Shown here: piece after piece, positions 1 through 64,000 of the stretch
Numbering within the stretch: position 1 is the first letter of the stretch
Layout: each line of letters starts with the position of its first letter
Origin: Aminobacter sp. AP02
GTDB taxonomy: Bacteria; Pseudomonadota; Alphaproteobacteria; Rhizobiales; Rhizobiaceae
Direction of reading: 5' to 3'
Length of the DNA stretch: 64,000 nt
Assembly: GCF_003148805.1 (NCBI RefSeq)
Contig: NZ_QGGX01000006.1
Span: 1-64,000, forward strand
Notes under the pieces: model-generated
The model's input: the letters and a program-made list of their open reading frames with translations, nothing else
What the model was told of the DNA's origin: nothing
The model's database searches: none
Made by a program: the position numbers and the translations under genes

Positions 1-168
1 GCTCCGACGGGCCATGTCGTGCCGGTGCGCGAGGTCAGGCTGTCGGCAGGTGCCGGCTTCGTCGTTGCCATCTGCGGCGAGATCATGACCATGCCCGGCC
101 TGCCCAAGGCCCCATCGTCGGAAAAGATCTTCCTCAACGAACAGGGTCAGATCGAGGGCCTGTTCTGA
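1..168 (+). CDS. fhs: Formate-tetrahydrofolate ligase, C-terminal end (partial)
   Basis: This is the last 55 codons of a gene that enters from outside the window; the frame is open from base 1 to the TGA at 166-168. The residues [14 protein letters not shown] followed by MTMPGLPK are the conserved C-terminal block of formate-THF ligase, which makes 10-formyl-THF from formate, THF and ATP in cytosolic one-carbon metabolism. The tail ends EGLF as in family members. Only the tail is seen, so nothing can be said about the active site. A strong hairpin follows at 195-226. Confidence 0.85.
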
Positions 169-194
169 GATCGGCCAGAAATTCGCGGCAATCG

Positions 195-232
195 AAAGGG
201 GCAAGGCTGCAAGGCCTTGCCCCTTTCTCGTT
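195..232 (+). terminator. Rho-independent terminator of fhs
   Basis: A perfect 13-bp stem (195-207 with 214-226), left arm AAAGGGGCAAGGC and loop TGCAAG, is followed by a short T/C-rich stretch. It lies 27 bases after the fhs stop. Confidence 0.75.
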
Positions 233-424
233 TCAGGTAGTCTCCCAGGCGGCCTTCATCGCCGACCCGAATATGCAAAAGCGCTGCCCGATCTCTAATC
301 TGGTCGCCACGACCGGCAGGGCTTCCTCGTTCCCATGCGATTTCATCGCACTGTCATGCAGCCCCTCTAGGCATGCCCGCCATGAGTCCACGCATGTCGC
401 GTGAGACCGGCAAGGAAAACTTCC

Positions 425-2437
425 ATGACTACGCATAAAGGCAGCCTGTCGCGACGTTCGATGCTGAAAGGCGGAGCCGCGATGGCTGTTACGGCAGCCG
501 TTTTTCCCCAGATCGTGTTCCGTGCGCAGGCGGCACCCGCGGCAGGTGAACTTGCCATGATCGCCGCGACGCCGAATTCGAACGGCGCGTTCGAAAAGCT
601 CTACCTGCTCAAGGGCGACCCGCTGGCCGGACCGATCAAGGCGATCGTGACCGAAACGGGCGCGGCCGTGCCCATCTCAGGGCTGGAGACGGGCGAGCGC
701 CGGCTGCTGCGGCTCATGCATTTCAACGACATGCACAACCACATCACCGAAATGCATGCGAAGAAGGGCGACACCCATGTCTTCTCGCAGATGGTCAAGC
801 AGGTGAAGGACGCACGCGCCAACGCCGCCGTGGACGAGGTGGTCCTGTTTGTTTCCGGTGGCGACGATCACACAGGATCGATCTTCGACGAACTGCTGGG
901 CTGGTCGCCCGACGAGTTCATCGCTGACGCCGGATATCGCGTCTATTCCGCCGGCGGCGTGGACATCGCGGTGCTCGGCAACCATGAATTCGACCGTGGC
1001 ACGGAAGTGCTGAAAAAGGCCATCGCCACCGACGCCCGCTTCCCGCTGCTTTCGGCGAATGTCCATGGCTCGTCTTTCCTGAAGCGCGACGACGACTACG
1101 TTGCCGCTGCCATCGGCGAGGTTAAGGGGTTGCGCATCGGTTTCGTGGGCCTGACGACCTCCGTCGACACGCGCGTCGGCCAACCCGCCGACCCCACGCT
1201 TGCCGTTGCCAGCCCGCTTGAAGCCGTGCGGAATGTGTTGCCAGCGCTGGCATCGGTCTCCGATGTCATCGTTGTGCTGTCGCATTGCGGCTATGGCAGC
1301 GACCAGCACAAGAGCGGCAAGGCGGGCACCACCCGCACCGTCGGCGAAGGCGACTTCGCCATTGCCCAGGCCATCGCCCCGCTGACGGACAAGCCGATCG
1401 TCATCATCGGCGCCCATACCCACACCAAGCTCAACGCCGAGGGTATCGACACCGACAATGTCGTCGAAGGCGTGCTGATCACGCAGGCGCAGGCGCATGG
1501 CGCCTATCTCGGCGAAATCGCCATGTCGATCCGCAGCGACAACGGCCGCAAGGGCTGGTTCAGCTCGGTAGGCCTGCGTCCCACCAAGGTGCGCGACCAG
1601 CGTGTGAAGGCAGGCGAAGCCGGCTACGCGACCTTTGAGCAGGAAGCGGACTACGACGTCGACTTCGAACAGACGCACGTGGCGCCCCTGATCAAGGCGC
1701 TCGACACGCGGCTGAACGAAGTCATCGGCCAGGTTTCGGACGACACGCTCGTTTCGAATGAACGCACCTTCGCCGACCGCTATGTCGGCGAGACAGCCCT
1801 TGCCAACTTCATGAACGACGCGCTGGTCCGGCGCTCCGAGAACTTTCCCAGCGGTCGCATCGACGTCGCGCTGTTCAATGCGTCGGGCCTCACCTCTGGG
1901 CTGCCACAAGGACCGCTCAGCTTCCGCCAATGGTACGATGTGATGCCTTATGCCGATGGCGTGCATGTGGCGACGATGACCGGTGCCCAGATCCGCGACA
2001 TGCTCCAGAGCAACGCCAAACGCGTGCTGCGGCCGGAAGAAGTGAGCAAGGTCGACACGTCAGCCTTCGTTTCGCGCGGCTTTCTCCATTTCTCGTCCGC
2101 CGTACGCTATACGATCAAGCTAAACGCATCGGCCGCCGAGGCCACGGCGACGGCTATCACGATCGCGGGCAAGCCGATCGAGGACGTGCTCGACCAGCAG
2201 TTCAAGATCGCGTTCAACACCTATGTCGCGCTGGGCGGTTTTGGCGAAGCCTGGAATGGCAAGCCGATTGGTGGCGAAGTGCCCGGCGAGATTCCGAGCA
2301 TGGATCTACGGGGCTTGCCGTTCGATCACACCGGCATGGTCTACCGCAACGAGGTCGTTGCGCTCATTCGCCAGGTAAAGACCGTTGGCCCGGACACGGG
2401 TCTGACACTGGATCAGCGGGTACGGATCGAAGCATAA
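425..2437 (+). CDS. Tat-exported 5'-nucleotidase / UshA-like metallophosphoesterase
   Basis: Predicted 670-residue periplasmic phosphohydrolase of the UshA/5'-nucleotidase family, likely removing phosphate from nucleotides or related esters. The N-terminus carries a twin-arginine signal (SRRSMLKG, then a hydrophobic stretch ending near AQA). The metallophosphoesterase domain shows the metal-binding blocks HFNDMHNH, SGGDD, GNHEFDRG, LSHCGYG and GAHTHT. The C-terminal 5'-nucleotidase domain starts at about residue 430 and includes FNASGL. The ATG at 425 is preferred over an in-frame ATG at 401 because AAGGAAA lies at 412-418. It is transcribed alone, with a hairpin after the stop. Substrate specificity cannot be read from the sequence. 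Confidence 0.85.
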   Translation: MTTHKGSLSRRSMLKGGAAMAVTAAVFPQIVFRAQAAPAAGELAMIAATPNSNGAFEKLYLLKGDPLAGPIKAIVTETGAAVPISGLETGERRLLRLMHFNDMHNHITEMHAKKGDTHVFSQMVKQVKDARANAAVDEVVLFVSGGDDHTGSIFDELLGWSPDEFIADAGYRVYSAGGVDIAVLGNHEFDRGTEVLKKAIATDARFPLLSANVHGSSFLKRDDDYVAAAIGEVKGLRIGFVGLTTSVDTRVGQPADPTLAVASPLEAVRNVLPALASVSDVIVVLSHCGYGSDQHKSGKAGTTRTVGEGDFAIAQAIAPLTDKPIVIIGAHTHTKLNAEGIDTDNVVEGVLITQAQAHGAYLGEIAMSIRSDNGRKGWFSSVGLRPTKVRDQRVKAGEAGYATFEQEADYDVDFEQTHVAPLIKALDTRLNEVIGQVSDDTLVSNERTFADRYVGETALANFMNDALVRRSENFPSGRIDVALFNASGLTSGLPQGPLSFRQWYDVMPYADGVHVATMTGAQIRDMLQSNAKRVLRPEEVSKVDTSAFVSRGFLHFSSAVRYTIKLNASAAEATATAITIAGKPIEDVLDQQFKIAFNTYVALGGFGEAWNGKPIGGEVPGEIPSMDLRGLPFDHTGMVYRNEVVALIRQVKTVGPDTGLTLDQRVRIEA

Positions 2438-2455
2438 CCATAGCCGGAACATATC

Positions 2456-2481
2456 AGCCGCCGCGACTTGTCGCGGCGGCT
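2456..2481. terminator. Hairpin between convergent genes
   Basis: A perfect 12-bp stem (2456-2467 with 2470-2481) and TT loop lie between the stops of the 5'-nucleotidase and the acyl-CoA dehydrogenase. There is no T-run, so termination is inferred from position. Confidence 0.5.
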
Positions 2482-2500
2482 GACCGCCTTGGGGGTTGCC

Positions 2501-3676
2501 TCAGAAGATCGCGTTCACCGGCAGGCCGAGCGCCATCGCACCCGCATAATGCGCCTGCGGGCCTGACTGCAACGGATGGAAGCGTGCGCCCTGCATGTCG
2601 CGGAAGCGGCGCTCCAGCCCCTTTTCGCGATAGAAGGACGAACCTCCGGCCAGTTCCATCGCCAGGTCGACGACCTCAAGCCCGTGACGTGCGACCAGCG
2701 AGCGGCCCATCATGACGTCATTGACGCTTTCCGCAGACGGCATGTTGCGCTCGACCGTCTCGACCATCGAACGGTGGGCAAGCTGGGCGGCACGCAAGGC
2801 CGTCTCCATCCGACCGGCCAGGCTGAGCATGCTCTCGCTTGCGGGCTTCTTCTTCGCGATCTCGATGGCAATGTCGCGCGCGCTTTCGGCGACGCCGAGA
2901 TAGACGGCGTAGATCAGTGGGAAGGCGATCGTGGCGATGATCTGGAAGACCGGATGCCATTGCCCCGGCTGCCGGGAAAAACTGACCGCCGTATCGGGCA
3001 CGAACAGCCCGTCGATGACGACATCGTTGGAGCCGGTGCCGCGCATGCCAAGCGTACGCCAGTTGTCCATGACGCTGACTTCCGGCGCCCGCATGGGCAC
3101 GCCGAAGTGGATGACATGCTCCTTGCCGTCTTCACCCTGGTGGATCGCGCCGGTCGTCAAGATGTCGCCGGCCGCAGCGCCCGAGGTGAAAACCTTGCGC
3201 GCGGTGATGCGGTAGCCGCCTTCGACCTTTTCGGCCTTGCCCGAACCACCGATCCAGTCCGATCCGCCACTCGACAACAGGATCAGGTTTTCCGCAGCGA
3301 CGCGCTTGAGCAGCGGTTCGACCGCGGCCACATTCTGATGCCGCCAGCGCCACGCCGGGATCGCCACCTGATGCGTGTGCATGGCAAAGGCGAGCGCGGT
3401 AGAGCCGCATGCACGGGCCATGATGCGCAGCATCTCGCAGAGTTCCGTGGTTTCGGCGCCGCCACCGCCAAATTCAAGCGGTACGCCCGCCTTGACGAGG
3501 CCGGCGCCCTTCAAAAGCACGTAGTTTTCAGCAACGAAGCGGTCACTGTCATCGAATTTCTGGGCTCGTTCGGCGAGCGCGGGCGCCAAGTCGTGCGCGA
3601 TGCCTATGACGTCGGCCGGCATGACACCCGTCACGCTGGCAGCAGCCAGCGCAGAGTTCTCAAGACTTCCCATCAA
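2501..3676 (-). CDS. Acyl-CoA dehydrogenase family protein
   Basis: A 391-residue flavoprotein of the acyl-CoA dehydrogenase superfamily. The N-terminal helical domain contains GVPLEFGGGGAE, the middle beta domain has the substrate/FAD loop (VMDNWRTLGMRGTGSND), and a C-terminal four-helix FAD domain ends near the C-terminus. WRTLGMRGTGS is typical of the branch used by dehydrogenases and by related sulfur or nitroalkane monooxygenases, so the substrate is uncertain. It is divergent from an HxlR regulator (start 3809), a likely controller. Two adjacent ATGs (3676, 3673) are possible starts. Confidence 0.8.
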   Translation of the reverse strand: MMGSLENSALAAASVTGVMPADVIGIAHDLAPALAERAQKFDDSDRFVAENYVLLKGAGLVKAGVPLEFGGGGAETTELCEMLRIMARACGSTALAFAMHTHQVAIPAWRWRHQNVAAVEPLLKRVAAENLILLSSGGSDWIGGSGKAEKVEGGYRITARKVFTSGAAAGDILTTGAIHQGEDGKEHVIHFGVPMRAPEVSVMDNWRTLGMRGTGSNDVVIDGLFVPDTAVSFSRQPGQWHPVFQIIATIAFPLIYAVYLGVAESARDIAIEIAKKKPASESMLSLAGRMETALRAAQLAHRSMVETVERNMPSAESVNDVMMGRSLVARHGLEVVDLAMELAGGSSFYREKGLERRFRDMQGARFHPLQSGPQAHYAGAMALGLPVNAIF

Positions 3677-3808
3677 GTCGTCTCCTGGTTGACCGGCAGG
3701 TCGAGCGCAGGATCGCTCCTGAAAGCGTTGCCGTCCAGTTCAGGAAGTGAACCGGTGCGCAAAGGCGGCATTTGCGCTATAAGGGCAAGGTATTTGCTGG
3801 TGACACAG

Positions 3809-4501
3809 ATGAGCGATCGTGGCGGATACAGCCAGTTTTGCCCTGTTTCGATGGCCTCGGAGGTGCTTTGCACCCGCTGGACCACGCTTGTCGTGCGCGA
3901 AATGCTGATGGGCTCCAGCCGCTTCAACGACTTGCGGCGCGGCGTACCGAGAATGTCGCCGGCCCTGCTGTCCAAGCGCCTGAAGGAACTGGAACGCGCC
4001 GGCGTGGTTCAGACCGACCGGGGCGCTTCGGGCAGCGTCGAATACCGCCTTACCGAGGCTGGCGAAGATCTGCGCCCGATCATCCTTGGCCTTGGCGACT
4101 GGGGTCATCGCTGGGTCGAATCCCAGCTAACCCTCAGGAATCTCGACCCTTCCCTTCTGATGTGGGACATGCGCAGGAACCTCAACCCCAAGCCCCTGCC
4201 GCCCAAGCGCTGCACGATTCATTTTCTGTACCCCGAATTGCCGGCGGCGCAGCAGAACTGGTGGCTGGTCGTCGATGACGGTGCTGTCGACCTGTGCAAT
4301 TCCGATCCCGGCTTCGAGGTCGATCTCAGGGTGATGGGTTCGCTGCGCAGCATGACATCGGTATGGATGGGGCTGAGCGGACTAAGCCAGGAGATCGATT
4401 CCGGACAACTGGAACTCGATGGCGACAACAAGATCGCCCGCGCCATGCAAGCCTGGCTCGGCCTCAGTACCTTCGCGTCGGTGGCAAGGCGCGTGCCCTA
4501 G
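3809..4501 (+). CDS. HxlR-family transcriptional regulator with long C-terminal domain
   Basis: A 230-residue protein whose first ~110 residues match the HxlR winged helix (CPVSMASEVLCTRWTTLVVREM, then RFNDLRRGVPRMSPALLSKRLKELE and a beta wing). The remaining ~110 residues form an SCP2-like extension found in larger HxlR members. An in-frame GTG at 3800 sits at better distance from the AAGG at 3787-3790 than the ATG at 3809, so the true start may be 9 bases upstream. It is divergent from the acyl-CoA dehydrogenase. Its stop codon overlaps the stop of the convergent GFA gene. Confidence 0.8.
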   Translation: MSDRGGYSQFCPVSMASEVLCTRWTTLVVREMLMGSSRFNDLRRGVPRMSPALLSKRLKELERAGVVQTDRGASGSVEYRLTEAGEDLRPIILGLGDWGHRWVESQLTLRNLDPSLLMWDMRRNLNPKPLPPKRCTIHFLYPELPAAQQNWWLVVDDGAVDLCNSDPGFEVDLRVMGSLRSMTSVWMGLSGLSQEIDSGQLELDGDNKIARAMQAWLGLSTFASVARRVP

Positions 4502-4995
4502 TTCGGCGCTTCCGCCATTTCCGCCCAGGCCTGGTACTCCATCATCAGCGGCTCAAGTTCCTCCATCGCCGGAAACTCCGCGAAGCTCCTGACAGCGCCG
4601 GTTTCAGCGAAGGACAGCTTGGTGCTCGTAAAGGTTTCCATGAACGGTCGGAACCAAGCCGTTTCCTCCAGCATGGTCGGCCGTACATTGACGAACCAGT
4701 CCACGCCCGCAACGCGCGTGAACATCCACGTCTTGCAGTGATCGCAGAACTGATGGTGCAGGTCCGCGCCATGCGGTCCGCCGATGACGGTCTCGCCCTT
4801 GGTCACCGCAAACCCATCCGCCGGCACCATCGCTGTCAGCGAATAGGCCGACGACGACATTTTCTGGCAGCCCGGACAATGGCATGCAGCGGTGCAAATA
4901 GGTGGCCTCGACACCTCGATCTCGACCCGGCCACAGCGGCAGGCGCCTTTGAGCGGAAGCGGAATGGACGACATTGCTGGCTCCTTGTCTGACAC
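4498..4995 (-). CDS. GFA (CENP-V/GFA) family zinc protein
   Basis: A 165-residue protein with the GFA fold: GACRCGRVEIEV, then CHCPGCQK, then FCDHCKT, i.e. the CxC, CxxC and CxxC cysteine sets that bind zinc. The family is named for glutathione-dependent formaldehyde activation, but most members have no proven substrate. The third motif has Lys where Gly is more usual. A second in-frame ATG begins MSSIPLPLKG eight codons in. The gene overlaps the convergent HxlR stop by 4 bases. Confidence 0.8.
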   Translation of the reverse strand: MSDKEPAMSSIPLPLKGACRCGRVEIEVSRPPICTAACHCPGCQKMSSSAYSLTAMVPADGFAVTKGETVIGGPHGADLHHQFCDHCKTWMFTRVAGVDWFVNVRPTMLEETAWFRPFMETFTSTKLSFAETGAVRSFAEFPAMEELEPLMMEYQAWAEMAEAPN

Positions 4996-5087
4996 GCCGC
5001 GATCATGCGATCCCGGCGCGTCGATGCATAGGGCCAGAAGTGCCGATGCCTCTCCCCCTGTCGAGGGAGAGGCTTTGCGATGCGGGG

Positions 5088-5624
<537 letters not shown>

Positions 5625-5640
5625 CTACCGCTTTCCCGTT

Positions 5641-5782
5641 CGTTCTCTTCCATCCGGACTATGACCGTCGGCTCCGGAGTCACACCGGATCTGCTGACCC
5701 TTCCCCTTCGGGAAGGCGCTCGCGGGCTTGGGTTCGAAAACCCTTACCGCCGGTGGGGACTTTCACCCCGCCCTGAGAACAT
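5641..5782 (-). promoter_or_regulatory. FMN riboswitch (RFN element)
   Basis: Read on the minus strand, the sequence has the RFN conserved blocks in order: AGGGCGGGGTGAAAGTCCCC, CACCGGCGGTAAG, AGCCCGCGAGCGC, GGGTCAGCAGATCCGGTG, GACTCCGGAGCCGACGG and AGTCCGGATGGAAGAGAACG. It ends about 80 bases before the ribH start, so FMN binding should repress lumazine synthase. The match to consensus is near perfect. Confidence 0.97.
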
Positions 5783-5843
5783 TAACGCTTCCGATATGGC
5801 GGCGTCGGGTGCGGCTGTCAATCACAGGAATAATAGTTTCCGC

Positions 5844-6398
5844 CTACCTGGCGATCGGCCGTGCCGGGTTGCCGACCACTGTGGTATTGACGGCCACATC
5901 CTTCGTGACCACCGAACCAGCGCCGACGATCGCATCGTCGCCGATGGTGATGCCGCCCAGCAGGATCGCGCCGCCGCCGATCCAGACATTTTCGCCGATC
6001 TCGACCGGACGGCCGATCTCGAGGCCGGCGCGGCGTTCGGCAGCATCCTTGTGATGCTCAGGACAATAGATCTGAACGTTCGGGCCGAGCATCGTCGCCT
6101 TGCCGATGCGAACGGGAGCTGTGTCCAGGATGGTGCAGCCGGCATTGAGGAAGACGCCCGCGCCGAGATGGATGTTGAAGCCGTAGGCACAATGGAATGG
6201 CGCTTCGATGCGGGCGCCCTCACCAGCCGAACCGAGCAGCGCACGCAGCATGGGCGCAATGTCGCCGCGCTCGGCAGGTGGCAGCGAGCGATGCTCGAAG
6301 ACGGCATCGGCCGCCACCGCACGCATGGCGTCGAGTTCCGGATCGACGCAGTTGTACCACTCGCCCGCAGCCATCTTGTCCCGTTCGCTCAAAGCCAT
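5844..6398 (-). CDS. Sugar O-acetyltransferase (Maa/LacA/NodL family)
   Basis: A 184-residue acetyl-CoA-dependent left-handed beta-helix acyltransferase. The N-terminus (MALSERDKMAAGEWYNCVDPEL) matches the Mac domain of maltose/galactoside acetyltransferases. Hexapeptide repeats run from about residue 60 to 175, with FNIHLGAGVFLNAG, the catalytic-His region YCPEHHKD and VWIGGGAILLGGITIG. GGAGAGGA-type Shine-Dalgarno sequence directly upstream supports the ATG at 6398. NodL is in the same family, but nothing nearby suggests nodulation. Acceptor sugar unknown. Confidence 0.85.
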   Translation of the reverse strand: MALSERDKMAAGEWYNCVDPELDAMRAVAADAVFEHRSLPPAERGDIAPMLRALLGSAGEGARIEAPFHCAYGFNIHLGAGVFLNAGCTILDTAPVRIGKATMLGPNVQIYCPEHHKDAAERRAGLEIGRPVEIGENVWIGGGAILLGGITIGDDAIVGAGSVVTKDVAVNTTVVGNPARPIAR

Positions 6399-6571
6399 GG
6401 CACCATCCTCTCCTGGGCTCGTAGCAAGACTATAGAACAAAGGTCGCTGTTCCAGGCCACTGGTCAAACAGGCAAGCTGTGCTAGCCTGACGATCTGGCG
6501 GCGAGCCGGCAACTGGCGGACTGCACAAGCAGAGCATTTTCGGACCAGCTTCATCCAAAGGGGGACAACGG

Positions 6572-7033
6572 ATGATCTACCTGCTCGCGCTACTCATCGG
6601 AATTGTTGCTGGCTTGAGAGCCATGACGGCCCCGGCGGCGGTCGCCTGGGGTGCTTATCTCGGCTGGCTGCCGCTCGCCGGCACATGGGCCAGCTTCATG
6701 GGGCACTGGATAACGGTAGCGATCTTCACCGCGCTCGCGCTCGTCGAACTGGTTGCCGACCAGTTGCCATCGACGCCTAGCCGCAAGGTGCCGCAGCAGT
6801 TCGGCGCCCGCATCGTGATGGGTGCGTTCTGCGGCGCGATCCTCGGCACTGCCGGCGGGGCGATGATCGGCGGGCTGGCCGCCGGCGTGATCGGCGCGAT
6901 CCTCGGCACGCTCGGAGGCGCGGAAGTGCGAGGCCGTCTCGCGGCGGCCTTCGGCAAGGATTTGCCGGCCGCGCTCGTCGAGGACGTCGTCGCCATCGTT
7001 GGCGCGTTGCTGATCGTGGGTGCCGTGGCATGA
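6572..7033 (+). CDS. DUF4126 family membrane protein
   Basis: A 153-residue hydrophobic protein with about four membrane segments and Gly/Ala-rich stretches (GAILGTAGGAMIGGLAAG). The N-terminal LLIGIVAGLRAMTAPAAVAWGA is the DUF4126 signature. Function unknown. Its stop overlaps the start of the next gene by 4 bases (ATGA, 7030-7033), so the two are translationally coupled. Confidence 0.75.
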   Translation: MIYLLALLIGIVAGLRAMTAPAAVAWGAYLGWLPLAGTWASFMGHWITVAIFTALALVELVADQLPSTPSRKVPQQFGARIVMGAFCGAILGTAGGAMIGGLAAGVIGAILGTLGGAEVRGRLAAAFGKDLPAALVEDVVAIVGALLIVGAVA

Positions 7034-8418
7034 GCACGCCCCGGAAGTTCGACGCCATCATCATCGGCGCCGGACAGGCGGGGCCGCCTCTGGCCGGGCG
7101 GCTGACCGCCGCGGGCCAGACGGTGGCGCTGATCGAGCGCAAGCTTGTCGGCGGCACTTGCGTCAACACCGGATGCAAGCCGACAAAAACTATGGTTGCC
7201 AGTGCTTATGCCGCCCATCTCGCCCGCACCGGCGCCAGCTACGGCGTCATGTCGGGCGGACCCGTTACCGTCGACATGAAGGTGGTTAAGGCGCGCAAGG
7301 ACAAGGTAACCGTCGATTCGCGCGACGGTCTCGAAAGTTGGATCGCCGGGATGAAGGGCTGCACGCTCTATCGCGGCCATGCCCGTTTCGAAGGACCGCA
7401 CGAGGTGCGCGTCGGCGACACCTTGTTGTCGGCGACACGCATTTTCCTCAATGTCGGCGGCCGCGCCAACATTCCCGACATGCCCGGCGTCAGCGACATC
7501 GACTATCTGACCAACACTTCGATGATGCAAATCGACTTCCTGCCGGAGCACCTCGTCGTTGTCGGCGGCAGCTATATCGGGCTGGAATTCGCCCAGATGT
7601 TCCGCCGCTTCGGCTCGAAGGTGACAGTGGTGGAAAAGGGTCCGCGGCTGATCTCGCGCGAGGACGAAGACGTATCCGACGCGGTGAAGGGCATTATGGA
7701 GAACGAAGGCATCGCGCTCCGGCTCAACGCCGAGTGCATCAGCTTCGCGCGGCACGCCGATGGCGTGACGGTGGGCGTGGATTGCACCAGCGGTGACCGA
7801 GCCGTTGTCGGTTCGCACGTGCTTTTGGCCATCGGCCGCAGGCCCAACACCGACGACCTGGATCTCGACAAGGCCGGCGTCGAACTGGACAAGCGCGGTT
7901 ATGTCGTGGTCGACCAAGAGCTCCGAACCAGCGTGCCGCATATCTGGGCGATGGGCGATTGCAACGGCAAGGGAGCCTTCACCCACACCTCCTACAACGA
8001 CTTCGAAATCGTTGCGGCGAACCTGCTCGACAACGACCAGCGCAAGGTTTCCGACCGCATCGAGGCCTATGCGCTTTACGTCGACCCGCCGCTCGGTCGC
8101 GCCGGCATGACGGAAGCGGCGGCACTCAAGTCCGGCCGCAAGGTGTTGGCAGGCGAACGCCCGATGACGAAGGTGGGACGCGCCGTCGAAAAAGGCGAAA
8201 CTCAAGGCTTCATGAAGATCCTGGTCGATGCCGAAACAAGGGAAATCCTTGGTGGTTCGGTGCTGGGCACCGGCGGCGACGAGGCGATCCATGCGGTGCT
8301 CGACCTGATGTATGCCAAGGCGCCGATCGAAACGCTGCAACGCGCCGTTCACATCCATCCGACGGTGGCCGAACTGCTGCCGACCATCGCCATCGAACTG
8401 AAACCGCTGGACAGCTGA
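7030..8418 (+). CDS. FAD-dependent pyridine nucleotide-disulfide oxidoreductase (mercuric-reductase-like)
   Basis: A 462-residue class I flavoprotein disulfide reductase. It has the N-terminal FAD fingerprint IIIGAGQAGPPLAGRL, the redox-active GGTCVNTGCKPTK (CxxxxC), the NAD(P)H fold VVVGGSYIGLEF, the second FAD motif IWAMGDCNG and the C-terminal active-site HPTVAEL. There is no N-terminal heavy-metal domain and no C-terminal vicinal cysteine pair, so true mercuric reductase activity is unlikely despite the resemblance. It overlaps the DUF4126 membrane gene by 4 bases, so the two may form one redox unit. Partner and substrate unknown. Confidence 0.85.
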   Translation: MSTPRKFDAIIIGAGQAGPPLAGRLTAAGQTVALIERKLVGGTCVNTGCKPTKTMVASAYAAHLARTGASYGVMSGGPVTVDMKVVKARKDKVTVDSRDGLESWIAGMKGCTLYRGHARFEGPHEVRVGDTLLSATRIFLNVGGRANIPDMPGVSDIDYLTNTSMMQIDFLPEHLVVVGGSYIGLEFAQMFRRFGSKVTVVEKGPRLISREDEDVSDAVKGIMENEGIALRLNAECISFARHADGVTVGVDCTSGDRAVVGSHVLLAIGRRPNTDDLDLDKAGVELDKRGYVVVDQELRTSVPHIWAMGDCNGKGAFTHTSYNDFEIVAANLLDNDQRKVSDRIEAYALYVDPPLGRAGMTEAAALKSGRKVLAGERPMTKVGRAVEKGETQGFMKILVDAETREILGGSVLGTGGDEAIHAVLDLMYAKAPIETLQRAVHIHPTVAELLPTIAIELKPLDS

Positions 8419-8444
8419 GCCCATCCTGGCAAGCGGATGGGCTC
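8417..8444. terminator. Terminator hairpin between convergent genes
   Basis: A perfect 10-bp stem, GAGCCCATCC (8417-8426) with GGATGGGCTC (8435-8444), overlaps the stop codon of the flavoprotein gene. It can serve both that gene and the convergent PEP-mutase-family gene. Confidence 0.65.
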
Positions 8445-8455
8445 TGGCTTCAATG

Positions 8456-9223
8456 CTATTCGAAAGCCGCCCGCGCCTTGGCCTCCAGCCATTCGGCCAT
8501 CTGCCGGTAAGGCACGGGGCCGTAGCTGATACGGGCGACGCCGAGTTCGGCCAGCTTGGCCTTTGGCGGCACATGCGCCAACGCGATAATGTTGACCGGC
8601 AGGGAAACAGCCTTGCACAGCCGACCGATCAGTTTCTCGTCACCGAGGCCCGGCGCGAAGAACCCATGTGCGCCAGCTTTTTCGTATGCCTGCGCCCTTT
8701 CGATCGCAGCATCGACAAGCTTGTCGCTGTGTTCGTCGTGCTTGGCCTTCAGGAAAATGTCGGTGCGGGCGTTGATGAAGGCGGGGATGCCGGATGCCTT
8801 GACGGCGTCGGCCGCTGCCGCGATCCGCTTAACCTGGACGGCGATGTCGTGCAGGCCGCTGCCGCCGACGATCTGGTCCTCGAAATTGAAGCCGACCACG
8901 CCTTCCGCCAGCGCCCGTGTCACCGTGGTGGCGACGGCTTCGGGCTCGACGCCATAGCCCCCTTCGAGGTCCATGGTGACGGGCAGGTCGACCGCGGCGA
9001 CGATGCGGCGGATATTGTCGAGCGCAAGGTCGAGCGGGATCTTCTCGCCATCGGCGAAGCCGAAGGCCGCGGCCACCGGCCAGCTGCCCGTCGCAATCGC
9101 CTTCGCGCCGGCCTTGGCAACGATGTTGGCACTGCCCGGATCCCAGATGTTGTAGAGCACCACCGGATTGCCCTTCACATGAAGGGCATGGAAGGCCTTC
9201 GCCTTGTCGATCTGGGTCGTCAT
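8456..9223 (-). CDS. Isocitrate lyase / PEP mutase superfamily protein
   Basis: A 255-residue TIM-barrel enzyme of the PEP mutase/isocitrate lyase superfamily, which makes or breaks C-C or C-P bonds next to a carboxylate. Visible elements: NIWDPGSANIV, TMDLEGGYG (metal-binding acid), GFNFEDQ and ARTDIF. The usual lyase KKCGH-type catalytic loop is absent, as in the short members usually annotated phosphonomutase-like. GAGGA upstream of the ATG at 9223 supports that start. Substrate unknown. Confidence 0.8.
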   Translation of the reverse strand: MTTQIDKAKAFHALHVKGNPVVLYNIWDPGSANIVAKAGAKAIATGSWPVAAAFGFADGEKIPLDLALDNIRRIVAAVDLPVTMDLEGGYGVEPEAVATTVTRALAEGVVGFNFEDQIVGGSGLHDIAVQVKRIAAAADAVKASGIPAFINARTDIFLKAKHDEHSDKLVDAAIERAQAYEKAGAHGFFAPGLGDEKLIGRLCKAVSLPVNIIALAHVPPKAKLAELGVARISYGPVPYRQMAEWLEAKARAAFE

Positions 9224-9327
9224 GAACTTGTCCTCGCGGATGGGATATGGAGGTGGGCAGCCTATCAGCGCTTCACCACTTCTCAATGGAGCACCGCTCT
9301 ACTTCCTACCAGCCAGCGAAAAGTCGC

Positions 9328-9783
9328 TCAGCCACCATCCGGATCGGCGGCCAGCAGGCGCACTTCGAGCCGCTTCAGCATGCCAACAGCGATCTTCAGT
9401 TCGCCAGCGTCCTCGCCAGCCAGCAGCTCGCCGCGCAAACGCTCGAGAATGCGCTCGATCTCATCGACACGGGCACGTCCGGCATCTGTCAGCGACAGTA
9501 TCTTGGCTCTACGGTCCCCAGGGTCGCCGCTGCGGGTGATCAGGCCGTCGGCAACGAGCAGGTCGACGATCCGGACAAGCGAAGGCCCCTCGAAGCCGAG
9601 ATGATCGGCGATCAGGCCCTGGCGGATATTGTCGCCCAGTCGCGACAGCGCCACGAGCGGCATGGCGGTGGCATGCGACAGCCCGCAATCATCGAGCGCT
9701 CGATCGGCGGCACGCCGCCAAAGACGGGCGACGGACAGCAGGCTCTTTCCGAAATTGGCTTGATCAACGGCCCTATTGGACAT
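9328..9783 (-). CDS. MarR-family transcriptional regulator
   Basis: A 151-residue dimeric winged-helix regulator. The recognition helix region is RQGLIADHLGFEGPSLVRIVDLLVADGL and the wing is SGDPGDRRAKILSLTDAG, the standard MarR signature with DxRxxxxxLT. It is divergent from gcd, with a 16-bp palindrome between them, so control of gcd and itself is possible but unproven. Confidence 0.85.
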   Translation of the reverse strand: MSNRAVDQANFGKSLLSVARLWRRAADRALDDCGLSHATAMPLVALSRLGDNIRQGLIADHLGFEGPSLVRIVDLLVADGLITRSGDPGDRRAKILSLTDAGRARVDEIERILERLRGELLAGEDAGELKIAVGMLKRLEVRLLAADPDGG

Positions 9784-9790
9784 TCGAGAA

Positions 9791-9806
9791 AGATAACATA
9801 CTATCT
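9791..9806. promoter_or_regulatory. Palindrome, possible MarR operator
   Basis: AGATA-N6-TATCT (9791-9795 and 9802-9806) is a perfect inverted repeat in an AT-rich patch just upstream of the MarR start and 207 bases before gcd. Assignment as operator rests on position only. Confidence 0.35.
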
Positions 9807-9961
9807 ATTAGGATGCGATCAGATTCTTGGAACGCGCATCGTGCCGCTGGAGGTCGAGTTCGATCTTCGGGCCGCTGCGCTGGCCGCCAAAGGCGGCGCC
9901 GGTTCTGTGCGGACGAAGGCGGGGAGACGCCCGCAGAGCACCGGCATGACGGTCGCAACTG

Positions 9962-9983
9962 CCGCCGCCCACAAGGGCGGCGG
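9962..9983 (+). promoter_or_regulatory. GC-rich hairpin in the gcd leader
   Basis: CCGCCGCCC-ACAA-GGGCGGCGG forms a 9-bp all-GC stem ending 30 bases before the gcd start codon. It could stabilise the leader or act as a translation or transcription pause. No T-run follows, so it is not a standard terminator. Confidence 0.4.
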
Positions 9984-10013
9984 TAACGTGTTCATTCTTC
10001 GCAGGTAATCAAA

Positions 10014-12449
10014 ATGGCAGCACAACGGACAAGCGGAGGCAGTGGCGGCTGGCTCCTGGTTCTATTTGGCCTGCTCATGGTCATCATCGGGGCTCCGCTC
10101 GTCTATGGCGGCGTCCAGCTGATCGGCCTTGGCGGCTCATGGTACTACGCACTCGCCGGCCTTGGCGTCATCGCCTCGGGCATCCTCTACATGATGCGCC
10201 GCAAGGCCGGCCTCTGGCTCTACGGCTTCGTCTTCCTCGCCACCGTCGGCTGGGCGCTGTGGGAATCCGGCCTCGAATTCTGGCCGCTGATCCCGCGCCT
10301 GGTCGCCCCTGCGGTCATCGCCATCCCGGCGCTGCTGCTTGCGCCGCTGTTTCCGTCCTCGGACGGCAAGTCGCGCAAGGCCGCTCCCTTCGCTCTGGCG
10401 GGCCTGCTCGTCGTCGCGCTGGCCGCGACCGGGTTCTACGCCTTTGCCCCGCATGGCGTGACGCGCAACGAGTTTGCCAAGGTCGAGCCCACGCCGTCGG
10501 TTCCCCCGGCCGCCGCGAGCGCCACCGACTGGCGCCACTATGGCCGCACCCCGGCTGGCACGCGTTATGCGCCGATCGACCAGATCAATCGCGACAACGT
10601 TGACCAACTCGAGGTCGCCTGGACGTTCCGATCCGGCGACACGCCTAGCGGCTCCGCGCAGGACCAGAGCACGCCGCTTTTCGTCGACGGCACGCTCTAC
10701 ACCTGCTCGCCGACCAATATCGTCAACGCGCTGAACCCGGACACGGGTGAAGTGAAGTGGACCTACGACCCCAAGGCGAAGTCTGTGCTCTGGCAGCGTT
10801 GCCGCGGCGTCAGCTACTACGAACCGGTTCCGGCTCCGGCCCAGGCTGAAGCACCCGCTCCAGCCGCGCCCGCCGACGGCACGGCAGCTCCGGCAGCCCC
10901 CGTCGTTGCGGCCTCGAACGCCTGTGCTGCGCGCATCGTCATGACCACCATCGACGCCCGCCTGATCCAGCTCGACGCCAAGACCGGCGAACTGTGCCAG
11001 GACTTCGGCAATGGCGGCATCGTCGATCTCAAGTCCGGCATGGGCGAGATCAAGGACGGCTTCTACTTCCAGACCTCCGCCCCGACCGTCACCCGCGACC
11101 TGATCATGGTTGGCGGCTGGGTCTGGGACAATGTCGAGACAGGCGAGCCCTCGGGCGCCGTGCGCGCATTCTCGGCCCGCACCGGCGAACTGGTCTGGGC
11201 CTGGGACCTCGGCAACCCCGCGATCACCAAGCTGCCGCCGGAAGGCGAAAGCTACACGCGCGGCACGCCGAACGTCTGGTCGACGCCAGCCTATGACGAA
11301 GCGCTCGGCCTCGTCTACCTTCCGACCGGCAATGCGACGCCCGACTTCTTCGGCGCGCATCGCTCGAAGGCCGCCGAGGACTACACCGCTTCGGTCGTCG
11401 CCCTCGACATCGCCACTGGTCGCGAGCGCTGGAAGTTCCAGACCGTGCACCACGACATCTGGGACTATGACGTTCCTGCCCAGCCGGCGCTCTACGACGT
11501 GCCCGATGGCAAGGGCGGCACGGTTCCGGCGCTGATCCAGCTCACCAAGCGCGGGCAGATCTTCATGCTCGACCGCCGCGACGGCAAGCCGATAGCCGAG
11601 GTCGAGGAACGCCCGGTGCCACAGACCGGCGGCGTGCCGGAGGACTTCCTGTCGCCGACGCAGCCCTATTCGGTGGGCATGCCGTCGATCGGCACCGAGC
11701 CCTTCACCGAGGCACGGATGTGGGGCGCGACGCCTTACGACCAGCTCTACTGCCGCATCGAGTTCAAGAAGATGCGCTACGAGGGCGAATTCACGCCGCC
11801 CGGCCTAACGCGCTCGATCATCTTCCCGGGATACTACGGTGGCATGAACTGGGGCAGTGCTGCGATCGACGAGGCCCGTGGCCTGCTGATCGTCAATGAC
11901 ATCCGCATGCCGCAGTTCGCCCAGCTGATGCCGCGCGAGGAGACCGACACCTATGGCGGCTCGGCAGCGCATGACGGCCTGTCGCAGCAGAAGGGCACGC
12001 CCTATGGCGCGCTGAAGAACGGCTTCATGTCGCCGCTCGGCGTTCCTTGCCACCAGCCGCCCTACGGCACCTTCACGGGCATCGACCTGAAGAGCCGCCA
12101 GATCGTCTGGCAGGTGCCGGCCGGCACGCTTCAGGATACCGGCCCGCTGGGCATGAAGACCGGTCTCCAGATCCCGATCGGCATGCCGACGCTGGGTGGC
12201 CCGATCGCCACTTCCGGCGGCGTCGTCTTCTACGCCGGCACGCAGGACTACTACCTGCGCGCGCTCGACGTGGAGACCGGCGAAGAGCTGTGGAAGGGCC
12301 GCCTGCCCGTCGGCGCCCAAGCCACCCCGATGACCTTCGTGTCGCCCGACAGCGGCACGCAGTATGTCGTCATCTCGGCCGGCGGCGCGCGCCAGTCGCC
12401 CGACCGTGGCGACTACGTCGTCGCCTACAAGCTGTCCAAGAAGAACTGA
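10014..12449 (+). CDS. gcd: Membrane-bound PQQ-dependent glucose dehydrogenase
   Basis: Oxidises glucose (or another aldose/polyol) in the periplasm to the lactone and passes electrons to ubiquinone. The 811 residues begin with five membrane segments (about 12-145), followed by the quinoprotein beta-propeller. Recognisable blocks are DWRHYGRTPAGTRYAP, TRGTPNVWSTPAYD, VHHDIWDYDVPAQP (the Asp-containing active-site block) and LTKRGQIFMLDRRDGKPI (PQQ-contacting Lys). A Pro/Ala-rich insert at about residues 277-300 interrupts the first propeller blades. No PQQ biosynthesis genes are in the window. Terminator at 12471-12497. Confidence 0.93.
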   Translation: MAAQRTSGGSGGWLLVLFGLLMVIIGAPLVYGGVQLIGLGGSWYYALAGLGVIASGILYMMRRKAGLWLYGFVFLATVGWALWESGLEFWPLIPRLVAPAVIAIPALLLAPLFPSSDGKSRKAAPFALAGLLVVALAATGFYAFAPHGVTRNEFAKVEPTPSVPPAAASATDWRHYGRTPAGTRYAPIDQINRDNVDQLEVAWTFRSGDTPSGSAQDQSTPLFVDGTLYTCSPTNIVNALNPDTGEVKWTYDPKAKSVLWQRCRGVSYYEPVPAPAQAEAPAPAAPADGTAAPAAPVVAASNACAARIVMTTIDARLIQLDAKTGELCQDFGNGGIVDLKSGMGEIKDGFYFQTSAPTVTRDLIMVGGWVWDNVETGEPSGAVRAFSARTGELVWAWDLGNPAITKLPPEGESYTRGTPNVWSTPAYDEALGLVYLPTGNATPDFFGAHRSKAAEDYTASVVALDIATGRERWKFQTVHHDIWDYDVPAQPALYDVPDGKGGTVPALIQLTKRGQIFMLDRRDGKPIAEVEERPVPQTGGVPEDFLSPTQPYSVGMPSIGTEPFTEARMWGATPYDQLYCRIEFKKMRYEGEFTPPGLTRSIIFPGYYGGMNWGSAAIDEARGLLIVNDIRMPQFAQLMPREETDTYGGSAAHDGLSQQKGTPYGALKNGFMSPLGVPCHQPPYGTFTGIDLKSRQIVWQVPAGTLQDTGPLGMKTGLQIPIGMPTLGGPIATSGGVVFYAGTQDYYLRALDVETGEELWKGRLPVGAQATPMTFVSPDSGTQYVVISAGGARQSPDRGDYVVAYKLSKKN

Positions 12450-12470
12450 GTTCCAGGGTATCGACATCCG

Positions 12471-12497
12471 AAGGGGCGCTTCGTGCGCCCCTTTTCA
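12471..12497. terminator. Bidirectional terminator after gcd
   Basis: GGGGCGC-TTCGT-GCGCCCC (12473-12491) is preceded by AA and followed by TTTTC. It separates gcd from the convergent EamA gene. Confidence 0.8.
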
Positions 12498-13400
12498 TTT
12501 CTGGCCTGCGAAGGCCGCGGAACCTCGGCGGATTGGCAGGCGCCAGCCTAGCCTGACGCCCAGCGTCGCGACCGCGATCAGCGCCATGCCCACGCATTGC
12601 GCGATTCCGATCGGATGGTCGTAGATCGCCCAGTCGATGATGATGGCGACAACGGGATAGATGAAGGTGAGCACGCCGATGACCGGCGTCGTCAGCCTGG
12701 GATAGGCGGAGAACATCATCACATAGGCGATGCCGGTGTGGAGCACGCCGATGCCGACCAGCCAACCCCATGACGCCAGCGGAACATCACCGGAAATGTT
12801 GGCGAAGGGCGCGAGCATGACAACGCCGACGACCGTCTGGCACAGTACCGTAATTTCCGGGCGCTGTTCGCCCAAACCCTTGGCAAGGATCGTCACCACC
12901 GCGTAAAGGAATGCCCCGCCCAGCGCCATGGCGATGCCGGCCATCCAGGTGGCTGTGACAGGATTGTCGGAAACGACGAGGCCACTCGCCAGCACGACGC
13001 CGAAGAAAGCAGCTACCATCCAGGCGACCTGGTCGGCGGTGATGCGCTCCTTGAGGAACAGCACCCCGATCAGCACCACGAAGAACGGCTGGATGTGATA
13101 GACGATGGTCATCACCGCGATCGAGGTCTTGGCGAAGCCGGCGAAGAACGCCGTCCAGCTGAATACCATGCAGACGCCGCACAGGGCCGCGCGGGCGAGA
13201 CGCCCCCACGACAGCGACCGATCTGGCAGGTAGCCGCGCAGCAGGCACCAGGCGCCGAGGAACAACGCGCCGAACAGGCAGCGCCAGAACACCGTGGTGA
13301 CCGGATCGAGCCCGGCCTCGGTAACGAAGGCGCCGACGGTGCCGGCAATCGCCATGGCGACAGCGAGATTGAGGGCGGGAAAGCGGGAGGTGCTGGTCAT
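12495..13400 (-). CDS. EamA/DMT-family inner-membrane transporter
   Basis: A 301-residue protein with ten hydrophobic segments arranged as two EamA repeats, the drug/metabolite transporter fold used for export of amino acids and metabolites. Repeat signatures include AFVTEAGLDPVTTVFWRC in the first half and YAVVTILAKGLGEQ in the second. The start at 13400 (MTSTSRFPALNLAV) gives the normal DMT length; a longer frame runs into the neighbouring LysR promoter. It is divergent from a LysR regulator that is its most likely controller. Cargo unknown. Confidence 0.85.
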   Translation of the reverse strand: MTSTSRFPALNLAVAMAIAGTVGAFVTEAGLDPVTTVFWRCLFGALFLGAWCLLRGYLPDRSLSWGRLARAALCGVCMVFSWTAFFAGFAKTSIAVMTIVYHIQPFFVVLIGVLFLKERITADQVAWMVAAFFGVVLASGLVVSDNPVTATWMAGIAMALGGAFLYAVVTILAKGLGEQRPEITVLCQTVVGVVMLAPFANISGDVPLASWGWLVGIGVLHTGIAYVMMFSAYPRLTTPVIGVLTFIYPVVAIIIDWAIYDHPIGIAQCVGMALIAVATLGVRLGWRLPIRRGSAAFAGQK

Positions 13401-13455
13401 GCTGGTGTTCCGATGGCGATTGCCAAGCAAGCCAGCATTGACGACTTCATTCAAA

Positions 13456-13481
13456 CGAATAGATTTGGCGAACCCTATTCG
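13456..13481. promoter_or_regulatory. Inverted repeat in EamA-LysR intergenic region
   Basis: CGAATAG (13456-13462) and CTATTCG (13475-13481) are a perfect 7-bp inverted repeat with a 12-bp spacer between the divergent EamA and LysR genes. This is the usual place for a LysR binding site. Confidence 0.5.
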
Positions 13482-13497
13482 AATTGTTGATATCGCC

Positions 13498-14355
13498 ATG
13501 GCCATGCCGCTCGACCTCGACCTGCTCAGGACCTTCGTCGCCGTTGCCGACAGCGGCAGCTTCTCTCATGCCGCGTCACGGGTCGGCCGCAGCCAATCGG
13601 CGATCAGCATGCAGATGCAGCGGCTGGAACAGACCACTGGCAAGCAGTTGCTGGTCCGTGGTCCCCGCCTTGTCACACCCAACGCCATCGGCGACGAGCT
13701 TTTGGTCTATGCCCGCCGGCTGCTGAAACTGTCCGACGAGGCGTGGGCGAGCGTCACCCGGCCGGAGGAAGCCGGCAGCGTGCGGCTGGGCGTGCCCGAC
13801 GATTATGCGGCGTTCCTCTTGCCGTCTGTGCTGTCGCGCTTTGCCGCCGCCCATCCGCTGGTGACTGTGGAGCTGATCTGCGAGCAATCGACCTCGCTGG
13901 TGAAGACCTTCGCCGAGGGCCGGCTCGACCTCGCAATCATCACGCGCGGACCGGAACAGGCGATCGAGGTGCTGCAGCGCGAGCGGCTCGTCTGGGTCGC
14001 CTCGCCCAACCATGTCGCCTGGGAGATCGATCCCCTGCCTGTCGCCCTGTTCGAACCGGGCTGCGTGGCGCGCAAGAGCGTTCTGAAGGTGCTGGGTGCC
14101 GCCGACCGGTCGTTCCGCAGCACCTATTCCAGCGCCAGCCTGCTCGGGCTGATCGCCGTCGTACAAGCGGGACTGGCGGTTGCCGGCCTCGCCCAGCGCA
14201 GCGTGCCGCCGAGCCTGCGGGTCATAGGTGAGGCCGAAGGCCTGCCGCCTTTGCCCGACATGGAAATCGGCATCCTGCGCAACCCGCAGGCAGGCAATTC
14301 CGCGGTCGAACGGCTCTACGACTTCCTCCGCCGCGACCTGGCGCAGCAATCCTGA
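13498..14355 (+). CDS. LysR-family transcriptional regulator
   Basis: A 285-residue regulator. The N-terminal winged helix spans about residues 5-65 (DLDLLRTFVAVADSGSFSHAASRVGRSQSAISMQMQRLE). The effector-binding domain begins near VRLGVPDDYAAFLLP. The start at 13498 aligns with the family N-terminus; ATG at 13504 is also possible. It is divergent from the EamA transporter. The inducer cannot be predicted. Confidence 0.9.
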   Translation: MAMPLDLDLLRTFVAVADSGSFSHAASRVGRSQSAISMQMQRLEQTTGKQLLVRGPRLVTPNAIGDELLVYARRLLKLSDEAWASVTRPEEAGSVRLGVPDDYAAFLLPSVLSRFAAAHPLVTVELICEQSTSLVKTFAEGRLDLAIITRGPEQAIEVLQRERLVWVASPNHVAWEIDPLPVALFEPGCVARKSVLKVLGAADRSFRSTYSSASLLGLIAVVQAGLAVAGLAQRSVPPSLRVIGEAEGLPPLPDMEIGILRNPQAGNSAVERLYDFLRRDLAQQS

Positions 14356-14397
14356 CCGCCGCAGTCTGGTCCTTCGTATGCCTGCCATGCATTCAGC

Positions 14398-14412
14398 GCA
14401 TTGCTGCAATGC
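14398..14412. promoter_or_regulatory. Short palindrome upstream of MFS gene
   Basis: GCATTG-CTG-CAATGC is a perfect inverted repeat 76 bases before the MFS start and 43 bases after the LysR stop. It may be an operator for the MFS gene; no T-run supports termination. Confidence 0.3.
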
Positions 14413-14487
14413 AGCAGCATCGCTTGCGCAAAGGGCATATTAGCGAAAATGTAGATCTAAATCGTTTCAGCTCTCCCAGAGTCCGCC

Positions 14488-15654
14488 ATGCCCTTGCCGA
14501 TCTTCGCTCTGGCCGTTGCATCCTTTTGCATCGGCACCACCGAATTCGTGATCATGGGGCTGTTGCCTGAGGTCGCGGCCGACCTCGGCGTGTCGATACC
14601 GGCGGCGGGACTGCTTGTTACAGGCTACGCGCTCGGCGTCGTCATCGGCGCCCCGATCATCGCCATAGGCACGGCGAGACTGCCGCGCAAACCGGTGCTG
14701 ATCGGCCTTGCCATGTTGTTCGTGCTCGGCAACCTGCTCTGCGCCATCGCGCCGACCTACTGGACGCTGATGGCCGCCCGCGTCATCACCGCCTTCGGCC
14801 ACGGCGCTTTCTTCGGCATCGGCTCGGTGGTGGCGGCAAGCCTTGTACCCATGAACCAGCGCGCCAGCGCCATCGCCCTGATGTTCGCCGGCCTGACGCT
14901 CGCCAACATACTCGGCGTGCCAGGCGGCACCGCGCTCGGCGAAGCCTTCGGCTGGCGCATGACCTTCTACGCCGTCGTCGTCATCGGCCTGATCTCGGTC
15001 GCAGCGATTGCCTTCCTGGTGCCGGCGGGCGTTGCCCCTCCCGGCAAGGGCGGCGTCGCCGGCGAGGTCAAGGTTCTGGGCAAGCCGCAAGTGTGGCTCG
15101 CCATGATCATCTCGGCACTCGCCTCGGGCAGCCTGTTTGCCGTCTTCACCTATATCAAGCCGATCCTGACCGACGTGACCGGCATGTCGGTGCATGCGGT
15201 GACCTGGGTGCTGCTCCTCTTCGGCGGCGGCATGACCATCGGCAACATCATCGGCGGAAAGCTGGCCGACTGGAAGCTGATGCCGACAGCTCTGGGCGCA
15301 TTGATCGTCATGGCAGCGATCCATGTCGCCTTCGCCGCATGGAATACGAGCGCGCCGCTGGCGATATTGCTTGTCTTCATGTGGGGCGTCATCACCTTCG
15401 TCATCGTGCCACCGATGCAGATGCGCGTCGTCGAGACCGCATCCGACGCGCCCAATCTGGCCGCGACGCTCAACCAGGGCGCCTTCAATGCCGGAAATGC
15501 CGCCGGCGCCTGGATTGGCGGTGCTGCGATTTCCTGGGGCGTGAGCTATGCCAATCTGCCTCTGGTTGGCGCCACCATCGCGCTGATTGCCTTCGCCGTG
15601 GCGCTCTTTTCCTTCGCGCTCGACCGCCGTGACGCAATTCAGCAGGCGGCATGA
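14488..15654 (+). CDS. MFS efflux transporter (DHA1 / AraJ-like)
   Basis: A 388-residue, twelve-segment major facilitator. The N-terminus LPIFALAVASFCIGTTEFVIMGLLPEVA is the hallmark of the AraJ/YdhP-type DHA1 subgroup. Motif A-like GTARLPRKPVL follows TM2 and motif C-like GVPGGTALGE lies in TM5. Such proteins export sugars, arabinose analogues or drugs. It is monocistronic, and the downstream cobalamin riboswitch starts a new transcription unit. Confidence 0.85.
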   Translation: MPLPIFALAVASFCIGTTEFVIMGLLPEVAADLGVSIPAAGLLVTGYALGVVIGAPIIAIGTARLPRKPVLIGLAMLFVLGNLLCAIAPTYWTLMAARVITAFGHGAFFGIGSVVAASLVPMNQRASAIALMFAGLTLANILGVPGGTALGEAFGWRMTFYAVVVIGLISVAAIAFLVPAGVAPPGKGGVAGEVKVLGKPQVWLAMIISALASGSLFAVFTYIKPILTDVTGMSVHAVTWVLLLFGGGMTIGNIIGGKLADWKLMPTALGALIVMAAIHVAFAAWNTSAPLAILLVFMWGVITFVIVPPMQMRVVETASDAPNLAATLNQGAFNAGNAAGAWIGGAAISWGVSYANLPLVGATIALIAFAVALFSFALDRRDAIQQAA

Positions 15655-15699
15655 CGCTTTAGCGATTGTCAGCAGGCCGTCGCTGTTGTAGCCACTGCA

Positions 15700-15885
15700 G
15701 TGATGGTTCCCGTTGCCGGTTCGGGCAGCGGGTTAAATGGGAACACGGTGAGACGTCTTGGACGCGAAACCGTGGCTGCCCCCGCAACTGTGAGCGGATA
15801 GCAAGTCGGAAACATGCCACTGGCCAACGGGCCGGGAAGGCTCCGAGGCGCGATCACCCGCAAGCCAGGAGACCTGCCATCATCC
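15700..15885 (+). promoter_or_regulatory. Cobalamin (AdoCbl) riboswitch
   Basis: Conserved blocks in order: GGTTCCC, GGGTTAAATGGGAACACGG, GCTGCCCCCGCAACTGT, AAGTCGGAAACATGCCACTG and the B12 box AAGCCAGGAGACCTGCC. The element ends about 120 bases before the first ABC transporter gene, so the importer should be repressed by cobalamin. The conserved core is complete. Confidence 0.96.
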
Positions 15886-16004
15886 GATTAACTCAACCGG
15901 CCGGGGTGTGCCGCGGAGATGATGATGGTTGCGACTGCCCTATTTTCGTGCCGGCGCGCTCCCCGGATCGCTTCGCCTGCTCCGCCTGATCGCGGAGACA
16001 GGGC

Positions 16005-16820
16005 ATGCTCGATCGCGTCCAAGCCGCTAGCCGCCTCGTAGGCGCGACCCCGGCACTTCTGGAACTCGATGGCGTCAGCTGGGGGCCTCGTGTCTCCACG
16101 CCAATCCTCAAGCCGGTGACACTGTCGGTCACCCCGGGCGAACTGCTCGCCATCGTCGGCCCCAACGGCGCCGGCAAGTCGAGCCTGCTGCGCTGCCTCT
16201 ACCGCTATCACAAGCCGACGGCTGGCACCGTTCGCCTCGACGGCACCGACATCTGGTCGATGAAGCCGCGCGACTGCGCCCGCCGCATCGCAACCGTTCT
16301 GCAGGAAGGCGCCTCCGACTTCGGGCTGACCGTCGCCGAGATCGTCGAGCTGGGTTTGACGCCGCACGTCACCAGCTTCGGCACCAGCGACGACGACTAC
16401 GATCACGTCGAGGCAGCCCTTGCCCTGCTCGGCCTGACGTCATTTGCAGCACGCGACTTCGGCTCGCTGTCGGGCGGGGAGAAACAGCGGGTAATGATTG
16501 CGCGCGCGCTGGCGCAGCGGCCGGACCTTCTGATCCTCGACGAGCCGACCAACCATCTCGACATCCGCCACCAGCTCGAGGTGCTGGAGCTGCTCGGCAA
16601 TCTCGGCTGCACCGTCATCGTCTCGCTGCACGACCTGGCGCTCGCCTCGGCTCACGCAGACCGGGTGCTGGTGATGGATGGAGGCCGCGCGGTCGCCTGG
16701 GGTGCGCCGTCGGACATCCTGACGCCTGAGCGTATCCGCCAGAGCTTTTCCGTCGGCGCCACCCTCGACGACCATCCGGTCACCGGCCGCCCGCGCTTTT
16801 CCTTCCACCTCGAACGCTGA
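16005..16820 (+). CDS. ABC importer ATPase (FecE/BtuD type), probable corrinoid uptake
   Basis: A 271-residue ATPase. Walker A is GPNGAGKS, the signature is LSGGEKQR, Walker B is LLILDEPTNHLD, and SLHDLALA provides the switch His. It energises the permease encoded two genes downstream. The frame is closed by a stop at 15987-15989, so the start must be at or near the ATG at 16005. The cobalamin riboswitch upstream is the main reason to call the substrate a corrinoid (cobalamin or cobinamide) rather than a ferric siderophore. Confidence 0.85.
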   Translation: MLDRVQAASRLVGATPALLELDGVSWGPRVSTPILKPVTLSVTPGELLAIVGPNGAGKSSLLRCLYRYHKPTAGTVRLDGTDIWSMKPRDCARRIATVLQEGASDFGLTVAEIVELGLTPHVTSFGTSDDDYDHVEAALALLGLTSFAARDFGSLSGGEKQRVMIARALAQRPDLLILDEPTNHLDIRHQLEVLELLGNLGCTVIVSLHDLALASAHADRVLVMDGGRAVAWGAPSDILTPERIRQSFSVGATLDDHPVTGRPRFSFHLER

Positions 16821-16839
16821 CCAGAAACAAGGAGCCATC

Positions 16840-17784
16840 ATGCGCCTGCCCATCATTGCCGCCGCCCTGCTTGCCACCTGCGCCTCAGCAGCGGCCAGCG
16901 GCTTCCCCGTCACCGTCAAGAGCTGCAACCGCGACGTGACCTTCGAAGCCGCGCCAAAGCGTGCCGTCTCCCATGACGTCAACCTGACCGAGATGATGCT
17001 GGTGCTCGGGCTGGCCGACCGCATGGTCGGCTACTCCGGCATCTCCGGCTGGAAGACGCTGGACGAGAACCTGCGCAAGGGCGTCGGCGAACTGCCCGAA
17101 CTCGCGCCGAAATACGTGACCAAGGAAGTGCTTCTCGGCGTCGACACCGACCTGTTCTTCGCCGGCTGGAACTACGGCATGAAGGTTGGCGGCGACGTGA
17201 CGCCCGACACGCTCGCCCCCTTCAACATCGCGGTCTACGAGCTGACCGAAAGCTGCATCCACATCATGAAGAAGGACAAGTCGTCGCTTCAGGACATGTA
17301 TGCCGACCTGCTCAATCTCGGCGCCATTTTTGGCGTGCGCGAGAAGGCGGAGACGCTTGTTGCCGGCTACGAGAAGGAGCTTGCCGACTTCCAGGCCAAG
17401 CTGCCCAGGCTCGACAAGCCAGTCAGCGTGTTCCTCTACGATTCCGGCGAGCAGAAGCCGTTCACGGCGGGCCGCTACGCCATGCCGACCGCCATCATCG
17501 AGGCCGCCGGCGGCAAGAACATCGTCGACGACGTCGAGTCGAGCTGGGTCGAGATCGGCTGGGAGCCTGTCATCGAGCGCAACCCCGACATGGTGGTGAT
17601 CGTCAACTACGGCGAGGTGACCGCCGAGCAGAAGATCGAGTTCATGCGCACCAACCCCGCCTTCAAGGACATCGACGCGGTCAAGAACAACGGCTTCTTC
17701 GTGCTCGAATACAATGAGGCGACGCCGGGACCGCGCAACATCGCGGCCATCAAGCGCCTCGCCGCCGCAATGCGGGCCGACTGA
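16840..17784 (+). CDS. ABC importer periplasmic binding protein (BtuF/FecB fold)
   Basis: A 314-residue exported protein with a signal peptide of about 20 residues (LPIIAAALLATCASAAAS). The two lobes are typical of class III binding proteins: RAVSHDVNLTEMMLVLGLADRMVGYSG and, in the C-terminal lobe, RNPDMVVIVNYGE. It lies 19 bases after the ATPase and 2 bases before the permease. It diverges from E. coli BtuF, but the riboswitch supports corrinoid binding; iron-siderophore binding is the alternative. Confidence 0.83.
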   Translation: MRLPIIAAALLATCASAAASGFPVTVKSCNRDVTFEAAPKRAVSHDVNLTEMMLVLGLADRMVGYSGISGWKTLDENLRKGVGELPELAPKYVTKEVLLGVDTDLFFAGWNYGMKVGGDVTPDTLAPFNIAVYELTESCIHIMKKDKSSLQDMYADLLNLGAIFGVREKAETLVAGYEKELADFQAKLPRLDKPVSVFLYDSGEQKPFTAGRYAMPTAIIEAAGGKNIVDDVESSWVEIGWEPVIERNPDMVVIVNYGEVTAEQKIEFMRTNPAFKDIDAVKNNGFFVLEYNEATPGPRNIAAIKRLAAAMRAD

Positions 17785-17786
17785 AA

Positions 17787-18845
17787 GTGTCGCACCGCCA
17801 CCTCGTCGCAGGGCCACGCCACGCCCTGATTCACGCCATGCCGGCCCTGATACCGGGGTTGGCCATCGTGCTCGTCATCGCCATGGTGATTGCCGTCGGC
17901 GTCGGGCCGGTGGCGATCCCGCTCGAGACCGTGTGGGGCGTCATCGCCAACAAGCTGATGCCCGGAAGCGTCGAGGTGGCGTGGTCGAGCGGCCGCGAAA
18001 ACATCGTCTGGGACGTGCGCGCGCCACGTGTCATCCTCGGCGCCGTCGTCGGCGCCTCGCTGGCGCTGGTGGGGGCGGCATTGCAGTCGGTGACGCGCAA
18101 TCCCCTCGCCGATCCCCACCTGCTCGGCATTTCCTCCGGTGCCGCCTTCGGCGCGATCATGGCGCTGATCCATGCCGGCATGGTGCTCGGGACCGTCACC
18201 GTGCCGGTCTTTGCCTTCGCCGGCGCGCTGGCGGCAACCGCACTCGTGCTCGCCATCGCCAATCTGGCACGGGTCCAGTCGGCCGGGCAGCTGATCCTGG
18301 CCGGCGTCGCCGTCAGTTTCATCATCTCGGCAGCCGCCAATCTTCTGATCTTCATCGGCGATCCCAAGGCGGCGCATGTCGCGATCTTCTGGATGCTCGG
18401 CGGGCTGGGCCTGGCGCAGTGGAGCCAACTGCCCTACCCGCTCATGGCGCTTGTGCTTGGTGCAACCTGGCTGATGATGCAGACCCGCAACCTCAACGCC
18501 ATGACGCTGGGCGACGAGAGCGCCACCGCGCTTGGCATCCCGGCACGCGCCTTCCGGCTCAAGGTGTTCGTCGTCTGCGCGCTGCTGACCGGCTGCGCGG
18601 TTGCCTATTCCGGCGTCATCGCCTTTGTCGGCCTGATGATCCCGCACATCGTGCGTTTCTTCGTCGGAGGCGATTATCGCCGAGTTCTGCCTCTGTCAGC
18701 GCTGGTAGGGGCTATCTTCCTGATCGCCGCCGACATGGCCGCCCGCACGGTTGTGCCACCACAGGACATGCCGCTCGGCATCGTCACCGGGCTGATCGGC
18801 GGGGTGGCTTTCGTGGTGCTGATGCGCCGCCGCACGACAAATTGA
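17787..18845 (+). CDS. ABC importer permease (FecCD/BtuC family)
   Basis: A 352-residue inner-membrane permease with about ten segments. Family signatures are APRVILGAVVGASLALVGAALQSVTRNPLADPHLLGISSGAAFGA near the N-terminal half, GVAVSFIISAAANLL, and FVGLMIPHIVRFFVG with the coupling loop. It closes the riboswitch-controlled operon of ATPase, binding protein and permease. No BtuB-type outer-membrane receptor is in the window. Confidence 0.87.
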   Translation: MSHRHLVAGPRHALIHAMPALIPGLAIVLVIAMVIAVGVGPVAIPLETVWGVIANKLMPGSVEVAWSSGRENIVWDVRAPRVILGAVVGASLALVGAALQSVTRNPLADPHLLGISSGAAFGAIMALIHAGMVLGTVTVPVFAFAGALAATALVLAIANLARVQSAGQLILAGVAVSFIISAAANLLIFIGDPKAAHVAIFWMLGGLGLAQWSQLPYPLMALVLGATWLMMQTRNLNAMTLGDESATALGIPARAFRLKVFVVCALLTGCAVAYSGVIAFVGLMIPHIVRFFVGGDYRRVLPLSALVGAIFLIAADMAARTVVPPQDMPLGIVTGLIGGVAFVVLMRRRTTN

Positions 18846-18885
18846 GGGTCAGTTGGTAATGCAATGCAAGACGACGCAAATCCGG

Positions 18886-18914
18886 TTGCGTGGTCCCGAA
18901 TTCGCCGCTATGCA
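18886..18914 (+). promoter_or_regulatory. Sigma70-type promoter of trpL
   Basis: TTGCGT (18886-18891), a 17-bp spacer and TATGCA (18909-18914). A start about 7 bases downstream would fall on the A of the trpL ATG at 18922, implying a leaderless trpL mRNA as known in Sinorhizobium. Confidence 0.6.
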
Positions 18915-18921
18915 TTCGGCC

Positions 18922-18966
18922 ATGAACACGACTTCGCTCCAGAACAATTGGTGGCGGGCCAGCTGA
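18922..18966 (+). CDS. trpL: trp leader peptide
   Basis: A 14-codon frame reading MNTTSLQNNWWRAS then TGA, with two adjacent Trp codons at 18949-18954. Ribosome stalling there at low charged tRNA-Trp should free the downstream antiterminator. There is no Shine-Dalgarno sequence, and the promoter spacing suggests transcription begins at the ATG. An in-frame ATG at 18910 lies inside the -10 element and is unlikely. Rhizobial relatives usually carry three Trp codons; this one has two. Confidence 0.8.
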   Translation: MNTTSLQNNWWRAS

Positions 18967-18968
18967 CA

Positions 18969-19043
18969 GCGGCCTCTTGAAGCGCGTGCGCGTGTAGATT
19001 GTGATGGCCGCAACGGGATTTCCGGGCGGCCATTTGCTTTTTT
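18969..19043 (+). terminator. trp attenuator
   Basis: The terminator stem is ATGGCCGC (19004-19011) with GCGGCCAT (19026-19033), followed by TTGCTTTTTT. GCGGCC at 18969-18974, just after the trpL stop, can pair with GGCCGC at 19006-19011 to form the competing antiterminator. Together with trpL this is a complete transcription-attenuation control for trpE(G). Confidence 0.85.
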
Positions 19044-19088
19044 CGAACCAGGCTCCGGACGCTCCCACTGCAAGAGATGGAGACGGGA

Positions 19089-21278
19089 ATGACGTTGGAA
19101 TTGCTTGAAAACGGCGCCGAGCGCTACGTGACGTCAGGCGGGGTGTCGATCACCCGGCAGCGCCACGAAACCGCCTATGCCGGGGCGATCGAGACCTATC
19201 TAGACGGGCTCAACAGCCGCCGCGGCGCAGTGTTTTCCTCAAATTACGAATATCCCGGCCGCTATACCCGCTGGGACACCGCCATCATCGACCCGCCGGT
19301 GGTGATCTCGGCACGCGGACGCTCGATGAAGATCGAAGCGCTGAATGCCCGCGGCGAGGTGATGTTGCCGGTGATCCGCGCCGTGCTGGTGCCGCTCGTC
19401 GAGCTGACGATCACCGAGACGACAAAGCGCCTGATCGCGCTCGAAGTGGCTACGCCCGGCCGTGTATTCACCGAGGAGGAGCGCTCGCGCGTGCCTTCGG
19501 TGTTCACCGTCCTGCGCGCCATCACTGCCCTGTTCAAGTCGGACGAGGACAGCAATCTCGGCCTCTACGGTGCTTTCGGCTACGACCTTGCCTTCCAGTT
19601 CGATCCGGTCGAGCACACGCTGGTGCGCAAGGACAGCCAGCGCGACCTGGTGCTGTTTTTGCCCGACGAGATTCTCGTCGTCGACCACTATTCGGCCAAG
19701 GCCTGGCATGACCGCTACGACTACTCCGGCGAGGGCTTTTCGACCGAGGGCATTGCGCGCGACAGCGTCGTCGAGCCGTTCGAGCCTTCCGACCGCATTC
19801 CCCCGCGCGCCGACCACGAGCCGGGCGAATACGCCCAGCTGGTGCGCCGGGCGATGGACAGCTTCAAGCGCGGCGACCTGTTCGAGGTCGTTCCCGGCCA
19901 GATGTTCTACGAGCGCTGCGAGACGGCACCTTCGGAGATTTCGCGCCGGCTGAAGGCGATCAACCCCTCGCCTTATTCGTTCTTCATCAATCTCGGCGAA
20001 GGCGAGTACCTGATCGGGGCCTCGCCCGAAATGTTCGTGCGGGTCAATGGCCGCCGCGTCGAGACCTGCCCGATCTCGGGCACCATCAAGCGCGGCGACG
20101 ACGCCATCTCCGACAGCGAGCAGATCCTGAAGCTGCTCAATTCGAAGAAGGACGAGTCGGAGCTGACCATGTGCTCGGACGTCGACCGCAACGACAAATC
20201 CCGCGTCTGCGAACCCGGCTCGGTGCGTGTCATCGGCCGCCGCCAGATCGAGGTGTATTCGCGCCTCATCCATACCGTCGATCACATCGAGGGCCGCCTG
20301 CGCGAAGGCATGGACGCCTTCGACGCGTTCCTCAGCCACGCCTGGGCGGTGACCGTCACCGGCGCGCCCAAATTGTGGGCCATGCGTTTCATCGAGCAGA
20401 ACGAAAAGAGCCCGCGCGCCTGGTATGGCGGGGCGATCGGCATGGTGCATTTCAACGGTGACCTCAACACCGGCATGACGCTGCGCACCATCCGCATCCA
20501 GGACGGCATCGGCGAGGTACGCGCTGGCGCCACCCTGCTCTACGATTCCGTCCCCGAGGAAGAAGAAGCCGAAACCGAACTGAAGGCCTCAGCCATGCTT
20601 TCCGCCATCCGCGACGCCAAGACCGGCAATGCCCCCGGCACCGAACGCGCCACCGCCCGTGTCGGCGAAGGGGTGAAGATCCTGCTCGTCGACCACGAGG
20701 ACTCGTTTGTCCATACGCTGGCCAACTACTTCCGGCAGACCGGCGCCGATGTCTCGACAGTGCGCTCGCCAGTGCCCGAAGAGATCTTCGACCGGGTCAA
20801 GCCCGACCTCGTCGTCTTGTCGCCCGGCCCCGGTACGCCGAAGGATTTCGACACCGCGGCAACGATCAAGAAAGCGCGGGCGCGTGACCTGCCGATCTTC
20901 GGCGTGTGCCTGGGCCTGCAGGCGCTGGCCGAAGCCTATGGCGGCGAACTCAGGCAGCTTGCGGTGCCGATGCACGGAAAACCCTCGCGAATCCGCATCT
21001 CCAAGCCCGGCATCATCTTTTCCGGCCTGCCCAAGGAAGTGACCGTTGGCCGCTATCACTCGATCTTCGCCGACCCGGTGCGCCTGCCTTCCGACTTCGT
21101 CGTAACCGCCGAAACCGAGGACGGTGTGATCATGGCGCTTGAACACAAGAAAGAACCGATCGCGGCGGTGCAGTTCCACCCCGAATCGATCATGACGCTC
21201 GGCCACGACGCCGGCATGCGCATGATCGAAAACGTGGTCGCCCACATGCCGCGTAAGGCCAAGGACAAGGCGGCCTAG
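19089..21278 (+). CDS. trpE(G): Anthranilate synthase, fused TrpE-TrpG
   Basis: A 729-residue fusion that converts chorismate and glutamine to anthranilate, the first step of Trp synthesis. TrpE-like aminating domain: residues ~1-510, with [36 protein letters not shown] and the DVDRNDKSR chorismate block. TrpG glutaminase domain: ~530-729, with GVCLGLQAL (catalytic Cys) and FHPESI (His-Glu). The start at 19089 ([13 protein letters not shown]) aligns with rhizobial TrpE and has GGAGA at 19079-19083; an in-frame ATG at 19077 would add four residues. It is controlled by the trp attenuator. Confidence 0.95.
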
Positions 21279-21288
21279 CGGCCGCTTT
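21270..21288 (+). terminator. Weak terminator after trpE(G)
   Basis: GCGGCC-TAGC-GGCCGC (21270-21285) spans the trpE(G) stop and is followed by TTTC. The T-run is short, so read-through into the CDF gene is possible. Confidence 0.35.
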
Positions 21289-21321
21289 CAGCGTCCAAGC
21301 CGACAGGAGCCTAAACAGAAG

Positions 21322-22278
21322 ATGATGACACAGACCCAAACGCAGGGCTCAGCCGCGCGCAGCCAGCCGTCCTCGGCCAAGCGGCGCGTTGCCAAGATCG
21401 CATTTTGGTCGATCATCGTCGGCTCGGCGGTGATGGCGTTGAAGTTCGTCGCCTGGTGGCTGACCGGCTCGGTCGCGCTTTATTCGGACGCGCTGGAGTC
21501 GATCGTCAACGTGGTGGCCGCTATGGCCGCCTTCTGGGCTATCAAGATCAGCCACAAGCCGGCCGACCTCGATCACCAGCATGGACACCACAAGGCCGAG
21601 TATTTTTCGGCGGTGCTCGAAGGCGTGCTGATCATCGTTGCCGCGCTTTTGATCCTGTTCGAGGTCTGGCGCAGCTGGGGCGTCCCCATGAATGCCGACG
21701 AGCCCTGGCTCGGCCTCGGGATCAACGGCTTTGCCGCGGTTATCAACGCGTTCTGGGCCGGCATGCTGATCCGCGTCGGCCGCTCCGAACGCTCACCGGC
21801 CATGGTCGCCGACGGCCATCACATCATGACCGACGTGGTGACGTCCGCCGGCGTGCTGATCGGCCTTGTCGGCGCGCTCGTCACCGGCTGGACGATCCTC
21901 GACCCCGTGCTGGCGGTGATCGTTGCCCTCAACATCCTGTGGCAGGGCTGGCACGTCATCAGCTCGTCGATGGACGGGCTGATGGACCGCGCGGTCGAAC
22001 TCGACGAGCACATGCGCATCCGCGACATCATCTCGGCAAATTCCAAGGGCGCGATCGAGGTGCACGACCTCAAGACCCGCATCGCCGGGCGCGCCACCTT
22101 CATCGAGTTTCACCTGGTAGTCGACGCCGACATGAGCGTGGGTGAAAGCCACGTCATCTGCGACCGCATCGAAGACGCGCTGAGGGAAGAGATCCCTTCG
22201 GTTCGCGTCATCATCCATGTCGAACCTGATGACGAGGCCAAGCTGCCCAAGGGCACGGTCGCGGTGCCCTTCGCTTGA
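21322..22278 (+). CDS. Cation diffusion facilitator (CDF) transporter
   Basis: A 318-residue divalent-metal/proton antiporter of the inner membrane. Six membrane segments span about residues 25-210, then a C-terminal cytoplasmic alpha-beta domain ends IIHVEP. Metal-site motifs visible are YSDALES (Asp56) in TM2 and DGHHIMTDVVTS (His167, Asp171) in TM5, plus HQHGHHKAEYF after TM2. Asp56 is followed four residues later by Ser rather than the second Asp of FieF, so metal preference is uncertain. It may be co-transcribed from trpE(G). Confidence 0.88.
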   Translation: MMTQTQTQGSAARSQPSSAKRRVAKIAFWSIIVGSAVMALKFVAWWLTGSVALYSDALESIVNVVAAMAAFWAIKISHKPADLDHQHGHHKAEYFSAVLEGVLIIVAALLILFEVWRSWGVPMNADEPWLGLGINGFAAVINAFWAGMLIRVGRSERSPAMVADGHHIMTDVVTSAGVLIGLVGALVTGWTILDPVLAVIVALNILWQGWHVISSSMDGLMDRAVELDEHMRIRDIISANSKGAIEVHDLKTRIAGRATFIEFHLVVDADMSVGESHVICDRIEDALREEIPSVRVIIHVEPDDEAKLPKGTVAVPFA

Positions 22279-22395
22279 ACTGGTCGTCCACGCGCCATGG
22301 TGCCCGGCTGCTGCCTTGCGCCTTGCCAGTTGAATCGGATTGACACCAAAGGCGCGCAAACTTCTGATCCGCCGTGCTAATATGCTCTCGTTCAT

Positions 22396-22427
22396 GGGCG
22401 GCGCCTAGCATGCGCAAGCCGCCGCCC
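22396..22427. terminator. Hairpin between convergent genes
   Basis: GGGCGGC (22396-22402) pairs with GCCGCCC (22421-22427) in the gap between the CDF gene and the convergent TctC-type gene. There is no T-run; the role is inferred from position. Confidence 0.3.
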
Positions 22428-22436
22428 AAGGGCAGG

Positions 22437-23426
22437 TCAGTCGATCTGGATGTTCGCGTCCTTGACCACCGGGGCCCATTTGGCGAGTTCGGCCTTGACG
22501 TGGGCGCCGAGTTCCTCGGGCGTGGAACCAACGATCCTGGCGCTGAAGCCGTTCATCTTTTCGATGACAGCAGGGTCGGTCATTGCCTTGTTGGCCGACG
22601 CGTTCAGCCGGTCGACAGCCTCCTTGGGCGTGCCGGCGGGCGCAAACAGCGCATTCCAGGTGTAGGTTTCGTAGCCCGGAACGCCTGCCTCCGCGATCGT
22701 CGGCACATCGGGGAAGGATGGCGCACGCTCGGCGGTCGTCACGCCAAGTGCCCGCAACGTGCCGCCTTTGATGTGTGAGGAAGACGACGGCAAATTGTCG
22801 AACATGATCGGCACCTGGTTACCCACCACGTCGTTCAGCGCCGGGCCTGCCCCCTTATAGGGAATGTGCTGGATATTGACGCCGGCCATCGCCTTGAACA
22901 GCTCGCCGGAGAGATGCAGCGGCGTGCCGTTGCCCGACGAGGCATAGGCATATTTGTCGGGTTCGGCCTTCAGCAGGGCGACAAGCTCCTGCACGTTGTT
23001 GACCGGCAGCTGCGGATTGACGACGAGCACGTTGGGAACGACGACCAGCAACGAAACCGGGGTGAAATCCTTTTCCGGATCATAGGGCTTGGTCTTGAGG
23101 ATCAGCGGGTTGAGCGCATGCGTGGCAACCGTGCCCATCAAAATGGTGTAGCCGTCGGGCTCGGCACGGGCGACGCGGTCGGCGCCGATGTTGCCGCCGG
23201 CACCGGCGACATTCTCGACGACCACCTGCTGGCCGAGATCGTCCGACATCTTCTGCGCAATGATGCGGGCGACAACGTCGGTCGAACCGCCCGCGGCAAA
23301 CGGCACCACCAGCGTCACTGTCCGGTCCGGGAACTGCTGTGCAGATCCCTGCGGCGCAAGCGCCAGCAAGGAAACGGCGGAAAGCCCTAGGGCCAGCGTC
23401 ATACGTCGCGTGAACTTGGAAATCAT
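22437..23426 (-). CDS. TctC/Bug-family periplasmic solute-binding protein
   Basis: A 329-residue exported binding protein of tripartite tricarboxylate transporters. The signal peptide (about 1-28) ends GSAQQ, followed by the family hallmark FPDRTVTLVVPFAAGGSTDVVAR and VVENVAGAGGNIGAD. GGGAGGTG before the ATG at 23426 supports this start. No TctA or TctB membrane genes are adjacent, so it is an orphan that must dock to a transporter elsewhere or act as a sensor ligand carrier. Ligand likely a carboxylate. Confidence 0.88.
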   Translation of the reverse strand: MISKFTRRMTLALGLSAVSLLALAPQGSAQQFPDRTVTLVVPFAAGGSTDVVARIIAQKMSDDLGQQVVVENVAGAGGNIGADRVARAEPDGYTILMGTVATHALNPLILKTKPYDPEKDFTPVSLLVVVPNVLVVNPQLPVNNVQELVALLKAEPDKYAYASSGNGTPLHLSGELFKAMAGVNIQHIPYKGAGPALNDVVGNQVPIMFDNLPSSSSHIKGGTLRALGVTTAERAPSFPDVPTIAEAGVPGYETYTWNALFAPAGTPKEAVDRLNASANKAMTDPAVIEKMNGFSARIVGSTPEELGAHVKAELAKWAPVVKDANIQID

Positions 23427-23664
23427 CAGTGCGCACCTCCCATCTTGGCGGCGGCACCTCGAAGCCAGCCGCGTGAAACGGCAAGCGTATGAACTTTGCA
23501 TACGCTGTCAATGCGACGTTGGGGGTAGACGGAAGTCGCAAACGAATGCCCGCGCGGCAGTTTTCGTTCGGTACGCCAGGGCCATGGCATCCAGCCGGCC
23601 TTGGCCTTGTATTTTGCGTCCAGCGATACTGACATCAGCGACCAAAAGTGTCTAAGACGGCGCC

Positions 23665-24747
23665 ATGAAGCCAAACCCGCAGCCCGCTGCCCCGCTCACC
23701 AACACCAAACCCTGGCTACAGTGGTTGCTGCTGCTGGTGTGCTCGGTAGTGCTGGCCGGCGTGCTCGAGACGGCGCACTTGCCCGCCGCGCTGTTGGTCG
23801 GGCCGATGCTGGTCGCCATTCTGCTCGGCAGCAACGGTGCGACCGTGCGCGTTCCCAGGCCGATGTTCGTTTCGGCACAGGCGTTCATCGGCTGCCTCGT
23901 CGCCAGTTCGATCTCGACCGGCATCTTCACCACGTTCGCCGCCGAATGGCCGCTGTTCTTGGGCGCGGCCATCGCCACTGTCGCCGCCAGCAGCTTTCTT
24001 GGCTGGTTCATCTCGCGGCTGAAAGTGCTGCCGGGCACGACCGCCGTGTGGGGCTCGGCACCGGGCGCGGCCACCGCCATGGTGCTGATGGCCGACGCTT
24101 TCGGTGCCGACGCGCGGCTTGTCGCCTTCATGCAATATCTGCGCGTCATCATGGTTTCGGTCGCCGCAGCGGTCATCGCCAGGCTTTGGGTCGACACATC
24201 AGGTGTCGAAGCGCCCGCGCTCGAATGGTTTCCGGCTATCGTTTGGCCAGCCTTTGGTGCCATGATCGGCGTCGCGGTGGTCGGTGGAACGCTTGGCTAT
24301 CTCCTGCGCATCCCCTCACCCTATTTTGTCGGTGCGATGATCCTCGGCGCGGTCGTGCACCTTGGTTTCGGCGTTGAGCTACAGCTGCCGGAATGGCTCC
24401 TAGCGCTCGGCTACACGCTGATCGGCTGGTCGATCGGGCTCAATTTCACCCGGCCGATCCTGCGCCATGCCGCACGCGCTTTGCCGCAAGTGATCGGCTC
24501 GATCGCCGCGCTGATGGCCTTTTGCGGCGCGCTGGCTTTCGGGCTGCACACCATCCTTGGCGTCGATCCGTTGACCGCCTATCTCGCGACAAGCCCCGGC
24601 GGCATGGATTCCATCGCGATCATCGCCGCAGCCTCAAAGGACGTCGACCTCTCCTTTGTGCTGACCTTGCAGATGCTGCGCTTTTTGATCGTGCTGATGT
24701 TCGGTCCTGCCCTGGCCAAGCTGGTGGCCAAGGCGATCAAGGATTGA
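23665..24747 (+). CDS. AbrB-family membrane protein (AmoA-like)
   Basis: A 360-residue polytopic protein with two AbrB-type repeats, each with LPAALLVGPMLVAIL- or IPSPYFVGAMILGAVVH-like GPM/GAM motifs, and with a late SPGGMDSIAIIAAAS block. The family carries misleading names (ammonia monooxygenase, AbrB regulator), but the sequence is that of a transporter-like membrane protein. It is divergent from the orphan TctC protein; a shared carboxylate function is only a guess. Confidence 0.78.
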   Translation: MKPNPQPAAPLTNTKPWLQWLLLLVCSVVLAGVLETAHLPAALLVGPMLVAILLGSNGATVRVPRPMFVSAQAFIGCLVASSISTGIFTTFAAEWPLFLGAAIATVAASSFLGWFISRLKVLPGTTAVWGSAPGAATAMVLMADAFGADARLVAFMQYLRVIMVSVAAAVIARLWVDTSGVEAPALEWFPAIVWPAFGAMIGVAVVGGTLGYLLRIPSPYFVGAMILGAVVHLGFGVELQLPEWLLALGYTLIGWSIGLNFTRPILRHAARALPQVIGSIAALMAFCGALAFGLHTILGVDPLTAYLATSPGGMDSIAIIAAASKDVDLSFVLTLQMLRFLIVLMFGPALAKLVAKAIKD

Positions 24748-24832
24748 GACTCCCGGACTACGCTCTCTCTCCTTGCGGTTGAGACCGCTGCCACCCTTGC
24801 GCGCCCAAGACGGCTCCTGTAAGAGAACGGCC

Positions 24833-24952
24833 ATGACTTCGCGCAAGACCAACGAAATCTCCCGTCCGGCCGCTTTTGCGGGCGAGACGCTGCGCGCGCT
24901 TTCTTCGGCTCTTCTTCTTCTCGGCCTTATCGGCGATCGCCGGGCTCGTTAA
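24833..24952 (+). CDS. Leucine-rich leader peptide of leuA
   Basis: A 39-codon frame from ATG 24833 to TAA 24950-24952. The segment ALSSALLLLGL contains six Leu codons in eleven, four of them consecutive (24911-24922). It lies 135 bases upstream of leuA and is directly followed by an inverted-repeat structure. This is the arrangement of a leu attenuator leader peptide, in which stalling at Leu codons would control read-through into leuA. The first ~20 codons have no evident role and the true start could be internal. Confidence 0.7.
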   Translation: MTSRKTNEISRPAAFAGETLRALSSALLLLGLIGDRRAR

Positions 24953-24953
24953 G

Positions 24954-24997
24954 GGAGCGTCCGGCGGTCGAATTGCCGCCGAGGCATTAGCTCCTTT
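24954..24997 (+). terminator. Probable leuA attenuator hairpin
   Basis: The inner stem is CGGCGG (24962-24967) with CCGCCG (24976-24981), enclosed by GGAGC (24954-24958) with GCTCC (24990-24994) and followed by TTTGCTCTTC. It starts two bases after the leader-peptide stop. The competing antiterminator was not resolved by eye. Confidence 0.55.
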
Positions 24998-25087
24998 GCT
25001 CTTCACAACAGAACCGAATTTCTGATTTAAGACCGCTGAAGCATGCGCGCTATGCCGTGCATGGCGGCCAAGAGAACGAGACCGACA

Positions 25088-26800
25088 ATGAGCAAGACCA
25101 CCCCCGCAGCCGATGCCGGCCGGAGCGCCGGCATGCCGATCGCCGCAGTCAAGTACCAAGCCTACCACAAGATCGACCTGCCCGACCGCACGTGGCCGTC
25201 CAAGGTTATCGACAAAGCGCCAATCTGGTGCTCGGTCGACCTGCGCGACGGCAACCAGTCGCTCGTCGATCCGATGGGCCACGATCGCAAGGCGCGCATG
25301 TTCCAGCTGCTGCTCGACATGGGCTTCAAGGAAATCGAGATCGGCTTTCCCTCGGCCTCGCAGACCGACTTCGATTTCGCCCGCTGGTGTATCGAAGAGG
25401 GCAATGTCGCCGACGACGTGTCGCTGCAGGTTCTCGTCCAGTGCCGCCCCGAATTGATCACCCGCACCTTCGAGGCCCTGAAGGGCGCGCATAAGCCGAT
25501 CGTGCATTTCTACAATTCGACCAGCGAATTGCAGCGTCGCGTGGTGTTCGCAAAGGACGTCGCGGGCATCAAGCAGATCGCCACCGACGCGGCCAAGATG
25601 ATCACCGACATGGCGGCCAAGGCTGGCGGCGGCTATCGCTTCGAGTATTCACCCGAAAGCTTCACCGGCACCGAACTCGAGGTCGCGCTCGAAATCTGCA
25701 ATGCGGTGACCGAGATCGTCAAACCTACGCCCGACAACAAGCTGATCATCAACCTGCCCTCGACGGTCGAGATGGCGACGCCCAACATCTATGCCGACCA
25801 GATCGAGTGGATGTGCCGCAACCTCGACAATCGCGAGAACCTGATCATCTCGCTGCACCCGCATAACGACCGCGGCACCGGCATCGCCGCCACCGAGCTC
25901 GGCCTGATGGCGGGTGCCGACCGTGTCGAAGGCACGCTGTTCGGCAATGGCGAGCGCACCGGCAATGTCGATGTCGTCACGCTGGCGCTTAACATGTTCA
26001 CGCAAGGGGTCGATCCAGAACTCGACTGCTCGGACATCGAGCGCATCAAGGAAGTCTACGAATATTCGAACCAGATGGTCATTCCGGAGCGCCATCCTTA
26101 CGTCGGCGAGCTGGTCTACACCGCCTTCTCGGGCTCGCACCAGGATGCCATCAACAAGGGAATGAAGGCGATCAAGGTCGCCAACAAGCCATTGTGGGAA
26201 GTGCCCTACCTGCCGATCGATCCACAGGACGTCGGCCGCAGCTATGAGGCGATCATCCGCATCAATTCGCAATCGGGCAAGGGCGGCATCGCCTATGTGC
26301 TGCAGGCCGACTATGGCCTCAACCTGCCGCGGTCGCTGCAGGTCGAGTTCAGCCAGGACATCCAGCAGATCACCGACGCCGAAGGCAAGGAAGTCTCACC
26401 GAAGCGCATCCACGAGCGTTTTCTCGAGGTTTATGTCGACCAGCCACGCGCGCGGCTGAAGTTCGTCGACCACCAGACCTTCCCGGATCCGGTGATGAAG
26501 GGACGTCGCGTCGTCGAAGCAACCATTGTCGACAATGGCAAGGAAGTGATGATCTCCGGAACCGGCAACGGCCCGATCGACGGTTTTGTCGATGCGCTTT
26601 CGCGCCACATCGGCATCGACCTGTCGGTGCTCGACTATTCCGAGCATTCGATCCAGCGCGGCTCGAACGCCTCGGCGATCTGCTACATGGAAGTCGAACA
26701 CCCGGCAGGTCGCCTGTTTGGCGCCGGCATCAACACCAATATCGTTGCTGCTTCGCTTGAAGCGGTGGTTTCGGCGGCCAACCGCATCCTGTCGCGTTAA
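25088..26800 (+). CDS. leuA: 2-isopropylmalate synthase
   Basis: Condenses acetyl-CoA with 2-oxoisovalerate, the first committed step of Leu synthesis. At 570 residues it is the long type-2 form (as in Corynebacterium) rather than the ~510-residue E. coli type. The HMGL-like TIM barrel shows CSVDLRDGNQSL and the metal ligands SLHPHNDRGTG; a linker and the C-terminal LeuA allosteric dimer domain (~430-570) provide Leu feedback inhibition. The start MSKTTPAADAG at 25088 fits relatives. It is preceded by a Leu-codon leader and hairpin. Confidence 0.94.
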   Translation: MSKTTPAADAGRSAGMPIAAVKYQAYHKIDLPDRTWPSKVIDKAPIWCSVDLRDGNQSLVDPMGHDRKARMFQLLLDMGFKEIEIGFPSASQTDFDFARWCIEEGNVADDVSLQVLVQCRPELITRTFEALKGAHKPIVHFYNSTSELQRRVVFAKDVAGIKQIATDAAKMITDMAAKAGGGYRFEYSPESFTGTELEVALEICNAVTEIVKPTPDNKLIINLPSTVEMATPNIYADQIEWMCRNLDNRENLIISLHPHNDRGTGIAATELGLMAGADRVEGTLFGNGERTGNVDVVTLALNMFTQGVDPELDCSDIERIKEVYEYSNQMVIPERHPYVGELVYTAFSGSHQDAINKGMKAIKVANKPLWEVPYLPIDPQDVGRSYEAIIRINSQSGKGGIAYVLQADYGLNLPRSLQVEFSQDIQQITDAEGKEVSPKRIHERFLEVYVDQPRARLKFVDHQTFPDPVMKGRRVVEATIVDNGKEVMISGTGNGPIDGFVDALSRHIGIDLSVLDYSEHSIQRGSNASAICYMEVEHPAGRLFGAGINTNIVAASLEAVVSAANRILSR

Positions 26801-26819
26801 GGTTAACTCGACTTCCAAC

Positions 26820-26853
26820 ACGCCTCGTCCGTGGATAACGGGCGAGGCGTTTG
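26820..26853 (+). terminator. Terminator after leuA
   Basis: ACGCCTCG (26820-26827) pairs with CGAGGCGT (26843-26850), with an inner CCG/CGG extension and TTT following. It lies 20 bases after the leuA stop. Confidence 0.7.
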
Positions 26854-26936
26854 CCCATCATTGTTCAGCGCGCTTGTGCGCCGACGCCAGCTGTCTATGA
26901 TCGGGCCATTCGTACCGGTTCGAAAAGGGTCGATAC

Positions 26937-28691
26937 TTGGTTGCCTCCACGCCTGCTGCCCCCGCAGTGCGCGAAGCGCTTGAGCGGCTAGTTGCCAGCG
27001 AGACCTTCGGCCGTTCCGACCGGGCACGAAAGTTACTGCGATATCTTGTGGAGCGCGAGCTCGCCGGCGAAGCCGAGCGGCTGAAGGGTTTTGCGATCGC
27101 AGTGGATGTCTTCGGCAAGGATGCCGAATTCGATTCAGCCACCGACGCAGTGGTCCGCGTCCAGGCCGGGCGCCTGAGGGAACTGCTGGCGCAATACTAT
27201 GCCGCCGAAGGCAGCACTGACCCTATCCGCATCGTCATTCCGCGCGGCAGTTACGTCCCGACATATGAGGCAGCCGCCTTGCCCGAAGCGCGCCTCTCCG
27301 GTGGAGTGCCAGGCGAACCCGCCATCGGGGCATCCGATACCGCCCACGGTGAGAACCTCCCGCAGCAAGGCGAGGAACCCCAGGCCGATCCCGCTTACTC
27401 CGGCACGAGCGTCAAGCGGCAGCTGCGCTTTTTCTGGGCAGCGATGGCGTTGGTCATCGTCATGCTCGGCATACTGGTTTTCCGCAACTTCGGCGGCCCA
27501 ATCGGAGCTGACTTCGCCGGCCTGGCAGATTTCCGCGGGGCCACTTCAAGCATCGGCCAGGCCGTGGATGAACTGCCGGCCGTACATATCCACTCCGTCT
27601 CGGAGGACGGGCAGACGGCGCGCGTGGCAACCGTGTTGCGGACGGCACTGTCGGGCTTTGACACGATCGACCTGATAGCCCGTGACAAGTCCGAAACCAC
27701 CAGGCGCGCTGATGCCACTGACTTCGATTTCACCGTCAATGCCGGCCCCAGCAGCGGGTCGGTGCTTGTCGAGCTTCAACACATGGCCAGCGGCAGGATC
27801 CTGCTGTCGCGCGTCTTGTCGCCGGAAGAGGTCAGCCCCGACGCCATCGACGACCAAATTGCCGAAATAGTCTCTTCGGCGATCCCGGCATCAGGGAAAA
27901 TTTATGGCTATATCGAGCAGAATGGACTTCAGCGGGGGCTGACCACCTGCCTGTTGCTGAGCGGTGACTACTACATGGATCAGAACGCCGCCAAGCATCG
28001 CACCGCCTACCAGTGCATGGAGCAACTCTCCAAGCGCGGCGCGAAATCGCCTATCGTCTACGCAGAACTCGCCTCGCTGCAGCTGGAAGCAGTGACCGAC
28101 AACTATTCCTACCCACCCAACGCCTCGACAGAAGGTGCGTATGCCCTCGCCCACAGCGCGGTGCAGATGGGCTCCACAAGCCCTTACGCGCATCGCGCAT
28201 TCGGCTATCTGCAGTCGCGTGTCGGCGACGGCACCGATTCCATGCGCTGGACACGCAAGGCCTACGAACTCAACACCTACGACCTGACCATGGCCGCTTC
28301 CTACGGCTACGCTCTTGTGCTGTCGGGCGCCTACAGCGATGGCGTGCCGATCATGAAACGCGCCGTCGAGAGTACCAGCGCTCACCCCGGCTGGTGGGAC
28401 TATGGCTTGTTCCTTGGCGAGTTCATGCTGGGCAATCGCTACGCAGCAGCCCGTGCCGCAACTGCACTCACAGCGAAAAAGAAACCGCACTACGTGGCTG
28501 CGCGCCTGATCGCTGCGAACTTCATCGGCGATTCCAACTTGGCTTTGGAGTTGTCCAAGGAGCTTTCCGCGAACTACCCGGCTTTTGCCAGCGATCCGGC
28601 CGCCACCTTCACCAAGGGCAAGTACCCGGCCGAACTGACGAGGTCGCTGACCAAGGCGCTGCGCGCTGCAGGATTGGGCAGCCAGATCTGA
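26937..28691 (+). CDS. Membrane protein with N-terminal DNA-binding-like domain and C-terminal TPR-like region
   Basis: A 584-residue protein of unknown function. Residues ~10-110 (RKLLRYLVERELAGEAERLKG, VFGKDAEFD, VVRVQAGRLRELLAQYY, IPRGSYVP) form a domain that elsewhere sits at the N-terminus of regulators and adenylate-cyclase/TPR proteins and resembles a winged helix. One membrane segment follows at 165-184, then a beta-rich periplasmic part and helical TPR-like repeats from ~340. The topology is CadC-like: cytoplasmic DNA-binding domain, one TM, periplasmic sensor. The apparent start is TTG at 26937 with AAGGG upstream; GTG about 11 codons later is an alternative. Confidence 0.65.
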   Translation: MVASTPAAPAVREALERLVASETFGRSDRARKLLRYLVERELAGEAERLKGFAIAVDVFGKDAEFDSATDAVVRVQAGRLRELLAQYYAAEGSTDPIRIVIPRGSYVPTYEAAALPEARLSGGVPGEPAIGASDTAHGENLPQQGEEPQADPAYSGTSVKRQLRFFWAAMALVIVMLGILVFRNFGGPIGADFAGLADFRGATSSIGQAVDELPAVHIHSVSEDGQTARVATVLRTALSGFDTIDLIARDKSETTRRADATDFDFTVNAGPSSGSVLVELQHMASGRILLSRVLSPEEVSPDAIDDQIAEIVSSAIPASGKIYGYIEQNGLQRGLTTCLLLSGDYYMDQNAAKHRTAYQCMEQLSKRGAKSPIVYAELASLQLEAVTDNYSYPPNASTEGAYALAHSAVQMGSTSPYAHRAFGYLQSRVGDGTDSMRWTRKAYELNTYDLTMAASYGYALVLSGAYSDGVPIMKRAVESTSAHPGWWDYGLFLGEFMLGNRYAAARAATALTAKKKPHYVAARLIAANFIGDSNLALELSKELSANYPAFASDPAATFTKGKYPAELTRSLTKALRAAGLGSQI

Positions 28692-28718
28692 GCGCCGGGG
28701 CGTTTCCGGCGCGTTTTA
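28692..28718 (+). terminator. Terminator after the TPR gene
   Basis: GCGCCGG (28692-28698) and CCGGCGC (28706-28712) flank a GGCGTTT loop, with GTTTT following. It starts immediately after the stop codon. Confidence 0.7.
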
Positions 28719-28746
28719 CGCGTAACTGGCCGCTTTACGCATAACT
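28715..28746 (+). repeat. Direct repeat TTTACGC(G/A)TAACT
   Basis: Two 13-bp copies, differing at one base, start at 28715 and 28734, a 19-bp period. They lie about 100 bases upstream of the alpha/beta hydrolase and may be a regulator site. Confidence 0.4.
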
Positions 28747-28841
28747 AAATTTATGCCATTGGCGCTCATACAATGTTTTACATTTTGTTACCTTGTAATT
28801 AGAACTCTCTACGGATTTGTTTTCAGGTCATTTGAGCCACG

Positions 28842-29633
28842 ATGAATTCTTCCATCCATGCGGCCGTTCGGGGAAGCGGCAAGAATGTGGTGGTGTTGCT
28901 ACATGGTTTCGGGGGTTGCAGCGGCGTCTGGGGCGATGTCGTCGATCGCCTGGACGGGGCATTCACTACAATAGCCTACGATCTGCCGGGGCACGGCCAG
29001 TCGCTTGACTATCCCAAGGCAGGACCAGCCAAGGTAGCGGCGAAGGCTGTGTTGGCCGATCTGGCTGCTCGCGGCATCGACCGCGCCCATTTCGTCGGCC
29101 ACTCCATGGGCGGTGCCGTGGCAACACTTGCGGCGCTCCTTGAACCCGAACGCGTGGCTTCCTTGACGCTGCTCGCGCCGGGCGGCTACGGTCCGGAAAT
29201 CAATGGCCCCCTGCTCCGACGGTATGCGGCAGCGACCTGCGCCGACGAGATCCGTATCTGCCTCGCCGAGATGTCGAGCCCAGACAGCGCCGTGCCGGAA
29301 ACAGCTGTCCGCGAACTCGCCGAGATGCGCAGCCGAACTGGCCAGAGCGAGAAGCTGATCGCCTTTGCCGAAGCCATGACCGCCAATGACAAGCAAGGCG
29401 TCATCTCGCGCGACGACCTCGCGACCCTGACGATGCCGGTGATGGTGGTGTGGGGCACTGACGATGCGGTCTTGCCCTACAGCCACGCCGACGACTTGCC
29501 CGCGGGTTTCCTAATCCACCATGTGCTGGAGATTGGCCATATGCTGCCGGAGGAAATGCCCGCCCTTGTTGCCGACATCGTGCGCCGCATGAGCCGCAGG
29601 CGCCAGCGGCCCCAGCCGACCCTGGCTGCCTGA
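28842..29633 (+). CDS. Alpha/beta-fold hydrolase
   Basis: A 263-residue serine hydrolase. The oxyanion region is LLHGFGG, the nucleophile elbow is GHSMGG (Ser88), the acid is in WGTDDAVLP (Asp207/208) and the base is in IGHMLP (His233). The pattern resembles the hydrolase domain attached to acetoin-dehydrogenase E2 components and other carboxylesterases. There is no signal peptide, so it should be cytosolic. Substrate unknown. An AT-rich, probably promoter-containing stretch precedes it. Confidence 0.87.
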   Translation: MNSSIHAAVRGSGKNVVVLLHGFGGCSGVWGDVVDRLDGAFTTIAYDLPGHGQSLDYPKAGPAKVAAKAVLADLAARGIDRAHFVGHSMGGAVATLAALLEPERVASLTLLAPGGYGPEINGPLLRRYAAATCADEIRICLAEMSSPDSAVPETAVRELAEMRSRTGQSEKLIAFAEAMTANDKQGVISRDDLATLTMPVMVVWGTDDAVLPYSHADDLPAGFLIHHVLEIGHMLPEEMPALVADIVRRMSRRRQRPQPTLAA

Positions 29634-29792
29634 GACACCAGATGAATCAAATCGTGCACGACGCCCGCTAACTGCTTGTGCAAAAATATCTTTCGGACTG
29701 CAGCACATTCATGCATGTGCGTCGGGGATACAGTTCCGCCGCGATCGTGACTATGTTAACTCTTGCTTAACCGAGATCCGAGGCAAGAGGCC

Positions 29793-30401
29793 ATGAGCGA
29801 CGACAAGGTGAGCGCGATGAGACCGGCGCGCGTGCTGTCGGACGCAGTTCGCGACGTCAAGAATGCCACGGCCGACCGCACCGATGTGGTGGTCGACCTG
29901 CGCGATGCCCACCGTATGAGGCTCGAACTGCTGGCCGCGGAACTCGAACCGGTCTTCGCCGACGTGCCGAAAGACATCGACAATTTCGATTTCACCATCT
30001 CCTCCGGCCTCCAGCCGCGACTTTGGATAGACGCGGTGAGCCACGTCGCCCTTGGCCGCGACCGACGTACATTCCGCTTTGTCCGTGACACCCGTATCGG
30101 CCGCGTCGTGCTGGCAGAATCCACCGACCCAAAGCGCGTAGCCGACCAGGTGACGCGCTACATCGCCGAACGCATCGTCGAGCGCCAGCAGATGATGGAT
30201 GGCGGAGCCGATCCGGCGCTGCCGGGGTTTGCCAGGGAGACGGTTGCCGAAGCCGAGCCACCAATGCGGCGTTTGGGCCAACCCGTCTGGTCGAACGTCC
30301 TGTCCGGCTTCGGCTTGCTCGTTGCCGGTGCAGTCGCCGGCATCGCGGTAATGGCGGCACTCTACTGGCTGCGCCTCGCCGCCACCGGCGTCAGCTTCTG
30401 A
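29793..30401 (+). CDS. Conserved hypothetical protein with C-terminal membrane anchor
   Basis: A 202-residue protein I cannot assign. The N-terminal ~165 residues are soluble, with a beta-rich part (DFTISSGLQPRLWIDAVSHVALGRD, FVRDTRIGRVVLAES) followed by a helix VADQVTRYIAERIVERQQMM. One membrane segment runs 170-194, leaving a very short C-terminus, so it is tail-anchored-like. The start at 29793 has AAGAGG upstream. Its 3' end overlaps the convergent metallophosphoesterase by 11 bases. Confidence 0.65.
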   Translation: MSDDKVSAMRPARVLSDAVRDVKNATADRTDVVVDLRDAHRMRLELLAAELEPVFADVPKDIDNFDFTISSGLQPRLWIDAVSHVALGRDRRTFRFVRDTRIGRVVLAESTDPKRVADQVTRYIAERIVERQQMMDGGADPALPGFARETVAEAEPPMRRLGQPVWSNVLSGFGLLVAGAVAGIAVMAALYWLRLAATGVSF

Positions 30402-31329
30402 CCAGCAAGGCCCTGTGTGGCGCTATAGCGGTAAGGTCTATCGTTGAAACCTCCGACGGCGGCGCCGCCGGCACCGAAAGCCCACGCCGGGTCAACTGCA
30501 CGTTCCAGTTCCCGCGCTCGCCCGAGATGTCGAGCAAGTTGAACTGTGCGGCGGGCCTGAGGCCACCTGCCGCCTGGCCGGCAGCGGCGACACCGACCAC
30601 CGGAACCATCCCGGTGTGCCCTTCGATCCAATGAAGCGTTGGCAGATGCGAATGGCCGTGGAGCACGAGCTCGGCGCCGCTTTGCCGTATCACCTTCTGG
30701 AACTTGCCGATGCCCAACAAGCGCTTGTGCTGGCCCACAGCACCGCGCACCGGCGGATGATGGATCATCACCACCCTGAAAAGATCGCGCTTGCCCGTTT
30801 CTTCAAGAATCCCAGCCAATCGTTCGGCCTGGCCTTCGCGGAAAAAGCCGCTGGCCATGAAGGGGGCAGTCGCACGCGCCGTCGACACCCCGATCAGCGC
30901 CACGTTCGGGCGGATGCGCAGATAGGGAAAGCTCGTACGTCGAACCGGACCGTGCGAGCCGTCGCCACTCATCCACGGCGCCCAGGCGTGGCAGGCCTTG
31001 TCGAAGGCTCCGGGCACATAGGCGTCGTGATTGCCCGGCACGACCGAGACATCGGTCGGCGCGCCGAGCGTTTGGAGCCATAGCCTTGCCAGCTCGATCT
31101 CGCCGTCGAGCGCCAGATTGACGAGGTCGCCGGTCACCGCAAGGTGGTCGGGCACTTGTGCCTTGAGGTCGGCGACGATCGCATCGACGATGCCGTCATG
31201 ATGGTGGCGGCGGCGGTTTCGCTGCCAGTTGACGTAGCCGACCACACGCTTGGAGGCGAGGTCGCGATAGGTTACATCCGGAAGCGGACCAAGATGGACA
31301 TCGGAAATATGGGCAAGCCTGAACATCAC
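30391..31329 (-). CDS. Calcineurin-like metallophosphoesterase
   Basis: A 312-residue phosphoesterase with the full dinuclear-metal motif set: HISDVHLG, VTGDLVN, VPGNHDAY, VMIHHPP and LHGHSHLP. The order and spacing fit the class III cyclic-nucleotide phosphodiesterase/CpdA-like group, but specificity for cAMP is not shown. No signal peptide. It is divergent from the Nudix gene (35 bases apart). Confidence 0.85.
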   Translation of the reverse strand: MMFRLAHISDVHLGPLPDVTYRDLASKRVVGYVNWQRNRRRHHHDGIVDAIVADLKAQVPDHLAVTGDLVNLALDGEIELARLWLQTLGAPTDVSVVPGNHDAYVPGAFDKACHAWAPWMSGDGSHGPVRRTSFPYLRIRPNVALIGVSTARATAPFMASGFFREGQAERLAGILEETGKRDLFRVVMIHHPPVRGAVGQHKRLLGIGKFQKVIRQSGAELVLHGHSHLPTLHWIEGHTGMVPVVGVAAAGQAAGGLRPAAQFNLLDISGERGNWNVQLTRRGLSVPAAPPSEVSTIDLTAIAPHRALLVRS

Positions 31330-31364
31330 ACTCTTTTAGGTCACGCGATGGCGGCTTTCCAGCC

Positions 31365-31880
31365 ATGGCGACACGCGTGATGGTCAATGTTGTCAATTCC
31401 GATCCGCTTCACCTGAGCCCGTGGTCGCGCCTGCGCGGGCACCTGTTCCATTTCTATTTCCTGCTGCGGAGGCCAATGACGCTCGGCGTGCGCGGCCTGG
31501 TCCATGACGCCGAGACCAATTCCGTCTTCCTGATCCGCCACACCTACGTGCCGGGCTGGCAATTGCCGGGCGGCGGCGTCGAGGTTGGCGAGACCTTCGT
31601 CGAATCGCTGACACGCGAACTGGAGGAAGAAGGCAACATCACGATTGTGGCCCCGCCGGTGCTGAGGTCGATCCACCTCAACAAGCAGGCGACGCGGCGC
31701 GACCATGTCGGTTTCTATCTGATCGAAACCTTCAGGCAGGATCAGCCCAAGGCGCCGGACTATGAAATCGCCGAAGCAGGCTTCTTCCCGCTCGACGCGC
31801 TGCCGGAAAACACGACGCCGGCAACCCGGCGGCGGATATCAGAAGTTTTTGAGGGTGTGGCAGCATCGCCCTATTGGTGA
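31365..31880 (+). CDS. Nudix hydrolase
   Basis: A 171-residue pyrophosphohydrolase. The Nudix box is complete (G-x5-E-x7-REL-EEEGN in GGGVEVGETFVESLTREL). The short hydrophobic N-terminal stretch LFHFYFLLRRP before the fold is typical of a rhizobial subgroup. ATG 31365 and ATG 31380 are both possible starts. Substrate class (NDP-X) is not determinable. It shares a 35-bp divergent promoter region with the phosphoesterase. Confidence 0.85.
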   Translation: MATRVMVNVVNSDPLHLSPWSRLRGHLFHFYFLLRRPMTLGVRGLVHDAETNSVFLIRHTYVPGWQLPGGGVEVGETFVESLTRELEEEGNITIVAPPVLRSIHLNKQATRRDHVGFYLIETFRQDQPKAPDYEIAEAGFFPLDALPENTTPATRRRISEVFEGVAASPYW

Positions 31881-32005
31881 CAGGCCCGCCACAACCTTCA
31901 TGGCAGCCCGTCGAACCCGGTTTTGAGGCAATCAGACTGGAGCCGAGCGCCCTCGTGGTTCGACAGGATCACCATGAGGGCTACTGAGCGGCTACCGAGT
32001 GCGGC

Positions 32006-32995
32006 TCACGCCGCCTTCAGCAACTTTCCCCGGTTGTGCGGCGCCGTAAGATCGACCTCCGGCCCAACCGGCACGATGCCGGTCGGATTGATGCCGGTGT
32101 GGCTGCCGTAGTAGTGCGCCTTGATGTGAAGCAGGTTCACCGTCTCGGCAACGCCGGGCACCTGATAGAGTTCGCGCAGATAGTTCGACAGGCTCGGGTA
32201 GTCGGCAATCCGGCGCAGGTTGGTCTTGAAGTGTCCGACATAAACCGGGTCGAAGCGCACCAAAGTGGTGAACAGCCGCCAGTCGGCCTCGGTCAGTCGG
32301 TTGCCGACCAGATAGCGCTGGTGCGACAGCCGCTCTTCCAACGTATCGAGCGCTGCGAACAACTCGTTGAAGGCTTCCTCGTAGGCGGCCTGCGTGGTGG
32401 CGAAGCCGGCGCGGTAGACGCCATTGTTGATCGAGGGGTAAACCAGTTCATTGACCGCATCGATCTCGCCGCGCAGCGCCTGGGGATAGAAATCCAGCGA
32501 GGCGTCGCCCCATTCGTCGAAGGCCGAGTTCAGCATGCGAATGATCTCGGATGACTCGTTGGAAACGATCGTCTTTTCCTTCTTGTCCCAAAGCACCGGC
32601 ACGGTGACACGGCCCGAATAGGTCGGATCGGCCTTGGTGTAGATCTGGTGCAGGAAGTCGAGCCCGTAGAGCGTATCTCCGGTGGCGCCGTCGTCGGTTC
32701 GGAAGGTCCAGCCGTTCTCTCCCATGTAGTGATGCACCACCGAGACCGAGATGACTTCTTCAAGCTTTTTCAGCGCGCGGAAGATCAGCGTCCGGTGCGC
32801 CCACGGACAGGCGAGCGAAACATAGAGGTGATAGCGACCCGGCTCAGCCTTGAAGCCGCGCGTGCGGCCTTCCGCCGGTTTGCCGTCGACAGTGATCCAG
32901 TCGCGCCACTGCGAATGCGAGCGTACGAATTTGCCCCCTGTCGACTTGGTGTCGTACCAGCGGTCCTGCCATTTGCCTTCAACCAGCAATCCCAT
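32006..32995 (-). CDS. Glutathionyl-hydroquinone reductase (YqjG/ECM4 type GST)
   Basis: A 329-residue xi-class glutathione transferase that reductively removes glutathione from glutathionyl-hydroquinones. The active-site Cys63 sits in SLACPWAHR, the position used in E. coli YqjG, and the SNESSEI glutathione-binding motif follows. The C-terminal helical domain ends with the family segment HYYGSHTGINPTGIVPVGP. The whole length matches the family (~320-330). It probably protects against quinones. Confidence 0.92.
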   Translation of the reverse strand: MGLLVEGKWQDRWYDTKSTGGKFVRSHSQWRDWITVDGKPAEGRTRGFKAEPGRYHLYVSLACPWAHRTLIFRALKKLEEVISVSVVHHYMGENGWTFRTDDGATGDTLYGLDFLHQIYTKADPTYSGRVTVPVLWDKKEKTIVSNESSEIIRMLNSAFDEWGDASLDFYPQALRGEIDAVNELVYPSINNGVYRAGFATTQAAYEEAFNELFAALDTLEERLSHQRYLVGNRLTEADWRLFTTLVRFDPVYVGHFKTNLRRIADYPSLSNYLRELYQVPGVAETVNLLHIKAHYYGSHTGINPTGIVPVGPEVDLTAPHNRGKLLKAA

Positions 32996-33267
32996 GGTTA
33001 AGTCCTTTCGTTTGCCTCCATGTAGGGCACGACGGGCTTAATCCGAAGGGTCACAGTCTGAACGGATCGTCAACAACAGGCGCACATCGATCAAATGCAC
33101 GATGGACGGACGTCGCAAATGATGCTAGCGGGCATTTCGATGTCACATTGTCTTGCACATATCCGGATCGACCGACGACGAATGAGCGCATGCGCTTGAA
33201 GCGCTGACTTGCGACCGCTGCGGCTTGGCCCGCGGCATCTCATCCCAGGACACCGGACTGCAAAAAC

Positions 33268-33804
33268 ATGACCCTTGCCGACGTGACTTATCTGCCGGAA
33301 ACCCCCGCGCACGACCTCGAAATCGATGACATCAACGCCGAGGCCTTCGGCCCGGGGCGCTTCACCCGCGCAGCCTACAAGATCCGCGAAGGCGGCCCGC
33401 ATGACCGGTCGCTGTCCTTTGTCGCCACGCATGGTGGACAGGTGATCGCCTCGGTCAGGATGACACCGATTGCCGCCGGCGAAGGGCGCGCGCAGATGCT
33501 CGGCCCGCTTGCCGTCCGTCCTGATTTCAAAAACATGGGCATCGGCCGCAAGCTCGTCGCCATGGCGCTCGCTGCTGCCGAGAAGGCAAATGAGCCAGCT
33601 GTGATCCTGGTTGGCGACGAACCCTATTACGGACCGCTTGGCTTCACTCGCATCCCGCGCGGCCAGATTGAAATGCCGCGCCCAGTCGATCTCAACCGTC
33701 TGCTCGCGCATGAGATCGTGCCGGGTGCGGTGGCCCTGCTTTCCGGTGAAGTCTGCCACGCACATCTGGCCAAGACACCGCAGCGCATGCCCGAGCCTGC
33801 CTGA
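33268..33804 (+). CDS. GNAT-family N-acetyltransferase
   Basis: A 178-residue acetyltransferase resembling YhbS. The acetyl-CoA pyrophosphate loop is LAVRPDFKNMGIGRKLV (motif A). Motif B, YYGPLGFTRIP, follows. The acceptor is unknown. It is followed by a palindromic rhizobial-type repeat (33827-33849) that may also end transcription. Confidence 0.85.
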   Translation: MTLADVTYLPETPAHDLEIDDINAEAFGPGRFTRAAYKIREGGPHDRSLSFVATHGGQVIASVRMTPIAAGEGRAQMLGPLAVRPDFKNMGIGRKLVAMALAAAEKANEPAVILVGDEPYYGPLGFTRIPRGQIEMPRPVDLNRLLAHEIVPGAVALLSGEVCHAHLAKTPQRMPEPA

Positions 33805-33826
33805 GCCAAGCGCGAGCCTTCGACTG

Positions 33827-33849
33827 CCGAAACCGATTCCGGTTTTCGG
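33827..33849. repeat. Short intergenic palindrome (rhizobial repeat type)
   Basis: CCGAAACCG-ATTC-CGGTTTTCGG is an imperfect hairpin with the GAAAxC/GxTTTTC core also seen at 38081-38100 and 39814-39837. The following GGCCGATGCGG is typical of short dispersed rhizobial intergenic elements. It may double as terminator of the GNAT gene. Confidence 0.45.
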
Positions 33850-33897
33850 GCCGATGCGGTAGAGCATTCGTTCACAGCAACAGAGGACTAGGCTGAC

Positions 33898-34659
33898 ATG
33901 AATCCAAATGGGCAGATCGCAGTGGTCACCGGCGCCGGCTCCGGCCTTGGCGAAGCCACCGCACGCGCACTCTCAGCCAAGGGTGCCAAGGTCGCAATCC
34001 TTGATCTCAGCCTCGAACGTGCTGAAAAGGTTGCCGCAGACATTGGCGGCATCGCCGTGCGCTGCGACGTCAGCAACGAGGAAAGCGCTGTCGCGGCCTT
34101 TGCCGAAGTGAATGAGAAACTTGGCACCCCGCGCATCCTCGTCAACTGCGCCGGCATCGCCGTGGGCGTGAAGACGGTGGGCAAGGACGGCCCGCATCCG
34201 CTCAGCGTCTTCCGCCAGGTTGTCGAGGTCAACCTGATCGGCTCTTTCAACATGATCCGGCTGTTTGCCGATGGTGCATCGAAGCTCGAGCCACTGCAGG
34301 GCGGCGAGCGCGGCGTCATCGTCAGCACAGCATCAGTCGCCGCCTATGACGGCCAGATCGGCCAGGCCGCCTACTCCGCCTCCAAGGGCGGCGTCGTCGG
34401 CATGACGCTGCCGATCGCGCGCGACCTCGCTCTCTCGGGCATCCGCGTCGCAACCATCGCGCCTGGCATCTTCAAGACGCCGATGATGGCGGCGATGCCG
34501 CAGGAAGTGCAGGATTCGCTCGGCGCCGCCGTCCCCTTCCCGCCGCGCCTCGGCGAGCCGTCCGAATATGCCGCGCTGGCCCTGCACATCGTCGAGAACC
34601 AGATGCTCAACGGCGAGACCATCCGCCTCGACGGCGCGATCCGCATGGCGCCTAAATAA
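33898..34659 (+). CDS. Short-chain dehydrogenase (3-hydroxyacyl-CoA dehydrogenase type II-like)
   Basis: A 253-residue classical SDR. It has TGAGSGLG (NAD binding), NCAG and the catalytic Tyr-x3-Lys in [18 protein letters not shown] and the C-terminal [19 protein letters not shown] match HSD17B10/FabG-like 3-hydroxyacyl-CoA dehydrogenases. It is likely to act in beta-oxidation or branched-chain amino acid breakdown. Monocistronic, with a terminator at 34691-34728. Confidence 0.88.
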
Positions 34660-34690
34660 GCGCCGAAAAGCCCTGGGATAGACTATGCTC

Positions 34691-34730
34691 CGGCCCCGGT
34701 AGCGTAAGCTTCCGGGGCTTTGTTGTCTTT
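34691..34730 (+). terminator. Terminator after the SDR gene
   Basis: GCCCCGG (34693-34699) and CCGGGGC (34712-34718) form a 7-bp stem, followed by TTTGTTGTCTTT. Confidence 0.7.
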
Positions 34731-34806
34731 GGCTACAGGACACTCTTGCCAACCCCCCAGGGCCAACGATAAGTAGATAAGAATTGTCATATTTGATGGT
34801 GCAGCA

Positions 34807-35571
34807 GTGGAAGAGCGCAAGAAGGATGTCATCCGGGAGACCGACGCCGAGGCGATCGCGCTCGCGCGTTCGCTGCTGCGCACGGCCCGTCACGGCGCGC
34901 TTGCCGTCATCGAGCCGGAAACCGGGTCTCCGCTTGCAAGCCGCGTCGGCACAGCCACCGACGTCGACGGCACGCCGCTGATCCTGATCTCCGGCCTGTC
35001 AGCCCACACCAAGGGCATCGTCGCCAATCCCGTCTGCTCGCTCCTGGTCGGCGAGATCGGCAAGGGCGATCCGCTGGCCTATCCACGCATCACGCTGTTT
35101 TGCCGGGCTGTTCGCCTCGAACGCGGCACGCCAGAGCAGGCGCGGGCCGAGCGCCGCTACCTCAACCGCAATCCCAAGGCCAAGCTCTATGTCGGGCTTG
35201 GCGATTTCGCGATTTTCCGGCTCGAACTGGAGCGCGCCAACCTCAATGGCGGCTTTGGCAAGGCCTACCTGCTGAGCCGCGATGACCTGCTCCTGCCCAG
35301 CCCGGCGGTGGAGGCCATTGCGAATGCCGAACAGTCGGCACTCGATCACATGAACGCCGATCACCGCGAGGCGATAGCCATCTACGCCAGCCATTTCGGC
35401 AAGCTCGCAGACAAGGCCTGGGTGCTCAGCGGCTTTGATCCGGAAGGGATGGATCTGGCGTCGGGCGACGAGACCGGGCGGGTTCTTTTCCCTGAAATGC
35501 TTGCAGAAGCGGCAGATCTCAGGCGAAGCCTTGTCGAAATGGCGAAGGAAGGTCGCGCAGCAAAGTCTTGA
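34807..35571 (+). CDS. HugZ/HutZ-like pyridoxamine-5'-phosphate-oxidase-fold protein
   Basis: A 254-residue protein. The N-terminal split barrel (~15-150) shows HGALAVIEPETGSPLASRVG, LISGLSAHTKGIVANPVCSLLVGE and PRITLFCRAVRLE; a C-terminal DUF2470 domain shows ALDHMNADHREAI. This domain pair is that of haem-utilisation proteins HugZ/HutZ, but the His-containing C-terminal haem loop cannot be confirmed by eye. The frame opens only at GTG 34807 with a weak ribosome site. The preceding ~50 bases are AT-rich and probably hold the promoter. Confidence 0.75.
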   Translation: MEERKKDVIRETDAEAIALARSLLRTARHGALAVIEPETGSPLASRVGTATDVDGTPLILISGLSAHTKGIVANPVCSLLVGEIGKGDPLAYPRITLFCRAVRLERGTPEQARAERRYLNRNPKAKLYVGLGDFAIFRLELERANLNGGFGKAYLLSRDDLLLPSPAVEAIANAEQSALDHMNADHREAIAIYASHFGKLADKAWVLSGFDPEGMDLASGDETGRVLFPEMLAEAADLRRSLVEMAKEGRAAKS

Positions 35572-35700
35572 TTTTTTAAATGAAAGCTGATTGTGCTGGA
35601 ATAGCTAGATCGGCTAATGATTCCACTAACGATCTGGTTTGGTAATTCGGCGTTGTTGCCCCCATGACGCCGGAAAGCATTGCGGATACACGGGGTACCC

Positions 35701-35997
35701 ATGAAACCGAAAAAACTGACGGCCAATGCGGAAGCCGCGGCCTCCTTGCTCACGCTTATGGGCAACGAAAAGCGGCTGATGATCATGAGCCACCTGCTCG
35801 ACACCGAGATGTCGGTGGGCGCGATCGCCGAAAAGGTTTCCTTGAGCCAATCGGCCCTGTCGCAGCATCTTGCGCGCCTGCGCAACGAAGAACTGGTCGA
35901 AACACGTCGCGACCGGCAGATGATCTACTACACCTGCAAGTCCGAGGCCGTGCGCAAGCTGCTCGGCACGCTGGAAGGCATCTTCGAAGACGCCTGA
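35701..35997 (+). CDS. ArsR/NolR-like winged-helix regulator
   Basis: A 98-residue repressor-type protein. The helix-turn-helix SVGAIAEKVSLSQSALSQHLARLRNEELVETRR and following QMIYYTCKS closely resemble NolR of rhizobia, a global regulator in symbionts, and there are no metal-site cysteines in the recognition helix. ATG 35701 is preferred; TTG at 35680 is in frame. The methyltransferase gene 58 bases downstream may or may not be co-transcribed. Confidence 0.82.
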   Translation: MKPKKLTANAEAAASLLTLMGNEKRLMIMSHLLDTEMSVGAIAEKVSLSQSALSQHLARLRNEELVETRRDRQMIYYTCKSEAVRKLLGTLEGIFEDA

Positions 35998-36055
35998 CCA
36001 TCGTCCAGCCTTTTCTAGGCTCCCATAGCGGCCTGCCCTCCGCTATGAAACGGCC

Positions 36056-36859
36056 ATGAACATCATCCGCATCGACGATCCTGCCGACCCCAGCGTCGCA
36101 CCCTATCTCGACATACGCGAGCGTGATCTTGTCGGCCGCGAAGGCCGCTTCATCGCCGAGGGCAAGGTCGTGCTCAACGTGCTGTTTGGTGCGGGCCGCT
36201 TCAAGGCGGAATCCGTTCTGGTTCTTGAAAACCGCGTGGCAGGCATGGCCGACACGCTGGCGCTCGCCCGCGAGGACTTGCCCGTATATGTGGTTTCGGC
36301 CGCGGTGATGGATGCCATCGCTGGCTTCCACATGCATCGCGGCATTCTTGCCATCGGCATCAAGGGCGAGACGATTGCGATCGACGACATGCTCGACGCC
36401 CTGCCCGAGCGGGCACTCGTGGCGGTGCCGGTCGGCATCTCCAATCACGACAATATCGGCTCGATCTTCCGCAACGCGGCTGCCTTTGGCGCAGATCTGG
36501 TACTCCTCGACGAGACCTGTTGCGATCCGCTCTACCGCAAGGCAATCAGGGTTTCGGTTGGCGCGGTCCTCAAGGTGCCGTTCACGGTTGGCGGTACGGC
36601 AAGCACGCTCGCCGACGCACTGTCTCGCCACGGTTTCGAGCAACTGGCGCTATCGCCCGCCGGCAAGGCCGACATCAGAGATGTCGAACGCCCCAAGCGG
36701 CTGGCGCTTTATCTCGGAACCGAAGGGGAAGGCCTGCCGGAGCCGCTGCTGAAGCGGCTGACCACTGCAAGAATAAGAATGGCGCCAGGCTTCGACAGCC
36801 TCAATGTCGCGGCCGCCTCGGCGATCGCGCTGCATCATTTTACCGACGCCACAAATTGA
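36056..36859 (+). CDS. TrmH/SpoU-family RNA 2'-O-methyltransferase
   Basis: A 267-residue SPOUT methyltransferase. An N-terminal substrate-binding region (REGRFIAEGKVVLNVLF) precedes the three SPOUT motifs ISNHDNIGSIFRNAAAFG, ALYLGTEGEGLP and DSLNVAAASAIALHHF that form the knotted SAM site. It methylates rRNA or tRNA ribose; the target position is not evident. Its stop lies 6 bases from the stop of the convergent coiled-coil gene. Confidence 0.88.
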   Translation: MNIIRIDDPADPSVAPYLDIRERDLVGREGRFIAEGKVVLNVLFGAGRFKAESVLVLENRVAGMADTLALAREDLPVYVVSAAVMDAIAGFHMHRGILAIGIKGETIAIDDMLDALPERALVAVPVGISNHDNIGSIFRNAAAFGADLVLLDETCCDPLYRKAIRVSVGAVLKVPFTVGGTASTLADALSRHGFEQLALSPAGKADIRDVERPKRLALYLGTEGEGLPEPLLKRLTTARIRMAPGFDSLNVAAASAIALHHFTDATN

Positions 36860-36865
36860 GGGAGC

Positions 36866-37993
36866 CTATTCGGCAGCCGGCGATTTCTGCAACGCCCGGA
36901 CGCGGTCTGCCAGGCTGATGACGGCAGGCCGATCGCCGTTCACCGAGGCGCGGAATTCCGCGGTATTCCCAAGCAGGCTGGAGATCGGTGAATTCGGCCC
37001 TTCGAGCCGCGCCGTCAGCGCTACGACCTCCGCCGCCAGTTCGTGCATCTGTTCGCGCAATTGCGAATCCTGGCCCGGCGTCGAAGCGTTACGCCCTGCC
37101 TTGGCAAGCTCACCCTTCAGCCGCTTGTTCTCGCGGGCCAACACAGTCAGTCGACCTTCAAGACGTTCGCGCTCGAGCGCCTGCGCGGCTCCATTGGTCA
37201 TGCTGTTCGTCTCCGGCGCATCATGCGGCGTGTTCAGTTGCTCGCGCGCACGGGCCAATTCGCCCTCGCGCTGCTCGATCTTCTCGTCGCGGTCGCCCAG
37301 CGACGCCGCCATCTCCTGCAGCTTCCTGTCGAGTTCGCCCGCGCGTCTTGTCTCCACCTTCAAGGCCTCGCGAACCGCCTTGTTGTCGGCTTCGAGTTCG
37401 CTCAGGCGGCGGTCGGAGTCACTGCGCTGATGGCGAAGCGTCGACATGTCGTCGGAAAGCTTGCCCAGTTCGCTTTCACGGCTCACCAGTTCAATCTGGC
37501 GACTGCTGGAGGAAAGGGTGGCCTCTTCATATAGCCGTCCCATTTCCTCTGCTTCTCTGGCCCGTTGCTCAAGCAGACGCTGGGCCTCGGCGAGTTGGGC
37601 GGCGAGCCCCTTGATATGTGCATCGCGCTTGCCAATTTCCTCGCGCAGATTGCCACGTTTGGCTTCGAGTTCGCTGACCACGCCTTGCTTGGTGGTGTGA
37701 TCTGCAGCCGCAACCTTTTGCGCTTCGCGAAGGCGGCTGAGCTCAACGGCCTGCGACAGCACCTTTTCCTGCGAGGCCTTGAGCTGGACTTCGACCTTGC
37801 GCAGCGCCATGGCGTGCTCGGCGCGCAGGCTGTCCTTGTCGGCGCGGATTTCTTCCAACGTCATCGGAAGCTTTGCTTCGACCCGCTGCCGGGTAACCGA
37901 GACGGCGCGCCGCCACACCGCAGGTGCGATCAGCAGCACCAAAAACCCGGCGGTCAGGAAGCCAAGAACGAAAAACAGGATCGACTGGACCAA
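36866..37993 (-). CDS. Membrane-anchored coiled-coil protein of unknown function
   Basis: A 375-residue protein. One membrane segment (residues 4-26, ILFFVLGFLTAGFLVLLIAP) is followed by a long, charged, heptad-rich helix from ~35 to ~340, rich in Glu, Arg, Leu and Gln, with a break near TPHDAPETNSMTNGA. The short C-terminus contains VISLADRVRALQKSP. No enzymatic motif is seen. The fold suggests a scaffold or envelope-spanning structural role. It lies downstream of eipA on the same strand, beside cell-cycle genes, but is separated from eipA by a repeat element. Confidence 0.7.
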   Translation of the reverse strand: MVQSILFFVLGFLTAGFLVLLIAPAVWRRAVSVTRQRVEAKLPMTLEEIRADKDSLRAEHAMALRKVEVQLKASQEKVLSQAVELSRLREAQKVAAADHTTKQGVVSELEAKRGNLREEIGKRDAHIKGLAAQLAEAQRLLEQRAREAEEMGRLYEEATLSSSSRQIELVSRESELGKLSDDMSTLRHQRSDSDRRLSELEADNKAVREALKVETRRAGELDRKLQEMAASLGDRDEKIEQREGELARAREQLNTPHDAPETNSMTNGAAQALERERLEGRLTVLARENKRLKGELAKAGRNASTPGQDSQLREQMHELAAEVVALTARLEGPNSPISSLLGNTAEFRASVNGDRPAVISLADRVRALQKSPAAE

Positions 37994-38071
37994 AGCACTT
38001 TACCCGTTGCGGTCAGGCGCGAGTTTGCCATGTTCCCATGGCAGGAATCCAGCACCGCTGCAAATGCTGCA

Positions 38072-38113
38072 CATGACCCTGAAAATCAGAATCGATTTTC
38101 CTATGGGGTCATG
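38072..38113. repeat. Palindromic intergenic element (RIME-like)
   Basis: A nested hairpin: outer arms CATGACCC (38072-38079) and GGGTCATG (38106-38113), inner arms GAAAATC (38081-38087) and GATTTTC (38094-38100). The flank ATTAAAGTGTTGCAGCG resembles the downstream half of mosaic palindromic elements common in rhizobial genomes. It lies between eipA and the coiled-coil gene and could end eipA transcription. Confidence 0.6.
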
Positions 38114-38191
38114 CACAGAATTAAAGTGTTGCAGCGCCATGCGCGCCCTGCCGGACACGAAGCGCTGCAAGCGCCAATCAACCCGCTACCA

Positions 38192-38773
38192 TCAGAACGG
38201 ATTCCAGGTCGGCTGTTGGGTCAGCTTGAGGTACCCCAGATTAACACCCAGCCGAGCACCGACCCCGGTGCGCACCGGCACGAGCAGGATATTGCCACGC
38301 TTGAGAACGTTGAAGCCGACGCCGGCGACAACATAGGCCGAACCAGCGACGCCGCCATAACGATCATAGAGATTGTTCACGTCGTCGAGATTGTAGACCA
38401 GGATCATGGTCCGCGAGCCCTGCCCGCCGAAGTCCCAGCCGAGCGAAGGGCCCTGCCAGTACACTTTATGGTCGCCGGCATTCTTGGTGTAGAGTGTACC
38501 TTCGCCGTAGGTCAGGCCGCCGACAAAGGCACCCGAACCCTCCTCGCCAAGGACATAGCCATTCGGCAGGCCGTAGGACGAAAAGACCTTCTCCACGACG
38601 CTGGCGAGACCGCCCGACGTCGAACCAAAGAAGCGATGGCCGGAATCAAGGATCTCCTGCGAGGTATATTGTTCCGCGCGAGACGCAGATGTCGAAAATG
38701 CCAGAACGCCGACAAGGACGAACATCGCGGCAACAAGCCGGGCGAACGTCCGGCCATAGAATCGGGAAATCAT
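38192..38773 (-). CDS. eipA: Envelope integrity protein EipA (DUF1134)
   Basis: A 193-residue exported protein. A signal peptide (~1-33, ending SASRA) precedes a DUF1134 beta-barrel: TSQEILDSGHRFFGSTSGGLA, GYVLGEEGSGAFVGGLTYGEG and GGQGSRTMILVYNL. In Brucella, EipA is a periplasmic small beta-barrel needed for envelope integrity, and its gene sits by chpT-ctrA and is under CtrA control. The same neighbourhood here supports the call. A near-consensus CtrA half-site (TCAACCAT) lies upstream at 38885-38892. Confidence 0.88.
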   Translation of the reverse strand: MISRFYGRTFARLVAAMFVLVGVLAFSTSASRAEQYTSQEILDSGHRFFGSTSGGLASVVEKVFSSYGLPNGYVLGEEGSGAFVGGLTYGEGTLYTKNAGDHKVYWQGPSLGWDFGGQGSRTMILVYNLDDVNNLYDRYGGVAGSAYVVAGVGFNVLKRGNILLVPVRTGVGARLGVNLGYLKLTQQPTWNPF

Positions 38774-39117
38774 GCTTCCAAATCTCCGTCAGGGAGCACA
38801 CTTTCTCCGACGCCCCGGACCCGCTGCTGCTCTTGATCGGCGGCTCGCTGGTCCAACTCCGGCAAACTATGCCGTAATCCTTTTTCAACCATTAAATTGA
38901 CCCATGAAGATGGCGGATCGAAGGCGCGCATACGCATGGAAAAGCCCGGAATTGCGCAGAAAAGCCAGCATTTCGCCCTAGCCTTGGCTGCTGTTTCTTG
39001 CCGCATGAGGCAGCGCTGTGTAACCAAGAGGACTGCAAGGCCAGCCCTGATTCGCACGACTGGGTCCCGTGGCCGCATTACCATTGGTTCAAGCCATTTG
39101 CCCGAGGGATGCCGTTC
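38774..39117. promoter_or_regulatory. Divergent eipA-chpT intergenic region
   Basis: No convincing gene is present in these 344 bases. A TTAACCAT-like site (TCAACCAT, 7 of 8) lies at 38885-38892. A frame in phase with chpT opens at 38998 and would add 40 residues lacking any family resemblance, so it was not used. Confidence 0.4.
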
Positions 39118-39747
39118 ATGGCCGATTTGTTGACGCTTTCCGCCCCTGACCTTGCAGCGCTGCTGTGCAGCCGGGTCTGCCACGACATCATCTCGCCGGT
39201 CGGCGCCATCAACAACGGCCTCGAACTGCTCGACGAAGGCGGCGCCGACGAAGACGCCATGCGCCTCATCCGCACCAGCGCCCGCAACGCCTCGGCGCGA
39301 CTGCAGTTCGCCCGCATCGCCTTTGGGGCCGCTGGTTCCGCCGGCATGCTGATCGACACCGGCGACGCCGAAGCGGTCGCCACTGCATTCCTCAAGAACG
39401 AGAAGCCGGAACTGATCTGGAACGGCGGTCGCGCGCTGCTGCCCAAAAACAAGGTCAAGCTGCTGCTCAACCTCCTTCTGGTTGCCCATGCTGCGATCCC
39501 GCGCGGCGGCAAGCTCAGCGTCACGCTTGAAAACGTCGATGCCGCGCCGAAATTCACCCTGTCGGCCAGCGGACCGATGCTTCGCGTACCACCGAAGTTC
39601 CTTGAACTGCATTCCGGACACAAGCCGGAAGAGGCAATCGATGCCCATTCGGTACAACCCTACTACACGCTGCTTCTGGCGCGCGAAGCGGGCATGACGA
39701 TCTCGATCCACGCAACGCCGGAAGAGATCCTGCTGACCGCCGAGTGA
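39118..39747 (+). CDS. chpT: Histidine phosphotransferase ChpT
   Basis: A 209-residue dimeric phosphotransferase that relays phosphate from CckA to CtrA and CpdR in the alphaproteobacterial cell-cycle pathway. The phospho-accepting His22 lies in SRVCHDIISPVGAINNGLELL, and a degenerate Bergerat-like domain follows. The ATG at 39118 has GAGGGATG upstream and gives the family N-terminus (MADLLTLSAPDLAALLCSRV). It is in the same 2-kb locus as ctrA. A perfect hairpin at 39814-39837 follows. Confidence 0.92.
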   Translation: MADLLTLSAPDLAALLCSRVCHDIISPVGAINNGLELLDEGGADEDAMRLIRTSARNASARLQFARIAFGAAGSAGMLIDTGDAEAVATAFLKNEKPELIWNGGRALLPKNKVKLLLNLLLVAHAAIPRGGKLSVTLENVDAAPKFTLSASGPMLRVPPKFLELHSGHKPEEAIDAHSVQPYYTLLLAREAGMTISIHATPEEILLTAE

Positions 39748-40072
39748 TCGGCGGACCGTTCCAGTATAATCCAAGCACTGCTTTGCAGATCGCGGCAGCC
39801 TTGCCGCATCAATCCGAAAATCCAAGATGATTTTCGGCAATGATGGCGCGCGGTTGCGAATATTAGCAACGACTTTACTGACCTGATGGTGAAGCGACAC
39901 GCCCTCGCCTGATGCGGTCCGCGCGCCCCGACTGACCGGTTCGGGTCCCGCAGCCTGCCATTTCCTAGATTTTTACCATCCGGGTTTTCTGCTTCTTTAC
40001 GCAACCACGCTAGGGTTAAGCCAACACACCGGCGCGCCTGACGCGTCCGGCTCCCGAAAAGAGGACCGGGAT
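39748..40072. promoter_or_regulatory. chpT-response regulator intergenic region
   Basis: No gene is seen in these 325 bases. They hold the chpT hairpin at 39814-39837, a TTTACCAT CtrA-like half-site at 39972-39979 (7 of 8), and the presumed promoter of the response-regulator gene. Confidence 0.4.
39814..39837 (+). terminator. Hairpin after chpT
   Basis: CCGAAAATC-CAAGAT-GATTTTCGG is a perfect 9-bp stem 66 bases after the chpT stop. It belongs to the same GAAAATC/GATTTTC palindrome type as 38072-38113. There is no T-run. Confidence 0.5.
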
Positions 40073-40441
40073 ATGAAGCGCTGCCTGTTCGTCGATGATT
40101 CGAGCGTCATTCGCAAAGTCGCCAAACGCATCCTGAATGGCCCGGACCTGGTCGTGGTCGAAGCATCGACCGGCGCCGAGGGCCTCGACATGTGCGCCTA
40201 CGACATGCCCGAGATCATCGTTGTCGACGGCGCATTGGAGGACATGACGCCGGCTGAATTCATCCGGCGCGTCCGAGCCATGGACGGCCGCATCAAGCCA
40301 CAGATCGCGATCTGCCTGACAGAGGTCGACATCGGCGCCATCATGCGCGCCAAGCGCGCCGGCGCGCAGGGCTACCTGTTGAAGCCGTTCACAAGGCCGC
40401 ATTTGATCGACCGCTTCCGCGCCTTCGACGTAGCCGCCTGA
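40073..40441 (+). CDS. Single-domain response regulator
   Basis: A 122-residue stand-alone receiver domain with all key residues: acidic pair Asp8/Asp9, phospho-acceptor Asp52 (VVDGALEDM), Thr83 and Lys104 (LLKPF). There is no output domain, so it must act by protein contact or as a phosphate sink. Its place between chpT and ctrA suggests a partner of the CckA-ChpT relay. The sequence is not an obvious CpdR or DivK, so no symbol is given. Ribosome site AGAGGA precedes the ATG. Confidence 0.85.
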   Translation: MKRCLFVDDSSVIRKVAKRILNGPDLVVVEASTGAEGLDMCAYDMPEIIVVDGALEDMTPAEFIRRVRAMDGRIKPQIAICLTEVDIGAIMRAKRAGAQGYLLKPFTRPHLIDRFRAFDVAA

Positions 40442-40461
40442 GTCAGCTTCAAAAAAACTCT

Positions 40462-40493
40462 AAAAAAAACCCGGCACGGAGGCCGGGTTTTGA
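40462..40493. terminator. Bidirectional terminator between response regulator and ctrA
   Basis: AAAACCCGGC (40466-40475) pairs perfectly with GCCGGGTTTT (40482-40491). The A- and T-runs on either side make it functional in both directions. Confidence 0.9.
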
Positions 40494-40512
40494 CTGAAGG
40501 TAGTCCAAGAAT

Positions 40513-41208
40513 TCAGGCGATTTCGCGAAGCTCTTCCGGTTCACGCAGCACATAGCCGCGACCCCAGACAGTTTCGATGAAGTTCTGGCCGCCGGATGCC
40601 GCGTCGAGCTTCTTGCGAAGCTTGCAGATGAAGACGTCGATGATCTTCAGTTCTGGCTCGTCCATGCCACCGTAAAGGTGGTTGAGGAACATTTCCTTGG
40701 TCAGCGTCGTACCCTTGCGGAGCGAAAGCAGCTCCAGCATCTGGTATTCCTTGCCTGTCAGGTGCACGCGCTGGCCACCGACCTCGACCGTCTTGGCGTC
40801 GAGATTGACGATCAGATCGCCAGTCAGGATGACCGACTGGGCGTGGCCCTTCGAGCGGCGGACGATCGCATGGATGCGTGCCACCAGCTCGTCCTTGTGG
40901 AACGGCTTGGTCATGTAGTCGTCGGCGCCGAAACCCAGGCCACGGACCTTGTCCTCGATGCCGGCCATGCCGGACAGGATCAGGATCGGCGTCTTGACCT
41001 TGGACAGGCGCAATGTGCGCAGAACCTCGTAACCCGACATGTCGGGCAGGTTCAGGTCGAGAAGGATGATATCGTAATCATAGAGCTTGCCGAGATCGAC
41101 GCCTTCTTCGCCGAGATCAGTCGTATAGACGTTGAAGCTTTCCGATTTGAGCATCAATTCGATGCTCTGTGCGGTTGCACTGTCGTCTTCTATCAGCAGA
41201 ACGCGCAT
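40513..41208 (-). CDS. ctrA: Cell-cycle master regulator CtrA
   Basis: A 231-residue OmpR-type response regulator. The receiver has phospho-acceptor Asp51 ([11 protein letters not shown]) and [13 protein letters not shown]; the C-terminal winged helix spans ~130-225, with [32 protein letters not shown] typical of CtrA. Phosphorylated CtrA activates division, motility and envelope genes and blocks replication initiation. Its long promoter region (41209-41659) has GANTC and CtrA-like sites, suggesting methylation-sensitive and autoregulated expression. Rhizobial CtrA is the clear match. Confidence 0.97.
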
Positions 41209-41659
41209 TCATATCCCCTTTTCTGCTGCCGGAACCTCTTCGCGGTCCAATCCATGCCGGCTCAGTGCTACTGAATCGGAGGCTGCCATCGAATGGTTAA
41301 CAAAACCTAATTTCGTATGGAAGACCATATCAGAAATTTTAACCGGCGCATACACCCTCTTGAATCCAAACATGAATCACACGGTCAACATCTTAACGCG
41401 ATGCATTAACAAGGCTGACTAAGCGACTCCGGACACGTCCCGATCACATTCGCGGCGAAAACCAGAATCTTTACCGGGTCTTAAGTCTCGATGGGTATGA
41501 TTAACGATGCCCGTAAACGAATGGTTACCGGCGGAGAAAAACTTTAAAAGTTTGTTTTCCATAGCCGGGTGTTGATATGCGATTCGGGTGCGGCAAGGTC
41601 CCTTGGGGCCGGAGTAGGCGAGTAGAAGTGCGTTTTTCGGTGTTCGGGAGTATCGGGTC
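41209..41659. promoter_or_regulatory. ctrA-fliJ divergent control region
   Basis: A 451-base region with no gene. Six GANTC sites start at 41273, 41362, 41374, 41425, 41465 and 41581, against roughly two expected by chance. CtrA-like half-sites are ATGGTTAA (41293-41300, minus-strand TTAACCAT), TTAACC (41339-41344) and ATGGTTAC (41521-41528). This fits a ctrA promoter set controlled by CcrM methylation state and CtrA itself. Confidence 0.7.
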
Positions 41660-42037
41660 ATGAAATCACGTGAGAACCTGGTCAGGCTCAAGCAGTTTCA
41701 GGTGAACGAAAAGCGCCGGCAGCTGATGCAGCTCGATTCGATGATCGCCGAGTTCGACCGCATGGCCAACGATCTGGAGTTGCAGATCGTTGCGGAGGAA
41801 AAGAAGGCAGGGATCACTGATCTCAATCATTTTGCCTATCCAACCTTCGCCAAAGCCGCACGGCAACGACGTGACAATCTGAAAAACTCCCAGCAAGACC
41901 TGGCGCAACAGCGCGCCACTGCAGAATCCTTACTCTCCGAAGCTGAAGCGGAGCTGTCCAAGGCTGAAATGCTGGAATCGCGCGACCGCAGCACGCGTGA
42001 CGCGGAGACCAGCGGCCGAAGCGCCATGATCGGCTAA
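41660..42037 (+). CDS. fliJ: Flagellar export protein FliJ-like
   Basis: A 125-residue, almost wholly helical coiled-coil protein (LVRLKQFQVNEKRRQLMQLDSMIAEFDRMANDLELQI) with a C-terminal SGRSAMIG. FliJ supports the FliI ATPase and chaperone recycling in flagellar type III export. The call leans on size, helical pattern and the known location of fliJ next to ctrA in alphaproteobacteria. No fliI or other flagellar genes are in the window. The shared promoter region with ctrA has CtrA-like sites. Confidence 0.75.
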   Translation: MKSRENLVRLKQFQVNEKRRQLMQLDSMIAEFDRMANDLELQIVAEEKKAGITDLNHFAYPTFAKAARQRRDNLKNSQQDLAQQRATAESLLSEAEAELSKAEMLESRDRSTRDAETSGRSAMIG

Positions 42038-42116
42038 GACCACCGCCTATTTTTCAAAAGCTTAGTCCAACACGAGCAGCGCTGTCAGTCCATCGCCACC
42101 TGAGCGCGCCCGCGCC

Positions 42117-42527
42117 CTAGGCCGAATATTCAATGGGCACATTCTCGCTAGCCAGTGACTGCGCGCGCGAATCACGAATTTCAGGCGCGTGACGCTCCGC
42201 CCAGACCCTGATCTGGTTGAGCAGATCGGCAAGATTGCCCCCCAGATCGGTTAACTCATACTCGACGCGCGGCGGAATGACGAGGAAGATTTCGCGCCGC
42301 ACCAGCCCGTCCCGCTCCAGCACACGTAGCGTCTGCGTCAGCATCTTGGGCGTGATGCCCTCGACCTTGCGTTGAAGCTCGCCATAGCGCCGCCTGCCCG
42401 GCTTCAAAGCCCCGACAACCAGGTAGACCCACTTGCTCGCCAGCATCTCGAGCACGGTGTGAGACATGCAGTGGCGCCTGAAGGCGTCATAGCCGAAGGG
42501 GGTGTCAGGGGCGCATTCACTATCCAT
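42117..42527 (-). CDS. HxlR-family regulator
   Basis: A 136-residue winged-helix regulator. CPMxxVL-type entry is represented by CMSHTVLEMLASKWVYLVVGAL, followed by RRYGELQRKVEGITPKMLTQTLRVLERDGLVRRE and a beta wing VIPPRVEYELTDLG. The start at 42527 gives the normal family length. It is divergent from the quinone oxidoreductase and two palindromes lie between, so it very likely represses that gene in response to a reactive electrophile or redox signal. Confidence 0.88.
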   Translation of the reverse strand: MDSECAPDTPFGYDAFRRHCMSHTVLEMLASKWVYLVVGALKPGRRRYGELQRKVEGITPKMLTQTLRVLERDGLVRREIFLVIPPRVEYELTDLGGNLADLLNQIRVWAERHAPEIRDSRAQSLASENVPIEYSA

Positions 42528-42530
42528 GGG

Positions 42531-42553
42531 GTACCTATATATCATCGAGGTAC
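42531..42553. promoter_or_regulatory. Inverted repeat, probable HxlR operator
   Basis: GTACCT (42531-42536) and AGGTAC (42548-42553) with an 11-bp spacer, just upstream of the HxlR start. HxlR-family operators in oxidoreductase systems are of comparable form and position. Confidence 0.55.
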
Positions 42554-42573
42554 ATACTCGACAAGGTAAAGAT

Positions 42574-42590
42574 ACTATCCAAATGATAGT
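42574..42590. promoter_or_regulatory. Second palindrome in the HxlR-oxidoreductase region
   Basis: ACTATC-CAAAT-GATAGT is a perfect inverted repeat 31 bases before the oxidoreductase start, overlapping its likely promoter. Confidence 0.4.
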
Positions 42591-42621
42591 GAGCTTGCAT
42601 TCATCCCAAGGAGGACAGTCC

Positions 42622-43548
42622 ATGCGTGCCATTACCCAAAACACCGTCGGCGGATCTGAAGTGCTCAGGATTGGCGAGCAGCCTGCGCCGCAGCCGAAGG
42701 CAGGTGAAGTGCTGATCCGCGTCAAGGCCGCTGGCGTCAACCCGGTCGACGCAGCCGTTCGCGGCGGTTTCTATCCCCTGCTCGGCGAACCGCCCTTCGT
42801 GCTCGGCTGGGACGTATCAGGCACCGTGGAGGCTGTCGGCACAGGCGCCAATGGCTTTGCGGTTGGCGACGAGGTGTTCGGCATGCCGCGCTTTCCGGCC
42901 GCGGCCTCCGCCTATGCGGATCTCACCGTGGCGCCGGCGGCTGAACTTGCCCACAAGCCGAACGGGCTGGACCACGTCGAAGCCGGCGCATTGCCGTTAG
43001 CCGGCTTGACCGCCTGGCAGGGTCTGGTGACGGCTGGCCACATCAAGGCCGGCGACCGCGTCCTTGTGCAGGCTGCCGCGGGCGGGGTCGGTCACCTCGC
43101 CGTGCAAATCGCCAAGGCGAAAGGCGCCCACGTCATTGCAACGGCGAGCCCAAGCAAGGTCGATTTCGTGCGCTCGCTCGGCGCCGACGAGGTGATCGAC
43201 TACACGAAGGATGATTTCGTTGAGAAGGCGGGCATGGTCGACCTGGTCTTCGAGGCGCTTGGCGGCGACCATCCCGAAAAGTCGCTGAAGGTGCTGAAGC
43301 AAGGCGGCACGCTCGTCGTCCTGCTCGGCGTCACCGAAAAGGCAGCGGCTGAAGCGGCCGGCCGCGGCATCAGGATCGAGCGCATTTCGGTGCGCCCGGA
43401 CCGCGCGGGCCTGGAAGAACTGGCAAAGCTGATCGAGGCCGGCAAGCTCAAGGTGCATGTTGCCAAGCGCTTCCCGCTTGCCGAGGCGGCCGCTGCTCAC
43501 GATTTCCTGGCGAGCAAGCCTGCGGGCAAGGTGGTGCTAACGGTCTAA
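42622..43548 (+). CDS. NADP-dependent quinone oxidoreductase (zinc-independent MDR family)
   Basis: A 308-residue medium-chain reductase. The GroES-like half has VLIRVKAAGVNPVDAAVRGGFYP and LGWDVSGTVEAVG; the NADPH-binding AAAGGVGHLAVQIAKAKGAHVI lies in the second half. No structural or catalytic zinc cysteines are present, as in QOR/NADPH:quinone reductases. A strong AAGGAGGA ribosome site fixes the ATG at 42622. Divergent from its likely HxlR repressor. It probably detoxifies quinones or alkenals. Confidence 0.9.
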   Translation: MRAITQNTVGGSEVLRIGEQPAPQPKAGEVLIRVKAAGVNPVDAAVRGGFYPLLGEPPFVLGWDVSGTVEAVGTGANGFAVGDEVFGMPRFPAAASAYADLTVAPAAELAHKPNGLDHVEAGALPLAGLTAWQGLVTAGHIKAGDRVLVQAAAGGVGHLAVQIAKAKGAHVIATASPSKVDFVRSLGADEVIDYTKDDFVEKAGMVDLVFEALGGDHPEKSLKVLKQGGTLVVLLGVTEKAAAEAAGRGIRIERISVRPDRAGLEELAKLIEAGKLKVHVAKRFPLAEAAAAHDFLASKPAGKVVLTV

Positions 43549-43576
43549 AATTCCCAAAAACCTAGCTGCAAACAAA

Positions 43577-43602
43577 AAGGGTGCGGCAAGCCGCACCCTT
43601 CC
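43577..43602. terminator. Bidirectional terminator between oxidoreductase and sciP
   Basis: GGGTGCGGC (43579-43587), AA, GCCGCACCC (43590-43598), with AAAAA before and TT after. Confidence 0.85.
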
Positions 43603-43628
43603 TTGTTGGTTGGCCGCAACGGCCGGTG

Positions 43629-43904
43629 TCAGTGACGGTATTGCTGGATGCGCGTGGTGCGCAGGCCGGCAAGGCCGTATTCGTCAATGGAAGCCTGCCA
43701 GGACAGAAACTCCTCGGTCGTCAACTTGTAGCGTTGGCACGCTTCGTCGAGACTGAGCAGCCCTCCCCTGACCGCCGCGACCACTTCCGCCTTTCGGCGG
43801 ATGACCCACCGGCGCGTGTTGGTCGGGGGCAGATCGGCAATCGTAAGCGGGCTGCCGTCCGGCCCGATAACATATTTGACACGCGGTCTAACCAGATCGG
43901 TCAT
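43629..43904 (-). CDS. sciP: CtrA inhibitor SciP (DUF1153)
   Basis: A 91-residue helix-turn-helix protein with RPRVKYVIGPDGSPLTIADLPP, RRWVIRRKAEVVAAVRGGLL, SLDEACQRY and EEFLSWQ, the highly conserved DUF1153/SciP sequence. In Caulobacter SciP binds CtrA and blocks its recruitment of RNA polymerase, and is itself CtrA-dependent. A perfect TTAACCAT half-site lies 132 bases upstream (44036-44043). The start at 43904 gives the family length. Having sciP 2.4 kb from ctrA places activator and inhibitor in one locus. Confidence 0.92.
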   Translation of the reverse strand: MTDLVRPRVKYVIGPDGSPLTIADLPPTNTRRWVIRRKAEVVAAVRGGLLSLDEACQRYKLTTEEFLSWQASIDEYGLAGLRTTRIQQYRH

Positions 43905-44035
43905 CGTACTCTCTACTAAAAACTCAAAGACCCAATCACCTGCCACACTAGCGCCACAGCTTTAAAAATTGCCTAAGCGTGTACTAAGAGCTAAGTAACG
44001 AACGTGAACGGATCGTTAGACTCTCAATCCGCAAT

Positions 44036-44043
44036 TTAACCAT
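44036..44043. promoter_or_regulatory. CtrA half-site upstream of sciP
   Basis: A perfect TTAACCAT octamer in the divergent sciP-mnmA region, with a GACTC (GANTC) site 13 bases before it at 44019-44023. Confidence 0.5.
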
Positions 44044-44172
44044 CTGCCCTGTTGGCTGGTTTCGCGCCGAAAAAGGCGCATCGGCCCGGTGCGGGTGGTA
44101 CTGCGATGAGGCTTGACCTATATTGCAGCCATTGGCATGCAGCCGAACTTAAGACAGCGGAACGCAATCCCG

Positions 44173-45363
44173 ATGAACAGCCTGGACCTGCCCGGACGCC
44201 CCGAAGACACCCGCGTGGTTGTAGCCATGTCGGGTGGTGTCGATTCTTCAGTCGTGGCCGGCCTGCTGAAACAAGAGGGCTACGACGTCGTTGGCGTCAC
44301 GCTTCAGCTCTACGATCATGGGGCTGCCACCCACCGCGCCGGATCGTGCTGTGCCGGCCAGGACATCGCCGACGCCCGCCGCGTTTCCGAAACACTCGGC
44401 ATTCCCCATTACGTGCTCGACTATGAAGAGCGCTTCCGCAAGGCGGTCATCGATCCGTTCGCCGAAAGCTATGTCGCCGGCGAGACACCGATCCCCTGCG
44501 TGTCGTGCAACCAGACCGTCAAGTTTGCCGACCTGCTGGCCACCGCGCGCGAGCTCGGCGCCGATGCTCTCGCCACCGGCCACTACATCCGCTCCAAGCA
44601 GAACGGCGCCCACCGCGCGCTTTATCGCCCGGTCGACGCCGACCGCGACCAGAGCTACTTCCTTTTCGCCACCACGCAGGATCAGATCGACTATCTGCGC
44701 TTCCCCCTGGGCGGCATGTCCAAGCCCGATGTTCGCGCCGCTGCCGAGCGCATGGGCCTGACGGTCGCCGCCAAGCAGGACAGCCAGGACATCTGCTTTG
44801 TGCCGCAGGGCAAATATTCCGACATCATCGCCAAGCTCAGGCCGTCGGCCGCCAACCCCGGTGACATTGTCCATATTGACGGCCGCGTGCTCGGCCGCCA
44901 TGAAGGCATCCTGCGCTACACCATCGGCCAGCGCCGCGGCATTGGTATCGCTTCGGGCGAGCCGCTTTATGTCGTCCATATCGACGCCGAGCATGCGCGT
45001 GTCGTCGTCGGCCCGCGCGAGGCACTGGAGACACACAAGATCTTTCTGCGCGGCATGAACTGGCTGGGCGACGATGCCTTGTCAGGCGTGCCTGCAAGCG
45101 GCCTCGAACTCTACGCCAAGGTGCGCTCGTCGCGCCCGCCGCGTCCCGTCGTTTTGCATCATCGCGACGGCGCGACCTGGGTCGAGTTGGTCGACGGCGA
45201 GTCGGGCATAGCCCCCGGCCAGGCCTGCGTGCTGTATTCCGACGATGGCAATGAGGCGCGCGTCTTCGGCGGCGGCTTTATCGAGCGCTCCGAACGCCAC
45301 GCCGACGCCGAAGCGATGCTGTCGCGGCTGGCGGCAACGCCGGGACCGATAGCTGCGGAATAA
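44173..45363 (+). CDS. mnmA: tRNA-specific 2-thiouridylase MnmA
   Basis: Thiolates U34 of tRNA-Lys, Glu and Gln using sulfur from IscS or a relay. The 396 residues contain the PP-loop [18 protein letters not shown], the first catalytic Cys in [11 protein letters not shown] and the second in [12 protein letters not shown], and a C-terminal beta-barrel tRNA domain. ATG 44173 is preferred; in-frame ATGs at 44137 and 44113 are possible. The next gene follows after 10 bases and is probably co-transcribed. Confidence 0.95.
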
Positions 45364-45373
45364 TCCCGTCACC

Positions 45374-45727
45374 ATGCTGGAAGCAGCCAAGCGCTGGGCG
45401 CGGCTCCTGAAGCGCGATGTCGTGGCGCTCTATCGTGCCGCGCGCAGCCCGCTGACGCCTTGGTACGCCCGGCTCGCCGCCGCGTGCGTCGCTGCATACG
45501 CACTGAGCCCGCTCGACCTCATCCCCGATTTCGTGCCCATTCTCGGCTATCTCGATGATCTTCTGATCGTGCCTCTGGGCATTTGGCTGGTTGTCCGCAT
45601 GATCCCGACCGAACTGATGGCCGGCTTCCGCGCCGAGGCGGCCGAAATTGTCACCAAGCCCCGGAGCCTGGCCGGCCTCGCCTTCGTTGTGGTGGTGTGG
45701 CTTGCCACCCTGGCCCTCGCCGGCTAG
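45374..45727 (+). CDS. YkvA/DUF1232 family membrane protein
   Basis: A 117-residue protein. It holds the DUF1232 signature ALSPLDLIPDFVPILGYLDD in its middle and a C-terminal membrane segment (LAFVVVVWLATLALAG). Function unknown. It is 10 bases downstream of mnmA, so it shares its transcript. Confidence 0.82.
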   Translation: MLEAAKRWARLLKRDVVALYRAARSPLTPWYARLAAACVAAYALSPLDLIPDFVPILGYLDDLLIVPLGIWLVVRMIPTELMAGFRAEAAEIVTKPRSLAGLAFVVVVWLATLALAG

Positions 45728-45762
45728 TGGCTTCTGGGACGATCCCAAGGGGAATAAGGCAG

Positions 45763-45800
45763 TAGGGCAGCCGCAACAGCCCCATTGCCCTATCCCCTTT
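45763..45800. terminator. Weak hairpin between convergent genes
   Basis: TAGGGCA (45763-45769) pairs with TGCCCTA (45786-45792) across a 16-base loop, followed by TCCCCTTT. It lies between the YkvA gene and the convergent oxidoreductase. Confidence 0.35.
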
Positions 45801-45804
45801 CAGC

Positions 45805-46758
45805 TCAATCGTGCGTTACCGTTCCCGCGGTCAGAATCCTGAGCACGCCGAGCGCTTCTTCAGCGCCCGTGCGCGGCTCTTCGCGCGTTTCGATGCAATG
45901 GATAAAATGCTCGAGCTCGCGCGTCAGCGGCATGGCATTTTCAAGCGGAATATAAGTCGGCTCGTTCATGGTCGACGTCCACTGCCCGCCATCTTGCCAT
46001 ACATTGTGGCGATAGACGGCCAGCTTGCGCTCCTGCGGCTCGACGTCGTCGAACACCGCCATGCCCTTGGTACCGACGACAGTCAGCCGGCGCTCACGAT
46101 AGGGATTGAGCCGCGAGGCGAACAAGTGCCCGCGCAGGCCGTTGGGGAAGCGCATGTGCAGATGGGCGAAATCGCTGAGGTGGTTGAGCACCGCAGCGCC
46201 CTCGCCGCGCACCTCGATGGGGGCGGTGCCGGTGATCGCCAGGATCATCGACAGATCGTGCGGGGCAAGATCCCACAGCGCGTCGTTTTCGGCATGGAAC
46301 TTGCCGAGGCCGAGGCGGTGCGAATGGATATAGCCCACATCGCCGAGTTCGCCCTTGTCGACAAGCGCCTTGAGGCCCTCGAACGCCGGATGGAAACGGA
46401 GCACATGGCCGGTCATGAAGACGCGGCCATTGTCGCGCGCAGCCTTAACGGCGCGCTCGGCGTCAGGCACGGTCAAAGCGATCGGCTTTTCCACCAGCAC
46501 GTCCTTGCCGGCCTCGACGGCACGAATCGCAAAATCGGCGTGGAACTGCGGCGGCAGCGCCATGACCACGGCATCGACGTCGTCGCGGGCAAAGAGTTCA
46601 TCAGGGGTGACGGCCAGGCAGCCCTGCTCGGCGGCAAAGCGCTCGGCACGAGCCGGATCGACATCGGAGACGGTATGAAGGGCACCAAGCGACTTCAGGG
46701 TGCGGATGTGATTGCCGCCCCAATATCCGCATCCAAGGACTGCAATACGCGGTTTCAT
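45805..46758 (-). CDS. Gfo/Idh/MocA-family oxidoreductase
   Basis: A 317-residue NAD(P)-dependent sugar dehydrogenase-like protein. The Rossmann fingerprint is VLGCGYWGGNHIR, followed by the EKPIAL motif with catalytic Lys and a C-terminal sheet domain containing DLAPHDLSMILAI. The N-terminus resembles the WbpB/WlbA branch, which oxidises UDP-sugars in surface polysaccharide synthesis, but no polysaccharide genes are adjacent. Substrate unknown. Confidence 0.85.
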   Translation of the reverse strand: MKPRIAVLGCGYWGGNHIRTLKSLGALHTVSDVDPARAERFAAEQGCLAVTPDELFARDDVDAVVMALPPQFHADFAIRAVEAGKDVLVEKPIALTVPDAERAVKAARDNGRVFMTGHVLRFHPAFEGLKALVDKGELGDVGYIHSHRLGLGKFHAENDALWDLAPHDLSMILAITGTAPIEVRGEGAAVLNHLSDFAHLHMRFPNGLRGHLFASRLNPYRERRLTVVGTKGMAVFDDVEPQERKLAVYRHNVWQDGGQWTSTMNEPTYIPLENAMPLTRELEHFIHCIETREEPRTGAEEALGVLRILTAGTVTHD

Positions 46759-47141
46759 CAGGCTCTTTCCTGGGGGAGTTTACGCGGCAGACATAATGGC
46801 CGCGCCTTGTGAACTCAACCCCGCGCGCTGCGCCAATATCGCCTAGCTCATATGCGTTGACGCGCTGGCGCAGCACCGAATCCGCTTGCGACGAATCCCA
46901 TGGCGAGGCCGCAAGCAGGGCGCGCGCGCTTCCATCATGGCCGGGTGTGGAAGAATGTTCCGCGAAATCCCGGCCGCAAAGGGTCGCGCAAATGACCTGC
47001 CGATACGTCTTGGGAATAATCCGAAATTGCCCGACGTGACTGCTTGACAGGCTCGTCATCCAGACATTATATCCGCCCGACCTTGGCGAACGCATCGATG
47101 CCTGCCTCTTGCGAGACAGTTTTTCGAGCCTTCTCCACCCT
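46759..47141. other. Intergenic region upstream of tRNA-Met
   Basis: These 383 bases hold no gene I can support; a 76-codon frame at 46809-47039 is Arg/Ser-rich with no family features. The left part must contain the promoter of the Gfo/Idh gene and the right part the tRNA promoter. Confidence 0.4.
47044..47073 (+). promoter_or_regulatory. Promoter of tRNA-Met
   Basis: TTGACA (47044-47049), 17-bp spacer, TTATAT (47067-47072), about 70 bases before the tRNA. Confidence 0.6.
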
Positions 47142-47218
47142 GGCGGGATAGCTCAGTTGGTTAGAGCACGGGAATCATAATCCTGGGGTCGGTGGTTCGA
47201 GTCCACTTCCCGCTACCA
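47142..47218 (+). tRNA. tRNA-Met (anticodon CAT)
   Basis: A 77-nt cloverleaf with encoded CCA. Acceptor stem GGCGGGA/TCCCGCT with a G-T first pair, D arm GCTCAGTTGGTTAGAGC, anticodon stem CGGGA/TCCTG around ATCATAA (anticodon CAT), T arm with GGTTCGAGTCC. It is read as elongator Met; tRNA-Ile with a lysidine-modified CAT cannot be fully excluded by eye. Pseudogene and accessory DNA follow directly. Confidence 0.9.
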
Positions 47219-47319
47219 CTCTCCTCTCAAATAAATCAGCAGCTTAGGCAGCATGAAAGCAGTGGAGCAACCGCCTTCATGTCGCGTCGCGTTGCAGTTG
47301 AGTTCCCTTGATTTCAAAG

Positions 47320-48210
47320 GATTGTCACTCGTGGGGCGCCCTGCCCCCGAAAGTCTCAACGACCGGCCGGTTTGGCCGCCGCAGATCGTGCCGCCGAAGG
47401 GTGCGCCGAACATCCTGTAATCATGACCGACGACGCGGGCTAGGGGGTAGCGGGGACCTTCGGCGGCGTCATTCCGACATCAGCGCTCGACCGTGTCGCG
47501 AAGATGGGGCTGCGCTACACGCAGTTCCATTCGACGGCATTGTGCTCGCCGACGCGCGCGGCACTCATAACCGGGCGCAACCATCATTCGGCCGGCTTCG
47601 GGGTGATTTCCGAGCAGGCGACGGGCTATCCCGGCTATGACTCCGTGTTTGGCGTGGACAATGCCACGACCTGCACCATCCTGAAGCAAAACGGCTACGC
47701 CACGTCGTGGTTTGGCAAAAACCACAACACGCCATCCTTCCAGTACATCTGTCCCGGGCCATTCGATCAATGGCCGTCCGACATGGGTTTCGATTATTTC
47801 TACAGCTTCATGGTGGCGACTCCAACCAGTGCCAGCCTTACCCCTTCCAGGACCACACCCAGATTTCCCCGTGGGTTGGCAAACCCGGCTACAATCTGAT
47901 CACCGACGAGGCCGACAACGCGATCGACCCATCAGGCAGTTGAACGCGTCAGCGCCGGACAAGCCGTTCTTTATCTATTTCGCGCCCGGTGCCACCCATG
48001 CACCGCACCATGCGACGCCCGAATGGATTGCCAAGTTCAAAGGCAAGTTCGACATGGGCTGGAACGCGATGCGCGACCAGATTTTCGCCAACCAGAAGCG
48101 CCTTGGCGTCATTCCCGAGACTACGCAACTTACCGAATGGCCGGACGACTTATCAGGTGCCGTTCGCCTTTACCGGAACGATCGACAAGCTGACGGTGAA
48201 ATTGAACTGA
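47320..48210 (+). pseudogene. Arylsulfatase pseudogene
   Basis: Remnant of a type I sulfatase in at least three frames. Readable parts: PPKGAPNIL then, after a frameshift and a TAG, TFGGVIPTSALDRVAKMGLR; CSPTRAALITGRNHHSAGFG (sulfatase signature, formylglycine Cys) in the frame from 47504; a shift near 47815 into PWVGKPGYNLITDEADNAID; another near 47940 into DKPFFIYFAPGATHAPHHATP. A large internal deletion near 48145 joins TEWPDD to the C-terminal YQVPFAFTGTIDKLTVKLN. The N-terminus, much of the metal site and roughly half the protein are missing. Coordinates are approximate. Confidence 0.85.
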
Positions 48211-48422
48211 GCCTGGAGCCGGACCGGCCCGCTTGTAGCGACAAGCGGACCGGTTCGCGGAATGTCGCCTCGTTACTCTGCCTGCCCGCTGCGCACACGT
48301 GTCCAGACCAACCTCTGCCCTACAGCCGCGGCGCCACGTTTTTGCAACCGAGTGCAGTTGGCGATTGCTCCGGACCATTCTTTGCAATATTCGTCTGCTG
48401 GGCTTGAGGGGGAATAATCGAC
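48211..48422. other. Gap between sulfatase remnant and autotransporter
   Basis: No gene or clear repeat is seen. GCTTGTAGCGACAAGC near 48230-48245 is a short palindrome that may be a leftover terminator. The autotransporter promoter should lie at the right end. Confidence 0.3.
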
Positions 48423-50264
48423 ATGGTTGGGCGGGGTACGCTGTTCATTGCAGCGACAGTTGCGCTGTTTTCGATTTCAGGTGTCGCGCAGGCGCAGACA
48501 TATGAAGTGATCGATACCCGTCCCGAGTGGAATGGGACCAGTTTCATTTCGTCATTCGGCGTGCCGAATACAGCGACCTACGGCCAAACCATCACTCCGA
48601 CCTCGGCACAGACCAGGCTGCATGAATTCACGTTCTATCTGTCTCACACATCTGCAACAGCGCCCCAGACGCAAGCCTTCGTCTACGAGTGGAACCCGTC
48701 GACAAATCGCATAGTGGGTTCGGCGCTCTACCAGTCGGATGTTTTCACCGCCCCTTCTGGCGCCGCCTACAGCCCCGTTACCATAACCACCGGGGGCGTT
48801 ACTCTGGTGGCCGGGACGCAGTATGTGGTGTTTCTCACGACTTCCACTGTCGCATCCCAAGCGAACGGCTCCTACAAATGGGGCGCGCTAACAACAAACT
48901 CTTATTACTCAGGTGGAAGGTTTGTATTTTTTAACAACTCCACCAACTTTTCGCAGCTATCATCATCAATGTGGTCCGAGATTCAGCAAGATCTCGCATT
49001 CCTGATGACTTTCGGGCTGGCTCGCCCCGACTATGGAACGCTGAACCAGAACCAGCAGGCAGCCGCCAATTCGCTTCTTTCTTACTTCGATGCGCATGAC
49101 ACACTTCCACCGGCATTTGCGGATCTCAGCGCGGAAGACCTGACGGTCATTTCCGGAGAGGTCGGGACAGCCGCAATCTCATCTGCCTTGCATTCATCCT
49201 ATATGTTCCTGGCACAGATCAGCGACCCGTTCGTAACGGGCTCTGGCAGCATACTGCCGGTTTCGCAGCAACCCGCGCCGCTCAACAGCTATTCGCCTGA
49301 CGCCACACAACTGTCCTCGCAGGTGGCGCTAGCCGCCCTTGGCGGGGACACGCCGAGCGCAGCAGAAGCCGCCAACAACGAACTCGCAAAAGCGGGCGTG
49401 AATTCGGCCGATGTGACCGGTCTTGGTTTCGAAACGCCCTGGCGCATGTGGGGTACGGCCTATGGTGGCGCACAGGACGTCAACGGAGACGCAGGCGTCG
49501 GCTCGTCGGACTTGACCACGCGCAGTTGGGGTCTCGCGACAGGGTTCGACCGTCAGCTGGACGGCGGCAAATTCGGCTTGGCGCTCGGAGGCGCCGGCTC
49601 GACCTTCTCTCTGGACAACGACTTGGGCTCCGGCCGCGCCGGGATATTCAATGCCGGCGTCTACGGTTCGAGCGCGTTCGGCCAGGCTTATGTTTCGGGC
49701 GCGGCCGCCTACGCCTATAATAGTGTCGACACCTCGCGCGCAGTAATGGGCAACGACTACGAGGCCGACTATGACGCCCACACGCTGTCAGGCCGCCTGG
49801 AAGCCGGATACCGCCACGAAACGTCCTTTGCAGCCATAACGCCGTATGGCGCGGTGCAGGGGGCGAGCTACTTCATGCCGGACTACTCCGAGACGTCCAA
49901 GGGCGGCAGTGCGCCCATGGCGCTGAACTACGAGGCGCACACCGAGTCCATCGTCCGCACCGAACTTGGCGCACGTCTGGAGCACCTCATCGCTACTGAA
50001 AGTGCCAGCATCAAATTGACCGGGCGCCTCGCATGGGCCTGGAATGCCGACACTGCACGCACAGTCACGGCTAGTTTCCAGAACCTCGGTGCGCCGAGCT
50101 TTACCGTGGATGGCGCAGAACCGGACCGCAACGCACTGCTTGTAGATGCTGGCGCCGAATTTGGCATCTCCGACAACATGTCGGCCAAAATATCCTTCAA
50201 TGGCGAGTTTTCCGGCAATGTTTCCGCATACGGGGCGGCCGCTTCATTGAGGTACAGCTGGTAG
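48423..50264 (+). CDS. Autotransporter (type Va) with short novel passenger
   Basis: A 613-residue outer-membrane protein. The signal peptide is residues 1-24 (ends VAQA). The passenger, ~25-200, is Thr/Ser/Tyr-rich and beta-stranded (jelly-roll-like, e.g. HEFTFYLSHTSATAPQTQAFVYEW); the linker ~205-300 holds the usual pre-barrel NQNQQAAANSLL and LSGEV-like ISGEVGTAAISSAL; the beta-barrel runs 339-613 and ends LRYSW with the terminal aromatic. The passenger has no recognisable enzyme motif. Its DNA is visibly AT-richer than the barrel-coding part, suggesting acquisition or recombination. Confidence 0.85.
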   Translation: MVGRGTLFIAATVALFSISGVAQAQTYEVIDTRPEWNGTSFISSFGVPNTATYGQTITPTSAQTRLHEFTFYLSHTSATAPQTQAFVYEWNPSTNRIVGSALYQSDVFTAPSGAAYSPVTITTGGVTLVAGTQYVVFLTTSTVASQANGSYKWGALTTNSYYSGGRFVFFNNSTNFSQLSSSMWSEIQQDLAFLMTFGLARPDYGTLNQNQQAAANSLLSYFDAHDTLPPAFADLSAEDLTVISGEVGTAAISSALHSSYMFLAQISDPFVTGSGSILPVSQQPAPLNSYSPDATQLSSQVALAALGGDTPSAAEAANNELAKAGVNSADVTGLGFETPWRMWGTAYGGAQDVNGDAGVGSSDLTTRSWGLATGFDRQLDGGKFGLALGGAGSTFSLDNDLGSGRAGIFNAGVYGSSAFGQAYVSGAAAYAYNSVDTSRAVMGNDYEADYDAHTLSGRLEAGYRHETSFAAITPYGAVQGASYFMPDYSETSKGGSAPMALNYEAHTESIVRTELGARLEHLIATESASIKLTGRLAWAWNADTARTVTASFQNLGAPSFTVDGAEPDRNALLVDAGAEFGISDNMSAKISFNGEFSGNVSAYGAAASLRYSW

Positions 50265-50450
50265 GCACGCCGCGCCGGGGGTATCTTCGACGTGGGACAG
50301 CGACTTGGCGGAGATCCGGCGCGATGCCGACTCCGGCGCCATTAGGCTGGCGACTAGCGCATCACCATTCGAGCAAATGACGCATCCTTGGGCAATTGCG
50401 CATTTCCACAAACCCTGCGAAACTGCTGGCACTGAGCAGAGGCGCGACGC

Positions 50451-51401
50451 ATGAATTCCCGGACAGAAAACGCAAGGCTCGACGAGGCCGCCCGCGCGGG
50501 ATGGCTCTATTACGTCGCAGGCAACACCCAGGACCAGATCGCAACGAAGCTTGGCGTGTCGCGCCAGAGCGCACAGCGCCTAGTGTCGCTTGCCATGTCC
50601 GAAGGCCTGATCAAGGTTCGCGTCGATCACCCGATCGCCAACTGCCTCGACCTTGCCGCGCGACTGCGCTCGCGCTTCGCGCTTGATTTGGTCGAGGTCA
50701 CGCCAAGCGATCCGGACTCGTCGTCGACGACGATCGGCATCGCTCAGGCCGCCGCGGCCGAGATCGAAAAATGGCTACGCTCTGCAGAACCGATCGTCAT
50801 GGCGATCGGTACTGGCCGTACGCTGAAGGCTGCGATCGAACAGCTGCCGCCGATGGAATGCCCGCACCACAAGGTGGTTTCGCTGACCGGCAACATCTCG
50901 CCGGATGGCTCGGCGGCGTTCTACAACGTCATCTTCAACATGGCAGATACGATCAAGGCGCGCAGCTTTCCCATGCCCTTGCCGGCCATCGCCTCTTCGC
51001 CGGAAGAGCGGAAAATGCTGCATAGCCAGCCGCTGATCCAGCCGACGCTGGCGCTGGCGGCGCAAGCCGACGTTACCTTCGTCGGCGTCGGCGACATGGG
51101 CCCCAAGGCGCCACTCTACGAAGACGGCTTCATCACCGAAGCCGAACTCAAAGCGCTGCAGAAGGCGGGTGCCGTCGGCGAGATCGTCGGTTGGGCCTTT
51201 GACCGCGACGGCCGGTTGATCGACGGCATCACCAACGATCGCGTCGCCTCCGCCCCCCTGCCCTCACGCGAACGCTCGCTGGTCGTGGCGCTCGCCATGG
51301 GCGAACGCAAGCTGCCGGGCATACTGGCCGCCATCACCCGCCGCCTCGTCAATGGCCTCATCACCGACGAGAGCACCGCAGCCGCCTTGCTGGCCGGCTG
51401 A
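50451..51401 (+). CDS. SorC/DeoR-family sugar-responsive regulator of the polyol operon
   Basis: A 316-residue regulator. The N-terminal HTH is AGNTQDQIATKLGVSRQSAQRLVSLAMSEGLIKV; the C-terminal sugar-phosphate-isomerase-like effector domain has AIGTGRTLKAAIEQLP, GNISPDGSAAFYNV and VGVGDMG. It directly precedes smoEFGK on the same strand with a promoter in between, and very likely controls that operon by binding a polyol or its phosphate. Confidence 0.9.
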   Translation: MNSRTENARLDEAARAGWLYYVAGNTQDQIATKLGVSRQSAQRLVSLAMSEGLIKVRVDHPIANCLDLAARLRSRFALDLVEVTPSDPDSSSTTIGIAQAAAAEIEKWLRSAEPIVMAIGTGRTLKAAIEQLPPMECPHHKVVSLTGNISPDGSAAFYNVIFNMADTIKARSFPMPLPAIASSPEERKMLHSQPLIQPTLALAAQADVTFVGVGDMGPKAPLYEDGFITEAELKALQKAGAVGEIVGWAFDRDGRLIDGITNDRVASAPLPSRERSLVVALAMGERKLPGILAAITRRLVNGLITDESTAAALLAG

Positions 51402-51552
51402 GCCAAATCCCCGACAATTTGGGCGGCAGCCGCCGTCCTGAATACTTGGCGCGTCCGCATCTGGGCGGCACGCGTGAACGCTCTAGTGTTCATATCCTGA
51501 GCATTCGGCGCATTCGTGGGCAGTCGCGGATCGCGCGTGCCCACATTCCAGC

Positions 51553-51580
51553 TTGACATAAATCAGATCAGATGAATAAT
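51553..51580 (+). promoter_or_regulatory. Promoter of smoE operon with overlapping direct repeat
   Basis: TTGACA (51553-51558), 16-bp spacer, AATAAT (51575-51580): a strong sigma70-type promoter. The spacer contains ATCAGATCAGAT, a tandem repeat well placed for a SorC operator. Confidence 0.65.
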
Positions 51581-51628
51581 TGCCCATAGCCGAGGCAAAT
51601 GCTCACCTTGGCCTTTGGGAGGAAATCG

Positions 51629-52939
51629 ATGAAACTAAACACGCTCTTCCTGGGCTTGTGCGGAGCGAGCGCGCTTGCGTTTGCCGCTCATGCCGAGACC
51701 ATCACCATCGCCACGGTCAACAATGGCGACATGGTCCGCATGCAGAAGCTGACGGACGACTTCACCGCCAAGAACCCCGACATCCAGCTCGAATGGGTCA
51801 CGCTCGAAGAGAATGTGCTGCGCGAGCGCGTCACCACCGACATCGCCACCAAGGGCGGCCAGTACGACGTGATGACGATCGGCACCTATGAGGTTCCGAT
51901 CTGGGCCAAGCAGCAGTGGCTGCTGCCCCTCGACGGTCTCGGCGCCGATTACGATACCGCCGACATCATTCCGGCAATCGCCGGCGGCCTTTCGGTAGAT
52001 GGCAAGCTCTATGCCGCACCGTTCTATGGCGAGAGCTCGTTCGTCATGTACCGCAAGGACCTTATGGAGAAGGCCGGGCTCACCATGCCCGATGCGCCGA
52101 CCTGGGATTTCATCGCCGACGCGGCGCGCAAGATGACCGACCGGGCTGCCGACATCAATGGCATCTGCTTGCGTGGCAAGGCCGGCTGGGGCGAGAACAT
52201 GGCCTTCCTGACCGCCATGTCCAACTCTTTCGGCGCGCGCTGGTTCGATGAGAAGTGGCAGCCCCAGTTCGACCAGCCGGAATGGAAGAAGACCCTCCAG
52301 TTCTATGTCGACCTGATGAAGGATGCCGGCCCGTCGGGCGCCTCCTCCAACGGCTTCAATGAGAACCTGGCGCTGTTCCAGCAGGGCAAGTGCGGCATGT
52401 GGATCGACGCCACCGTCGCTGCCTCCTTCGTCTCCAATCCAAAGGACTCGACGGTCGCCGACAAGGTCGGCTACGCCCTCGCTCCCGACACCGGTCTCGG
52501 CAAGCGTGGCAACTGGCTCTGGGCATGGTCGCTCGGCATTCCCGCCGGCACGCAGAAGGCCGAGGCAGCGCAGAAGTTCGTCTCCTGGGCGACCAGCAAG
52601 GCCTATCTCGAGCTCGTCGCCTCCAAGGAAGGCTGGGCCAATGTGCCGCCCGGCACACGCACCTCGCTCTACAACAACCCCGAGTACCAGAAGGCCGCGC
52701 CCTTCGCCAAGATGACACTCGACTCGATCAACTCGGCCGACCCGACCAAGCCCACCGTCAAGCCGGTGCCCTATGTCGGCGTCCAGTTCGTCGCCATTCC
52801 CGAGTTCCAGGGCCTGGGCACGACAGTTGGCCAGCTGTTCTCGGCGGCACTTGCCGGACAGTCGAGCGTCGACGACGCGCTTGCCGGTGCCCAGACCGCC
52901 GCTGTCCGCGAGATGACCCGTGCCGGCTACATAAAATAG
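51629..52939 (+). CDS. smoE: Polyol ABC transporter substrate-binding protein
   Basis: A 436-residue exported binding protein of the family 1 sugar type; signal peptide ~1-22 (ends AHA). The sequence TITIATVNNGDMVRMQKLTDDF and GTYEVPIWAKQQWL match SmoE/MtlE sorbitol-mannitol binding proteins. GGGAGGAAA precedes the ATG at 51629. A strong hairpin between it and smoF probably limits transcription of the permeases relative to this abundant protein. Confidence 0.92.
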   Translation: MKLNTLFLGLCGASALAFAAHAETITIATVNNGDMVRMQKLTDDFTAKNPDIQLEWVTLEENVLRERVTTDIATKGGQYDVMTIGTYEVPIWAKQQWLLPLDGLGADYDTADIIPAIAGGLSVDGKLYAAPFYGESSFVMYRKDLMEKAGLTMPDAPTWDFIADAARKMTDRAADINGICLRGKAGWGENMAFLTAMSNSFGARWFDEKWQPQFDQPEWKKTLQFYVDLMKDAGPSGASSNGFNENLALFQQGKCGMWIDATVAASFVSNPKDSTVADKVGYALAPDTGLGKRGNWLWAWSLGIPAGTQKAEAAQKFVSWATSKAYLELVASKEGWANVPPGTRTSLYNNPEYQKAAPFAKMTLDSINSADPTKPTVKPVPYVGVQFVAIPEFQGLGTTVGQLFSAALAGQSSVDDALAGAQTAAVREMTRAGYIK

Positions 52940-52956
52940 GCATCCTCCCGATGCCT

Positions 52957-52990
52957 GGCCGTCCGGTTTCCCAGTCCGGACGGCCCCTTT
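52957..52990 (+). terminator. Intercistronic hairpin between smoE and smoF
   Basis: GGCCGTCCGG (52957-52966) pairs with CCGGACGGCC (52976-52985), then CCTTT. A 10-bp perfect stem after the binding-protein gene is a common device for partial termination or mRNA 3' protection. Confidence 0.75.
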
Positions 52991-53028
52991 CCGCTCGAAA
53001 CATCTTCTGATCGAAGGCGGTGAAAGCC

Positions 53029-53901
53029 ATGGCTACTCGACAGACCCGTACGCTCGCGCGCCTGATGATGGCGCCATCGGTGATCCTGCTTTTCATCTGG
53101 ATGATCGTGCCGCTGGCCATGACGTTGTGGTTCTCCTTCTTGAACTACAACCTGCTCAACCCGGCCAATGTCAGCTTCGCCGGCCTGTTCAACTACAAAT
53201 ATTTCTACACCGACCCGGCCTTCTTCCAGTCGATCTGGAACACGCTGGTTCTGGTCGTCGGCGTGCTGCTGATCACCGTCATCGGCGGCATCGCCCTGGC
53301 GCTGCTGCTCGACCAGCCGATGTTCGGCCAAGGCATCGTGCGCATCCTTGTCATCTCACCCTTCTTCGTCATGCCGCCGGTGGCGGCACTGGTGTGGAAG
53401 AACATGATCATGCACCCCGGCTATGGTGTGTTCGCCGACATCGCCAGGTTCTTCGGCGCCCAGCCTGTCGACTGGTTCGCGCAATATCCTCTGTTTTCGA
53501 TCATCATCATCGTCGCCTGGCAATGGCTGCCCTTCGCGACGCTGATCCTGCTGACCGCTCTGCAATCGCTCGACGGCGAGCAGAAGGAAGCGGCCGAGAT
53601 GGATGGCGCGGGCTTCATCAGCCGCTTCATCTACCTGACGATACCGCACATCTCGCGCGCCATCACAGTGGTCATCCTGATCCAGACGATCTTCTTGCTC
53701 GGCGTCTACGCGGAGATTCTCGTCACCACCAATGGCGGCCCGGGCTACGCGTCGACCAACCTGCCCTTCCTGATCTATCGGACGGCGCTTCTTGGCTACG
53801 ACGTCGGCGGCGCATCGGCCGGCGGCATCATCGCGGTCATCCTCGCCAACATCGTCGCCTTCTTCCTGATGCGCGCCGTAGGCAAGAACCTGGACAAGTG
53901 A
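53029..53901 (+). CDS. smoF: Polyol ABC transporter permease
   Basis: A 290-residue inner-membrane permease of the MalF-like family, six membrane segments, with the EAA coupling loop EAAEMDGAGFISRFIYLTIPH. The ATG at 53029 is preferred (GAAGGCGG upstream); GTG 53020 is in frame and adds three residues. It pairs with smoG. Confidence 0.92.
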   Translation: MATRQTRTLARLMMAPSVILLFIWMIVPLAMTLWFSFLNYNLLNPANVSFAGLFNYKYFYTDPAFFQSIWNTLVLVVGVLLITVIGGIALALLLDQPMFGQGIVRILVISPFFVMPPVAALVWKNMIMHPGYGVFADIARFFGAQPVDWFAQYPLFSIIIIVAWQWLPFATLILLTALQSLDGEQKEAAEMDGAGFISRFIYLTIPHISRAITVVILIQTIFLLGVYAEILVTTNGGPGYASTNLPFLIYRTALLGYDVGGASAGGIIAVILANIVAFFLMRAVGKNLDK

Positions 53902-53911
53902 GGAGCAACCC

Positions 53912-54736
53912 ATGGCACGCGCCGTCTCGACCAATCGCAAGATCGGCTTCACAGTCGCCGCCTGGGTGGTTGCGCTGCTGATCTTCTTCCCGATCCTCTA
54001 CACCATCATCACCAGCTTCAAGTCGGAGACCGAAGCCATCGCCGGCTTCAGCCTGATCCCGTCGGGCACGCTGGAGAGCTACGCCGAGGTCCAGGCCCAG
54101 AGCAACTATTTCAAGTTCTTCCTGAACTCGGTGATCATCGCGGTCGGCTCGACCATCCTTGCGCTGCTGATCGCCATTCCCGCGGCCTGGTCGATGGCAT
54201 TTTCTCCCACCAAACGCACCAAGGACGTCCTGATGTGGATGCTATCCACCAAGATGATGCCGGCAGTTGCGGTTCTGGTACCGATCTACCTGATCTTCCG
54301 TGACACCGGCCTGCTGGATAGCCACATCGGCCTCACCGTCATGCTGATGCTGATCAACCTGCCGATCGTGGTGTGGATGCTCTACACCTATTTCCGCGAG
54401 ATTCCCGGCGAGATCCTGGAGGCGGCACGCATGGATGGCGCCTCGCTGTGGGGCGAGATCGTCTACGTGCTGACGCCGATGGCCGTGCCCGGCATCGCAT
54501 CCACGATGCTGCTCAACATTATCCTGGCCTGGAACGAGTCGTTCTGGACGATCCGCCTGACGACCACCAACGCGGCACCGCTGACTGCCTTCATCGCCTC
54601 CTTCTCAAGCCCGCAAGGCCTGTTCTGGGCGAAGCTGTCGGCGGCATCGACGCTGGCCATCGCACCGATCCTGATCATGGGCTGGTTCTCCCAGCGCCAA
54701 CTTGTCCGCGGCCTGACTTTCGGCGCCGTGAAGTAG
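53912..54736 (+). CDS. smoG: Polyol ABC transporter permease
   Basis: A 274-residue MalG-like permease with six membrane segments and EAA loop EAARMDGASLWGEIVYVLTPM. It starts 11 bases after smoF with a GAGGAGC ribosome site and forms the transmembrane heterodimer with SmoF. Confidence 0.92.
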   Translation: MARAVSTNRKIGFTVAAWVVALLIFFPILYTIITSFKSETEAIAGFSLIPSGTLESYAEVQAQSNYFKFFLNSVIIAVGSTILALLIAIPAAWSMAFSPTKRTKDVLMWMLSTKMMPAVAVLVPIYLIFRDTGLLDSHIGLTVMLMLINLPIVVWMLYTYFREIPGEILEAARMDGASLWGEIVYVLTPMAVPGIASTMLLNIILAWNESFWTIRLTTTNAAPLTAFIASFSSPQGLFWAKLSAASTLAIAPILIMGWFSQRQLVRGLTFGAVK

Positions 54737-54757
54737 ACGAACCCGCGGGAGGAAACC

Positions 54758-55756
54758 ATGGGCAACATCAACCTCAAGAAAGTGTCGAAATCCTTCGGCG
54801 CGACAACCATCATCCCCAATATCGACCTGGAGATCGAAGACGGCGAGTTCGTCGTCTTCGTGGGACCATCGGGTTGCGGCAAGTCGACCTTGCTCAGGCT
54901 GATCGCCGGTCTGGAGGACACAACCTCCGGCACCATCGACATCGACGGCCGCGACGTCACCGGCGAGGCCCCAGCCAAGCGCCGGCTGGCGATGGTGTTC
55001 CAGTCCTATGCCCTCTACCCGCATATGAGCGTCTACAAGAACATCGCCTTTCCGCTGAAGATGGCCGGCGACGATCCAGCCGTCATCGACAAGAAGGTCA
55101 AGGATGCTGCTCGCGTTCTGAACCTGACAAACTATCTCGAACGCCGGCCGGGCCAGCTCTCGGGGGGCCAGCGCCAGCGCGTCGCCATTGGCCGCGCAAT
55201 CGTGCGCCAGCCCTCGGCATTCCTGTTCGACGAACCACTGTCGAACCTCGACGCGGCCCTGCGCGGCACGATGCGCCTGGAGATCAGCGAACTGCACCAT
55301 CAGCTAAAGACGACGATGATCTACGTCACCCACGACCAGGTCGAAGCGATGACCATGGCCGACAAGATCGTGGTGCTGAATGCCGGCAACATCGAGCAGG
55401 TCGGCTCGCCGATGGACCTCTACAAGACGCCGAAAAACCTGTTTGTCGCTGGCTTCATCGGCTCGCCCAAGATGAATCTGATCAATGGCGCGGCCGCGGC
55501 AAAGCACGGCGCGACGACCATCGGTGTCCGGCCCGAACATCTCGCAATCTCGACCACGTCGGGTGAATGGAAAGCGATGGTGGGCGTCGCCGAGCACCTT
55601 GGCTCCGACACTTTCCTGCATGTGCACGCCGACGACGTCGGTTCGCTGACCGTGCGCGCCGACGGCGAGATCGGCGTGCGTCACGGCGAAACGATCTTCC
55701 TTACCCCGAGCGCCACCAAGATCCACCGCTTCGGCACTGACGGGAGGGCCATGTGA
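54758..55756 (+). CDS. smoK: Polyol ABC transporter ATPase
   Basis: A 332-residue MalK-like ATPase. Walker [10 protein letters not shown], signature LSGGQRQR, Walker [12 protein letters not shown], switch VTHDQ, then a C-terminal OB-type regulatory domain (~235-332). A ribosome site GGGAGGAAA precedes it. The end overlaps the next start (GTGA, 55753-55756). Confidence 0.94.
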
Positions 55757-56529
55757 GCGACAGGCTTAAGGGCAAGTCGGCGCTGATAACAGGTGCTGCG
55801 CGCGGGATCGGCCGGGCCTTCGCCGAGGCATATGTCGGCGAAGGCGCGGTGGTCGCGATCGGCGACATCAATCTTGAGGCCGCCGAAAAGACGGCTGCCG
55901 AGATCGGCCCGTCGGCCTATGCGGTCAAGCTCGACGTCACCGACCAGGCCTCGATCGACGCGGCGGTGAAGGCGGTTGAAGCAAAAGCGGGCGGGATCGA
56001 TATCCTGGTCAACAACGCCGCACTGTTCGACCTCGCGCCCATCGTCGAGATTTCGAGATCGAGCTTCGACAAGCTGTTTGCCGTCAATGTAGCAGGCACG
56101 CTGTTTACCCTGCAGGCTGTCGCCCGTGCGATGATCGCGCGTGGGCGGGGCGGCAAGATCGTCAACATGGCAAGCCAGGCCGGCCGGCGCGGCGAAGCGC
56201 TGGTGGCCGTATATTGCGCCACCAAGGCCGCCGTCATCAGCCTGACCCAGTCGGCAGGGTTGGACCTGATCAAGCACGGCATCAACGTCAATGCCATTGC
56301 GCCTGGCGTCGTCGATGGCGAGCATTGGGATCACGTCGACGCGCTGTTTGCCAAATATGAAGACCGGCCCAAAGGCGAAAAGAAACGCCTTGTTGGGGAA
56401 GGTGTACCCTTTGGCCGCATGGGCACGGCACAGGACCTTGTCGGCATGGCGATTTTCCTCGCCGGACCGGAGAGCCAATACATCGTCGCCCAGACCTACA
56501 ACGTCGATGGCGGCAACTGGATGAGTTGA
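55753..56529 (+). CDS. smoS: Sorbitol (L-iditol 2-) dehydrogenase, SDR family
   Basis: A 258-residue SDR that oxidises sorbitol to fructose (and galactitol to tagatose). TGAARGIG binds NAD, NNAALFD follows, and the catalytic Tyr-x3-Lys is in YCATKAA. It starts at GTG 55753, overlapping the smoK stop by four bases, so it is translationally coupled to the importer. The C-terminal [10 protein letters not shown] is characteristic of SmoS. Confidence 0.92.
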
Positions 56530-56625
56530 ACAAAGCGCTCCTTTTCCCCTTCAACCTTCGCCCGTGAAGCAGGCGAAGGCATCGGAGACGTGTGCGCTGA
56601 ACCGCAACCAAGAAAGCGTCGAACC

Positions 56626-58104
56626 ATGCCCGTGAAACTCTCCCGAGCGAATCTCGGCCAGCTTCCCGCCAACGTCGCGCGTCCGACATACGACCGCTCG
56701 TTGCTCACCGCAGGCATCGTGCATTTCGGCGTCGGCAATTTCCACCGTTCGCATCAGGCAGTCTATCTCGACGCGCTGTTCAACATGGGCGTCGGTCATG
56801 ACTGGGCGATCGTTGGCGCTGGCGTTTTCGACGGCGAAAAGGTTGGCCGCGCAAAACTGGCTGAGCAGGACTGGTTGACCACCGTGGTGGAACAAGACAG
56901 CGGCCATATGAGCGCCCTCGTCACCTCGGTCATGATCGATTTCCTGACACCCGGCGATGCCGCAGCCATCGTCGAACAACTGGCCGACCCGGCCATCCGC
57001 ATCGTTTCGCTGACGATCACCGAGGGTGGTTATTTCATCGACCCGGCGTCCGGAGTGTTCAACCCGGCCCACCCCGATATTGTCGCGGACGCTGAAAACA
57101 TCACGGCACCCAAGACCGTGTTTGGCATCATCCTGGCCGGACTCATGCGGCGGCGCGAAGACGGCGTGGTGCCCTTCACCGTGATGTCCTGCGACAACAT
57201 CCCCGGCAACGGCCACGTCACATCCGACGCGATGGTCGGGCTTGCCGGACTGGTCGACGAAACGCTGGCGGACTGGGTCAGCAAGCACGTCGCCTTTCCC
57301 AACAGCATGGTCGATCGCATCACGCCTGCCACCACAGATCGCGAACGCACGATCCTGAGCAGTGATTTTGGCGTCGAGGACAACTGGCCTGTGTTCTGCG
57401 AGCCGTTCAAGCAATGGGTGATGGAGGACCGTTTCACCGATGGGCGGCCGGCGCTGGAAAAGGTCGGCGTGCAGTTCGTGCATGACGTCGCGCCCTTCGA
57501 ATTGATGAAGATCCGCATCCTCAATGGCGGCCATGCGACCATCGCCTATCCCTCCGGCCTGATGGACATTCATTTCGTCCACGAGGCAATGGAAAATCCG
57601 CTCGTGCGCGCCTTCCTGGCCAAGCTCGAGCGCGAGGAGATCATGCCCACCGTGCCACCGGTGCCGGGCGTTGTTCTGGAAGAGTATTGCCAACTCATCG
57701 AGCGGCGCTTTTCCAACCCGAAGATTGGCGACACGGTTCGCCGCCTGTGCCTCGACGGATCCAACAGGCAGCCGAAGTTCATCATTCCGACGATCGCCGA
57801 CCGCCTGAAGACGGGCAACGGCATAGCGGGTCTAGCGCTCGAATCCGCGCTCTGGTGCCGCTATTGCTTCGGCACCACGGATTCAGGCGCCGTGATCGAA
57901 CCAAACGACCCCAATTGGGATCGGCTGCTTGCTACCGCGACGGCTGCCAAGGGTTCGCCGCAAACCTGGCTTGCGATGGAAGACATCTATGGCGAGGTCG
58001 GCAAATCACCCGCCTTCGCCGAAGCCTTCGCCCATAGCCTGGATGCGCTTTGGAAGCTGGGCACGAAAGAGACCCTGACGCGTTACCTCGGCGACGACCT
58101 CTGA
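56626..58104 (+). CDS. mtlK: Mannitol 2-dehydrogenase
   Basis: A 492-residue long-chain polyol dehydrogenase that oxidises mannitol to fructose. The NAD domain begins IVHFGVGNFHRSHQAVYLD; the catalytic Lys-Asn-His lie in KIRILNGGHATIAY; the C-terminal helical domain completes the fold. The ATG at 56626 gives the family N-terminus (MPVKLSRANL); an in-frame upstream ATG at 56590 lacks support. It follows smoS by 96 bases. Confidence 0.93.
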   Translation: MPVKLSRANLGQLPANVARPTYDRSLLTAGIVHFGVGNFHRSHQAVYLDALFNMGVGHDWAIVGAGVFDGEKVGRAKLAEQDWLTTVVEQDSGHMSALVTSVMIDFLTPGDAAAIVEQLADPAIRIVSLTITEGGYFIDPASGVFNPAHPDIVADAENITAPKTVFGIILAGLMRRREDGVVPFTVMSCDNIPGNGHVTSDAMVGLAGLVDETLADWVSKHVAFPNSMVDRITPATTDRERTILSSDFGVEDNWPVFCEPFKQWVMEDRFTDGRPALEKVGVQFVHDVAPFELMKIRILNGGHATIAYPSGLMDIHFVHEAMENPLVRAFLAKLEREEIMPTVPPVPGVVLEEYCQLIERRFSNPKIGDTVRRLCLDGSNRQPKFIIPTIADRLKTGNGIAGLALESALWCRYCFGTTDSGAVIEPNDPNWDRLLATATAAKGSPQTWLAMEDIYGEVGKSPAFAEAFAHSLDALWKLGTKETLTRYLGDDL

Positions 58105-58264
58105 GCCAAGTCAGAGCTGCCACTGCCCGCTGGAATTGCTTTTGGCGCACATATAGACTGCGCGTCATGGTGTTGTTTCGCGCATTTTTACATCATGTGA
58201 GTTTGCGGCGATTTCCGTCCGGCAGCATAGGCATGGCCGGGATTTCCACGGCGATGTCATCCTG

Positions 58265-59836
58265 ATGGCCGCCTATCTTTGCGCCGTGGACGTAGGCACC
58301 GGCAGCACACGCGCAGGCATTTTCAACCATACCGGAAAACTTCTCGGCCGCGCCGAACGTCCCATCGCCATGAACCGCTCGACTTCGGGCCAGTGCGAGC
58401 ACGATTCCGAAGACATCTGGTCGGCCGTGTGTGAGGCGGTCCGTGAAGCCCGCAGTGCCGCCAATGTCGATGCGGGCGACATCGCCGGCATCAGTTTCGA
58501 CGCGACATGCTCGACCGTGTTCAGGGGCAAGCTTGGCGATCAGGTCAGCGTGTCCGACTGCGGCAACGATCGCTGGGACACTATCGTCTGGCTCGACCAT
58601 CGCGCGCTGGCGGAGGCCGACGAGTGCACCGCCACCCGCCATGAAGTGCTCGGCTATGTCGGCGGCGTGATGTCGCCGGAGATGGCGACGCCCAAGCTGA
58701 TGTGGGTCAAGCGTCACCTGCCCCAAAGCTGGGCCAGGACCGGTCGGCTGTTCGACCTCGCGGATTTCCTCACACACAAAGCCTGCGGGTCGTTCGCCCG
58801 CTCGCAATGCACACTCACCGCCAAATGGACCTACCTCGCCCATGAACGCGAAGCGTGGCGCCACGATTTCTTCGCCGCGGTTGGTCTCGGCGACATCTTC
58901 GAGCATGCCGGTTTGCCCGAGCGGGCAAGCTCGGTTGGCGCAGATCTCGGGCCGCTCACGCCAACTGCCGCCGAAGCGCTAGGCCTGACCACAACTTGCC
59001 GCGTCGGAGCCGGACTGATTGACGCATTTGCCGGTGCCATCGGCGTCATTGGCGGACGAACCGATATTGACCGTCACCTCGCGCTTATTGCCGGCACATC
59101 GAGCTGCATCATGGCGATGTCGGCAGAGCCTCGCGCCTTTGCCGGCGTCTGGGGCCCCTATTTCGGCGCAGCCCTGCCTGGCCTGTGGCTGAGCGAAGGC
59201 GGCCAGTCGGCAACCGGCGCCCTGCTCGACCACATCATCCGCTGGCACGGCGCCGGTGGCGAGCCCGATATTGCCATGCATCAGCGCATCACCGAGCGCA
59301 TCATGCAGTTGCGAACGCTGGAAGGGCTGGACCTTGCCGGGCGCCTGCACGTGCTGCCCGACTTCCACGGCAACCGCTCGCCGCTGGCCGACCCGCATGC
59401 GCTTGGCGTGATCAGCGGGTTGACGCTCGATTCGTCCTTCGACAGCCTGTGCCGGCTCTACTGGCGCACGGCCGTCGCCATCGCGCTCGGCCTTCGCCAT
59501 GTGCTCGATGCGCTCAACGCCAATGGCCACGGCATCGACACGTTGCACGTTACCGGCGGCCATACACGCAACCCGTTGCTGATGGAACTTTACGCCGACG
59601 CCACCGGCTGCACCGTCGTCGAACCGATTGGCGGCGACGCCGTTCTGCTGGGAACCGCCATGGCGGCGGCCGCAGCGGCGGGACTCTATCCAAGCCTCAC
59701 CGAAGCCTGTGCCGCCATGCGCCAGGAAGGACGCGCGCGCAGGCCAAATGCATCGGCACAGGAACGCTTCGATCGCGACTACCGCGTGTTCCTCGAAATG
59801 CAGCGCCAGCGCAAGGCCATCGACGCGCTTGCCTGA
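58265..59836 (+). CDS. FGGY-family pentulose kinase (D-ribulokinase-like)
   Basis: A 523-residue sugar kinase. AVDVGTGSTRAGIF (phosphate 1), GISFDATCSTVF, TIVWLDHRALAEAD, SPEMATPKLMWVK and the C-terminal HVTGGHTRNPLLMELYADATG fit the FGGY pentulose kinase subgroup that includes D-ribulokinases. Its presence after smoS-mtlK suggests the operon also handles ribitol or arabitol through ribulose or xylulose. The 160-base gap before it is larger than others in the operon, so a separate promoter is possible. Confidence 0.88.
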   Translation: MAAYLCAVDVGTGSTRAGIFNHTGKLLGRAERPIAMNRSTSGQCEHDSEDIWSAVCEAVREARSAANVDAGDIAGISFDATCSTVFRGKLGDQVSVSDCGNDRWDTIVWLDHRALAEADECTATRHEVLGYVGGVMSPEMATPKLMWVKRHLPQSWARTGRLFDLADFLTHKACGSFARSQCTLTAKWTYLAHEREAWRHDFFAAVGLGDIFEHAGLPERASSVGADLGPLTPTAAEALGLTTTCRVGAGLIDAFAGAIGVIGGRTDIDRHLALIAGTSSCIMAMSAEPRAFAGVWGPYFGAALPGLWLSEGGQSATGALLDHIIRWHGAGGEPDIAMHQRITERIMQLRTLEGLDLAGRLHVLPDFHGNRSPLADPHALGVISGLTLDSSFDSLCRLYWRTAVAIALGLRHVLDALNANGHGIDTLHVTGGHTRNPLLMELYADATGCTVVEPIGGDAVLLGTAMAAAAAAGLYPSLTEACAAMRQEGRARRPNASAQERFDRDYRVFLEMQRQRKAIDALA

Positions 59837-59880
59837 TGGCCGTCGGAAGGGCTTGCGTGCCCCGTACTCAACACCTGCTG

Positions 59881-59914
59881 CTGGCGCGGCGGCCCGCCAG
59901 GGACGCCGCGCCAG
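59881..59914. terminator. Hairpin between pentulose kinase and opine-dehydrogenase gene
   Basis: CTGGCGCGGCG (59881-59891) pairs perfectly with CGCCGCGCCAG (59904-59914). It separates the two convergent operons. Confidence 0.6.
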
Positions 59915-59923
59915 GGCGCTTGC

Positions 59924-61003
59924 TTAAGCCGCCGCAAATCCGTCGCGGCACAAGCCGTTGAGCTGCTCCAGCGACATCGCGTCGATGTCGAGCGCTGTCA
60001 GCAGGTCGTTCTCGGCATTGAAGTCGCGGCCATACATCGCCGAGAAGATGCGTACGCCGGCTTCGTGCAGCTCGGCGGGATAACCCGCAAGGCGGCCGAT
60101 CTTGGCGGTCATGACGAGGCCGAAAGGCACGTCCTCGGTAACATAGCGGCTGTCGGCAGTGGTCGGGCCGGTGCCGCCGTTTCCGGCTTCGTGCATCTCC
60201 TGGTTCATCTGCGAGATCGAGCTCATAGGCACGTGGAACGACAGGTGGAAGTGCTGGAAGATGTTGCGCACTTCAAGACCGAGCTTGGTGGCGATTGCGA
60301 TGCGCTCCTCGTCGAGCTGTTCCAGCAGACGGCCGACATTCGGCGTGACGTTCTGGCCCTGGCTCCAGTTCTCGCCGCGCTCCATGCGCGTCATGTTGCC
60401 GAGCGCGATGCCCATGTGGTTCTGGGGGTTGAGGTTGGACAGCGCGATCGCCATCAGGCTGCCCCTGTCGACGAAGCGGTCGCCGAACAACGCCTGGCAG
60501 ACTGCGAAGCCGTCGGCGCTGCGCGAAGCCGGCACCGTGGCCAGATCGACCTTCTTGCGTACCGTGTTGACGTTGACCAGCGTCGGGCTGAGCTGGCGGC
60601 CGGACACGACTGTCGTGCCCCAGCCGACGATCGGCGCAACGACGCCGCGCTTGGCCAGCAGGCGCGACAAGTAGAGCGCGCCGAAGGACGCGTGCGAGCT
60701 GATGATGACGGTCTGGTCGGCCCTGACATAGGGCGCGATGGCGTCCAGCACGGCCTTGTGGCCATAGGCCGGCAGCGCGATCACTATTGCTTCCGCACCG
60801 GCGACGAGTTCCTCCGTGCTTGCAGCGGCTGCCGGATGGAAGGTTCCTTCGACGGCACCCTGGGCAACCAGCGCTTCGCCGTTTGCCAGCGCCTTGGTGC
60901 GCTCGCCAGATGGCGACCACAGTGTCGCGTGATGTCCCTGCTGTTCGAGAAACACCGCCGTTCCAAAGGCGATCGAACCTGCGCCAACAATACCTACCTG
61001 CAT
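59924..61003 (-). CDS. NAD/NADP octopine/nopaline dehydrogenase family protein
   Basis: A 359-residue enzyme. The N-terminal Rossmann motif is GIVGAGSIAFGTAVFLEQQG; the C-terminal helical octopine-dehydrogenase domain contains FHLSFHVPMSSISQM, in the region of the catalytic His. Family members reductively couple, or oxidatively split, an amino acid and a keto acid. There is no Ti-plasmid context. It is the last gene of a minus-strand operon with two CMD proteins, a flavin monooxygenase and a regulator, suggesting catabolism of an N-substituted amino acid. Specific substrate unknown. Confidence 0.85.
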   Translation of the reverse strand: MQVGIVGAGSIAFGTAVFLEQQGHHATLWSPSGERTKALANGEALVAQGAVEGTFHPAAAASTEELVAGAEAIVIALPAYGHKAVLDAIAPYVRADQTVIISSHASFGALYLSRLLAKRGVVAPIVGWGTTVVSGRQLSPTLVNVNTVRKKVDLATVPASRSADGFAVCQALFGDRFVDRGSLMAIALSNLNPQNHMGIALGNMTRMERGENWSQGQNVTPNVGRLLEQLDEERIAIATKLGLEVRNIFQHFHLSFHVPMSSISQMNQEMHEAGNGGTGPTTADSRYVTEDVPFGLVMTAKIGRLAGYPAELHEAGVRIFSAMYGRDFNAENDLLTALDIDAMSLEQLNGLCRDGFAAA

Positions 61004-61072
61004 TCCAACATTCCCTTTTGGATCAAATTCGTTTTGGGCCCGGCAGCCGCCCTGCAGGCGTGACCGGGTCGT

Positions 61073-61687
61073 TCATTTCGGACGTATCAACGCCCGCGTC
61101 GTACTGCTGCCGACTTCGCCTGATGCGACAACCAGAAATGCCCGTGCCCCGACCGGGCCGACACTGGTCAGCGAATGCGGCACATCGCCGGCGTATCGGG
61201 CCGTCTCACCGGCGCGCACGATCATCTCGTTGCCCGCACTGCGGACGACGATCTCGCCTTCGGTGCAATGCAGATGCTCGATAGTGCCGGCTCCGTGCGG
61301 ATCGCTGATCAGCTTGCCCTTGAGCTCGAAGTTCAGCAGGTACCATTCGATCAGCGGCACCATGCCGGCCGGCGACAGTATCTGTAGCGTGCAACTTCCA
61401 TCGGCGCTGCGGATCGTCGGCGTCAGGTTCTCCGGCTGCAGATCGATCCTGTCGCCGCGCTCTTCGGAAGCACCGCTGATCAGGCTGTTGAGGTCGATGC
61501 CGAGCGCCCGGGTGAGATGCCAAAGCGTGCCGTAGGTCGGATTGGCGTTGCCGCGCTCGATCTCAGATAGCATCGAACGCGACACGCCCGATCTCGTCGC
61601 AAGGTCGGCGAGCGTCAGGTTCTGCTGCTTGCGGTACGCTTGCAGGCGTGGCCCGATTTCCGGCGGATTGACCGAATGCATGTTCAT
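61073..61687 (-). CDS. XRE-family regulator with cupin domain
   Basis: A 204-residue regulator. HTH at ~13-67 (RLQAYRKQQNLTLADLATRSGVSRSMLSEIERGNANP) and a C-terminal cupin at ~100-190 with IEHLHCTEGEIVV and AGDVPHSL. Such proteins sense small metabolites in the cupin and usually control adjacent catabolic genes. AGGAGC precedes ATG 61687; a second ATG two codons later is possible. It sits inside the operon, between the CMD genes and the opine-dehydrogenase gene. Confidence 0.9.
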   Translation of the reverse strand: MNMHSVNPPEIGPRLQAYRKQQNLTLADLATRSGVSRSMLSEIERGNANPTYGTLWHLTRALGIDLNSLISGASEERGDRIDLQPENLTPTIRSADGSCTLQILSPAGMVPLIEWYLLNFELKGKLISDPHGAGTIEHLHCTEGEIVVRSAGNEMIVRAGETARYAGDVPHSLTSVGPVGARAFLVVASGEVGSSTTRALIRPK

Positions 61688-61716
61688 TCCGATGCTCCTT
61701 CCGACGCCTCGGGCAA

Positions 61717-62292
61717 TTATTCGGCGAGCGGCTCTCCAAGGGTGTGCATGAGCCGGTTGGCCCAGCCAAACAGCGACGATGACAGAATGAGGTCGAGGAT
61801 CTCGTCCTTGCCGAGACCGGCATCGACCAGCGCCTGCATGTCCGAGGCATCGGCATCGGAGGGGCATTTCGATAGCTTGACCGAAAAGTCGAGGATCGCC
61901 TTCAGCCGCGGCGAAATCTCGGCCTCTGTACCGTCGGCGAAGATCGCCGCAATGACGCTCTCGTCCTTGGTCAACTGGTTGTAGCGGCTGGCGTGCACGG
62001 CGGCGCAATAGATGCAGCGGTTGACGATCGAGGCGCCGACAGCGCCGATCTCACGCTCGGCGCGCGACAGGCCACCCTTGTTGTACATCACCCCGTTGAA
62101 CAGCGGCGAGCGGTGCGTCAGCGTCTCGACGTCATGCGCCAGCACCAGCACGTAGTCCGACACCTTGGTGTTGGACGGCGTGACCTTGAGCGCTTCTAGC
62201 TGCGCGGGACTGGCCTCGGCGAGGTCGAGCGGCCTGACGTAAGGCTTCCACTCGGGGATTGCCGTGGTGAATTCGTGGACGACCTTGCTCAT
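61717..62292 (-). CDS. Alkylhydroperoxidase/carboxymuconolactone decarboxylase-like protein (Avi_7169-type)
   Basis: A 191-residue AhpD-like protein. The CxxC redox motif is in NRCIYCAAVHASRYN, the hallmark of peroxidase-related CMD proteins, and the helix ILDFSVKLSKCPSDADASDM follows. Its length and pattern resemble the alkylhydroperoxidase-domain family that recurs next to a second CMD protein. It overlaps the upstream gene by 4 bases (62289-62292). The reaction is unknown. Confidence 0.85.
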   Translation of the reverse strand: MSKVVHEFTTAIPEWKPYVRPLDLAEASPAQLEALKVTPSNTKVSDYVLVLAHDVETLTHRSPLFNGVMYNKGGLSRAEREIGAVGASIVNRCIYCAAVHASRYNQLTKDESVIAAIFADGTEAEISPRLKAILDFSVKLSKCPSDADASDMQALVDAGLGKDEILDLILSSSLFGWANRLMHTLGEPLAE

Positions 62293-62789
62293 GCCAACCC
62301 CCGCATCAGCCGCAGCCCGGCGGCGACCCTGATCTGATAGCTGCAGAAGGCGACCAGCTCCGACAACCGCACGATGTCGGCATCAGTAAGGCCCGCCTCC
62401 TGCAGCAGTTCGATGTCGCGGCGTGTCGCATCCTTGGGCGCATGCGCCACCAGGTCGACGTGCCGGATCAGCGCCTTGAAGCGCGCATTGTTGCCGCCAT
62501 CGAACCAGATGTCGGCAATGCGCGCGGTGTCGCCTGACGCACCGGCCTTTTCAAGCAAGGCTTCGAAATGTTCCTCGAAGTCCTTGTCGTCATTGATCTT
62601 GGCGATGCGGCACGCAAGGGCCGCCCGCTCGGCATGCGACAGCCCGCCCGGCTCGACCGGCGTCAACGCACCGTCATGCGTCTGCTGCGTCAACGCCATG
62701 ATGTCAGCGCGACCGGCCACCACCGCCGCCAACTCGCTGCCAGGCTCGACACCGACGATTCCGGCAATCACATCCTTGTTCTCGGCCAT
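62289..62789 (-). CDS. CMD-domain protein without CxxC (Avi_7170-type)
   Basis: A 166-residue all-helical protein (SHAERAALACRIAKINDD, FKALIRHVDLVAHAPKDATRRDIELLQEAGLTDADIVRLSELVAFCSYQIRVAAGLR) that is the usual partner of the preceding AhpD-like family. It has the CMD fold but lacks the CxxC, so it may be a structural or substrate-binding subunit. Translationally coupled to the peroxidase-like gene. AGGAGGA before ATG 62789. Confidence 0.82.
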   Translation of the reverse strand: MAENKDVIAGIVGVEPGSELAAVVAGRADIMALTQQTHDGALTPVEPGGLSHAERAALACRIAKINDDKDFEEHFEALLEKAGASGDTARIADIWFDGGNNARFKALIRHVDLVAHAPKDATRRDIELLQEAGLTDADIVRLSELVAFCSYQIRVAAGLRLMRGLA

Positions 62790-62798
62790 GCCGTCCTC

Positions 62799-64000
62799 CT
62801 ATGCCTGCTTGCGGACGGCTGTCCGCTGGTCGTCCGGCAAGGGCGATGCCGTCCACTCGTCGCCGCGCAGTTCGGGCGTGTCGTAGTCGAGCAGCCGCTG
62901 CCAGTACTGGCCGAAATTCTCGGTGTAGAGTTTTGCGGCGATCTCGCGCGCCAGCCACGCCGCCCCTTCGCTGATGCCGGGGATGTCGCCGCTCATCTTG
63001 CCTAGGCTGGCGGCAGCGCCCGAGTTGAAGCTGTGGATGTTGGCGAGCCACGGCGCCTGCCCCGGCTCACGCTCAAGGAAGGTGAAGTCGTTGGCCAGGT
63101 AGGGGTAGTTGCCGAGATCGCCATTCTCCTCGCCTTCCGGCGGGGTGAAGCGATCCTGCCACAAGAGGATCTTGTCGGCGTAGCCGTCGAGTTCCTTTCG
63201 CGCGAGCGGATCGACGCTAAAGCCGGTACCAAGGATCAGGAAGTCGCAGCGAACGGCCTTGCCTTGCGAAGTCGAGATGACGATCTCGTCGCCTTCGATC
63301 TCGGTCTTTTCGACGGCCGCATCAAAATGGAAGTAGGCGTTCGGATGCCTGCTTACGCGCATCGTCGAACCACGTGGCGCCGGCGTCTGGGTGCGTAGCG
63401 AGTAGTTCATGATCTGCCAGCGCCTGGCATCGCTCAACTGCGGAAAGGCAGCGGTGAAGCCAAACGAGCCGATGCCCATCAGCTTGTTGATGCAAGGCAT
63501 CTCCTTGCGCCGGATCAGATGACGCACTTCAACGGCCCCTGCCTCGAGCGCCTCGGCGGCGTTGTCCACGGCGGAAGCTCCCACGCCGACGACCACGACG
63601 CGCTTGCCACGCAAGGCGGCGAAGTCGATTTCGTCGGACGAATGCGCCCAGTATTTGCGCGGCAACCCGTCGACGAAGCCGGGAATGCTCGGATGGCCCA
63701 TGCCGTCGCGGCCGGTCGCCATCACCACCTTGCGGGCCAGCACCGATTTTTCGCGCGCGCCCTCGCCGGCAAGGTTCAGGCGCATCAGTTCGCCCTCGGG
63801 TACAACGGACTTGACCTCAACGCCATTTTCTACCGGCAATTCAAGCACCTTGCGGTACCAGCGCAGGTATTCCATCCACATCGGGCGCGGGATCTTGTCG
63901 AGTTCGGCCCAGCTGTCGTTGCCGAACTGGGCGACGTACCAGGCACGGAAGGTCAGAGACGCCATGCCATAGGCCGGACCAAGCAGTTGCTTGGGCGAGC
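62799..64000 (-). CDS. Flavin-containing monooxygenase / NAD(P)-binding protein (partial)
   Basis: At least 400 residues; the 5' end lies beyond the right edge because the frame stays open through 64000 and the N-terminal FAD GxGxxG is not yet reached. Visible parts are the NADPH fold VVVVGVGASAVDNAAEAL, the preceding MATGRDGMGHPSIPGF, and LILGTGFSVDPL; the C-terminal part has FTFLEREPGQAPWLANIHSFN. It fits class B flavin monooxygenases (FMO/BVMO/N-hydroxylase). Its stop lies 9 bases before the CMD gene start, so it is first in the visible operon. Product could be an N-oxide, hydroxylamine or ester. Confidence 0.85.
   Translation of the reverse strand, partial: SPKQLLGPAYGMASLTFRAWYVAQFGNDSWAELDKIPRPMWMEYLRWYRKVLELPVENGVEVKSVVPEGELMRLNLAGEGAREKSVLARKVVMATGRDGMGHPSIPGFVDGLPRKYWAHSSDEIDFAALRGKRVVVVGVGASAVDNAAEALEAGAVEVRHLIRRKEMPCINKLMGIGSFGFTAAFPQLSDARRWQIMNYSLRTQTPAPRGSTMRVSRHPNAYFHFDAAVEKTEIEGDEIVISTSQGKAVRCDFLILGTGFSVDPLARKELDGYADKILLWQDRFTPPEGEENGDLGNYPYLANDFTFLEREPGQAPWLANIHSFNSGAAASLGKMSGDIPGISEGAAWLAREIAAKLYTENFGQYWQRLLDYDTPELRGDEWTASPLPDDQRTAVRKQA

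Follow-up and report, generated by a model that had tools for sequence, protein, structure and literature searches.

Opine catabolism on Ti plasmids (octopine, nopaline, mannopine) combines an importer with an opine-directed enzyme. A similar combination is found in an operon of Aminobacter sp. AP02 that reaches the end of the DNA analysed here (the window, 64,000 nucleotides), and its binding protein, SBP, is a weak relative of the mannopine binding protein (E 3.8e-5). Whereas Ti-plasmid systems of the Oox/Nox type employ a DAO-type opine oxidase, this operon has none, the DAO profile being matched only by its flavoprotein monooxygenase (FMO) and below cut-off (19.2 versus 27.9 bits); it carries instead an NAD(P)-type enzyme of the opine dehydrogenase family (ODH), FMO and two CMD proteins. 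ODH aligns over its full length with N-(1-D-carboxylethyl)-L-norvaline dehydrogenase (CENDH, 1bg6; E 2.1e-35), although only about a quarter of the residues are identical. The Avi_7170/Avi_7169 pair (TIGR04029, TIGR04030) likewise consists of two neighbouring CMD-fold genes, but its partner is presumably a luciferase-like monooxygenase rather than an FMO. PvdA, SidA, FbsI and DesB, N-hydroxylating monooxygenases that match the fold of FMO with moderate TM at 13-18% identity, make siderophores, whereas FMO sits with an importer. The Tdh-Kbl threonine dehydrogenase pathway, encoded outside the window operon, neighbours 12-13 of 80 related loci (the best 80 of at least 545 confirmed FMO relatives in a scan of species genomes) and has the same palindrome. 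The S. meliloti cluster SMb20278-SMb20285 on pSymB encodes proteins 60% (FMO), 42% (CMD1), 57% (CMD2) and 57% (ODH) identical to those of the window and also a Pot-type ABC importer; it differs in having a LysR gene in place of the XRE-cupin gene, with ODH divergent behind it. These tags were assigned by matching to sequence the eight-gene content given in an excerpt of PMC3596328, the sequence record used being unannotated, and the excerpts of PMC3596328 and PMC3484140 describe the cluster as one for polyamine transport.

The original prediction described five minus-strand genes with gaps of 9, -4, 29 and 69 bases, a layout that matches the open reading frame coordinates, and Pfam and NCBIfam profiles bear out the protein families it named. 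Its view of a single operon also holds, but not the extent given, as a four-gene ABC importer precedes FMO. Examination of the DNA past 64000, where the rest of the operon had been expected, located this Pot-type importer, a promoter, a palindrome and the start of FMO, which on this contig is either the first ATG, at 64292, or a GTG at 64313. The nine genes thus run SBP, two permeases, ATPase, FMO, CMD1, CMD2, XRE-cupin and ODH (Table 1). An inverted repeat behind ODH is a possible shared transcription end of the two convergent operons; it was absent from the list of a strict terminator scan.

Table 1. Genes and other features of the operon and its surroundings.
Feature	Position	Strand	Basis or remark
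ODH, opine (octopine/nopaline) dehydrogenase family, 359 aa	59924..61003	-	Octopine_DH match, CENDH alignment
XRE-cupin transcription regulator, 204 aa	61073..61687	-	HTH_3 and weak cupin match
CMD2, AhpD-like peroxidase-related enzyme with CxxC and His, 191 aa	61717..62292	-	TIGR01926
CMD1, AhpD-fold partner without CxxC, 166 aa	62289..62789	-	TIGR04029 below cut-off; model and fold search
FMO, class B flavoprotein monooxygenase, 3' part	62799..64000	-	gene cut by window end
Inverted repeat, 15-base, 93% complementary, 4-base loop	59881..59914	.	between convergent ends of this operon and a polyol operon
ABC ATPase	64338-65423		upstream of FMO, same contig
Two permeases	about 65423-66217 and 66217-67206		upstream of ATPase gene, same contig
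Binding protein SBP	67359-68468		upstream of permease genes, same contig
Palindrome	68663-68678		upstream of SBP, same contig
Promoter with TTGACA	68678-68705		adjoins palindrome, same contig

ODH matched the Pfam helical domain Octopine_DH at 120.7 bits (cut-off 30). Its residues H196, R286, Y287, E290 and D291 are near-invariant in 75 aligned rows, and H196, D291 and R286 align with the His, Asp and Arg that serve catalysis in CENDH. Profile and catalytic residues together indicate a member of the opine dehydrogenase family, for which NAD(P)-dependent turnover of an N-carboxyalkyl amino acid is predicted. Among the best 80 of at least 545 loci, ODH is missing from 18, including all 12 of Halomonas type and three on contigs that end early, indicating that it is not always needed. 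None of 102 stretches of a viral collection that fit a pattern encodes an ODH relative.

Pfam and NCBIfam profiles identify FMO as an FMO-like flavoprotein with two dinucleotide-binding domains (Pyr_redox_3 and Pyr_redox_2 over cut-off; motifs GGGMCG and GVGASA, in A1). It also matched the Lys_Orn_oxgnase domain at 46.4 bits (cut-off 21.3), and the first 32 Foldseek rows for its model were all N-hydroxylases, at moderate TM values of 0.52-0.57 by query length. FMO appears N-hydroxylase-like by this comparison, and amine N-hydroxylation is its predicted activity. DiatB also occurs among the Foldseek rows (22% identity). CMD1 stayed under the cut-offs of Pfam CMD (20.3 versus 23 bits) and of its best NCBIfam model, TIGR04029 (93.2 versus 100.75), as did the pair's other model, TIGR04030 (150.4 versus 233.15). 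A confident model of a CMD1 orthologue (pLDDT 93) found AhpD and peroxidase-related proteins as its best PDB matches (best E 2.5e-4). CMD2 passed TIGR01926, a peroxidase-related enzyme model, at 184.5 bits (cut-off 81.8); its C93, C96 and H100 are near-invariant in 93 aligned rows, and the CMD pair has one CxxC/His centre between its members.

Conservation was assessed in the best 80 of at least 545 FMO relatives, loci that share ancestry and are not phylogenetically independent. CMD1 and CMD2 were each found in 79 of them, ODH in 62 and SBP in 59, and a TRAP importer in 16. Pairwise identities of FMO and ODH correlate over 62 loci (r 0.82). The FMO comparison comprised 82 rows, FMO reading frames of at least 600 aa and duplicates being left out, and two long branches in it (L169, L170) meet, so that their placement is unsure. 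Within the order, 9 of 297 genomes have FMO, CMD1 and ODH side by side; with the recurrence through the best 80 loci, this grouping exceeds chance. The original prediction would have been undone had these genes failed to co-occur elsewhere; they do co-occur, in a conserved neighbourhood. The operon is not limited to rhizobia: its relatives span Hyphomicrobiales and Rhodobacterales, relatives of Halomonas and other groups.

The regulator matched HTH_3 at 54.8 bits and Cupin_2 under cut-off (22.0 versus 27.2), and it is 45% identical to an XRE-cupin protein encoded beside kbl-tdh on contig C20 of the same genome, in which kbl-tdh lies on contigs C3 and C20. The operon palindrome, TTCC-N8-GGAA, begins at the -10 box, and 15 of 16 operon promoters have it 22-24 bases downstream of TTGAC. 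When 76 kb of own-genome loci were scanned with a matrix of 15 sites from other species' promoters, the best sites outside the window fell in the gap between kbl and XRE. A second matrix (12 sites, made symmetric) was used for the DNA before ODH, where 49 of the 80 loci qualified by gap (45 with CMD2 and ODH adjacent, four with XRE between) and 31 were unscored. The palindrome was found in six of the 45 adjacent loci, the other 39 being without it, and in none of the four. Among the 45, it was present in 3/4 with a nearby XRE-cupin gene versus 3/41 without (Fisher p 0.005).

An exact pattern written from two own-genome sites gave 23 sites in 297 genomes, three directly before kbl and one directly before an L-serine ammonia-lyase gene. 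Of the three, one precedes kbl-tdh in this genome and the others do so in two further genomes; an XRE-cupin gene lies beside kbl in two, and the third contig begins at the site. The bare palindrome is unspecific, as the pattern occurred in 21/297 genomes and a reversed control in 46/297, and 18 of the 23 sites have neither the serine gene nor any of the ten genes used as queries nearby. A pattern that combined promoter and palindrome, with a spacing one base too long, matched 0 of 297 genomes, a result that carries no information. Among the best 80 of at least 545 loci, kbl is present in 13, all of which also hold ODH, and tdh in 12; neither was found in 15 control loci (14-19 kb, versus mostly 21 kb for the FMO loci). 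In A. tumefaciens 1D1609, a 23-kb stretch has ABC, ODH and kbl genes without FMO or CMD. This operon and threonine breakdown appear, by sequence, to have a control site in common, at which XRE-cupin would act, probably as a repressor. A paralogue is encoded beside kbl-tdh, where such a palindrome also occurs, so related signals probably govern both operons.

Tentatively, and with a probability somewhat short of even, we propose that the nine-gene operon serves to take up a small, anionic, N-substituted amino acid of opine character, of the threonine, serine or cysteine type, and to break it down oxidatively. The gene set, its conservation and the common palindrome are read from sequence, while the substrate, the order of reactions and repression are our suggestions. 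The Pot-type ABC system would bring the substrate in, and FMO would use NAD(P)H and O2 to oxygenate it; a redox step thereafter would be carried out or completed by the CMD1-CMD2 pair. Opine dehydrogenases interconvert a secondary amine, by way of an imine, with an amino acid and a keto acid; ODH would work in the oxidative direction and release these products. As the neighbours suggest, a freed beta-hydroxy amino acid (threonine, perhaps serine) may pass to Tdh-Kbl and, in other variants, cysteine to a SufS-like desulfurase or Cds1-like desulfhydrase. XRE-cupin, probably repressing, would bind TTCC-N8-GGAA. Oxidation of an N-substituted amino acid or amine, as originally predicted, is retained here at the level of inference; as for the accompanying peroxide handling, the broader surroundings suggest threonine/serine and cysteine metabolism instead of peroxide handling as such. 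Against the proposal, kbl-tdh or a desulfurase is present at part of the loci only and neither adjoins the window operon, and no compound known to us would be an obvious source of both threonine and cysteine.

Organosulfur salvage is a doubtful alternative, though one of some weight. FMO and the CMD pair would act on an S- or N-substituted cysteine and liberate cysteine itself or its sulfenate, much as monooxygenases free cysteine, with C-S bond cleavage, in the Bacillus cysteine-salvage pathway; CMD2 would reduce the sulfenate, ODH would remove an N-carboxyalkyl group and the threonine link would be secondary. Consistent with this, a SufS-like enzyme that has the Arg and Cys of its family (at least 45% identity) is encoded in 35 of the best 80 of at least 545 loci. 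Clusters of R. tumorigenes and R. esperanzae hold such an enzyme, a Blh-like dioxygenase and a gene annotated as a TauE/SafE exporter, two lineages have Cds1-like partners close to CMD1-CMD2, and a bisC-type S/N-oxide reductase is among the partners in other clusters. These assignments are weakened by scores under curated cut-offs for the SufS-like (99.6 and 142.2 versus 475.1 bits), Blh-like (545.7 and 537.8 versus 625) and Cds1-like partners (541.6 and 570.8 versus 600), and the TauE/SafE-annotated gene had no NCBIfam match at 1e-10. A SufS-like gene (search cut-off 1e-60) accompanies FMO in 6/14 FMO genomes versus 23/283 others (p 9e-4), but two genera (g44, g111) account for five of these six. 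The window operon has no desulfurating enzyme next to it, and the common palindrome favours a tie with threonine and serine genes.

Detoxification of an amino acid antimetabolite is improbable. In its favour, an MFS gene of the H+ antiporter subfamily lies in 35 of the 80 loci (best 80 of at least 545) and a MATE-type gene follows tdh or CMD2 in some; but high-affinity importers are the rule (SBP 59/80, TRAP 16/80), so nutrition fits better. Polyamine uptake and oxidation, the published label of the S. meliloti counterpart, is quite improbable here, despite an ATPase that passes the polyamine subfamily model TIGR01187 (382.8 bits, cut-off 355.6), putrescine/spermidine binders as the nearest PDB relatives of SBP, and putrescine and cadaverine N-hydroxylases among the fold relatives of FMO. 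SBP itself scored far below the PotD and PotF cut-offs (72.4 versus 582 and 76.4 versus 636 bits). The acidic residues with which PotF presumably holds putrescine are replaced by K48, P253 and Y278, position 48 being variable among relatives (Asp in 41%); this lack, along with the near-invariant R69, R99 and R226, favours the main proposal. Opine dehydrogenases, moreover, require a carboxylated amine. A phosphonate-linked operon, suggested by the C-P lyase genes phnF and phnGHIJKL that adjoin it upstream, is very improbable indeed, as phnG, H, I and J occur at only 4/99 loci, those of the window genome and three Aminobacter.

More broadly, it is possible, if rather unlikely, that N-substituted amino acids of the beta-hydroxy and beta-thio kinds (opines of threonine, serine or cysteine, or oxazolidine/thiazolidine forms of these) are dismantled by an N-hydroxylase-like flavoenzyme, its paired AhpD-fold partner and a reverse opine dehydrogenase. 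They would form an undescribed pathway of Hyphomicrobiales, Rhodobacterales, Halomonas relatives and others, and paralogous XRE-cupin proteins would regulate it jointly with the breakdown of threonine and serine. The families have been described before, whereas the literature searched has no account of their combination or of the regulon. In line with the original prediction, no described pathway with this gene set, and no paper on it, was found in the literature searched, a collection without most subscription journals. The analysis also casts doubt on the labelling of the S. meliloti cluster as one for polyamines. The shared palindrome, together with partners that act on threonine, serine and cysteine, narrows the candidate substrates to a few testable classes, and the module is common in soil, plant-associated and marine bacteria, which suggests a widespread natural compound as its substrate.

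The five window genes and the gaps between them were found by ORF coordinates where the original prediction had placed them, and the rest of the operon, expected beyond position 64000, is indeed present there. The same contig of this 5.6-Mb genome carries the start of the class B flavoprotein monooxygenase (FMO) gene, an ATPase gene, two permease genes, a binding-protein (SBP) gene and a promoter, while a promoter scan revealed no promoter-like site within the window part of the operon. The nine genes encode a Pot-type ABC importer, FMO, an AhpD-fold pair (CMD1 and CMD2), an XRE-cupin regulator and an opine dehydrogenase family enzyme (ODH). Of the 99 loci inspected, just four have phnG-J nearby, those of this genome and of three Aminobacter.

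Features of the operon and its flanks (window numbering continued past 64000)
Feature	Position	Strand	Remark
Convergent polyol operon	55753-59836	plus	downstream; SDR, mannitol-type dehydrogenase, FGGY kinase (from ORFs)
Inverted repeat	59881-59914		between operon and convergent polyol operon
FMO start	64292 (first ATG) or 64313 (GTG)	minus	beyond window end
ATPase	64338-65423	minus	precedes FMO
Permease	about 65423-66217	minus	
Permease	about 66217-67206	minus	
Binding protein (SBP)	67359-68468	minus	
Promoter, TTGACA/AAAAAT	68705-68678		upstream of SBP
Palindrome TTCCAGTTTAGTGGAA	68678-68663		
phnF and C-P lyase genes	68781-74190 (L003:12782-18191)		directly upstream of operon

ODH possesses an Octopine_DH domain, and its alignment with CENDH (PDB 1bg6) spans its length, with retention of the catalytic His, Asp and Arg of CENDH. 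When a model of the Aminobacter carboxidus FMO orthologue (pLDDT 80) was searched with Foldseek, the first 32 rows were N-hydroxylating monooxygenases (PvdA, SidA, putrescine N-hydroxylase, DesB, DfoA and others), their TM scores being moderate; thioredoxin reductases and FMOs came next. CMD2 is AhpD-like with a CxxC and a His, and CMD1, whose sequence has no CxxC, adopts the same fold (model pLDDT 93; best PDB match E 2.5e-4). SBP is Pot-like by sequence, with K48, P253 and Y278 at the positions of the three acids that hold putrescine in PotF. Across 70 rows, position 48 is variable (Asp in 41%), and P253, Y278 and the basic R69, R99 and R226 are near-invariant. Judged from sequence, these residues speak for a putative anionic ligand and against a polyamine.

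The counterpart on pSymB of S. meliloti 1021 fits the eight-gene group SMb20278-SMb20285. In passages of two papers, a GlnD-dependent group is named polyamine uptake, together with an oxidoreductase, a carboxymuconolactone decarboxylase and a hypothetical protein (PMC3596328), and SMb20284 is listed with presumed polyamine transporters (PMC3484140); these passages give no tested substrate. A literature search of partial coverage yielded no paper on the gene combination.

The association of ODH with the CMD pair and FMO, originally proposed from this one stretch, recurs elsewhere. The nearest relatives among the matches listed are from Aminobacter (FMO 91-92%, ODH about 94%), which marks the organism as Aminobacter-like. 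Within 297 genomes of the order, ODH occurs in 10 (at least 60% identity), FMO in 12 (at least 58%), and ODH, FMO and CMD1 lie together in nine, counting the window genome; CMD1 is absent from all 12 other genomes of the window's family. Scanning an FMO alignment against species genomes gave at least 545 confirmed relatives, of which the best 80 were kept. The genes counted in these best 80 were CMD1 (79), CMD2 (79), ODH (62), SBP (59), ATPase (59), Lrp (38), MFS (35), a SufS-like PLP enzyme (35, at least 45% identity), XRE-cupin (18), TRAP (16), kbl (13) and tdh (12). The sole locus of the 80 without CMD genes, L124, ends right behind FMO. In the same best 80, FMO and ODH identities correlate over 62 loci (r 0.82), and each of the 12 Halomonas-type loci is without ODH and contains TRAP genes. 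Mapped onto an 82-row FMO tree, TRAP needs a minimum of 3 changes, ODH 6, kbl 8, the SufS-like gene 10 and MFS 12, indicating that the core appears stable while partners come and go.

Variant loci were also seen. On plasmid pUSP1 of Aminobacter sp. MSH1 (L167:3418-5502), the annotated binding-protein gene is only 612 bases long and adjoins an IS3 transposase; the importer may therefore have been lost from this copy. A 36% FMO paralogue on the Ti plasmid of A. fabrum GV3101 (L192:6412-15669) has an ABC importer and two luciferase-like monooxygenases as neighbours. A single stretch of Neorhizobium NCHU2750 (L199:1-15115) combines FMO-CMD1-CMD2 with ODH, a peptide-type binding protein and two HyuAB pairs that are hydantoinase-like. 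Two genomes from the same family (L184:2819-5071 and L040:6149-8395) possess a molybdopterin oxidoreductase, bisC-type in L184, beside peptide-type ABC genes and CMD genes. In A. fabrum BG5 (L198:13454-15141), a gene annotated 2-hydroxychromene-2-carboxylate isomerase lies between FMO and CMD1, with a MATE exporter behind CMD2.

Genes of threonine breakdown (kbl and tdh) are found with the cluster in distinct lineages. ODH is followed by kbl and tdh in several Hyphomicrobiales; A. tumefaciens 1D1609 has the order ABC-ODH-kbl, with FMO and CMD absent from the 23-kb stretch examined; and the cluster of some Rhodobacterales is adjoined by XRE-cupin, kbl and tdh. In 15 control loci, the surroundings of FMO paralogues or of other ODH or CMD genes, there was no kbl, tdh, Lrp, Cds1, XRE or SufS-like gene. 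Two kbl-tdh pairs are present in the window genome (L207:7009-9336 and L208:7088-9329), one of which, on contig C20, is adjoined by a paralogue of the window XRE-cupin.

The palindrome lies 22-24 bases past TTGAC in 15 of 16 operon promoters (at 22 in 12 of them). When a matrix from 15 promoters of other species was scored on 76 kb of own-genome loci, the best sites after the window promoter were in the kbl/XRE gap. Sites scoring at least 13 precede ODH in 6 of 45 loci with adjoining CMD2-ODH (five Rhodobacterales and one unplaced alphaproteobacterium; next best 4.8), namely in 3 of 4 with a nearby XRE-cupin versus 3 of 41 without (Fisher p 0.005, kinship ignored). An exact pattern written from the two own-genome sites matched 23 places in 21 of the 297 genomes. 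One is the window promoter, three are directly before kbl (own genome, G202 and G114; XRE-cupin seen beside two), and at the remaining 19 no gene of the ten queried lies within about 1.5 kb. One of these 19, a second copy in G202 (L233:5022), lies between genes for L-serine ammonia-lyase and mannonate dehydratase, 28 bases ahead of the start of the former, whose protein scores 621.9 bits (cut-off 345.1). Because the pattern derives from the two own-genome sites and matches to its reversed control were counted in 46 genomes, a bare match is no evidence; it is the company of kbl at such sites that we take to count.

Sulfur salvage, the main rival to the reading adopted below, draws on partners in other clusters and seems somewhat less likely than that reading. 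In R. tumorigenes and R. esperanzae, FMO and CMD genes have beside them a SufS-like gene, a gene annotated TauE/SafE exporter and one for a Blh-like sulfur dioxygenase (545.7 and 537.8 of 625 bits), and a Cds1-like L-cysteine desulfhydrase gene is near CMD1-CMD2 in two other lineages (541.6 and 570.8 of 600 bits). The SufS-like protein retains the PLP lysine and the family Arg and Cys, though it is far under the SufS cut-off; the Blh-like and Cds1-like proteins are also under curated cut-offs. A SufS-like/Lrp pair is present on contig C18 of the window genome. Of the 297 genomes, 14 have FMO (at least 51%), and 6 of these also have the SufS-like gene (at least 50%), versus 23 of the 283 without FMO (p 9e-4); five of those six belong to two genera.

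What these clusters share is varied importers, an oxygenase accompanied by a pair of AhpD-fold proteins, an enzyme that forms or cleaves secondary amines, and enzymes that consume threonine, serine and cysteine. The simplest account, which we put forward tentatively, is that the operon may serve to degrade N-substituted beta-hydroxy or beta-thio amino acids.
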